NCBI GenBank assembly: GCA_007130245.1
Contig: SLSW01000177.1
Span: 1 to 37,348, forward strand
DNA: 37,348 nucleotides
From: Micromonosporaceae bacterium
GTDB lineage: Bacteria; Actinomycetota; Actinomycetes; Mycobacteriales; Micromonosporaceae
Reading direction: 5' to 3'
The position numbers and the translations under genes are program-made. Under the pieces are notes generated by a model. The model worked only from the letters and a program-made list of their open reading frames with translations, searched no databases and was not told where the DNA came from. This document shows positions 1 through 37,348 of the stretch, one piece after another (the stretch's first letter is position 1; every line of letters starts with the position of its first letter).

Positions 1-353
1 GCCAGCCCGCCGGCGGCCAGGCCCGCCCGGACCGCGCGCCGGCGACCGGCGCCGACCAGAGCCAGGTCGGACACGTCGACGACCCGGCCGCGGCCCGGCT
101 CGACGACCGGCGGGTCGTCGGGCAGGCGCTGCCACCGCCGCCACCACGGCAGGGCACCGCGCCGCATGGCCCGCACCGTGAAGTCGTACGGGTCGTCCAG
201 GCGCCGCCAGCGCAGGTATGTCCTCTCCAGGGCGGCCTGCAGCACCTTCTCGGCCGCGTCCTGCCGCCCGGCCAGCGCGTACGCGACACCGAACAGCTCC
301 GGCGTGCGCTCGCGTGCGAAGCCGAGGAACTCCTGCCGGGTCGAGGATGCCAC
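1..353 (-). CDS. SigE-like sigma factor, 5' part only
   Basis: The gene runs off the left edge, so only about 117 N-terminal codons are visible. The protein begins VASSTRQEFLGFARER and continues with a helical stretch ending in ALERTYLRWRRLDDP and a Trp-rich PWWRRW segment. This resembles sigma-70 region 2 of the short SigE-like ECF factors that are abundant in Actinobacteria, which read FxxxRxxxLxxxAYxLxGD, then AEDLVQxAL, then WRR. The sequence is degenerate: the usual acidic AEDLVQ reads AEKVLQ. The start was set at GTG 353 because GGAGG (359-363 on the complementary strand) lies 5 nt upstream; a second in-frame GTG at 359 overlaps that site. No region 4 is visible, so this could be a sigma-like regulator rather than a working sigma factor. 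Confidence 0.55.
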   Translation of the reverse strand, partial: MASSTRQEFLGFARERTPELFGVAYALAGRQDAAEKVLQAALERTYLRWRRLDDPYDFTVRAMRRGALPWWRRWQRLPDDPPVVEPGRGRVVDVSDLALVGAGRRRAVRAGLAAGGL

Positions 354-431
354 TGCCACCTCCGCAGCTTGCCGATCGGTTCCTCTGATAAGCGCCGAGT
401 CCGGCACTGAGGTTGACAGCGTTACACAACC

Positions 432-472
432 GTGACCGACTCTGTCCGGTCCGTATATACTCCTTGTATACT
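432..472 (+). promoter_or_regulatory. vapBC promoter with overlapping palindromic operator
   Basis: A GTGACC (432-437) and a TATACT (456-461), 18 nt apart, look like -35 and -10 boxes. The -10 lies inside the palindrome GTATATAC (453-460). A second palindrome, GTATAC (466-471), follows after 5 nt and repeats TATACT (467-472). VapB antitoxins usually repress their own operon through such inverted repeats, so these are likely operator half-sites covering the core promoter. That role is inferred; only the repeats and their position 30 nt before the vapB start are seen. Confidence 0.5.
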
Positions 473-501
473 AGTCGGGCGGCGCATCGAAGGGGGCAGC
501 G

Positions 502-711
502 GTGAAGACAGTGATTGACCTGGACACCGACCTCGTCGAGGCGGTGGCCGAGGTGCTCGGCACGAAGACCAAGAAGGACACGGTGCACGCCGCGCTCACC
601 GCCACCCTGGAGGCCGAAGAGCAGCGAAGGAAACGCCAGCGCCTGCTGCTGGACAGCCTGGGTTCGCCGGATCTGGGTGATCCGGACGTGATGGCCCAGG
701 CGTGGCGGTGA
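502..711 (+). CDS. vapB: VapB family antitoxin
   Basis: A 69-residue protein starting at GTG and reading MKTVIDLDTDLVEAVAEVLG followed by TKTKKDTVHAAL. This is the typical ribbon-helix-helix N-terminus of VapB antitoxins of the DUF2191 type: one short strand, then two helices ending in a KKDTVxxAL segment. The C-terminal half is charged, with an EEQRRKRQR stretch, and should wrap and inhibit the toxin. The stop codon overlaps the start of the adjacent PIN-domain gene, the usual translational coupling of antitoxin and toxin. It should dimerise, bind the palindromes just upstream and repress the pair. Confidence 0.85.
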   Translation: MKTVIDLDTDLVEAVAEVLGTKTKKDTVHAALTATLEAEEQRRKRQRLLLDSLGSPDLGDPDVMAQAWR

Positions 712-1133
712 ACGACGGGCCGCTGTTCCTGCTCGACAAGTCGGCGCTGGCGCGTGCCGAGAGATTGCCCGAAGCCCGGGAGGCGTTGTTCGCGTTGGAC
801 TCCGAGGGGTCCCTGGCGACCTGCGACATCGTGGACATGGAGGTGGGGTACAGCGCCCGCAACCACGAGGAGTTCGAGCGCATCTGGGCAGCACGTGCGG
901 CGCTCTACCGGACCCTGCCGATCACCCCAGAGGTGACCAGGCGGGCTCGGCACGTGCAGCGGACACTGTCGCGCGAGGCACACCTCCGGGCCGCCGGCGT
1001 CGCCGACCTGCTGGTCGCGGCTTGCGCGGAGATGCACAGCGCGGTGGTCGTGCACTGCGACGCGGACTTCGACATCATCGCCGCCCGCACCGGCCAGCCC
1101 ACCCGGTGGCTCCTGCCGCGAGGCGCAGCCTGA
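702..1133 (+). CDS. vapC: VapC family PIN-domain ribonuclease toxin
   Basis: A 143-residue PIN-domain protein. The first acidic residue is in FLLDKSALAR near the N-terminus. A second conserved acid is in CDIVDMEVGYSARN, and the C-terminal pair is in GVADLLVAACA and HCDADFDIIAA, followed by the family ending QPTRWLLP. These acids bind Mg2+/Mn2+ in VapC RNases, which typically cleave tRNA or rRNA. All expected acids are present, so the toxin should be active. GTG 702 and GTG 708 are both possible starts; 708 gives a 4-nt GTGA overlap with the vapB stop. The convergent serC gene ends 47 nt downstream. Confidence 0.85.
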   Translation: MAVNDGPLFLLDKSALARAERLPEAREALFALDSEGSLATCDIVDMEVGYSARNHEEFERIWAARAALYRTLPITPEVTRRARHVQRTLSREAHLRAAGVADLLVAACAEMHSAVVVHCDADFDIIAARTGQPTRWLLPRGAA

Positions 1134-1180
1134 CAGTGCCGCTGGCCGAGGTGGTGTGCGGACCACCGACGAAGACGCGG

Positions 1181-2720
<1,540 letters not shown>

Positions 2721-2760
2721 GCCACGACCGTACCGCCGCGGCGGGTGCGGAACGGGCCGG

Positions 2761-3867
2761 TCAGGCGGGGCGGCGGACCGACTGCCAGCCCGGCACCTCG
2801 GCCGGCGGGCGGGGGCCCGGGCCGACGTAGCGGGCCGACGGGCGCACGAGCCGACCGAGCTTCTTCTGCTCCAGGATGTGGGCGCTCCACCCGGCGACCC
2901 GCGCGCAGGTGAACATGGAGGTGAACATGTGCGCCGGCACCTGGGCGAAGTCGAGCACCACCGACGACCAGAACTCGACGTTGGTGGCCAGCACCCGGTC
3001 CGGACGCCGGCTGTGCAGCTCCTCCAGCGCGGCCTTCTCCAGCGCCTCCGCCACCTCGAACCGCGGCGCGCCCAGTTCGCGGGCGGTGCGCCGCAGCACC
3101 CGGGCGCGGGGGTCCTCGGCCCGGTAGACCCGGTGCCCGAAGCCCATCAGCCGTTCGCCGCGGTCGAGCACCCTGCGCACATAGCCGGCCGCGTCGCCGG
3201 TGCGCTCCACCTCTTCGATCATGTGCAGCACCCGCGACGGTGCGCCGCCGTGCAGCGGACCCGACAGCGCTCCGATGCCGGAGGAGATACAGGCCGCCGA
3301 GTCGGCGCCGGTGGAGGCCACCACCCGGGCGGTGAAGGTGGAGGCGTTCATGCCGTGCTCGGCCGCGGAGATCCAGTACGCGTCGACGGCCTTCACGTGG
3401 CGCGGGTCCGGGTCGCCACGCCACCGCTTCATGAACCGTTCGGTGATGGTGTCCGCCTTGTCGATCTCCCGCTGCGGCACGGCGGGCAGGCCGGGGCCGC
3501 GGGCCGACTGGGCCACGAAACTGAGCGCGGTCACCGACACCCGCGCCAGGTCGTCGCGGGCCTGCTTGTCGGATATGTCGAGCAGCTGCTGGAAGCCGTA
3601 GTACGGGGTGAGCATCGCCACCGCCGACTGCACGTCCACACGGATATCACCGGAGTGCACCGGCACCGGAAACGGCTCGGCCGGCGGCAGGCCGGGGCCG
3701 AACTCGCCGTCGACGAGCAACGCCCACACGTTGGCGAAGGACACCGCGCCGATGAGGTCCTCGATGTCGACGCCGCGGTACCGCAGCGCGCCGCCTTCCT
3801 TGTCGGGTTCGGCGATCTCGGACTCGAAGGCGACCACGCCTTCTAACCCTGGCTGGAATTCGGACAT
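2761..3867 (-). CDS. Citrate synthase (actinobacterial second type)
   Basis: A 368-residue citrate synthase that condenses acetyl-CoA and oxaloacetate. Catalytic residues are visible: H171 in AAEHGMNAS, H206 in SGPLHGGAP (oxaloacetate binding), H245 in MGFGHRVYR, and D306 in SSVVLDFAQVP. The protein is shorter than the 430-residue GltA type and lacks its N-terminal extension. It resembles the citrate synthase 2 (CitA-like) paralogues of Actinobacteria, which are also found next to pdxH. The ATG 3867 start has a GGGAGCG site upstream. It is divergent from pdxH across a 139-nt gap that should hold both promoters. Whether it acts as citrate or 2-methylcitrate synthase cannot be decided here. Confidence 0.9.
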   Translation of the reverse strand: MSEFQPGLEGVVAFESEIAEPDKEGGALRYRGVDIEDLIGAVSFANVWALLVDGEFGPGLPPAEPFPVPVHSGDIRVDVQSAVAMLTPYYGFQQLLDISDKQARDDLARVSVTALSFVAQSARGPGLPAVPQREIDKADTITERFMKRWRGDPDPRHVKAVDAYWISAAEHGMNASTFTARVVASTGADSAACISSGIGALSGPLHGGAPSRVLHMIEEVERTGDAAGYVRRVLDRGERLMGFGHRVYRAEDPRARVLRRTARELGAPRFEVAEALEKAALEELHSRRPDRVLATNVEFWSSVVLDFAQVPAHMFTSMFTCARVAGWSAHILEQKKLGRLVRPSARYVGPGPRPPAEVPGWQSVRRPA

Positions 3868-4006
3868 CTGGCGCTCCCGGGGGTAGCCCGCGGCGACGCC
3901 GCGGCGGATGGAACAGGGGGTTACTCCATCTTGCCCGCTAAGTTACCGACCGGTCTAATCGCCCCGGCCCGGGCAGCCGCCGGCACCGATGGGTGAGGAT
4001 GGCAGC

Positions 4007-4672
4007 GTGGACGACGATGCGCTGGACCTGCGACGGATGCGCGATGAGTACCGGACCGCGCAGCGGCTGGACGAGACGGACCTGGCCGCCGACTGGCTGA
4101 CCCAGTTCGAGGCCTGGTTCGCCGAGGCGGTGGCGGCCGGGGAGCGGGAGCCGAACGCGATGACGCTCGCGACCGCGGACCCGCGCGGTCGGCCCAGCGC
4201 CCGCACCGTCCTGCTGAAGCACTTCGATGAAGGCGGCTTCGTGTTCTTCACGAACCTGCGTTCCCGCAAGGCCACCGAGGCGCTGGCCAACCCGTACGCC
4301 AGCCTGGTCTTCCGCTGGCTGGCGCGGCACCGGCAGGTGGTGGTGTGCGGCACCGTGGCGCAGGTGCCGCGGCACGAGGTGGAGGAATACTTCGCCCACC
4401 GGCCACGCGGGGGACAGCTCGGCGCGTGGGCCAGCGCGCAGTCGGAAGTGGTGGCGTCGCGGAGGGAGCTGGACGAGGCGTACGCCGCGGTCGCCGCCCG
4501 GTTCGCCGAGGTGGGCGAGGGCGGGGTGCCGGTGCCAACGCACTGGGGTGGCCTGCGGGTGGTGCCCGAGACGGTGGAGTTCTGGCAGGGGCGCGATGAC
4601 CGGATGCACGACCGGCTGCGTTACCGCCAGGTGGCCGACGCCGTGTGGACGGTGGAACGCCTCGCCCCCTGA
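4007..4672 (+). CDS. pdxH: Pyridoxamine 5'-phosphate oxidase
   Basis: A 221-residue FMN enzyme that oxidises pyridoxine or pyridoxamine 5'-phosphate to PLP. Family blocks are in order: LRRMRDEY, the FMN-binding region NAMTLATAD and [45 protein letters not shown], the substrate/FMN loop [12 protein letters not shown], and the C-terminal [14 protein letters not shown] with RLAP at the end. The GTG 4007 start is chosen because GAGGA (3995-3999) lies 7 nt upstream; ATG 3989 is the alternative and adds six residues but lacks a clear binding site. It is divergent from the citrate synthase gene and 86 nt before the nitroreductase. Confidence 0.94.
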
Positions 4673-4758
4673 GCCCAACCTCTGCCGATGTGTCAGCCCC
4701 GGTCGGTAGGGTGTCGTCGTTCGTCCGCGTACCGTCGACACTGGGTTGGAGGACCTGG

Positions 4759-5388
4759 ATGGAGTTCGCGCAGGTCGTGCGACGGCGCCGGATGGTGCGT
4801 ACGTACGATCCGGACCGCCCGGTGCCGCCGGAGGTGGTGCAGCGGCTGCTCGACCACGCGATCCGGGCGCCGAGTGCGGGGTTCTCGCAGGGTTGGGGAT
4901 TCCTGGTGCTGACCGAGCCGGCCGACCGGGAACGGTTCTGGCGCGCCACCGCCGGGGACGAGGCCGCGACTGCGGTCCCGAGCCGGTGGCTGTCCGGCAT
5001 GCGCAAGGCGCCGCTGATCATCGTGCCGCACTCGCACAAGGACGCCTACCTGGACCGCTACGCGGAGCCGGACAAGGGGTGGACGGACCGGGATGAGGCG
5101 CGCTGGCCGGTGCCGTACTGGGACATCGACACCGGCATGGCCTCGTTGCTGATCCTGCTGACCGCGGTCGACGAGGGGCTCGGCGCATGCTTCTTCGGGA
5201 TCCCGCCGGAGGTGACCGATGACTACCGGTCGGCGTTTAGCGTACCGGGGGGGTTCGCTCCAATCGGCGCAATCACCGTCGGTTACCCTGCCAAGGACTG
5301 GCGGTCACCGTCGCTCGCTCGCGGGCGTCGCGACCAGGACCAGGTCGTCCACCACGGCACCTGGGGCGGTGTGGCGCCGCGAGGTTAG
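4759..5388 (+). CDS. Nitroreductase family flavoprotein
   Basis: A 209-residue FMN-dependent nitroreductase-fold protein. The N-terminal RRRMVRTYDPDRPVPPEVVQ and HAIRAPSAGFSQGW segments match the FMN-phosphate and isoalloxazine binding stretches of the family. The central DTGMASLLILLTAVDEGLGA helix and the FFGIPPEV segment follow the family pattern. The C-terminus IGAITVGYPAKDW is typical and carries a short family tail. The substrate is not inferable; relatives reduce nitroaromatics, quinones or flavins. ATG 4759 has GGAGGA (4748-4753) 5 nt upstream. The frame is open further left, but no better start is seen. It may be co-transcribed with pdxH, which supplies another FMN enzyme. Confidence 0.85.
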   Translation: MEFAQVVRRRRMVRTYDPDRPVPPEVVQRLLDHAIRAPSAGFSQGWGFLVLTEPADRERFWRATAGDEAATAVPSRWLSGMRKAPLIIVPHSHKDAYLDRYAEPDKGWTDRDEARWPVPYWDIDTGMASLLILLTAVDEGLGACFFGIPPEVTDDYRSAFSVPGGFAPIGAITVGYPAKDWRSPSLARGRRDQDQVVHHGTWGGVAPRG

Positions 5389-5441
5389 GCTCGGAGCGGA
5401 CCGCCGCTGCCGACGATGGACCGGGGAGGAGGTCGAGCGTC

Positions 5442-5747
5442 GTGATCTTCAAGGCGGTGCTGGGGGAGCGACCATACCCGGACCATGGTCTGGGACTGCG
5501 GGAGTGGGCCGAGATCCCGCCGCGACAGGTGCGGTTGGACCAGCTCATCTCCACCAAGCGCGAGCTCGCACTGGACCGGTTGCTCGCGGATGACTCCACC
5601 TTCTACGGTGACCTGTTCCCGCATGTGGTGGAGTGGCAGGGCTCGCTCTACCTGGAGGACGGCCTGCACCGGGCGCTGCGGGCCGCCCTGCAGCAGCGCA
5701 CCCAGATCCATGCCCGGGTGCTGGTCCTGAACGAGCCCCCCGAGTGA
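5442..5747 (+). CDS. Conserved 101-residue protein, ParB-like motif
   Basis: A small soluble protein starting at GTG 5442, with a GGAGGAGG run (5425-5432) upstream. It reads IFKAVLGERPYPDHG, then PPRQVRLDQLISTKREL, then LADDSTFYGDLFPHVVEWQG, then YLEDGLHRALRAALQQ, then a final strand HARVLVL. From memory, near-identical proteins are widespread in Actinobacteria; some databases label them VapB-like antitoxins, but I see no ribbon-helix-helix and no toxin partner here. The DGLHRALRAALQ segment resembles the DGxHRxxAA motif of ParB/sulfiredoxin-fold domains; that link is inference. It lies 54 nt after the nitroreductase and converges with wrbA. Confidence 0.75.
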   Translation: MIFKAVLGERPYPDHGLGLREWAEIPPRQVRLDQLISTKRELALDRLLADDSTFYGDLFPHVVEWQGSLYLEDGLHRALRAALQQRTQIHARVLVLNEPPE

Positions 5748-5805
5748 CCGCGAAACGCCAATCGCTCGCTGCCGGCAGGTCGACGACGCCACCGTCCGGC
5801 GCGGC

Positions 5806-6435
5806 TCAAGGCTCGTTGGTGCGTAGCGGTGCGGTGGCCGCGGCGGCGCCGGCCAGACGCCTGCCGTGGTACCGCGCGGCTTCCAGGACCGCCTTCCGGT
5901 AGTGCTCGTCCTCCGCGCGCTCTCCCACCAGGCCAACGCCGTAGGGGTTGCCGCCGGCCGTGATGGAAGTTTCGTAGTTGAGGTAACCGGCGGGCAGGAT
6001 GATGGAACCCCAGTGGTGGAACGTGTGGTATAGCGACAGCAACGTGGACTCTTGGCCACCGTGGGGGGAGTCGCTGCTGACGAAACCGGTGGCCGGTTTG
6101 TTGGCCAGTTTTTCCGCCTCCCAGAGCTCAGAGGTGGTGTCGAGGAACTGACGTAGCTGCGCGCAGACGTTGCCGAAGCGGGTCGGCGTGCCGAACGCGT
6201 AGCCGTTGGCCCACCGCAGGTCGTCGTGGGTAGCCAGCTCGATGTCGGTGGTGGACGACAGGTGGGCCCGCCACTGCGGGTTGGAGTCGATGGCGCTGTC
6301 GGGGGCGAGCTCCGCCACGCGGCGCAGCCGCACTTCGGCTCCGGCGTCGGCGGCACCCTGGGCGAACGCCACTGCGAGATGGTGAACGTTGCCGGTGGCG
6401 GAGTAGTAGATGATTGCTATGCGAGAGTTAGTCAT
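5806..6435 (-). CDS. wrbA: WrbA-like NAD(P)H:quinone oxidoreductase
   Basis: A 209-residue flavodoxin-fold protein. RIAIIYYSATGNVHHLA is the FMN-phosphate loop. GYAFGTPTRFGNVCAQLRQF is the WrbA signature around the flavin ring. SSDSPHGGQESTLLSLYHTF and the NPYG segment complete the family. WrbA enzymes reduce quinones by two electrons and so avoid semiquinone radicals. ATG 6435 has an AAAGGGA site upstream. It is divergently arranged with a TetR regulator across an intergenic region holding two palindromes of one family, so it is very probably that regulator's target. The base composition looks less GC-rich than neighbouring genes, which could mean recent acquisition. Confidence 0.88.
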   Translation of the reverse strand: MTNSRIAIIYYSATGNVHHLAVAFAQGAADAGAEVRLRRVAELAPDSAIDSNPQWRAHLSSTTDIELATHDDLRWANGYAFGTPTRFGNVCAQLRQFLDTTSELWEAEKLANKPATGFVSSDSPHGGQESTLLSLYHTFHHWGSIILPAGYLNYETSITAGGNPYGVGLVGERAEDEHYRKAVLEAARYHGRRLAGAAAATAPLRTNEP

Positions 6436-6529
6436 CGGTTGTCCCTTTCTCTCAATTACGTCTGTTTGGTCAGCGCTGACGAGCCGGCCATGCGGTACGT
6501 CCCTGCCTGTCCTGGTCCTCTATCGCATT

Positions 6530-6549
6530 AACCGGAACGGTCTCCGCTT
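6530..6549. promoter_or_regulatory. TetR operator candidate, imperfect copy
   Basis: AACCGGAACGGTCTCCGCTT matches the palindrome at 6567-6586 at 16 of 20 positions. It keeps the left half AACCGGA and the TCTCCG of the right half. Its start lies 37 nt before that of the perfect copy. It sits on the wrbA-proximal side of the intergenic region and is the likely second binding site of the divergent TetR protein. Function is inferred from position and similarity. Confidence 0.55.
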
Positions 6550-6566
6550 GTTTCTCGCCCCAGAGT

Positions 6567-6586
6567 AACCGGAGATGTCTCCGGTT
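6567..6586. promoter_or_regulatory. TetR operator candidate, perfect palindrome
   Basis: A perfect inverted repeat with 9-bp arms AACCGGAGA and TCTCCGGTT around a 2-nt centre TG. It lies between divergent wrbA and the tetR gene, 50 nt before the tetR start. Length and symmetry fit a TetR-dimer site. A further AACCGGAAC half-site is at 6607-6615, between this palindrome and the tetR ATG at 6636. Confidence 0.65.
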
Positions 6587-6606
6587 GGCGAGATCCGGCT
6601 GCTGTG

Positions 6607-6615
6607 AACCGGAAC
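6607..6615. promoter_or_regulatory. TetR operator half-site
   Basis: AACCGGAAC repeats the left arm of the copy at 6530 exactly and differs from the perfect palindrome only in its last two bases. The right arm is not recognisable. Starts of the three copies are 37 and 40 nt apart, a near-regular spacing. Confidence 0.35.
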
Positions 6616-6635
6616 ACTCCCAATACGCTGGGTCA

Positions 6636-7241
6636 ATGACCGGACAGTGGTTGCCGGTGGTCCCGCCTTCGCCGCCACCGGAGCGGGCTGACGCCGCACG
6701 CAACCGGCGGCGGATACTCGATGCCGCGGCACGGCTGGTCGGCCAGCGAGGACCGGAGGGGCTGACCATGGACGAGGTGGCGGCGGCCGCCGGGGTGGGC
6801 GTCGGCACGGTCTACCGGCGGTTCACCGACCGGGCGGGACTCGCGCAGGCCCTGCTCGACGCGCAGGAGCGGCGGTTCCAGGCGGCGTTCCTGCACGGTT
6901 CGCCACCACTGGGCCCCGGCGCGCCGTCCGGTGAGCGCATCCGCGCCTTCCTGCACGCGTACGTCGACCGGCTGGTCGACGAGGCGCCGTTGCTGGCGGT
7001 GGCCGAGTCGCACCCACCGGCCGCCCGGTTCGCCAGCGGTGCGTATGGCCTGCACCGCCGCCACCTGGCGGGGCTGATCGGGCAGGCACGGCCGGACGCC
7101 GACGCGGACTACGTGGCCGAGGCGCTGCTGGCACCGCTGGCGGCCGTGATGTTCCTACACCAGCACCGCGACCGCGGCATGAGGGTGGAGCGGATCAAGG
7201 CGGGCCTCGACGACCTGCTGCGCGGGGTAGTCGTCGCGTGA
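6636..7241 (+). CDS. TetR family regulator of wrbA (inferred)
   Basis: A 201-residue TetR-type repressor. The N-terminal helix-turn-helix is clear: ARNRRRILDAAARLVGQRG, then LTMDEVAAAAGVGVGTVYRR, then FTDRAGLAQALL. The remaining helical domain has the lower conservation expected of a ligand pocket, and its last helices should form the dimer interface. ATG 6636 is the most likely start; the frame is open to 6585 but the extra residues do not resemble the family. The gene is divergent from wrbA with palindromes between, so I infer that it represses wrbA and itself and is released by a quinone-like or electrophilic ligand. The ligand is not visible from sequence. Confidence 0.85.
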   Translation: MTGQWLPVVPPSPPPERADAARNRRRILDAAARLVGQRGPEGLTMDEVAAAAGVGVGTVYRRFTDRAGLAQALLDAQERRFQAAFLHGSPPLGPGAPSGERIRAFLHAYVDRLVDEAPLLAVAESHPPAARFASGAYGLHRRHLAGLIGQARPDADADYVAEALLAPLAAVMFLHQHRDRGMRVERIKAGLDDLLRGVVVA

Positions 7242-7277
7242 GGGCGAGGCCCGCGCCCGCGACGACGTCGGATCGTC

Positions 7278-7893
7278 TCAGTCACCTGTGGAGGTCGAAG
7301 CCGGGCCGGGGTCGCGATTGCGGGCAGCGAAGGTGCGCAGAATCCGCAGGAAGTCGATGTAGCGGAGACCGGGCCAGTACACGTCGCTGAAGAACAACTC
7401 CGAGCGTACGGACTGCCACATCAGGAACCCGCTCAACCGGCGCTCCCCGCTGGTGCGGATGACCACTGCCGACCGCCGCCTCCGTCTCGACCAGTGACCG
7501 CACCGCGTCGACCACCTCCGCGCGGCCGTCGTACCCGATCGCCAGGGTGAGGTGCCGCGCTCGGTCGCTGGTGACCTCGGCCGCCCGCTTGAGCGCCAGC
7601 ACCGTCGGCGCGGGCAGGATGTCCACCCGACCGGCCAGGTGAATTCGCCACGGGCTATCGGTGTGCATGAGCCGTTCCAGGGCCGGGTCCGCCAGACCCA
7701 TCAGATAGTCGACCTCGTCGTCGCGCTGGCGCAGGTTGTCCAGTGATAGCACGAAGATCGTCACCTGGTCGATCCCGATCTCGGCGCACCACCAGAGCAC
7801 CCGCTCGATGTGCTCCACGCCGTGCCGGTGGCCGAGGCTGACGTGCGCGAGGCCGGCACGCCTGGCCCACCGCCGGTTGTCGGCGCTCCCCAT
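7278..7893 (-). pseudogene. Decayed cis-prenyl (undecaprenyl) diphosphate synthase
   Basis: Two frames together spell most of an UppS-type protein. The first (from ATG 7893) gives DNRRWARRAGLAHVSLGHRH, then FVLSLDNLRQR and [20 protein letters not shown]. The second frame (from about 7466) gives [17 protein letters not shown], then [18 protein letters not shown], and ends at 7278. At the junction near 7466-7475 roughly 28 residues found in UppS between the YGGR and RTSGE blocks are missing and the frame shifts. The catalytic MDGNRRW motif is altered to MGSADNRRW. A working synthase is therefore unlikely, and a second intact copy should exist elsewhere. Upstream coding is lost or unrecognisable. 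Confidence 0.75.
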
Positions 7894-8187
7894 CACCGTG
7901 GCGGGTCGCCCACCTGTCAGTATGGGCCCTTTGGGAGCTGCTCCGTTGGCGAGAGCACCGAGGATTGTGGTGTGGCCCGCCGCTCCGTCTGTGCGAGCAG
8001 GTCTCAAAGCGCCCTGCAGGACATACCCAGGGCTCAGCACCGCGACCGCGGCGTAGTCCTCGCGTGGATCGAGGCGGGCATCGATGACCTGCCGCGCCGG
8101 TGTCCCGGTCAGGACTGTTCCTGGTGTGCACACCGACCGGGTGCACAATGGTAATCATGATCGGCATGGCGGTGTGTGGTGACAGCC
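7894..8187. other. Gene-poor stretch upstream of the uppS relic
   Basis: The minus-strand frame of the uppS relic stays open to 8148 and includes RLDPREDYAAVAVLSPGY, but I do not recognise it as UppS or anything else. It may be remains of the original 5' end or of a second decayed gene. No RNA gene or repeat is evident. Confidence 0.3.
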
Positions 8188-9342
8188 TCACGCCGTGCCG
8201 GTGGACAAGGCACGCGCGAGGTGCGGTGTAACCGACCAGGTAGACACCAGCTCCTCGTACTCCCGCCGCTGCGCACCGGTCGGCGACGCTCCGGTGTGGA
8301 TGGCACGCAGCAACAGGTTGCGTGGCGTGTGCGTCGAGTCCACGAACTCCACCACCTCGACCCGGTAGCCGTGCAGCCGCAGCAGCGCCGCGCGCAGCGT
8401 GTCGGTGAGTACATCGGCGAAGCGCTCCCGCAGAATGCCGTGGCGGGTGAGCTGGTGGTACGGCGCCGGGGTGGGTGCGTGACGCAGCTGGGCGGCCACG
8501 TCGTGGTGGCAGCAGGGTGCGGCCAGAACCCATCGGGCGCGCCACTGCACCGCCCGCGCCAGCGCGTCGTCGGTGGCGGTGTCGCAGGCGTGCAGCGACA
8601 ACACCAGGTGTGGGGGTGGCTCCACCGGCGCCACCGCGATGGCACCAGCCATAAAAGACACCCGGTCGGACCAACCGAGCCCGGCCGCCAGCGCGGTGTT
8701 GCGCTCGCGCTGGTCATCACGCATGTCCACACCGGTCAGTCGAACGTCCAGTCCGCGGGCGGCGGTCAGCCACCGGTACGCCGCGAAGGTGAGGTAGGCG
8801 TTGCCGCACCCCAGGTCCGCCACCAGTAGGGGTTGCGGCAGCCCGCCGGCGGGCAGGGCCGCGTCCAGGGCCCGCAGGAACGCGTCCACCTGACGGCGCT
8901 TGTCCGCGCCGCCGCCGATCACGTCGAACAGTGGGTCGCCCGGGTCGAGCAGATGCCGGCTCGGCCGGTCGTGTGCTCGCGTCGTGGGCTCCACCCCGGG
9001 ACCGCGGTGCACCTGCGCGGCACCCGACTTGGTCACCCGCAGCTGCCACGTGACGCCGGTCGTCTCCACCCGCCAGTTGCCGAACGGCTCGGCCAGCAGC
9101 TCGTCCACGGCGGCGTCCGCGTCCGGGCCGTACGGCAGGTTGCGGGTCACCGGTCGCTGCCCGTCGGAGGCGCTGACCTGCAGCTGCCGGCCGGAGGCCA
9201 GGTCCACCGGTCGTACGTCCGCCCGCGTCATCGACGGTCGGTGGCCGCGACGCCGCCCGGCTGCCACCGCCCGCACCAGGGCATCCCGGTCCAGTAGCAG
9301 CCGGCGCACCTCGGCCAGCGCATTAGACAGATCTTCCGGCAT
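8188..9342 (-). CDS. Class I SAM methyltransferase with PCC motif
   Basis: A 384-residue protein with an N-terminal domain of about 170 residues followed by a Rossmann methyltransferase domain. The SAM-binding motif I is LLVADLGCGNAYLTFAAYRW. The next acidic motif is RLTGVDMRDDQRERN. LVLSLHACDTATDDALARAV leads to WVLAAPCCHHDVAAQL. That last PCCHH motif is characteristic of the Methyltransf_32 (METTL25-like) group, whose bacterial substrates are, to my knowledge, unassigned. The ATG 9342 start lies 2 nt after the stop of the upstream hydrolase gene, which implies translational coupling. RNA is a plausible substrate by family, but nothing in the sequence settles it. Confidence 0.85.
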   Translation of the reverse strand: MPEDLSNALAEVRRLLLDRDALVRAVAAGRRRGHRPSMTRADVRPVDLASGRQLQVSASDGQRPVTRNLPYGPDADAAVDELLAEPFGNWRVETTGVTWQLRVTKSGAAQVHRGPGVEPTTRAHDRPSRHLLDPGDPLFDVIGGGADKRRQVDAFLRALDAALPAGGLPQPLLVADLGCGNAYLTFAAYRWLTAARGLDVRLTGVDMRDDQRERNTALAAGLGWSDRVSFMAGAIAVAPVEPPPHLVLSLHACDTATDDALARAVQWRARWVLAAPCCHHDVAAQLRHAPTPAPYHQLTRHGILRERFADVLTDTLRAALLRLHGYRVEVVEFVDSTHTPRNLLLRAIHTGASPTGAQRREYEELVSTWSVTPHLARALSTGTA

Positions 9343-9344
9343 GG

Positions 9345-10289
9345 TCACAGCATGCGGGACTCGCCGACGGCGAGGTCCCACAGGTCGTCGCGGACCCGGC
9401 CGGCCTCTGCCCACGCCTTGGCGGCGCGCTCCGGCGGCTCGGTGACCGGCTCGGCGGACAGGATGAACGTGCCCCAGTGCATGGTGGCCATCCGCCGGGC
9501 GCCAAGGTCGTCGCTGGCACGCACCGCTTCCTCCGGGTTGAGGTGCAGTGGCCGCATGAACCACTCCGGTTCATATGCCCCTACCGGCATCAGGGCCAGG
9601 TCGATGCCCGGATAGCGGGCGCCGATCTCGGCGAACCAGTGGCCGTAGGCGGTGTCGCCGGCGAAGTAGATCCGCGTGCCGCCGTCGGCGGTGAGCATCC
9701 AGCCGCCCCACAGCGTGCGGCAGGTGTCGGTCAGCCCACGGCGGCTCCAGTGGTGGGTCGGCACGAAGTCGAGTCGCACCCCACCGATGCGGTGCGACTC
9801 CCACCAGTCCAGCTCGACCACGTCGACGAATCCGCGCCGCCGGAACCAGCCGGCGAGCCGGGCGGGTACGAGCATCGGGGTGTCGCGCGGCAGCCGGCGA
9901 ATGGTGGGGGCGTCCAGGTGGTCGTAGTGGTTGTGGCTGATCACCACTGCGTCCACGCGGGGCAGGTCGTCCCAGGCGACAGCGGCCGGAATGAGCCGGG
10001 GCCGCACCCCCGGGATGCGGCGCGACCACACCGGGTCGGTGAGCACGGTCATCCCGCCGAGACGCAGGACGAATGTGGCGTGCCCGACCCAGGTGACCGA
10101 CGCCGACGCGTTGTCGGGTGCCGGGACGGCGCCGGCGTCGGGCGCGATCGGGATGGCGTCGGCGTCGGCGAGCAGGTCGGCGGCCGGACCCCGCTCGCGC
10201 ATCATCCGCATCACATCCCGGAAGCCGGGCAGAGGCGAGGTCAGTCGATCGACGAACGAACGGGGCCACCGGCGGGGCGGGTCGACCAT
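9345..10289 (-). CDS. Metallo-beta-lactamase-fold hydrolase (UlaG/NAPE-PLD-like)
   Basis: A 314-residue MBL-fold protein. ASVTWVGHATFVLRLGG and VLTDPVWSRR are the first strands of the fold. The metal motif is VISHNHYDHLD (HxHxDH). Further ligands follow in VPTHHWSRRG, YFAGDTAYG and MATMHWGTF. The architecture matches the UlaG / NAPE-phospholipase D-like branch, usually 300-350 residues. Substrates range over phosphodiesters and lactones, so the reaction is unknown. The frame reads MVDPPRRWPRSF from 10289; no strong ribosome site is seen, and a later start would still keep the fold. It is followed at once by the PCC-motif methyltransferase. Confidence 0.87.
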   Translation of the reverse strand: MVDPPRRWPRSFVDRLTSPLPGFRDVMRMMRERGPAADLLADADAIPIAPDAGAVPAPDNASASVTWVGHATFVLRLGGMTVLTDPVWSRRIPGVRPRLIPAAVAWDDLPRVDAVVISHNHYDHLDAPTIRRLPRDTPMLVPARLAGWFRRRGFVDVVELDWWESHRIGGVRLDFVPTHHWSRRGLTDTCRTLWGGWMLTADGGTRIYFAGDTAYGHWFAEIGARYPGIDLALMPVGAYEPEWFMRPLHLNPEEAVRASDDLGARRMATMHWGTFILSAEPVTEPPERAAKAWAEAGRVRDDLWDLAVGESRML

Positions 10290-10375
10290 AACCTCCAGGC
10301 TACGCAGATGGCGGCGACCACCCTAGCGGTTGCGCGAACCGCCGGGTGGCCTCCGTACGTCTGCGGTACCGGCAG

Positions 10376-12220
10376 TCAGCTGGACGCGGCGGTCGAGCCC
10401 CGGCGGCCGCGCCCGCCGCGGCGGCGCCGTGCCCGCGGTCTGCCCTCGCCGGCCGTGCCCTGAGCACCGGCCGTGCCCTGAGCACCGGCCGCGCCCTGAG
10501 CACCGGCCGCGCCCTGAGCACCGGCCGCGCCACTGTCCGCGCCCTTGCCGTGGCTCCCGCCGGTGTCGGCGCGGGTGTCGGCGACCGGGTCGCCGTTCGT
10601 ACCCGGGCCCGCGTCGCCACCGGTGCCGGTGGCTGTCGTGGTCCCGGACGAGCTGGTGGCCTCGTCCGCGGTACGGCGCCGGCGGCGGCGCTGCCGGGAC
10701 CGCTGTGTCGCTGAGTCGTCCTGCCGGCCGGTGCCCGCGTCGCCGGCCCGCTCGCCGGCCCGGTCGCGTCCCTGGTCCCGTCCGCGTCCGCGTCCGCGTC
10801 CCCGTTCCCGGTCGCGGTCGCGGGAACGCCCGTCGCCCTTGCGCGCCGACGGGGAACGCCCGCCGAGGTCGTCCTGCCGTTCGGCGGCCAGCCCCGCGCG
10901 GGACCGCTGGGCGTGCGGCAGTTCACCGGTCGCGTCGCTCGGGATGTCAAGGTCGGTGAAGAGCCACGGCGAGGTGTGGTACGTCTCCGGCGGGTCCGGC
11001 GTCTCCAGCCCGAGCGACTTGTCGATCAGCTTCCACCGGACCACGTCCTCCCAATCGACGAACGTGACGGCCACGCCGGTGGCGCCGGCGCGTCCGGTCC
11101 GCCCGATCCGGTGGGTGTAGGCGTCCGGGTCGTCCGGGCAGTCGTAGTTGATCACATGTGTGACGCCGGAGACGTCCAGGCCGCGGGCGGCTACATCGGT
11201 GGCCACGAGCACGTCGACCTTGCCGGTGCGAAATGCCCGCAGTGCCTGCTCCCGCGCGCCCTGGCCGAGGTCACCGTGCACCGCGGCTACCGCGAAGCCA
11301 CGGAAGTCGAGCTCGCCTGCGACCTTGTCGACCCCCCGCTTCGTGCGGGAGAAGATCATGGTTAGGCCGCGTTCGTGCACCTGCAGGATCCGGGCCACGA
11401 TCTCGACCTTGTTCAGCGAGTGGGTGCGGTAGACCACCTGCTTGGTCTGCGGCACCTTGCCGGCCTCGGCGTCGGGGTGGGTGGCGTGCACGGTCACCGG
11501 CGAGCGCAGGAACCGGCGGGCCAGCGTGACGATCGGCTCGGGCATGGTCGCCGAGAACAGCATCGTCTGGCGCTCGTCCGACAGCATCGACAGGATCTTC
11601 TCGACGTCGTCGAGGAAACCGAGGTCCAGCATCCGGTCTGCCTCGTCGAGCACCAGCGCGTTGATGCGCTGGAGCCGCAGCTTCTTCTGGCGGGCCAGGT
11701 CCAGCAGTCGGCCCGGGGTGCCGACGACGATCTCCACGCCCTTGCCCAACGTGTCGACCTGCGGTTCGTAAGCCACGCCGCCGTAGATCGGCAGTACCCG
11801 GATGTCGCGGGTGGCGCCGGCGGTGGCCAGGTCCTTGGCGACCTGCAGGCCGAGCTCGCGGGTCGGGACGACCACCAGCGCCTGCGGAGTGCCGTCGGCG
11901 CCCTCAGCGCGCGAGCGCACCCGCTCCAGCAGCGGTACGCCGAAAGCCAGGGTCTTGCCGGTGCCGGTGGGTGCCTGCCCGATGAGGTCGGATCCACGCA
12001 TCGCGATCGGCAGCGCGTACTCCTGGATCGCGAACGACCGGGTGATGCCGACCGCTGACAATGCGGCAACGGTCTCGTCGCGGGCGCCGAGGTCGGCGAA
12101 GGTGGGGCTGTCCGGTCGCACCGGCTTGCGGTCAGGCGGGGTGGCGTCGCCGCGGTCAGCCGGTGCGGTCAGCTCGGTTGGTTCGTGGGTATTGGTAATT
12201 TTCTGGTGGCTGTCCGTCAT
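10376..12220 (-). CDS. DEAD-box RNA helicase with RG/GAQG-rich tail
   Basis: A 614-residue ATP-dependent RNA helicase of the RhlE/DeaD type. Motifs are complete: Q motif (SFAIQEYALP), I (APTGTGKT), Ia (PTRELG), GG, Ib (TPGR), II (DEAD), III (SAT), IV (MIFSRTKRG), V (ATDVAARGLD) and VI (HRIGRTGRAG). After about residue 430 the protein is basic and disordered, with RDRDRERGRGRGRGR, then RQRRRRRR, then five AAGAQG-like hexapeptides and a final RARRRRGGRGRRG. Such tails bind RNA and aid clustering in mRNA-decay bodies or ribosome assembly. ATG 12220 gives the N-terminus MTDSHQKITN. It is divergent from a ferritin-like gene. Confidence 0.93.
   Translation of the reverse strand: MTDSHQKITNTHEPTELTAPADRGDATPPDRKPVRPDSPTFADLGARDETVAALSAVGITRSFAIQEYALPIAMRGSDLIGQAPTGTGKTLAFGVPLLERVRSRAEGADGTPQALVVVPTRELGLQVAKDLATAGATRDIRVLPIYGGVAYEPQVDTLGKGVEIVVGTPGRLLDLARQKKLRLQRINALVLDEADRMLDLGFLDDVEKILSMLSDERQTMLFSATMPEPIVTLARRFLRSPVTVHATHPDAEAGKVPQTKQVVYRTHSLNKVEIVARILQVHERGLTMIFSRTKRGVDKVAGELDFRGFAVAAVHGDLGQGAREQALRAFRTGKVDVLVATDVAARGLDVSGVTHVINYDCPDDPDAYTHRIGRTGRAGATGVAVTFVDWEDVVRWKLIDKSLGLETPDPPETYHTSPWLFTDLDIPSDATGELPHAQRSRAGLAAERQDDLGGRSPSARKGDGRSRDRDRERGRGRGRGRDQGRDRAGERAGDAGTGRQDDSATQRSRQRRRRRRTADEATSSSGTTTATGTGGDAGPGTNGDPVADTRADTGGSHGKGADSGAAGAQGAAGAQGAAGAQGTAGAQGTAGEGRPRARRRRGGRGRRGSTAASS
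10457..10528. repeat. 18-bp tandem repeat (x4) in the helicase tail
   Basis: Four head-to-tail copies of GCCCTGAGCACCGGCCGY (10457, 10475, 10493, 10511), identical except for the last base of the first copy. On the coding strand it encodes AAGAQG-type hexapeptides near the C-terminus of the DEAD-box protein. The near-identity at DNA level indicates recent slippage-type expansion. Confidence 0.9.
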
Positions 12221-12535
12221 AGGGTGGTTCTCGCGTGCCCTTCATCGGGTTCGCCGGCGCTGTGTCCGCCAGCGGTTCGGGTGCGCCCCATCGTTCCCAA
12301 GGGCGCGATATCGGGTTTGTGGCGCGCACCATGAGCGGCGGGCTTCAGTCAAACAACCGCGGGCGCGCGGTCGCGGGCGGTGGTCCGCCCGCGCAACACC
12401 ACCATAGTACGGCAACCGTGGCGACCACGGCGAACCGCTCCGATCGGACGGTACGTGTCGCGCCTGCGGGACCCGGTCCGGGCGGGGATGCGGGTGCGGG
12501 TGCCTCTGCCGGTCGTGTGGGGCTAGCCTGCCCGT
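12221..12535. other. Divergent promoter region with leader hairpin
   Basis: This 315-nt gap separates the helicase (minus) and ferritin-like (plus) genes. It contains a perfect 9-bp hairpin, CGCGGGCGG and CCGCCCGCG (12372-12380, 12385-12393) with a TGGT loop. It would lie about 150 nt upstream of the helicase start, and could be in its 5' leader or act as a boundary between the two promoters. TAGCCT (12524-12529) ends 6 nt before the ferritin-like GTG and resembles a -10 box of a leaderless actinobacterial gene. I see no coding potential. Confidence 0.4.
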
Positions 12536-13198
12536 GTGAGCACCACCGCACCCGTACCCGCGACCGAGGCGGTCGTCGAGCTGCTCGGCATGCTCGCCTA
12601 CGGCGAGCTGCTCGCGTTCGACCGCATGGCCAACGACGCCCGGCTGGCCCCGGACCTACGGCGACGCGCGGTGCTCTCGGAGATGGCCGCCGTGGAGATC
12701 ACCAACTACCGGCGCCTGGTCGAGCGGCTCGGGGAGCTGGGCGCCGACCCGCAGGCGGCGATGGTGCCGTACGTCGCGTCGTTGCAGGCCTACCACGACC
12801 AGACCGAGCCGCGGGACTGGCTGGAGGCGCTGACCAAGGCCTATGTGGGCGACGGCATCGCCGACGACTTCTCCCGGGAGGTGGCGGCATTTCTGGACCA
12901 TCGGGACCGGGAGCTGGTGCTGCAGGTGCTGCACGACTCCCACTACAACCAGTTCGCCGCGGCCGAGATCCGTACCGCGATCGAGTCCGACCCCAAGCTC
13001 GCCAACCGCCTGTCGATGTGGGCCCGCCGGCTGGTTGGCGAAGGGCTGTCGCAGGCGCAGCGGGTGGCGGGCGAGCGGCCCGCGTTGACCGCGCTGATCG
13101 TGGCCGGTTCCGGTGACCAGGCCGGCGTGCAGGCGCTGTTCAAGCGGCTGACGCAGTCGCACGGCGCCCGGATGACCGCGGTCGGTCTCAACAACTGA
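12536..13198 (+). CDS. Ferritin-like fold protein (MiaE-like)
   Basis: A 220-residue all-helical protein. The N-terminal helix EAVVELLGMLAYGELLAFDR and the next helix LSEMAAVEITNYRRLVERL carry Glu residues in the pattern of diiron ferritin-like proteins. VLHDSHYNQFAAAEIRTAI supplies further potential ligands. This conserved actinobacterial family resembles the tRNA hydroxylase MiaE fold; whether all metal ligands are intact, and what it oxidises, is not clear from sequence. It starts at GTG 12536 with a -10-like TAGCCT 6 nt upstream and no Shine-Dalgarno, so it may be leaderless. It sits between the helicase and DUF3107 genes, an arrangement I recall from other actinomycetes. Confidence 0.75.
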   Translation: MSTTAPVPATEAVVELLGMLAYGELLAFDRMANDARLAPDLRRRAVLSEMAAVEITNYRRLVERLGELGADPQAAMVPYVASLQAYHDQTEPRDWLEALTKAYVGDGIADDFSREVAAFLDHRDRELVLQVLHDSHYNQFAAAEIRTAIESDPKLANRLSMWARRLVGEGLSQAQRVAGERPALTALIVAGSGDQAGVQALFKRLTQSHGARMTAVGLNN

Positions 13199-13208
13199 CC
13201 GTCACCCA

Positions 13209-13278
13209 CCCCGTTGATCTAGGGATTGTTCACGTGAACGGAGATCAAATCGCGTGAATAAACCCTAGATCAACGGGG
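13209..13278. repeat. Intergenic palindrome, CGTYGATCTAGGG family, copy 1
   Basis: Perfect 16-bp arms CCCCGTTGATCTAGGG (13209-13224) and its complement (13263-13278). The inner parts, GTTCACGTGA on the left and TCGCGTGAAT on the right, extend the pairing imperfectly. It lies between the converging ferritin-like and DUF3107 genes, so it can serve as a bidirectional terminator. It is the same family as the element at 21284-21347. Confidence 0.85.
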
Positions 13279-13286
13279 GAGGGGGG

Positions 13287-13514
13287 TCAGGACGGCATGA
13301 AGCCGACCGGCCGGTGGGAGGTCTCCGCGATCTCCACGTACGCCACCTTGTCGGCAGGCACGATGACGCGCCGACCCTTCTCGTCCACCAGCTGCAGCAC
13401 GCCTTCAGTGAGCGCCTTGGTCACGGTCGTCTCGACCTCGTCCTGCGTCTGCGCACTCTCCACGATGATCTCCCGTGGCGCGTGCTGCACGCCGATCTTG
13501 ACCTCCACGGCCAC
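13287..13514 (-). CDS. DUF3107 protein
   Basis: A 75-residue conserved actinobacterial protein of unknown function. It reads VEVKIGVQHAPREIIVESAQ, then a helix with VTKAL, then LQLVDEKGRRVIVPADKVAYVEI and ends RPVGFMPS. The pattern suggests strand-helix-strand-strand, a small ATP-synthase-epsilon-like or SHS2-like module by appearance only. The VGF ending is typical of DUF3107. It starts at GTG 13514. The co-directional TetR gene stops 13 nt upstream, so the two are probably transcribed together; this pair is a recurrent neighbourhood in actinomycetes as I recall it. Confidence 0.88.
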   Translation of the reverse strand: MAVEVKIGVQHAPREIIVESAQTQDEVETTVTKALTEGVLQLVDEKGRRVIVPADKVAYVEIAETSHRPVGFMPS

Positions 13515-13527
13515 TCCTCACTCAGGG

Positions 13528-14184
13528 CTAGCGGTTCCCTGCCGACGATACCTGTCCGTCGGGCTCGGCCTGCAGCGGGAAGCTGGCGATTCCCCGCCAG
13601 GCCAGGGCGGCCAGTAGCGCCTCCGCGTCCTCCTTGGGGACCCGGCGGCCCCCGGCGAGCCAGAAGCGCGCGGCGGTGTGGGCAGACCCCACCAGCCCCG
13701 CCGCGAGCAGTTCGGCGTGGTCGCGGGACACGCCGGTGTCAGCCATGATCGTGTCCGCGACCGCCTCGATGGACTCGCGCTCGGCCCGCTCCACCCGCTC
13801 CCGCGCGGCCGACTCGTTGCGTAGGTCCGACTCGAACACCAGCCGGAATGCCTCGCTCTCATGGTCGATCAGGTCGAAGTAGGCCTGCATCGCGCTGCGC
13901 ACCCGGTCCTTGTTGTCGGTGGTCGCGGCCATCGCGGCCCGAGTCCGCGATGCCAGCGCGTCACAGTGCGTGTCCAGCAGGGCGAGGTAGAGCTCCAGCT
14001 TGCTCTGGAAGTGCTGGTAGAGCACGGGCTTGGAGACCCCCGCCCGCTCGGCGATGTCATCCATGGCCGCAGCGTGGTAACCCTGCGCGACGAAGACCTC
14101 TTCGGCGGCGGCGAGCAGCTGTTTGCGGCGCGCCGAGCGTGGCAGGCGGGTTGTCCGCCCGAGTGCGGGCGTGTGCGAGGTCAT
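13528..14184 (-). CDS. TetR/AcrR family regulator
   Basis: A 218-residue TetR-type regulator. The helix-turn-helix is RRKQLLAAAEEVFVAQGYHA, then MDDIAERAGVSKPVLYQHF, then QSKLELYLALLD. The C-terminal domain contains FRLVFESDLRNE and ends GIASFPL, as in the actinobacterial TetR proteins paired with DUF3107. ATG 14184 is chosen because GGAGGAAG lies just upstream on the coding strand; the frame is open to 14334 without a better site. No clear palindrome is seen in its upstream region (14185-14357), so its targets are unknown. It likely forms a two-gene unit with the DUF3107 gene. Confidence 0.87.
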   Translation of the reverse strand: MTSHTPALGRTTRLPRSARRKQLLAAAEEVFVAQGYHAAAMDDIAERAGVSKPVLYQHFQSKLELYLALLDTHCDALASRTRAAMAATTDNKDRVRSAMQAYFDLIDHESEAFRLVFESDLRNESAARERVERAERESIEAVADTIMADTGVSRDHAELLAAGLVGSAHTAARFWLAGGRRVPKEDAEALLAALAWRGIASFPLQAEPDGQVSSAGNR

Positions 14185-14357
14185 CGGCTTCCTCCGGTTG
14201 GTGGACGCTACCGCTACATCATCACGCATGGTCGCGTGAAACGGCGAAGGCAGGTGGGACGCCGTCGGTAGAGCCGTGGACGGTTCACGTCCTTTCGGGG
14301 CCTTATCGGAACGCATCGCGGACGGTAACCTCACGGTGGGCGACCAAGGAGCACGTG

Positions 14358-15944
14358 GTGGACGAACAGCAGACCGACGGGGTCGGCGACAGGCACAACG
14401 GCACCGGCATCGCCGGTGCGGCCGGGTGGCGCCCCGAGGCGGGCGGTGTCACACAGGGTCAGTCCAGCGTACGGGAGGCACCCGACCCCACCGACCCCAC
14501 CGACCCCACCGACCCCACCGAACCCCGGACCGCGGGTCGCCGGCCACCGGCGCACCCCGGCGCGGACGCGCCGGCGCAGCGCTGGCACGCGCCTGGACTG
14601 GACGACGACACGCCGCCCGACGGCACGCCGTCGCTGGAGCCGCCGCTGTGGCGGGAGGCGGCAGCCCGGCACGCCGGCACCGCGCCGGTGCCGTCGGAGC
14701 GGCGAGCCCCAGGTGCGCCGGAACTGCCTGCGGCCGGGTACGCCGTGCCCAGGCACTCCGTGGAGGCCAGGCACTCCGTGGAGCCCAGGCACTCCGTGGA
14801 GGCCACGCACTCCGTGGAGGCCACGCACCCCGTGGAGGCCAGGCACGCCGCCCCCGCGCCGGGCGCGCCGGCCCTCCCCGACGACGGTCGGCGATCGCGC
14901 GAAAACTCGACGGTGTGGGAGCCCGGCGGTGGGGACCCGGACCCGCCCGTGGCCGACCCGACCGAGACCACGTCGCGCCCCATCGGCGCCCCGGCCCCGG
15001 CAGCGCCCGCGGCGGCCCCCCCCGCGATCTCCGCGCCGGCCTACGGCGGCCTGCCGCAACGGGTGCCGGCTGAGCCGGACGTTCCCCACGTGCCGGAGCC
15101 CCGCGAGGCCGCCGCGACCGCGCCACCGGCCGCGGCCGTGGCACGCATCGCCGACCAGCTGCGGCGCGACGACGTTCCCTCCGGGGAGAGCCGGGCCGAA
15201 GGCTTTGACGTCGACGCGGTGCTCGACGCGGTCCGGGATGTCGCCGGGGTGCGGGCTGCGGCGCTGCGCACCAACCCGCACGGCGCGCATACGCTCCGGC
15301 TGGACCTGACCGACGATGCGGATCCGGTGCGGGTGAGCCGGATAGTGGCCCAACTGTTGCAGGAGCGGATGGGCCTGTCGGCGTCGCCCCAGCACATCCC
15401 CCATCCCCGTACGCCGCCGGAGAGCGTGACCGGCGACGGCACCCCGGCCACCCGGCACGCCACCGCACCGCAACGCCCACCGTCGCGGCACCTGCGCTCG
15501 CGGCCGCTGGCGGCCGCCGGCCCCGGCCCCCGGGTCGTGATCGACCAGGTGCAGGTGCACGTCACCGGCACGGACGCGAGCGTGGAGGTGAGGCTGACCG
15601 CCGGCGACCGGGTGGCACTCGGGCTGGCCAGCGGCCCGGCCATCGATTCGTACGTCGTGCGGCTCGCGGCGGTCTCCACCGCAAAGGCGGTGGACGAGCT
15701 GATGCGGGAGGCCGGCCGGCCGTCCGCCCCGGAGGACACACCGTCGCGGTGCTTCGTCGAGCACACCGGGGTGGTGCCGTTCGGCGGCAGCGAGGTCGCG
15801 GTGGTCGTGGTGCTGCTGGTCTGCGGGGGCTTTGTGGAGCAACTGGCGGGCTCCGCGGTGGTCGACGGGGACAGCCGGCACGCCGCGGTGCGTGCCACGC
15901 TCGGCGCGATCAACCGAAGACTGGATGCACTGCTCGCTGGTTGA
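14358..15944 (+). CDS. Repeat-rich hypothetical protein with conserved C-terminal domain
   Basis: A 528-residue protein I cannot name. GTG 14358 is chosen because AAGGAG (14346-14351) lies 6 nt upstream; GTG 14355 is also possible. Residues 1 to about 260 are low-complexity, rich in Pro, Ala and Thr, with (DPT)4 and five RHSVEA-like hexapeptides (residues 132-161). Two conserved-looking parts follow: FDVDAVLDAVRDVAGVRAAA to LLQERMGL, and VVIDQVQVHVTGTDASVEVR through AKAVDELMREA, VVVVLLVCGGFVEQLAGSAV and a final helix. The second part looks like an alternating alpha/beta domain. No signal peptide or membrane anchor is evident. It is 15 nt upstream of an alpha/beta hydrolase gene, so the two are likely co-expressed. 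Confidence 0.7.
   Translation: MDEQQTDGVGDRHNGTGIAGAAGWRPEAGGVTQGQSSVREAPDPTDPTDPTDPTEPRTAGRRPPAHPGADAPAQRWHAPGLDDDTPPDGTPSLEPPLWREAAARHAGTAPVPSERRAPGAPELPAAGYAVPRHSVEARHSVEPRHSVEATHSVEATHPVEARHAAPAPGAPALPDDGRRSRENSTVWEPGGGDPDPPVADPTETTSRPIGAPAPAAPAAAPPAISAPAYGGLPQRVPAEPDVPHVPEPREAAATAPPAAAVARIADQLRRDDVPSGESRAEGFDVDAVLDAVRDVAGVRAAALRTNPHGAHTLRLDLTDDADPVRVSRIVAQLLQERMGLSASPQHIPHPRTPPESVTGDGTPATRHATAPQRPPSRHLRSRPLAAAGPGPRVVIDQVQVHVTGTDASVEVRLTAGDRVALGLASGPAIDSYVVRLAAVSTAKAVDELMREAGRPSAPEDTPSRCFVEHTGVVPFGGSEVAVVVVLLVCGGFVEQLAGSAVVDGDSRHAAVRATLGAINRRLDALLAG
14484..14519. repeat. 9-bp tandem repeat (x4)
   Basis: Four identical copies of GACCCCACC encode DPT tripeptides in the N-terminal part of the hypothetical protein; the next copy diverges to GAACCCCGG. 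Confidence 0.9.
14751..14840. repeat. 18-bp tandem repeat (x5) encoding RHSVEA
   Basis: Five copies of AGGCACTCCGTGGAGGCC with one to three changes each (14751, 14769, 14787, 14805, 14823) plus a partial sixth. In frame they encode RHSVEA, RHSVEP, RHSVEA, THSVEA and THPVEA, a Ser/Thr-Glu-His-rich flexible spacer. Confidence 0.9.
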
Positions 15945-15959
15945 GGCACACTTAAGGGT

Positions 15960-16958
15960 ATGAAGCGGGCGGGGCTTGCCGCCGACGACGTGCTGCCAAC
16001 GCTGCCGCACCTGGCGCCGCCGTGGCCGGGTCGCCGGGTCGCGGTGGGCGACCTGGCGGTGCACGTGCGCGACACACCAGCGACCTCGACCGCGGCGGAA
16101 CCGGCGCTCTACGTCCACGGGCTGGGCGGTTCCTCGCAGAACTGGACAGACCTGGCGGCGCTGCTCAGCCCCCACCTCGACGGCCAGGCCGTCGATCTGC
16201 CCGGGTTCGGTCGCAGCGATCCGACCGACCGGTACACGATCGGGGCCCTGGCCGAGTGGCTCATCCGGTGGATCGAACACTCCAGCCGTGCCCCGCTGCA
16301 CCTGGTCGGCAACTCACTGGGCGGGACGATCGCTGTCAAGGTCGCGGCCACCCGGCCGGACCTGGTGCGCACCCTGACCCTGGTCTCCCCGGCGCTGCCG
16401 TTCCTGGACCCGCGCCGCACCCTGCAGGGGCAGTTACTGCCGTTGGTGGCGATGCCGGGCGCCCGTCAGGTCGCCGCCCGGATGCTCGCCGGCATCGAAC
16501 CGGAGGACCTGACCCGGCGGGTGATGGAGGCCATCTTCGCCGACCCGCAGCGGGTGCCCGACCAGCGGCTCGCCGAGGCGGTCGAGGAGATGAGGCTGCG
16601 CTACACGGTCGATCACTACATCGACGCGTACCTGCGCACGATGCGCGGCCTGGTCGCCAGTTTTCTGCGCGCCTACCTGCCGGGTGAGGGATCGCTGTGG
16701 CAGGCGGCCTCGGGGGTGGCGATTCCCACGCTGGTGATCGGTGGCCGCCAGGACCGCCTGGTCGACACCAGGGTCCCGCCGCACGCGGCCAGGCTCATCC
16801 CGGACAGCCGGCTGATGGTGCTCGACGGCGTCGGCCACGTGGCGCAGATGGAGGCGCCCCGGCGGGTGGCGCGTGCGGTGGTGGCGCTGCTGGCAGAGGT
16901 GGCCGGCGCGGCGCCCGCGCCGGCAGCGAGCAGGCGGCGGCGGTCGTCCCGCGGCTGA
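15960..16958 (+). CDS. Alpha/beta hydrolase
   Basis: A 332-residue alpha/beta-hydrolase-fold protein. YVHGLGGSSQNWTDL is the oxyanion-hole region. LHLVGNSLGGTIAVKVA holds the nucleophile elbow GNSLGG. Its catalytic acid is probably in IGGRQDRLVD, and the histidine is in DGVGHVAQMEAP. A helical cap lies between, about residues 140-240. The C-terminal tail is Ala- and Arg-rich (AAPAPAASRRRRSS) and likely disordered. The substrate is unknown; relatives include esterases, epoxide hydrolases and C-C hydrolases. It starts at ATG 15960, 15 nt after the hypothetical gene. TTAAGGGT immediately precedes the ATG, so a separate leaderless transcript is also possible. Confidence 0.88.
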   Translation: MKRAGLAADDVLPTLPHLAPPWPGRRVAVGDLAVHVRDTPATSTAAEPALYVHGLGGSSQNWTDLAALLSPHLDGQAVDLPGFGRSDPTDRYTIGALAEWLIRWIEHSSRAPLHLVGNSLGGTIAVKVAATRPDLVRTLTLVSPALPFLDPRRTLQGQLLPLVAMPGARQVAARMLAGIEPEDLTRRVMEAIFADPQRVPDQRLAEAVEEMRLRYTVDHYIDAYLRTMRGLVASFLRAYLPGEGSLWQAASGVAIPTLVIGGRQDRLVDTRVPPHAARLIPDSRLMVLDGVGHVAQMEAPRRVARAVVALLAEVAGAAPAPAASRRRRSSRG

Positions 16959-17031
16959 GGCGCCGCTGCGGACGCGCCCGAGCCCGGTATCGACCCCGGT
17001 CGTGGTGGTTCTGTGCCAGACTGTCCACACC

Positions 17032-17925
17032 ATGGAAGAGCCTTCCCGCCTCCCAGGGCAGCGTCCGGCCGTCCCCTCGACCGCACGGCAGGACCGTCGG
17101 GAGATGCGCCGCCGCCAGCACCGGCGCCGCCGCCGGCTGACCGCAGCGATATTCACGTGCGCCGCGGTGCTCGCCGTGGCCGGCGTGGGGGCGTGGCTGA
17201 CCGACACCGACGAGCCCGCCACCGACAGCGCCCCGACACCGACCGTGCCCACACCACGCGCCACGCCGCCGGCCACCCAGACGCCCCCTCCGACCGAGGC
17301 GCCGCCGGTGCTGTCGATGCCCGGCGACTTCCCCGACGACGGTCCCGGCACGTTCCGGTACGCCTCGACCGAGGGGGATGTGCTGGGCGACTCCGGCACG
17401 TTGATGCGTTTCCGCCTTGCCGTGGAGGACACCGTCGACGAGGAACCGGACGAGCTGGCCGAGTTCGTTGACGAGACCCTCGGTGCCGAGCAGGGCTGGA
17501 CTGCCGGCGGCAACCACCGGTTCCAGCGGGTGCCCGAAGGCGCGGCGTACGAGTTCACCATCCACCTGGTCACCTCGCAGACCGCCGGGCGGATGTGCGG
17601 CAGCGCCGGACTGAACGTGCTGGCGCCGAGCCTGCCCGACGGTGGCGTGTCCTGCTACTACTCCGGTCACGTGGTGCTCAATCTGAGCCGCTGGATGCTG
17701 TCGGTGCCCCACTATGTGGACGACGAGGTGCCGTTGGAGGTCTACCGGCGGATGGTGCTCAACCACGAGGTCGGCCACGCTCTCGGGTTGGGGCACGAGG
17801 CGTGTCCCGGGCCCGGTGAGCCGGCGCCGGTGATGCAGCAGCAGACGCTGCGGTTGGACGGCTGCGAGGCGTACGAGTGGCCCTATCTCGACGGGCAGCG
17901 GTACGCCGGCGAGCCGGTGCCCTGA
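17032..17925 (+). CDS. DUF3152 membrane-anchored metalloprotease-like protein
   Basis: A 297-residue protein. The N-terminus is very basic (RREMRRRQHRRRRRL) and leads into one membrane helix, TAAIFTCAAVLAVAGVGAWL. A Pro/Thr-rich linker of about 40 residues follows, so the remainder should lie outside the cell. The DUF3152 domain ends in MVLNHEVGHALGLGHEACPG, a HExxHxxxxxH zinc signature as in metzincin-type proteases, and contains four cysteines likely to form disulfides. Protease activity is inferred from this motif only. ATG 17032 lacks a convincing ribosome site; in-frame GTG codons lie just upstream. It is 73 nt after the hydrolase gene. Confidence 0.85.
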   Translation: MEEPSRLPGQRPAVPSTARQDRREMRRRQHRRRRRLTAAIFTCAAVLAVAGVGAWLTDTDEPATDSAPTPTVPTPRATPPATQTPPPTEAPPVLSMPGDFPDDGPGTFRYASTEGDVLGDSGTLMRFRLAVEDTVDEEPDELAEFVDETLGAEQGWTAGGNHRFQRVPEGAAYEFTIHLVTSQTAGRMCGSAGLNVLAPSLPDGGVSCYYSGHVVLNLSRWMLSVPHYVDDEVPLEVYRRMVLNHEVGHALGLGHEACPGPGEPAPVMQQQTLRLDGCEAYEWPYLDGQRYAGEPVP

Positions 17926-18076
17926 TCGGTCAGATCACCGCCGGGGTGAGCGCCGCCGGCGACGCGTGTCCCGCTCAGTGGGCAGTGTGCACCACATGCT
18001 GGCCGACCGCCGGTGTCGGCGAGTAACAATGGGGCAGATGAGCACCGACCGTCCGCGATTGCACCGGGAGCCCGCC

Positions 18077-19267
18077 GTGTCACTTCCTCCGCTCGTCGAG
18101 CCAGTCCCGGAACTGACCACCGACGAGATCCGCCGCTACTCCCGCCACATGATCATCCCCGATGTCGGGGTGGTGGGGCAGAAGCGCCTGCGCAACGCCA
18201 AGGTGCTCTGTGTCGGCGCTGGCGGGCTGGGGTCACCGGCGCTGATGTACCTGGCCGCGGCCGGCGTCGGCACGCTCGGCGTGATCGACTTCGACACCGT
18301 TGACGAGTCGAACCTGCAGCGGCAGGTCATCCACGGCCAGTCGGACATCGGTCGGCCCAAGGCGCAGTCGGCTGCCGAGAGCATCCGGGAGATCAACCCG
18401 GGCGTCGAGGTGGTGATCCACGACACCGCCCTGGATCGGGAGAACATCTTCGACATCTTCGGCGGCTACGACCTGATCGTCGACGGCACCGACAACTTCG
18501 CCACGCGCTACCTGGTCAACGACGCTGCGGTGCTGCTGGGCAAGCCGTACGTGTGGGGTTCGATCTACCGCTTCGACGGGCAGGCGAGCGTGTTCTGGGC
18601 GGGCGAGCCGGCGAACGGTCCCTGCTACCGCTGCCTCTACCCGGAGCCGCCGCCGCCGGGTATGGTCCCGTCCTGTGCTGAGGGCGGGGTGCTCGGGGTG
18701 CTGTGCGCCTCCGTCGGCTCCATCCAGGTCACGGAGGCGATTAAGCTGATCACCGGGATCGGCGAGCCGCTGGTGGGCCGGCTGATCGTCTACGACGCGC
18801 TGGAGATGAGCTACCGCACCATCAAGGTGCGCAAGGACCCGGATTGCGTGCTGTGCGGGCCGAACGCGACCCAGACCGAGCTGCTGGCCGACTACGAGGA
18901 CTTCTGCGGCGCGGTGTCGGTCGAGGCGCAGGAGGCAGCCGCCGACGCCACCATCACCGCCGCCGACCTGGCCGAGTGGCGCCAGGCCGGCAAGGACTTC
19001 CTGCTGGTCGATGTACGGGAACCGGCCGAGTTCGAGATCGTACGGATCCCCGACAGTGTCCTGATCCCGAAGGGCGACATCACCTCCGGCGAGGCGCTGT
19101 CGCAGCTGCCGCAGGACCGCCAGGTCGTGCTGCACTGCAAGTCCGGGGTGCGCTCGGCCGAGGCGCTGGCCACCCTCAAGGCGGCCGGTTTCCGCGACGC
19201 GGTGCACCTGCAGGGCGGGGTGCTCGCCTGGGTCAACCAGGTCGACCCGTCGCTACCGACCTACTGA
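18077..19267 (+). CDS. moeZ: MoeZ adenylyltransferase/sulfurtransferase
   Basis: A 396-residue fusion of an E1-like ThiF/MoeB domain and a C-terminal rhodanese. It adenylates the C-terminal glycine of sulfur-carrier proteins and transfers sulfur to form thiocarboxylates for molybdopterin, cysteine or thiamin pathways. The ATP site is LCVGAGGLGSPALMYLA, with DESNLQRQVIHG. The zinc cysteines are CYRCLYPEP and CVLCG. The rhodanese cysteine is in VLHCKSGVRSAEAL. GTG 18077 gives the usual N-terminus VSLPPLVEPVPEL and has GGGAG (18066-18070) 6 nt upstream; ATG 18038 or 18029 would add 13 or 16 residues. No partner carrier gene is in the window. Confidence 0.93.
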   Translation: MSLPPLVEPVPELTTDEIRRYSRHMIIPDVGVVGQKRLRNAKVLCVGAGGLGSPALMYLAAAGVGTLGVIDFDTVDESNLQRQVIHGQSDIGRPKAQSAAESIREINPGVEVVIHDTALDRENIFDIFGGYDLIVDGTDNFATRYLVNDAAVLLGKPYVWGSIYRFDGQASVFWAGEPANGPCYRCLYPEPPPPGMVPSCAEGGVLGVLCASVGSIQVTEAIKLITGIGEPLVGRLIVYDALEMSYRTIKVRKDPDCVLCGPNATQTELLADYEDFCGAVSVEAQEAAADATITAADLAEWRQAGKDFLLVDVREPAEFEIVRIPDSVLIPKGDITSGEALSQLPQDRQVVLHCKSGVRSAEALATLKAAGFRDAVHLQGGVLAWVNQVDPSLPTY

Positions 19268-19273
19268 CGCAAG

Positions 19274-19351
19274 GCGTCGATCTTGCAGTAGTTCACCTCT
19301 TATTCCGGAGCAAGCCCGACATATTGCCATGTATGACTGCAAGATCGACGC
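19274..19351. repeat. Intergenic palindrome between moeZ and kinase genes
   Basis: Perfect 16-bp arms GCGTCGATCTTGCAGT (19274-19289) and its complement (19336-19351), separated by 46 nt. It lies between the convergent moeZ and phosphotransferase genes and touches the stop codon of the latter, so it may act as a bidirectional terminator. The CGTCGATC outer bases relate it to the palindromes at 13209 and 21284; the inner bases differ. Confidence 0.8.
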
Positions 19352-20316
19352 TAAAGGGGCGCGTGGGCGAGCACGAACGCCTCGAATCCGTCCGGCACTG
19401 GCATCCCGCGCGACCGCATCCAGTGCAGCCTGCTGGCGCCGGTCAACGCCACGGTGGTGCGGTAGCCGAGCCGTACCGCCTCGGCGTCGACACGTCCGTC
19501 CAGTTCGGTCAGGTAGTCGTCTACCAGGTCCTGGCGCGTGCTCAGCGCCAGGTGCGCGAGGTCGGCGCCGGCGGGGCTGACGCCCAGGGCCGCCCAGTCC
19601 AGTACGACGGTGGTGTCGCCGTCGGCGATGAGGTGGTCGATGTGGAAGTCGCCGTGGCTGAGCACCGCAGGCACGCGTGTCAGCGTCGCCAGCAGCTCGT
19701 GGCGCGCGGCCCAGATCGTGGCCAGCCGCGGATCGGCGTCGGTCCCGGTCCAGTCAAGGTCACTGACCGCCACCCGCTGCGCGAGCTGGTGCCCGGCCAG
19801 CCAGGGCAGGTCCGGCACCGGGGTGCGCGCCTGCCACGCGCCGAGCCGGCGGGCCGCGACCCGGGGCGATTCCGGCGCGCCGGTGACGTCCTGCAGGTAG
19901 ATCGTGTCGTCGACCACCCCGTAGCAGCGGGGTGCCGCGAGCCCGGGGCCGCGCGGCAGCACCCCGGAGGTGTACGCCAGCGGCTCGCGCCGCCAGTACG
20001 CCCAGTGCCGCGGGTCGCGGGCGGCTGCCGCGTGCCGCCCGGTGGCCAGCGGCCGGCACCGCTTGCGTACGACCGTGAAGGGCAGCACCTGCCCGCCGGC
20101 ACGGGCCCGTCCGGTCAGCCGGGTCACGGCGCCGGTCGCCGCTCCGCTGCCGGACATGATGGGCTGTGCCGAACAGTCGATCACCACCGTGTCCGGCGCG
20201 CCCATCGCGTCAGGTGCGCCCACCGCGTCAGGTGCGCCCACCGCGTCAGGTGCGCCCACCGCGTCAGGTGCGCCCACCGCCGCCGCGACCACCCGCACCG
20301 GAACCGTCTCGTGCAC
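19351..20316 (-). CDS. Kinase-fold phosphotransferase (APH-like)
   Basis: A 321-residue protein of the aminoglycoside phosphotransferase/choline kinase superfamily. The catalytic loop is AVLSHGDFHIDHLI and the metal-binding loop is TTVVLDWAALGVSPAGADLAHL. In classical members the loop reads HGDxxxxN; here the eighth position is His instead of the Mg-binding Asn, so activity could be altered. The N-terminus carries five VGAPDA-like hexapeptides (residues 14-43) that are not part of the fold. GTG 20316 is the annotated start, with no strong ribosome site; a later start after the repeats is possible. The substrate is not inferable. It converges with moeZ. Confidence 0.75.
   Translation of the reverse strand: MHETVPVRVVAAAVGAPDAVGAPDAVGAPDAVGAPDAMGAPDTVVIDCSAQPIMSGSGAATGAVTRLTGRARAGGQVLPFTVVRKRCRPLATGRHAAAARDPRHWAYWRREPLAYTSGVLPRGPGLAAPRCYGVVDDTIYLQDVTGAPESPRVAARRLGAWQARTPVPDLPWLAGHQLAQRVAVSDLDWTGTDADPRLATIWAARHELLATLTRVPAVLSHGDFHIDHLIADGDTTVVLDWAALGVSPAGADLAHLALSTRQDLVDDYLTELDGRVDAEAVRLGYRTTVALTGASRLHWMRSRGMPVPDGFEAFVLAHAPL
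20188..20277. repeat. 18-bp tandem repeat (x5) in the phosphotransferase gene
   Basis: Five nearly identical 18-bp units (GCGTCAGGTGCGCCCACC in register) encode VGAPDA hexapeptides on the minus strand, with one variant MGAPDT unit. Four units are almost exact copies, indicating recent expansion at the 5' end of the gene. Confidence 0.9.
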
Positions 20317-20425
20317 GTGTGCAACCTAGACACCGGGTCGGGTCGGTCGCACGCTGTTTCCGCACCGGGCTGGCGCCGGGTGCGCTTACCGAGCGCCACG
20401 GCCCGGTTGCCGTACGCTGCGGGTT

Positions 20426-21340
20426 GTGGACACGCAGGCAACCGTGGACCTGGACGCCGCGATCGGGTTCGTGGTCGCTCATGGTGATGAGGTGGACCGG
20501 GCCCGGCTGGCGTACCTGCGCACCGGCGCGGCGCCGGACCCGGCTCTGGTCGCGAAGGCGGAGGACGGCCAGCTTCCGGACGCCGGTTGGCCGGGCCACG
20601 AGGAAGCGACCGTGGCCTCGATCGACGCCACCTGCTTCCGGCTGGCCGAACTGGACGATCTGGCGGCACTGGCGCGGCCGGCCGGCCGGCAGGCGTTCGA
20701 CTGGTTGACGCTGATCCAGCGGCCCGACGGCACCTGGGAGGAGGATCCGGCGTTGGCCGAGGTCGCACCGCCGTGGGCCGCACCCGGTGACCCGGCCGCC
20801 CGGCTGTATCTGACCGCCAACGCCGCCTTCTGGCTGTCCGCCGGCGGGTGGAGTGCGCGGACGGCCGGGCCGCTGGACCAGCGGGTCGGTGGCGCCTACG
20901 CGCCGGTGGTGGACAAGGCGGCCGACGCGATCGTGGCCAGCCTGGCCGACGACGGCTCCTGGCCGTCGTTCCTGGTCACCGGCTGGCTGGGTGCGGCGGT
21001 GCTGTACGGGCGGGGTCGCGAGTCCGAGTCGGCGCGGATGCGGGCGGTGCTGGCCGCCCGGTTGCCGGAGATCGGTCCGGCCGGGGTGGCCTGGATGGCG
21101 TGCGCGCTGCGACGGCTCGGCGTGCCGGACGGCGACCCGCTGCTGGTCGCGGCCAGGCAGGAGCTGGCGGCTGCCCAGCGCAGCGACGGCTCCTGGCCGA
21201 GTGAGGACGGTGACGAGTTCACCGTGCACACCGTCCTGACCGCCATCCGCGCCTGCCCGCCACCCCCTCCCCGTCCAGTCCCCCGTCGATCTAGGGCTAG
21301 TTCACGTGAGTTGATCTCTGATCACGTGAACAAGCCCTAG
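20426..21340 (+). CDS. Prenyltransferase/squalene-cyclase-repeat-like protein
   Basis: A 304-residue helical protein with repeats typical of the terpene-cyclase / prenyltransferase beta-subunit alpha-barrel. Examples are WLTLIQRPDGTWEED, then ADAIVASLADDGSWPSF and ARQELAAAQRSDGSWPSED. These are QxxDGSW-type motifs. The catalytic DxDD of squalene cyclases is not apparent, so this is a fold assignment only. Residues from about 279 on (PPPPPRPVPRRSR and beyond) look foreign: the last 19 codons and the stop lie inside an intergenic palindrome (21284-21347). The real ancestral stop has probably been lost. GTG 20426 is the start, without a visible ribosome site. Confidence 0.7.
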   Translation: MDTQATVDLDAAIGFVVAHGDEVDRARLAYLRTGAAPDPALVAKAEDGQLPDAGWPGHEEATVASIDATCFRLAELDDLAALARPAGRQAFDWLTLIQRPDGTWEEDPALAEVAPPWAAPGDPAARLYLTANAAFWLSAGGWSARTAGPLDQRVGGAYAPVVDKAADAIVASLADDGSWPSFLVTGWLGAAVLYGRGRESESARMRAVLAARLPEIGPAGVAWMACALRRLGVPDGDPLLVAARQELAAAQRSDGSWPSEDGDEFTVHTVLTAIRACPPPPPRPVPRRSRASSRELISDHVNKP

Positions 21341-21347
21341 ATCGACG
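21284..21347. repeat. Intergenic palindrome, CGTYGATCTAGGG family, copy 2
   Basis: A 26-bp stem with a single mismatch: CGTCGATCTAGGGCT, A, GTTCACGTGA (21284-21309) pairs with 21322-21347 around a 12-nt loop. The CGTCGATCTAGGG and GTTCACGTGA blocks are shared with the element at 13209-13278 except for one base. It lies between the prenyltransferase-like gene and convergent proA, overlaps the former's 3' end and supplies its stop codon. Likely a terminator; also a dispersed repeat. Confidence 0.88.
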
Positions 21348-21363
21348 AGAGTGGGGGGCGGGG

Positions 21364-22647
21364 TCAGCGGGTGTGGCCGGCGCCGGTGACGACGTACTTC
21401 GTCGACGTCAGCTCCGGCAGCGCCATCGGTCCCCGCGCGTGCAACTTCTGGGTAGAGATGCCGATCTCCGCACCGAAGCCGAACTCGCCCCCGTCGACGA
21501 ACCGGGTGGACGCGTTGACCAGCACCGCGGCCGCGTCCACCCGGGCGGTGAACTCGCGGGCGGCGGCCGCCGAGTCGGTCACGATCGCCTCCGAGTGACC
21601 GGATCCGTAGGAGGCGATGTGGACCACCGCGGCGTCCAGCGAGTCCACCACCGCCGCGGAGATGTCCAGCGACAGGTATTCGGTGGCGAAGTCCTCCTCG
21701 GTGGCCGGCACCACCGCGTCCGAGTGCGCCCGGACCCGCTCGTCGCCGTGCACGGTCACCCCGGCGGCCGACAGCGCCGACAGCACCTGCGGCAGGAACG
21801 CGTCGGCGACGTCGGCGTGCACCAGCAGCGACTCGGCCGCGTTGCACACGCTGGGCCGCTGCGCCTTGGCGTTGAGCACGATCGCCTCGGCGGCGGCCAG
21901 GTCGGCGGTGGCGTCCACATAGATGTGACAGTTGCCGACGCCGGTCTCGATGACCGGCACGGTCGAATCCTGCACCACCGAGCGGATCAACGACGCGCCG
22001 CCGCGGGGGATCAGTACGTCGACCCGGCCGCGGGCACGCATCAGTTCCTTGACCGAGTCGCGGTTGCCCGCATCCAGTAGCTGCACCGCATCCGCCGGCA
22101 ACCCGGCGGCCGCCAGCGCGTCGCGCAGCACCGTCACCAGCGCGGCGTTGGAGCGCATCGCGGTCGACGATCCGCGCAGCAGCACCGCGTTGCCCGCCTT
22201 GAAGCACAGACCGGCCGCGTCGACGGTCACGTTGGGTCGTGCCTCGTAGATGATGCCGACCACCCCGAACGGCACCCGGACCTGGCGCAACCGCAGCCCG
22301 CCCGCCAAGGTGGATCCCCGTACCACTTCACCTACCGGATCCGGCAGGCCCGCCATCTGCCGCAGCGCGTCGGCGATGCCGGCCAGTCGCTGCTCGGACA
22401 GCGCCAGCCGGTCCAGCAGCGCCTCCGACAGCCCAGCCTCGCGCCCGGAGGCCAGGTCGGCCTCGTTGGCGGCGAGCACCTCCGCGGTGCGTACGCGCAG
22501 TTCGTCGGCCATGGCGTGCAGGGCCGCGTCCTTGTCCGTACGGGTGAGCAGCGCCAGCGCGTTCGCCGCTGCCCGCGCCCGGCGCAACTCCGCGTCGATC
22601 ATGAACTCAGGTTCCTGATCGGCGGTGTGGGATGTACTAAAAGTCAT
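21364..22647 (-). CDS. proA: Gamma-glutamyl phosphate reductase
   Basis: A 427-residue aldehyde-dehydrogenase-fold enzyme that reduces glutamyl-5-phosphate with NADPH in proline synthesis. Signature segments are [36 protein letters not shown], the catalytic cysteine region [26 protein letters not shown] and the C-terminal [23 protein letters not shown] 22647 is taken as start, directly preceded by TTGATC; a TTG at 22653 or ATG 22602 ([12 protein letters not shown]) are alternatives. It follows proB by 30 nt on the same strand, so proB-proA form one transcript. A palindrome beyond its stop probably terminates it. Confidence 0.94.
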
Positions 22648-22677
22648 GATCAACCGCCCAGGTCGCTCAGAGATGTC

Positions 22678-23805
22678 TCACAGCAGGACGAGGTCATCGC
22701 GGTGGACGACCTCCCGTTCGTAGGCCGCCCCCAGCGCGGCGGCCAGTTCTACGGTGGTCCGCCCCAGCAGCGACGGCAGCTCCACCGCGTCGTAGTTCAC
22801 CAGTCCCCGCGCCACGGGGCGGCCACCGGCGTCGACCAGGTCGACCGGGTCGCCGGCGGTGAACCCGCCGTCCACACCGGTGATGCCGGCCGGCAGCAGC
22901 GACTTGCGCCGCTGCACCACCGCGGTCACCGCCCCCTGGTCCAGGTGCAGCCGCCCGCGCGGGGTGGTGGCGTGCGCCAGCCAGTGCAGCCGGGCGGCCG
23001 GGCGCCGGCGGCTGGCATGGAACAGGGTGCCCACCGGCTCGCCGGCCAGCGCCGGCCCGGCGGCCGCGGCGTGGGCTAGCACCACCGGGATGCCGGCGCC
23101 GGTGGCGATCCGGGCCGCCTCCACCTTGGTGGCCATACCGCCGGTGCCCACCCCGGCGCGGCCGCGCCGCCCCAGCCGCACCCCGGCCAGGTCGTCGCCG
23201 GGATCCACCACGTCGATGCGGTAGGTGTCCGGGCGGGACGGGTCGCCGGTCCACAGCCCGTCGACGTCCGACAGCAGCACCATCGCCTCCGCGTGCACCA
23301 GCGCCGCGACCAGTGCCGCCAGCCGGTCGTTGTCGCCGAACCGGATCTCGTCGGTGGCGACCGTGTCGTTCTCGTTGACGATCGGCACCGTGCGCATGTC
23401 CAGCAGCTTGCGCAGGGTGCGGTACGCGTTGCGGTAATGCGCGCGCCGGGTCACGTCGTCCGGGCTCAGCAGCACCTGGCCGACCGTACGCCCGTGCCGG
23501 GCGAACGCGGCGGCGTAGCGCCCGATCAGCAGACCCTGCCCGACGCTGGCCGCGGCCTGCTGGCTGGCGAGGTCGTGCGGGCGGCGGGGAAACCCCAGCG
23601 GCGCCAGCCCGGCGGCGATCGCCCCGGAGGAGACCAGCACGATCTCCTGCCTGTCGCGGGTGGCGAGCGCGTCGACGAGCGCGTCCAGGCGGGCGTGATC
23701 GAGCCCGCCGGCGGTGCTGGTCAGCGACGACGAGCCGATCTTGACCACGACCCGGCGCGCGGTCGCCACCGCGACCCGCCCGCGGTCGCCACTTTCTTCG
23801 CGCAC
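22678..23805 (-). CDS. proB: Glutamate 5-kinase
   Basis: A 375-residue enzyme catalysing ATP-dependent phosphorylation of glutamate, the first step of proline synthesis. The amino-acid-kinase domain shows VVVKIGSSSLT, IVLVSSGAIAAG, IVNENDTVAT, FGDNDRLAALVA, LLSDVDGLW and GTGGMATKVEAARIA. The C-terminal PUA-type domain, from about residue 275, includes LPAGITGVDGGF and ends VVHRDDLVLL. GTG 23805 gives the usual N-terminus; the frame is open farther upstream without family similarity. It is directly upstream of proA and divergent from the alkyltransferase-like gene across 62 nt. Feedback inhibition by proline is known for the family. Confidence 0.94.
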   Translation of the reverse strand: MREESGDRGRVAVATARRVVVKIGSSSLTSTAGGLDHARLDALVDALATRDRQEIVLVSSGAIAAGLAPLGFPRRPHDLASQQAAASVGQGLLIGRYAAAFARHGRTVGQVLLSPDDVTRRAHYRNAYRTLRKLLDMRTVPIVNENDTVATDEIRFGDNDRLAALVAALVHAEAMVLLSDVDGLWTGDPSRPDTYRIDVVDPGDDLAGVRLGRRGRAGVGTGGMATKVEAARIATGAGIPVVLAHAAAAGPALAGEPVGTLFHASRRRPAARLHWLAHATTPRGRLHLDQGAVTAVVQRRKSLLPAGITGVDGGFTAGDPVDLVDAGGRPVARGLVNYDAVELPSLLGRTTVELAAALGAAYEREVVHRDDLVLL

Positions 23806-23867
23806 CGGACTATTCTGCCTGGTCAGGCCGGCTCCGGCGGCACCGTATCCCATATCGTGGCAGCGGT

Positions 23868-24173
23868 ATGGACGCGGAGGAGTACGTGGAGGCGGTGCTC
23901 GCCCTGGTGGAGCGGATCCCGCCGGGCCGGGTGATGAGCTACGGCGCGGTCGCCGACGCGCTGGCCGACGTGTCCGGCCGCGCCTCGGCACGGCGGATCG
24001 GGACGATCATGGCGCGCTACGGCGGCGGGGTGCCGTGGCACCGGGTGGTGGCCGCCGACGGCCGGCTGCCACCGGGCAACGAGGTGCGGGCCCGCAAGCG
24101 GCACGCCGAGGATGGTACGCCGATGCGCGGCCACAAGGTCGACATGCGCGCCGCCACCTGGCACCCGTCCTGA
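23868..24173 (+). CDS. Alkyltransferase-like (ATL) DNA-binding protein
   Basis: A 101-residue protein equal to the C-terminal DNA-binding domain of O6-alkylguanine-DNA methyltransferase. IPPGRVMSYGAVADAL and ASARRIGTIMAR contain the helix-turn-helix and arginine finger. The active-site PCHR of the transferase reads VPWHRVV here, so the alkyl-accepting cysteine is replaced by Trp. This is the hallmark of ATL proteins, which bind O6-alkylguanine and hand the lesion to nucleotide excision repair. Its tail MRGHKVDMRAATWHPS is typical. ATG 23868 starts it, with no strong ribosome site. It is divergent from proB. Confidence 0.88.
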   Translation: MDAEEYVEAVLALVERIPPGRVMSYGAVADALADVSGRASARRIGTIMARYGGGVPWHRVVAADGRLPPGNEVRARKRHAEDGTPMRGHKVDMRAATWHPS

Positions 24174-24190
24174 ACCCCCCGGTCCCCTTC

Positions 24191-24231
24191 CCCCGTACGC
24201 CCTCCCAGGTCCCCCGTACGCCCTCCCAGGT
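24191..24231. repeat. 21-bp tandem duplication
   Basis: CCCCGTACGCCCTCCCAGGT occurs at 24191-24210 and 24212-24231 with a single C between. It directly precedes the hairpin at 24232. Confidence 0.85.
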
Positions 24232-24293
24232 CGCACTTTCAGCCACACCGCGGTATCCGGGCGTCCCTGAGACCGCGGTTCGCTGAAAGCGCG
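24232..24293. repeat. Palindrome CGCACTTTCAGC between ATL and nuoB genes
   Basis: Arms CGCACTTTCAGC (24232-24243) and GCTGAAAGCGCG (24282-24293) pair at 11 of 12 positions, and an inner ACCGCGGT pair (24247-24254 and 24272-24279) extends the stem. It lies 59 nt after the ATL stop and 71 nt before the nuoB start and probably ends ATL transcription. It is unrelated in sequence to the CGTYGATC palindromes. Confidence 0.75.
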
Positions 24294-24364
24294 AGTCGGG
24301 CGGGGGGTGATCTTGGCCGGTTGCGGTACCCAATCAGGCGCCGGTGAGCGGTAGGGTGACGGCT

Positions 24365-24886
24365 ATGGCGACCTTGCCGGCGGTGCTGGGTGAGCCGATC
24401 CGGTTCGTGCTGAACTGGGGGCGGCGTTATTCCCTGTGGGTGTTCAACTTCGGGCTGGCGTGCTGTGCGATCGAGTTCATCGCCACCAGCATGGGACGGC
24501 ACGACTTCATCCGGCTGGGCGTGATCCCGTTCGCGCACGGACCCCGCCAGGCCGACCTCATGGTGGTGTCCGGCACAGTCACCGACAAGATGGCCCCGGC
24601 GATCAAGCGGCTGTACGACCAGATGCCGGAACCGAAGTACGTCATCTCCTTCGGCGCCTGCTCAAACTGCGGCGGGCCCTACTGGGACTCGTACTCGGTG
24701 ACCAAGGGCGTGGACCAGATCGTCCCGGTCGACGTCTACGTGCCCGGCTGTCCGCCACGGCCCGAGGCGCTGCTGCACGGCATCCTGCGGCTGCAGGAAC
24801 GCATCGCCGGTGAGCAGTCCGGCATCGGTGGCGTGACCAGGGAGGCGCTGACCGCGCCGCTGGTTCCGGCTCCGGAGAAGTCATGA
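24365..24886 (+). CDS. nuoB: NADH-quinone oxidoreductase subunit B
   Basis: A 173-residue subunit of the complex I Q-module that carries the terminal [4Fe-4S] cluster N2. All four ligands are present: the tandem pair in [10 protein letters not shown], one in [10 protein letters not shown] and one in [12 protein letters not shown]. The protein is short at the N-terminus compared with standard NuoB, beginning [21 protein letters not shown] 24365 is chosen; GTG 24344 is in frame and would add seven residues. TAGGGT (24352-24357) ends 7 nt before the ATG and could be a -10 box of a leaderless mRNA or a weak ribosome site. It opens the nuoBCHIJKLMN run; its stop overlaps nuoC as ATGA. Confidence 0.93.
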
Positions 24887-25512
24887 CGCCGGACGAGATC
24901 GGTGCCCGACTGCGGACCGCGCTCGGCGCGCCCGCCGATGTCGAGGCCAGCGTCTCCGGCGGCGGGCCCGGCTTCGAGCGCGCCACCGTGGACGTGCCGT
25001 CGCACCGGTGGGCCGACGCGATCCGGGCCGCCCGCGACGACGCGGAGCTGGCCTGCGACTTCTTCGACTGGCTGTCGGCGGTCGACGAGCAGGACGCCGG
25101 CCTGGCGGTGGTGGCCCACCTGTGGTCGACCACCGCCCGGCACGGGGTGCTGGTGCGCACCCGGGTGCCGTCGGAGGCGGCCGAGCTGCCGACGGTCGTC
25201 GACGTCTACGTCGGCGCCGGCTGGCACGAACGGGAGACCTACGAGATGTTCGGCGTCGCGTTCACCGGGCACCCGGACCTGTCCCCGCTGCTGCTGCCGC
25301 CGGAGTTCGAGGGGCATCCGCTGCGCAAGGACTTCGTGCTGGCCTCGCGCGTGGCCAAGCCGTGGCCGGGCGCCAAGGAGCCCGGCGAGTCGCACGCCGG
25401 CGGCAGCCGGCGGCAGCCGATGCGCCCGCCCGGCGTACCGGCGCCGGACGAGTGGGGGCCGCAGGCGGCGCCAGCGGACGGCGACGAGACGCAGGACGCC
25501 GGGGAGGAGTGA
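24883..25512 (+). CDS. nuoC: NADH-quinone oxidoreductase subunit C
   Basis: A 209-residue stand-alone NuoC (30-kDa subunit), which helps dock the electron-input module and NuoB/NuoD. The family signature is [20 protein letters not shown] followed by [14 protein letters not shown]. The N-terminal part is diverged but keeps the [13 protein letters not shown] segment. The last 45 or so residues are a Gly/Pro/Ala-rich tail without similarity. It overlaps nuoB by 4 nt and is followed after 3 nt by nuoH. In standard operons nuoD follows here; it is absent, and the sequence leaves no room for it. Confidence 0.9.
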
Positions 25513-25515
25513 GCC

Positions 25516-26484
25516 GTGCCGCTGTGGCTGGACCTGACGATCCGGATAGTGGCGGTGCTGGCCGCCTTCCTGGTGCTGCCGCTCATCGTGGGGCAGGCCG
25601 AGCACAAGGTGATGGCGCACATGCAGGGCCGGCTGGGCCCGATGTACGCCGGCGGGTTCCACGGCTGGGCGCAGCTGGTCGCCGACGGCGTCAAGTTCGT
25701 GCAGAAGGAGGAGGTCGTCCCGCGCGGCGCCGACCGGCCGGTGTTCCAGCTCGTGCCGGCCATCGCCCTGCTGCCGTACCTGCTGGTGCTGCTGGTCATC
25801 CCGCTCGGGCCAGGTGACCTGGTCGGCCAGCACCTGGACATCGGTCTGTTCTTCGTGCTGGCCGTGCTGTCGGTGCCGGTGATGGGTGTACTGATGGCGG
25901 CCTGGTCGTCGGCGAACAAGTACAGCCTGCTCGGCGGGGTGCGCGGGGGTGCCCAGCTGCTCGGCTACGAACTGCCGTTCGTGCTCGCCGCCGCGTCGGT
26001 CGCGATGGCCGCCGGCACCCTGTCGCTGCCCGGCATCGTCGAGGCCTGGGAACCGTGGTGGCTGCTGTGGCAGCTGCCGGCGCTGCTGGTGTTCTTCATC
26101 GCCGGGCTGGCCGAGATCAAGCGGCCGCCGCTGGACACCCCGATCGCCGACACCGAGCTGGTGTTCGGCTACAAGACCGAATACACCGGGCTGCGGTTCG
26201 CGTTCCTGATGCTGTCGGAGTACGTCGGCATCGTGGTGGTCGCGGCGCTGACCACGGTGCTGTTCCTCGGAGGCTGGCAGGGGCCGTTCGGTCTCGACGA
26301 TCAGCTCGGATGGTTGTGGACGCTGCTGAAGATCGCCGCGGTCTGCTTTGTGATCATCTGGATGCGGGTCACGTTCCCGCGGCTGCGCGTCGACCAGTTG
26401 CAGCGGCTGTGCTGGCTGGTGCTGGTGCCGGTGGCGCTCGGCCAGCTGGTGCTGACCGCCGCGGTGAGGCTGGTGGTGATGTGA
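25516..26484 (+). CDS. nuoH: NADH-quinone oxidoreductase subunit H
   Basis: A 322-residue membrane subunit with about eight transmembrane helices; it links the quinone cavity to the proton-pumping arm. [14 protein letters not shown] and [20 protein letters not shown] form the first conserved loop. [20 protein letters not shown] then [10 protein letters not shown] is the long quinone-site loop. The usual E-A-E of proteobacterial NuoH reads I-A-D here, which I recall as normal for actinobacterial NuoH. The C-terminal [14 protein letters not shown] is conserved. GTG 25516 has a GGGGAGGAG site at the end of nuoC. A 70-nt gap separates it from nuoI. Confidence 0.94.
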
Positions 26485-26554
26485 CCGCGTTTCGCACGCA
26501 CCCGCACCGCTGGCAGGATCGCGAAAACCGCACGCACAAGGCAGGATGTGGCTC
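26485..26554. other. Gap between nuoH and nuoI with a small direct repeat
   Basis: This is the only sizeable gap in the operon. CGCACGCAC followed by GGCAGGAT occurs twice, at 26493/26512 and 26529/26540. TTTCGC (26491-26495 region) and GCGAAAA (26521-26527) could pair as a weak hairpin. It may attenuate or process the transcript; no promoter is clear. Confidence 0.3.
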
Positions 26555-27166
26555 ATGAGCGTTCCAGGCGTCGGACTGGCCAAGGGGCTGGCGGTCACGC
26601 TGGGCACCATGACCCGGCGGTCGCACACGCGGCAGTACCCGGACGTCACCCCGGACCTGCCCCCGCGCTCGCGCGGCGTGATCGCGTTGCTGGAGGAGAA
26701 CTGCACCGTGTGCATGCTGTGCGCGCGGGAGTGCCCGGACTGGTGCATCTACATCGACTCGCACAAGGAGGAGGTGCAGGTCCCCGGAGCTGCCCGCCCG
26801 CGGCAGAAGAACGTGCTGGACCGCTTCGCCATCGACTTCTCGCTGTGCATGTACTGCGGGATCTGCATCGAGGTATGCCCGTTCGACGCACTGTTCTGGA
26901 CCCCGGAGTTCGAGTACGCCGAGTACGACATCCGGGACCTCCTACACGAGAAGGGCCGGCTGGGCGAATGGATGGCCACCGTGCCACCACCGCCGGCGCA
27001 CGACCGCCGCGGTGAGCCGGCCAAGGCGGAACAGGCCGCGGCAAAGGCGGAACAGGCCGCGGAGGCCCCGGAGACGGGAGATACCGGCGAGGCCGGGCAG
27101 GCCGCGGGCGCCAGCAGCGCGCCGCACGCGCGGCAGCCGGCCGGCGGGGAAGGCGCCACTGGATGA
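26555..27166 (+). CDS. nuoI: NADH-quinone oxidoreductase subunit I
   Basis: A 203-residue ferredoxin-like subunit carrying clusters N6a and N6b. The two ligand sets are [16 protein letters not shown] and [16 protein letters not shown], both complete. [20 protein letters not shown] is the usual N-terminal amphipathic segment. After about residue 140 there is an extra Ala/Glu/Gln-rich tail with two near-identical AKAEQAA units, not found in standard NuoI and probably disordered. ATG 26555 is chosen; ATG 26546 is too close to the AGGA run. The stop overlaps nuoJ by 4 nt. Its presence without NuoG/F/E suggests electrons could enter from a ferredoxin-type donor. Confidence 0.93.
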
Positions 27167-27681
27167 CGGTCGCGGACATCCTGCTGCTGGCACTCGGCGC
27201 CGTCGCGGTCGGCGCCGCGTTACTTGTCGTCACCACCGCGCACGTGGTGCGCGCAGGTCTCTACCTGGTGCTGACCCTGGGTGCGGTCGCCGGTATGTAT
27301 CTGGTGCTCGCCGCGGAACTGGTCGCCTGGGTGCAGGTGCTCATCTACGTCGGCGCGGTGGTGGTGCTGCTGCTGTTCGCGGTGATGCTGACCCGCGCGC
27401 CCATCGGCGCCAGCGCCGACCTGGACCGGCCCGCCGGCCCGGCGATGCTGATCGGCGGCGGCGCCGGCCTCGGCCTGGCGGCCCTGTTCATCGACGCCTA
27501 CCGCTGGACGGCGGTGGAGTTCGGCGAGCCGGGCCGGGTCGGCGTGCTCGGCGAGGAAATTTTCGGCAACTGGGTGCTGCCGTTCGAGGTGCTGTCGGTG
27601 CTGCTGCTGGCCGCGCTCATCGGCGCCATCATCGTCTCCCGGCCCGACATCGGCGCCCGTAACGGGAAGGTCCCGCACTGA
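27163..27681 (+). CDS. nuoJ: NADH-quinone oxidoreductase subunit J
   Basis: A 172-residue membrane subunit with five predicted helices. The conserved stretch [20 protein letters not shown] contains the pi-bulge helix 3 typical of NuoJ. The C-terminal helix [21 protein letters not shown] is also characteristic. It starts at ATG 27163 in an ATGA overlap with nuoI and ends in a TGATG overlap with nuoK. It belongs to the proton-translocating arm next to NuoH, NuoK and NuoN; its usual partner NuoA is absent from the window. Confidence 0.93.
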
Positions 27682-28082
27682 TGCGCCCGGTCATCCCGTA
27701 CGTCATCGCCGCGCTGCTGTTCGGCATCGGCGTGTACGGCGTGCTGCGCCGCCGCCACGCCATCCTGCTGCTGATGGCCGTGGAGCTGATGCTGAACGCG
27801 GTCAACATCGTCCTGGTGACCGCGGCCACCACCGTGCAGGCCACCCTCGCGGCCGCCGGAGTGGGCACCCCGTACACCGGGCACGTGTTCGCGCTGTTCA
27901 TCATCGTCATCGCCGCTGCCGAGGTGGGAGTGGGGCTGGCGATCGTGCTGCAACTGTTCCGGTTGCGCTCGTCGGCGGCGGTCGACACGGTGCCGCTGAG
28001 CGACCCTGACCCACCACCGGACGCGGCGCATGCGACGGCTGCCGAGCCGGACCCGCCGACCGCCGAGGCGGTGCCGCGATGA
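27681..28082 (+). CDS. nuoK: NADH-quinone oxidoreductase subunit K
   Basis: A 133-residue three-helix membrane subunit. The key proton-path glutamates are present in LLLMAVELMLNAVNIVLV and IVIAAAEVGVGLAIVL. Standard NuoK is about 100 residues; here a hydrophilic Asp/Pro/Ala-rich tail of some 30 residues (DPDPPPDAAHATAAEPDPP) follows. It overlaps nuoJ by 1 nt (TGATG) and nuoL by 4 nt (ATGA), so translation is coupled. Confidence 0.93.
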   Translation: MRPVIPYVIAALLFGIGVYGVLRRRHAILLLMAVELMLNAVNIVLVTAATTVQATLAAAGVGTPYTGHVFALFIIVIAAAEVGVGLAIVLQLFRLRSSAAVDTVPLSDPDPPPDAAHATAAEPDPPTAEAVPR

Positions 28083-30036
28083 CCACTCACGCACCCCTGG
28101 CCATGCTGCTGCCGGCCATACCGTTCGCCGCCGCGCTGGTGACACTGCTGCTGCCGCAGCGCTCCCGCGCGGTCGCCGCCACCCTGGGCATCGCCGGTGC
28201 GGCCGGCGCGCTGGCGCTCACGCTGGTGCTGCTGCTCACCTTCGACCAGCCGTACGGCGGGTACGTCGAGCTGGTGCGATTCGGCGAGCTGGCGGTGTCG
28301 TTCGGCGTCCGGGTCGACACCGCCGCGCTGCTGGTCGCGGTCGCGACCGGGGTGGTGGCGCTGGCGGTGCAGGTCTACTCGGTGTCCTACCTGCACGACG
28401 ACCAGCGCTACGCGCCGTATGCCGCCCAGGTGTCGCTGTTCACCGCCGCCATGCTGCTGGTGCTGGTGGCCGGCGACCTGATCGTGCTGCTGGTCGGCTG
28501 GGAGGTCATGGGCATCTGCTCGTACCTGCTGATCGCCCACGACCGGCGGCTGCCTGCCGCGCCGGGCGCGGCGGTCAAGGCGTTCCTGGTCACCCGGGTC
28601 GGTGACGTCGGCTTCTGGCTCGGCATCATCCTGCTCGGGGTGGGAGCCGGCAGCTTCCGCATCGCCGACGTGCTCGCCGCGGTCACCGCCGGCGAGATCT
28701 CCGGCACCGTGCTGACCGTGGCGGCCCTGGGGTTGCTGGCCGGGGTGGCCGGCAAGAGCGCCCAGTTCCCGCTGCACACCTGGCTTCCGGACGCGATGGC
28801 CGGCCCGACGCCGATCTCGGCGTTGATCCATGCGGCGACGATGGTCGCCGCCGGTATCTACGTCGTGTTCCGGCTCTATCCGGTGTTCAGCGGCGCCACC
28901 GGGGTGCTGGCGGTGCTCGGTGTGATGGCCGCGGTCACCATGCTGCTGGGGGCGCTGGCGGCCACCGCGGCCGAGGACATCAAGCGGGTGCTGGCGTGGT
29001 CGACGGTGTCCCAGCTGGCCTACATGGCGGGTGCCCTGGCGATCGGGGCCACCGCCGCGGCCCTGTTCCACCTGCTCACGCACGCCGCGTTCAAGGCGCT
29101 GCTGTTCCTGGGTGCCGGCATCGTCATCCACGCGGTAGGCACGAACCTGATGTCGGGCATGGGCGGGCTGCGCCGCGCCCTGCCGGCGACCTTCTGGTCG
29201 ATGACCATCGGCCTGGCCGCACTGGTGGGCCTGCCGCCGCTGGCCGGGTTCTGGAGCAAGGACGCCATCCTGTACGCCGCCTCCGGCACCGCCGGCTGGG
29301 TGGCCGCGCTGGTGTTCGCCGCCGGCCTGGCCACCGTGGTCGTCACCGCCTGGTACGCCACCCGGCTGTGGCTGCGCACATTCTTCGGCGCCCCCCGCCC
29401 CTCGTCCCAGGAAGGGTCCCCTCTTCAGGCTATGGCCGTAAGCGGGGACCCTTCCTCAAAACCGGTGCACGGCGCGCCGCCGCTGATGCTGTGGCCGGTG
29501 GTGGCGCTGGCGGTGCCCAGTGCGCTGCTCGGGTTCGCCGCGTTCGCGGAGGCGTTCGTGCCGTGGCTGCAGACCCCGGACCCGGTCGAGTGGGCCGGTG
29601 AGTACGTCGCCGGGGCGCAGGCGCCGGTGCCGGTGCTCGCCGAGCAGGAGTTGCTCCACATCGGTGTGTTCATGGTGGTGCCGGTGGCGGCGGTAGCGCT
29701 CGGCATCGTGCTGGCGTGGGCGATGTGGCGCCGCGACACGGCGGCCGACCCGGCACGGCTGCTCGGCCCGGTGCGGCCGGTGTTCGCCCACGCCTTCTAC
29801 CTCGACCAGGTGCAGCACGCGGTAGTCGTCCGGCCGGTGACCGCATTCGCGCGGGCGGTACGCCGTACCGACGAGGTCGTCGTCGACGGCGCGGTCGAGG
29901 GTACGGGCCGGGGCACCCTCGGCATCGGCGCACTGCTGGCGCGGGCGCACCGCGGCGCCGTACCGCGCGCGGTGGCCGCCGTGCTCGGCGGCGCGCTGCT
30001 GTTCGGCATCGTGGCCGTGACCCTGGGAGGTGCCTG

Positions 30037-30040
<4 letters not shown>
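28079..30040 (+). CDS. nuoL: NADH-quinone oxidoreductase subunit L
   Basis: A 653-residue antiporter-like membrane subunit with the long C-terminal amphipathic helix. Proton-channel residues are present: Glu in LVGWEVMGICSYLLI and Lys in GKSAQFPLHTWLPDAMAG, with SALIHAATMVAAGIYVV following. TFWSMTIGLAALVGLPPLAGF is conserved. Residues 444-459 come from a 48-bp palindromic DNA element inserted in frame. They lie in the loop between the helix ending LWLRTFFGAP and the helix beginning LMLWPVV. The reading frame and the rest of the protein are intact. Overlaps with nuoK and nuoM are 4 nt each. Confidence 0.94.
29409..29456. repeat. 48-bp palindromic element inside nuoL
   Basis: Perfect 13-bp arms AGGAAGGGTCCCC (29409-29421) and GGGGACCCTTCCT (29444-29456) with a 22-nt loop that itself contains a small GGC/GCC pair. 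It is exactly 48 nt (16 codons) and keeps the nuoL frame. Palindromes of this type are, from memory, common between genes in Micromonosporaceae; finding one inside a conserved coding sequence is unusual. Confidence 0.9.
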
Positions 30041-31538
<1,498 letters not shown>

Positions 31539-31539
<1 letters not shown>

Positions 31540-33194
31540 TGATCCAGACGATCGACCACGTCGCGCTGCTGCCGGCGTACCTGGCCGCCGCCACTGCGGT
31601 GCTGGCGCTGGTGACGGACCTGGCGCTGGCGCGGCGGCAGGTGACCGTGGCGGTCACCGCCACCGGCGCGGCCGCGACCGCGGTCGCCGCCTGGGTGGTG
31701 GGCACCGGGCCGGTGCGCGAGACGTTCTGCCTGCCGGCGGCGCCGGACGCCTGTTCGTACGTGGCCGATCAGACCTCGGCGCTGATGGCGGTGCTGTTCG
31801 CGCTGCTGACGCTCGGGGTGCTGGGCCTGTCGACCGGTGCGCTGCGGTCGCTGCCAACCGGCGAGTACTGCTTCCTGCTCGCCGCGTCGATGACCGGCGG
31901 GGTGGCGTTGGCCTACTCGCGCGACCTGATCACTCTGATCGTGGCGCTGGAGACGCTGACGTTGCCGCTGTACGCGCTGGTGGGGCTCAAGCGGCGCAGC
32001 CTCGCCTCGGCGCAGGGGGCGGTGACGCTGTTCGTGGTCTCGGTGGTGGCCACGTCGGTGACGCTGCTGGGAGCGGCGCTGCTGTACGCCTCGACCGGGG
32101 TAGTGCACCTGAACCAGCTCGCGGCGGCGCTGACCGGTGGTGTGCCGGCAGAACTGCAGACGCTGGCCACGGTGTCGGTGGTGCTGATCCTGGCCGGGTT
32201 GGCGTTCAAGGTGGCGGCGGTGCCGTTCCACGCCTGGGCGCCGGCGGCCTACGACGGGGCACCGGTGCCGGTGGCCGCGTACCTGTCCACCGCCTCCAAG
32301 CTCGGCGGCGTGGTGGCGGTGCTCTACGTGGTGGTGCTGGGGCTGCGGCCGTGGCTGGATGTGATCGGGTGGGTGCTGGCAGCGCTGGCGATCGCCACCA
32401 TGACCGTGGGCAACCTGGTGGCGCTGCGGCAGCGCCGGGTGGTGCGGCTGCTGGCGTGGTCGTCGGTGGCCCAGGCCGGCTATATCCTGGCGCCGCTGGG
32501 CGTGTTCGCGGTCGCGTCCGGGCGCACCGACGAGGCGCTGACGCTGGCGGTGACCGCCACCATCGCGTACGCGATCTTCTACGTGGTGATCGAGCTGGCG
32601 GCGTTCGGTTCCGTGGCGGCGATGCGCGGCGGCGACGCCGACGGCGGCGAGATCGAGGCCTACCGGGGTGCGGCGCGCCGGGCTCCGCTGGTGGGGGCTG
32701 CGTTCACCCTGGCGCTGATCGGGCTGGCCGGCCTGCCGCCCGGACTGGCGGGCATGTTCGCCAAGGTGGCCGTTATCCGAGCGCTGCTCGGCGGCGGGGC
32801 CGGTTGGCTGGCGCTGATTGTGGCGATCAACGCGGTGATCGGGCTGGTCTACTACCTGCGCGTGGCCGCGCTGCTCTACTCCACGCCGCCGGAGCCGGAG
32901 CCGGCACCTGCGGCGGTGCCGGTACCCGCGCCCGCGCCCGCGCCAGCGCCGGAGTCGACCCGTGTGACGGCACCGGTCGGCGGTCCGGCCGCCGCGGCCG
33001 CCGCCGAGCAGGAGCCCCGCCCGGGCCCCGCAGCCGGGCTGGCCGTCCCGGCCGAGGAGCCGGAGGGACCGCCGGGGAGCAGTGCGGTGCCGTGGGCGGT
33101 GGCGGCGGCGCTGGCCGGCGCGACACTGGTCGCGATCGTGATCGGCTTCGCGCCGCAACTCGTCCTGGACCTCGCCACCCTCGCCGTCCCCTGA
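31539..33194 (+). CDS. nuoN: NADH-quinone oxidoreductase subunit N
   Basis: A 551-residue antiporter-like subunit. Channel residues are in LIVALETLTLPLYALV (Glu) and LAFKVAAVPFHAWAPAAYDG (Lys), with VAAYLSTASKLGG following. WSSVAQAGYILAPLG and LIGLAGLPPGLAGMFAKV are further NuoN blocks. Between the penultimate and last membrane helices there is a loop of roughly 70 residues rich in Pro, Ala and Glu (PEPEPAPAAVPVPAPAPA and more) that standard NuoN lacks. ATG 31539 overlaps the nuoM stop by 1 nt. It is the last nuo gene; a palindrome follows 18 nt after its stop. Confidence 0.93.
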
Positions 33195-33212
33195 CCCGCC
33201 CCGGCGCTTCCT

Positions 33213-33276
33213 CGTTGATCATGGACTTTTCCGGGCGTGTCGTCCGGCGTGTCGTGCAAGTGCCCCATGATCAACG
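33213..33276. terminator. Palindrome CGTTGATCATGG after nuoN
   Basis: Perfect 12-bp arms CGTTGATCATGG (33213-33224) and its complement (33265-33276) with a 40-nt GC-rich middle. It follows the last nuo gene by 18 nt and is the likely operon terminator. The outer CGTTGATC is shared with the palindrome at 13209. Confidence 0.65.
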
Positions 33277-33347
33277 CAACTGACGGGGCGGTACGCGGTC
33301 GCCTGAGGCACCAGTCGGGAAGATAGACACATGCGTGGGGCGTTATG

Positions 33348-33396
33348 TGTCACGTACGGCTCGGTGTCACGGACGGCTCGGTGGCACGTGGCTCGG
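33348..33396. repeat. 17-bp direct repeats upstream of htpX
   Basis: TGTCACGTACGGCTCGG (33348-33364) is followed by TGTCACGGACGGCTCGG (33365-33381) and a shorter TGGCACGTGGCTCGG (33382-33396). They end 56 nt before the htpX start and could be regulator binding sites or a slippage product. The rest of the 33195-33452 gap holds the palindrome at 33213 and nothing else I recognise. Confidence 0.65.
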
Positions 33397-33452
33397 TGAC
33401 GCGTCACGTGTCCTACGGCCCGGTGACGACGGCGTGGTGAAGGAGGGAGGAC

Positions 33453-34310
33453 GTGCGCAGCTTCAACGGTCTCAAGACCGCGGCCCTGCTGGGTCTGATG
33501 ACCGCCATCATCCTGGTGATCGGGAACATCTGGGCGGGCACGACCGGGCTGCTGATCGCGGCCGCGGTGGCGTTGGCGATGAATTTCGGCACCTACTTCT
33601 GGTCGGACAAGATCGCGCTACAGGCGATGAAGGCAAAGCCGGTCAGCGAGGCACAGTTCCCGGAGCTCTACCAGATGGTGCGGGAACTGGCGCAGCGCGC
33701 GGGCCAGCCGATCCCGCGGCTGTACGTCAGCCCGACGGCCCAACCGAACGCGTTTGCCACCGGCCGGAACCCGGACAACGCCGCGGTGTGCGTGACTCAG
33801 GGCATCGTGCAGACCCTCAACTACCGCGAGCTGCGTGCGGTGATCGGCCACGAGCTGTCCCACGTCTACAACCGGGACATCCTGATCTCCAGCGTGGCGG
33901 CAGCGCTGGCCGGGATCATCACGCTGCTGGCGCACTTCGCGTGGTTGTTCGGCGGGCGCAACGGCAACAACATTTTCGCGATGCTGCTGTTGCTGCTGCT
34001 CGGCCCGCTGGCGGCCTCAATCATCCAGCTGGCGATCAGCCGTAGCCGCGAATACCAGGCCGACGAGTCCGGCGCCGAGCTCAGCGGTGACCCGTTGGCG
34101 CTGGCCAGCGCGTTGCGGAAGATCCACGAGGGTGCGCGGCGGCGGCCGCTGCCCGCGGAGGGCGAGCTCGCCGCCAGCGCCCACCTGATGATCGCCAATC
34201 CGTTCCGCGGCGGCGGCATGGATGCGCTGTTTTCGACCCACCCGCCGATGGCCGACCGGGTGCGCCGGCTGGAACAGAAGGCGCGCCACGGCGGCATGAT
34301 CCGGGGCTGA
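33453..34310 (+). CDS. htpX: Membrane zinc metalloprotease HtpX
   Basis: A 285-residue M48B protease that degrades misfolded membrane proteins. Two N-terminal helices ([17 protein letters not shown] and [13 protein letters not shown]) are followed by the catalytic domain. The zinc motif is [15 protein letters not shown] and the third ligand is in [15 protein letters not shown]. Two more hydrophobic helices lie between them. It ends in the usual [18 protein letters not shown] 33453 is preceded by AAGGAGGGAGGAC, a strong ribosome site. It follows the nuo cluster; I recall htpX in the same place near a second nuo cluster in Streptomyces, which suggests a link to membrane quality control. Confidence 0.94.
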
Positions 34311-34330
34311 GCCCCCACTGACCCTGAACC

Positions 34331-34365
34331 CCCGCTGACCCAGGAAGTGCGTCCGGGTCAGCGGG
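34331..34365 (+). terminator. Terminator hairpin after htpX
   Basis: Perfect 11-bp arms CCCGCTGACCC (34331-34341) and GGGTCAGCGGG (34355-34365) with a 13-nt loop, 20 nt after the htpX stop. The remainder of 34311-34539 shows no gene; it separates htpX from the convergent GGDEF-EAL gene. Confidence 0.75.
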
Positions 34366-34539
34366 TCGACCTCGGTGGCCGGGCTGCTACGGCACCGCGA
34401 TGAGGAAGATACTGAAGCCGATTCCCATCCTGTCTCCCTGTCTTCCGTTGCGGAGAGATCGACTCCCCGTTCGTGGCCCATGCCCCATCGGGTGGGGGCG
34501 GCAATCGCTGCGCCGCTCGCGGGGCTGCACCGCCCTGGA

Positions 34540-37059
34540 TCAACGGGGAGGAGTGGGTTCCGGCGGGGTGCCGCGCTCGACCCGGGCGCCAGCGCGCGTT
34601 TGCGAGTCGGCCAGCGTCTGCGAGTCGGCCAGCGCCTGCGAGTCGGCCAGCGTCCGCGGGTCGGCCAGCGCCTGCGAGTCGGCCAGCGCCTGCGAGAGGA
34701 CCGACGCCGGCATCGGCCGGGCGAACAGGAAGCCCTGCGCCAGAGGGCACCGCAGGCGGCGCAACGCCTCGGCCTGCTCCAGCGTCTCCACCCCTTCGGC
34801 TACCGCTTGTAGGCGCAGCGCCTCCACCATGTTCAGGATCGCCTTCGTGAACGCCCAGCTCTCCGATCCGCCGGTGTCGGGCGGCGCAGGATTCTGCACG
34901 AACGCGCTGTCGATCTTGATAATGTCCGCCGGGAGGCGGGCCACGTTCGCCAGCGACGAGTAGCCGGTGCCGAAGTCGTCGATCGCCACGCGGACCCCGT
35001 GACCGCGCAGACGGTGGAGCTGGTCCATCGGATGGCTCGCGGTGGACGTGGCCACCAGGCTGGTCTCGGTGATCTCGAGGATCAGTGCGCTGGGCGACAG
35101 TTCGGAGGTGCGCAGCGCGTCCATGACCGTGTCGCTGAACGACGGGTCGTCCAGCTGCCGAGCGGACACGTTGACCGTCACTGATACACCCTGGTCGTCG
35201 AACCAGGGCTTCGCCTCGCGGCAGGCCTGGTGCAGCACCCACGCACCGATCGGCCCGATCAGTCCGGCGTCCTCCGCCACCGAGATGAAGCTCGACGGCG
35301 GCAGTGGCGGCCCGCCCGAGGGCGCCCACCGCAACAACGCCTCCACCGCGGCGATCCGGCCGGTGAAGAGATCCACCATCGGCTGGTAATGCAACACCAT
35401 CTCGTCGTTGGCGAGCGCCCGCTGCAGACCCGTACGCAACCACCGGTAGTCGGTGCGGGCGGTGCGCAGCTCGGTGCGGAACACCTCGACACGGTCCTTC
35501 CCGCGGGCCTTGGCGGAGAACAGCGCGAGATCGGCATCGCGGAGTGTTTCGGAGGGGATCGGCGTCGGGTGGTCGGGCCCGGTGGTGACCAGGCCGACGC
35601 TCGCGCTGAGGTAGAGGTCGTGGCCGGCGATCCGGTACGGCTGTCGCAGCGACAGCCGGGCCGTCTGGCACCAGGCGGCCGCCTGCGAAGGCGAGGTGTT
35701 CTCCAGCAGCGCGGCGAACTCGTCCCCCCCGAAACGGGCCAGGGTGCCACCGGGGGGCATGGTCGCCAGCAGGCGGTGGGAGGCCTCGACCAGCAACTGG
35801 TCACCGGCGGCGTGGCCGAAGGCGTCGTTGACTTCCTTGAAACGGTCAAGATCGATGACTGCGAGCGCGTGTCGGTCGCCGTCGGGCCGGGAGAACGCCC
35901 ACTCCATGCGTTCGGACAGCGCCACCCGGTTGGCCAGGCCGGTCAGCGGATCGTGCATGGCCTGATAACGCAGTTGACGTTGCAGGATCTCCTGTTCGCG
36001 AGCCGCACGGGCGAGCTGCTCGGAGCGCTCGGTGAGCTCGGCCGCGCGATTCTGTGCCAGGCCCGCGGTCAGGCCGAGCCGGGCGACCACCACCAGCAAC
36101 AGTGCGGCTGACACGATCAGCGGAACCGTGACGCCGACCGCCCCGGCCCCGGTTATCCGGATGATCTCACCGCCCCACGCCACGGGTGCGACCACCGCGA
36201 GCAGTCCCAGCAACCCGATCCGACGCCGCGACACCGGATCATGCTGGTGCGGCTCGGGGCGCCGTGAGCGGCCCAGCGACGGGTGCAGGCCGGCGGCACC
36301 GATCAGGATGAAGAAGAGGGCGAACAGCGTCCGGGTCAGCGGATCGCCTTCGATCATGCCCATTCCCAGGCCGGGCACCAGCAGGCTGACCGTCGCCGCG
36401 AGCCCCGTGCCCACCGCGAGCAGCAGCAGCCCGACGGAGAGCGTGGGTACACCGACGCTGAGGAGCAGCCACACCGCCATCGCGAACAGCAGCAGCGCCC
36501 CGAGCGTGAAGATCACTCCCGCTGCCACCGCCTCGCCCATCGGCGGCAGGACGGGGTGGATCACCAGCACGAACAGCACCAGGAAGACCGCCAGGGCCAC
36601 GACAGCCGCGTCCAGCATGTCGGCGGTGTTCCTGCGGCCGCCGTAACGTCCCAGCATCGCGATGCCGGAGATGAGCAACGGCAGGGCCACCGCGGCGACG
36701 ATCGGGCCGACCCATCCGGGTGGTGGGCCGGCGAAGATGATCCGGTTGGCTGCGTCGGACACGGGGGCTACGGCGCCGGCCGCCACACCGCTGGCGATCA
36801 GCCACCAGGCGATCGTGGCTCGCGGGCGGAAGTGCCGGACCCCCGCCACCAGGGCAGCGGCGGCCAGCACGGGTATGACGGCCCAGAGGAGGTCAGAGAC
36901 CGTCGGCGGCGCCAACGCCAGAACCGCCAACAATGCCGCGCTGATGATCAAATATGCCCATAGCGCCCAGTGTTGCCGGAACCAACGGTGTACCGCGGGT
37001 TCGCTTCGCTCCACCCGGGAACTGTCCGGCCGGGTAGGCGGTGCGGTTACCGCTCCCAT
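34540..37059 (-). CDS. Membrane GGDEF-EAL cyclic-di-GMP enzyme
   Basis: An 839-residue protein. Residues 1-335 contain about ten hydrophobic helices, probably a sensor. A short coiled segment follows (ELTERSEQLARAAREQEILQ). The diguanylate cyclase domain has HDPLTGLANR and an intact GGDEF (444-448); no RxxD inhibitory site precedes it. The EAL domain is intact: EALLRW (573-578), NVSARQL, EITETSL, DDFGTGYSSL and the loop 6 motif AEGVETLEQA. Both synthesis and breakdown of c-di-GMP are therefore possible. The tail after residue 788 is five LADSQ-like hexapeptides followed by a Pro-rich end. ATG 37059 has GGAGG about 12 nt upstream, so the start is not certain. Confidence 0.92.
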   Translation of the reverse strand: MGAVTAPPTRPDSSRVERSEPAVHRWFRQHWALWAYLIISAALLAVLALAPPTVSDLLWAVIPVLAAAALVAGVRHFRPRATIAWWLIASGVAAGAVAPVSDAANRIIFAGPPPGWVGPIVAAVALPLLISGIAMLGRYGGRRNTADMLDAAVVALAVFLVLFVLVIHPVLPPMGEAVAAGVIFTLGALLLFAMAVWLLLSVGVPTLSVGLLLLAVGTGLAATVSLLVPGLGMGMIEGDPLTRTLFALFFILIGAAGLHPSLGRSRRPEPHQHDPVSRRRIGLLGLLAVVAPVAWGGEIIRITGAGAVGVTVPLIVSAALLLVVVARLGLTAGLAQNRAAELTERSEQLARAAREQEILQRQLRYQAMHDPLTGLANRVALSERMEWAFSRPDGDRHALAVIDLDRFKEVNDAFGHAAGDQLLVEASHRLLATMPPGGTLARFGGDEFAALLENTSPSQAAAWCQTARLSLRQPYRIAGHDLYLSASVGLVTTGPDHPTPIPSETLRDADLALFSAKARGKDRVEVFRTELRTARTDYRWLRTGLQRALANDEMVLHYQPMVDLFTGRIAAVEALLRWAPSGGPPLPPSSFISVAEDAGLIGPIGAWVLHQACREAKPWFDDQGVSVTVNVSARQLDDPSFSDTVMDALRTSELSPSALILEITETSLVATSTASHPMDQLHRLRGHGVRVAIDDFGTGYSSLANVARLPADIIKIDSAFVQNPAPPDTGGSESWAFTKAILNMVEALRLQAVAEGVETLEQAEALRRLRCPLAQGFLFARPMPASVLSQALADSQALADPRTLADSQALADSQTLADSQTRAGARVERGTPPEPTPPR
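34601..34690. repeat. 18-bp tandem repeat (x5) in the GGDEF-EAL tail
   Basis: Five units of TGCGAGTCGGCCAGCGYC at 34601, 34619, 34637, 34655 and 34673, differing at one to three bases, plus a partial sixth. On the minus strand they encode SQALAD/SQTLAD hexapeptides after the EAL domain. Confidence 0.9.
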
Positions 37060-37256
37060 GGATTGGAAGGGCCTCCATCCGAGGTGGCAAAAGCTATCAA
37101 ACCAAGTTAACCACGCTACGACCTATATGCGTTATTAGCCAGATAAGCGGGCTTCACGGCCTCCGGCTCCGCCAAGGCAGAGGGGGGCGGTCGGGCAGTA
37201 CGGTTCATGCAAGGCGCGACGTCGAGGATGTGTTCCCTGCTCCGACCTCCCAGTAA
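37060..37256. other. Upstream region of the GGDEF-EAL gene
   Basis: This stretch is visibly less GC-rich around 37085-37145, as expected for promoters. I see no gene, RNA structure or convincing promoter boxes. It leads into the tandem repeat at the window end. Confidence 0.3.
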
Positions 37257-37348
37257 CAGGCGCCACCAACCAGGCGCCACCAACCAGGCGCCACCAACCA
37301 GGCGCCACCAACCAGGCGCCACCAACCAGGCGCCACCAACCAGGCGCC
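37257..37348. repeat. 14-bp tandem repeat running off the window
   Basis: Six exact copies of CAGGCGCCACCAAC from 37257 and 8 nt of a seventh reach the right edge. Each unit holds the palindrome GGCGCC. The period of 14 is not a multiple of three, so it is unlikely to be coding in a fixed frame; it is a minisatellite whose full length is not seen here. Confidence 0.92.

What the first reader, a model, noticed from the sequence alone, without database searches (positions are those of the whole stretch)
6530..6615. Operator cluster between wrbA and a TetR gene
A perfect 9-2-9 palindrome, an imperfect copy with 16 of 20 matches and a half-site occur at 37- and 40-nt spacing between divergent wrbA and tetR. 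This predicts a quinone- or electrophile-responsive autoregulated switch with cooperative binding on several sites. The operator half AACCGGAGA gives a precise motif for finding further members of the regulon.
Basis: partly seen in the sequence, partly recalled or inferred. Interest (0 to 1): 0.6.

Follow-up and report, generated by a model that had tools for sequence, protein, structure and literature searches.

The report
TetR switch controlling WrbA quinone reductase
Two palindromic binding sites between a quinone-reductase gene and a divergent TetR-type repressor gene are real and very probably that repressor's own operators, and the same kind of paired sites recurs beside related repressors across actinobacteria, usually next to a flavin-dependent reductase gene.

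Summary
In detail: a perfect palindrome (6567-6586), an imperfect copy (6530-6549) and a half-site (6607-6615) lie in the 200-bp gap between divergent wrbA and a TetR gene. No other sites occur in the 4.15-Mb draft genome, so this is a local switch, not a regulon marker.

Comparison makes the site-to-protein assignment strong. Of 217 distinct relatives of this TetR, 199 carry at least one and 137 at least two operators of the form AANYGGA-N6/7-TCCRNTT upstream (shuffles: 1-5). None lies at 20 other TetR genes of the same genome, nor convincingly at 19 wrbA homologues without this TetR. The wrbA-tetR pair recurs divergently in 18 other loci, all with the operator. Elsewhere the partner is another flavin or quinone reductase, YceI, SDR, rhodanese or others. 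That supports, without proving, a quinone-like ligand. The TetR has no cysteine, so thiol-based electrophile sensing is excluded.

The base after the GGA core tracks the first residue of the recognition helix in 199 of 199 loci, but only two independent switches occur on the tree. Cooperative binding is unsupported: spacing varies (23-47 bp). Two-operator divergent TetR switches are a known kind.

The parts
5806..6435 (-). [quoted passage not shown]
   Evidence: NF002999 156.9 bits (cut-off 141) and TIGR01755 142.5 bits (cut-off 132.5); nearest solved relatives are WrbA proteins, 1ydg E 5e-43
6530..6549 (.). Operator O2, imperfect palindrome AACCGGAACGGTCTCCGCTT, wrbA-proximal
   Evidence: 16 of 20 identical to O1; fits the family core with no mismatch; two or more operators are present in 137 of 217 relatives
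6567..6586 (.). Operator O1, perfect palindrome AACCGGAGATGTCTCCGGTT
   Evidence: same motif upstream of TetR relatives, for example L006 with an exact match
6607..6615 (+). Half-site AACCGGAAC, just upstream of the predicted tetR -10; possible weak third site
   Evidence: sequence; weak, function unproven; full third sites occur in only 7 of 217 relatives
6562..6567 (-). Candidate wrbA -10 element TACTCT abutting O1 (inferred)
   Evidence: only TANNNT hexamer on the minus strand of 6436-6600; inference
6624..6629 (+). Candidate tetR -10 element TACGCT, 6 nt before the ATG (leaderless start inferred)
   Evidence: TANNCT follows the tetR-proximal operator in 78 of 199 relatives against 16 in shuffles
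6636..7241 (+). tetR: 201-aa TetR-family repressor, no cysteine, recognition helix residues 56-62 (VGTVYRR)
   Evidence: PF00440 E 1.5e-15; AlphaFold model pLDDT 90.6; cysteine count 0

Best explanation
It is a local, self-contained repressor switch. The TetR dimer binds O1 and O2, which overlap or flank the two divergent promoters, and represses wrbA and its own gene. A small hydrophobic ligand, most likely a quinone or related redox-active aromatic that WrbA reduces, binds non-covalently in the C-terminal pocket and releases the protein, so that WrbA is made when its substrate is present. Shown by computation: the sites, their linkage to this TetR lineage, the conserved wrbA pairing and the absence of other sites in the genome. 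Inferred: binding, repression, promoter positions and the ligand. The confidence given is for the TetR-operator-wrbA switch; for the quinone part alone it is about 0.55.
For: Both sites exist and are unique in the genome. Of 217 distinct TetR relatives, 199 have at least one and 137 at least two such operators upstream; shuffles give 1-5 and 0, and the coding control gives 1 and 0. None of 20 other TetR loci of the same genome has one. Of 19 wrbA homologue loci without this TetR, none has a convincing one; the single marginal hit (L154) lies at the far end of the locus. The wrbA-tetR pair is divergent in 19 loci including the window, all 19 with at least one operator and 17 with two or more. 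Partners elsewhere are mostly flavin or quinone reductases: 117 of 187 assigned. A -10-like TANNCT follows the tetR-proximal operator, modally 15 nt downstream. Precedent: actinobacterial TetR genes within about 200 bp of a divergent gene repress it through 1-3 palindromes (PMC3511530).
Against: No binding, expression or ligand data exist. Thirty of 217 relatives have no assigned partner, and 38 face a rhodanese and 9 a YdcZ-type exporter, which do not fit quinones directly. Both other genomes of the genus lack a close TetR relative and any site, so the module is accessory there. At 200 bp the wrbA-tetR gap sits at the edge of the published rule.
Confidence: 0.85

Rival explanations
1. Same repressor and operators, but the ligand is not a quinone. 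It could be another aromatic, an antibiotic, a lipid or isoprenoid, or a sulfur species, and WrbA is only one of several detoxifying enzymes recruited to the switch.
For: The partner gene changes at least 21 times on the tree and includes rhodanese (38), SDR (13), YdcZ exporter (9), YceI (6) and cupin (3).
Against: 117 of 187 assigned partners are flavin- or F420-dependent reductases of the kinds that reduce quinones, and YceI proteins bind isoprenoids or quinones (own knowledge).
Confidence: 0.35
2. Electrophile or oxidant sensing by cysteine modification in the TetR, as in NemR or the MarR/DUF24 quinone sensors.
For: WrbA-type enzymes accompany electrophile responses in other bacteria (own knowledge).
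Against: The window TetR has no cysteine; 14 of 19 wrbA-paired TetRs have none and the other 5 have one each.
Confidence: 0.02
3. The palindromes are bound by a different regulator, or are RNA or terminator structures, and the TetR next door is coincidental.
For: The region is intergenic and a perfect inverted repeat could in principle form a hairpin.
Against: The motif follows this TetR lineage across many genera and partners and is absent next to wrbA without it; no terminator was found; its inner base tracks the TetR recognition helix.
Confidence: 0.03
4. TetR binds O1 and O2 cooperatively as a pair of dimers.
For: Most relatives have two operators; spacings cluster at 34-35 bp.
Against: Spacing runs from 23 to 47 bp and differs between clades; the weak 10.5-bp phasing (R 0.39) is not corrected for relatedness. 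In many relatives each operator simply sits by one promoter.
Confidence: 0.2

Closest known systems
Divergent TetR repressor switch with paired operators (TetR/tetA type); actinobacterial examples SCO7222/SCO7223 and SAV576/SAV575 (PMC3511530, PMC3742746)
   Same: Divergent regulator and enzyme gene, a gap of about 200 bp or less, two or three near-identical palindromes with one perfect copy, autoregulation
   Different: Different operator sequence (SAV576 CCRTACRVYGTATGS; SCO7222 TGGAACG-N-CGTTCCA, which shares GGA..TCC arms); different target enzymes; no experiment here
NemR of E. coli (TetR family, quinone/electrophile response; own knowledge)
   Same: TetR-family control of reductase genes against reactive carbonyls or quinones
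   Different: NemR works through cysteine; the window protein has none
KstR of Mycobacterium tuberculosis (best fold match, Z 15.9, 22% identity)
   Same: Fold; DNA-binding mode expected to be alike
   Different: Large lipid regulon; generic fold similarity only, many TetR structures tie
TetR protein 2q24 of the PDB (closest solved relative by sequence)
   Same: Matches over residues 14-187, E 8.7e-10
   Different: Uncharacterised; deposited as a putative TetR regulator

Membership tests
TetR-family transcriptional regulator | N-terminal TetR_N helix-turn-helix domain above the curated cut-off | tested here: met
   PF00440 57.1 bits, cut-off 24
TetR-family transcriptional regulator | All-helical fold with C-terminal ligand-binding domain | tested here: met
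   AlphaFold model all-helical, best match KstR Z 15.9 over 181 residues; the ligand pocket itself was not examined
WrbA, NAD(P)H:quinone oxidoreductase type IV | Score above the equivalog cut-off | tested here: met
   TIGR01755 142.5 against 132.5; NF002999 156.9 against 141
Divergent TetR repressor switch ('200 bp rule') | Divergent genes separated by about 200 bp or less with palindromic operators in the gap | tested here: met
   Gap 6436-6635 is 200 bp, with two operators inside
Divergent TetR repressor switch ('200 bp rule') | Regulator binds the gap and represses the divergent gene | not testable with these tools
   Needs gel shift and reporter assay
Thiol-based quinone/electrophile sensor (NemR-like) | Reactive cysteine in the regulator | tested here: not met
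   No cysteine in 201 residues
Quinone-responsive regulator | Release from DNA by a quinone | not testable with these tools
   Only guilt by association from partner genes

The most novel reading that the evidence does not exclude
An apparently undescribed actinobacterial TetR subfamily forms one modular detoxification switch: a conserved paired operator AANYGGA-N6/7-TCCRNTT and a repressor that keeps its operator core while swapping its divergent redox partner (WrbA, azoreductase, FMN reductase, F420-quinone reductase, YceI, SDR, rhodanese). Within it, the first residue of the recognition helix sets the base after GGA (Lys/Arg with C; Val/Ile with A, G or T), and Arg goes with a one-base longer spacer.
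Probability: 0.55. Interest if true: 0.6.

Novelty: new member of a known kind. Interest (0 to 1): 0.42.

Why it matters
The single locus is an ordinary two-operator TetR switch. The wider value is that one operator design can be read across some 200 relatives with different reductase partners. This gives ready-made predictions for which enzymes respond to redox-active small molecules in actinobacteria, a defined set of repressor-operator pairs for engineering, and a clean natural case for testing how one recognition-helix residue sets operator specificity.

Tried and rejected
Regulon search in the own genome: no further site with up to 3 mismatches; the loose core pattern with 1 mismatch adds four weak places, near the control rate (6 hits in all against 2 in the reversed control). 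A motif-only scan of 201 family genomes gave mostly scattered 2-mismatch hits; the repeated AACCGGAGG-N2-CCTCCGGTT hits look like another regulator's motif and were not followed.

Residue-to-base code: perfect at locus level (199 of 199), but residue class and base each change only twice on a tree built without the DNA-binding domain, so the independent-pairs test has no power. It is an association, not a demonstrated determinant. In the first set residue 59 did not track the second inner base: FMN-reductase-linked proteins with L59 keep CC (L022, L142), and V59 proteins of the other group keep CT (L093, L113, L123).

The operator scan fixes the GGA..TCC core, so that core cannot be counted as evidence; the bases after it and the flanks were only weakly constrained. 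An unbiased best-palindrome scan finds the same core in 56 of 81 loci with a strong palindrome.

Literature searches found no description of this TetR group or of a TetR-wrbA pair of this kind; PpzU/PpzV of a phenazine cluster (PMC3326630) is a WrbA-like gene beside a TetR-like protein that has no Pfam match, so it is a different one. Only open-licence papers were searched. Sigma-70 and terminator scans found nothing.

Full report
What is there. The gap 6436-6635 between wrbA (5806-6435, minus) and a TetR gene (6636-7241, plus) holds a perfect palindrome AACCGGAGATGTCTCCGGTT (6567-6586, here O1), a copy with 16 of 20 matches (6530-6549, O2) and a half-site AACCGGAAC (6607-6615), at 37 and 40 nt. 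Two matches in the window against 0.01 expected make chance very unlikely. In the 4.15-Mb draft genome (95% complete) there is no other match within 3 mismatches. The genes are correctly named: the enzyme passes both WrbA equivalog cut-offs, the regulator has a TetR_N domain and models as an ordinary TetR fold with the recognition helix at residues 56-62. The window's family is probably Micromonosporaceae: one genome of the same family has a contig of 1,014,376 bases with a relative of this TetR, the same length as a named Actinorhabdospora filicis record.

Whose sites are they. I collected relatives of the TetR from three searches (with further stretches fetched), 217 distinct proteins, mostly 40-66% identical. 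In a 420-base stretch upstream of the recognition helix, 199 have at least one and 137 at least two operators of the form AANYGGA-N6-TCCRNTT (one more spacer base in one clade); shuffled sequences give 1-5 and 0, the interior of the gene gives 1 and 0. Twenty other TetR loci of the same genome have none. Nineteen wrbA homologues without this TetR have no convincing one; one marginal hit lies far from the gene. The sites therefore travel with the TetR, not with wrbA.

The pair is conserved. Nineteen loci, the window included, have wrbA divergent from the TetR (streptomycetes and several families coded only by number), every one with an operator and 17 with at least two; two further loci have wrbA on the same strand. 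On the tree of the C-terminal domain, presence of wrbA changes only three times among loci with a known partner. Both other genomes of the window's genus lack a close relative of the TetR (best E 1e-7 to 1e-8) and any site, so the module is patchy.

What it controls elsewhere. Of 187 loci with an assigned partner, 50 face an FMN_red reductase, 38 a rhodanese, 23 and 18 azoreductase-like Flavodoxin_2 proteins, 19 WrbA, 13 an SDR, 9 a YdcZ exporter, 6 YceI, 5 an F420H2-dependent quinone reductase, 3 a cupin, 2 a flavodoxin, 1 an FAD oxidase (assignment by similarity to one scanned representative each). So 117 of 187 are flavin- or F420-dependent reductases. That is the main support for a quinone-like signal. 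It is guilt by association, and the rhodanese clade does not fit it simply.

How it probably works. The candidate tetR -10 element TACGCT (6624-6629) lies 6 nt before the ATG; in the family a TANNCT hexamer follows the tetR-proximal operator in 78 of 199 loci against 16 in shuffles, most often 15 nt downstream, so that operator would cover the -35 region. On the other strand TACTCT (6567-6562) abuts O1 and is the only candidate -10 of that form for wrbA, with O2 just downstream. Occupancy of O1 and O2 would thus block both promoters. The published precedent is strong: actinobacterial TetR genes with gaps of about 200 bp or less repress the divergent gene through one to three palindromes (PMC3511530; PMC3742746). 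The protein has no cysteine, so release must come from non-covalent ligand binding, not thiol modification. Binding, repression and ligand are inferred.

A recognition pattern. With Lys or Arg as the first residue of the recognition helix (position 56) the base after GGA is C on both arms of the best operator in 150 of 150 loci; with Val or Ile it is not C on either arm in 49 of 49. Arg56 goes with the 21-bp spacing (55 of 55 sites). But residue and base each switch only twice on a tree made without the DNA-binding domain, so relatedness alone could account for the correlation, and residue 59 looks correlated in parts yet fails across clades. The V56K swap is the right experiment.

Verdict. 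Quinone sensing is plausible, about 50-60% likely in my judgement; cysteine-based electrophile sensing is excluded; cooperativity and a wider regulon are not supported. As a single locus it is a new member of a known kind; the family-wide pattern is the more interesting outcome.

Noticed in passing
7278-8148 (-): An isoprenyl (undecaprenyl) diphosphate synthase gene downstream of tetR appears frameshifted: its C-terminal part ([31 protein letters not shown]...) is in a different frame from the N-terminal part, with the break near 7478. Real lesion or assembly error not resolved.
   Followed up: partly
13978-14118 (-): A second TetR-type helix-turn-helix gene lies in the window; it has no operator of this type.
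   Followed up: partly
5442-5747 (+): A VapB-like antitoxin family protein (PF23719, 166.6 bits) lies convergent to wrbA; no toxin partner was sought.
   Followed up: no
own genome, contig C325:5417-5998: A second WrbA paralogue (57% identical) exists in the same genome, with no copy of the operator there.
   Followed up: partly
relatives of the family, e.g. G014:C10:97643-97662 (L034) and G011:C3:515348-515367 (L048): A different palindrome AACCGGAGG-N2-CCTCCGGTT recurs in about fifteen genomes of the family; in these two it lies just upstream of another, more distant TetR gene, so it is probably that regulator's operator.
   Followed up: no
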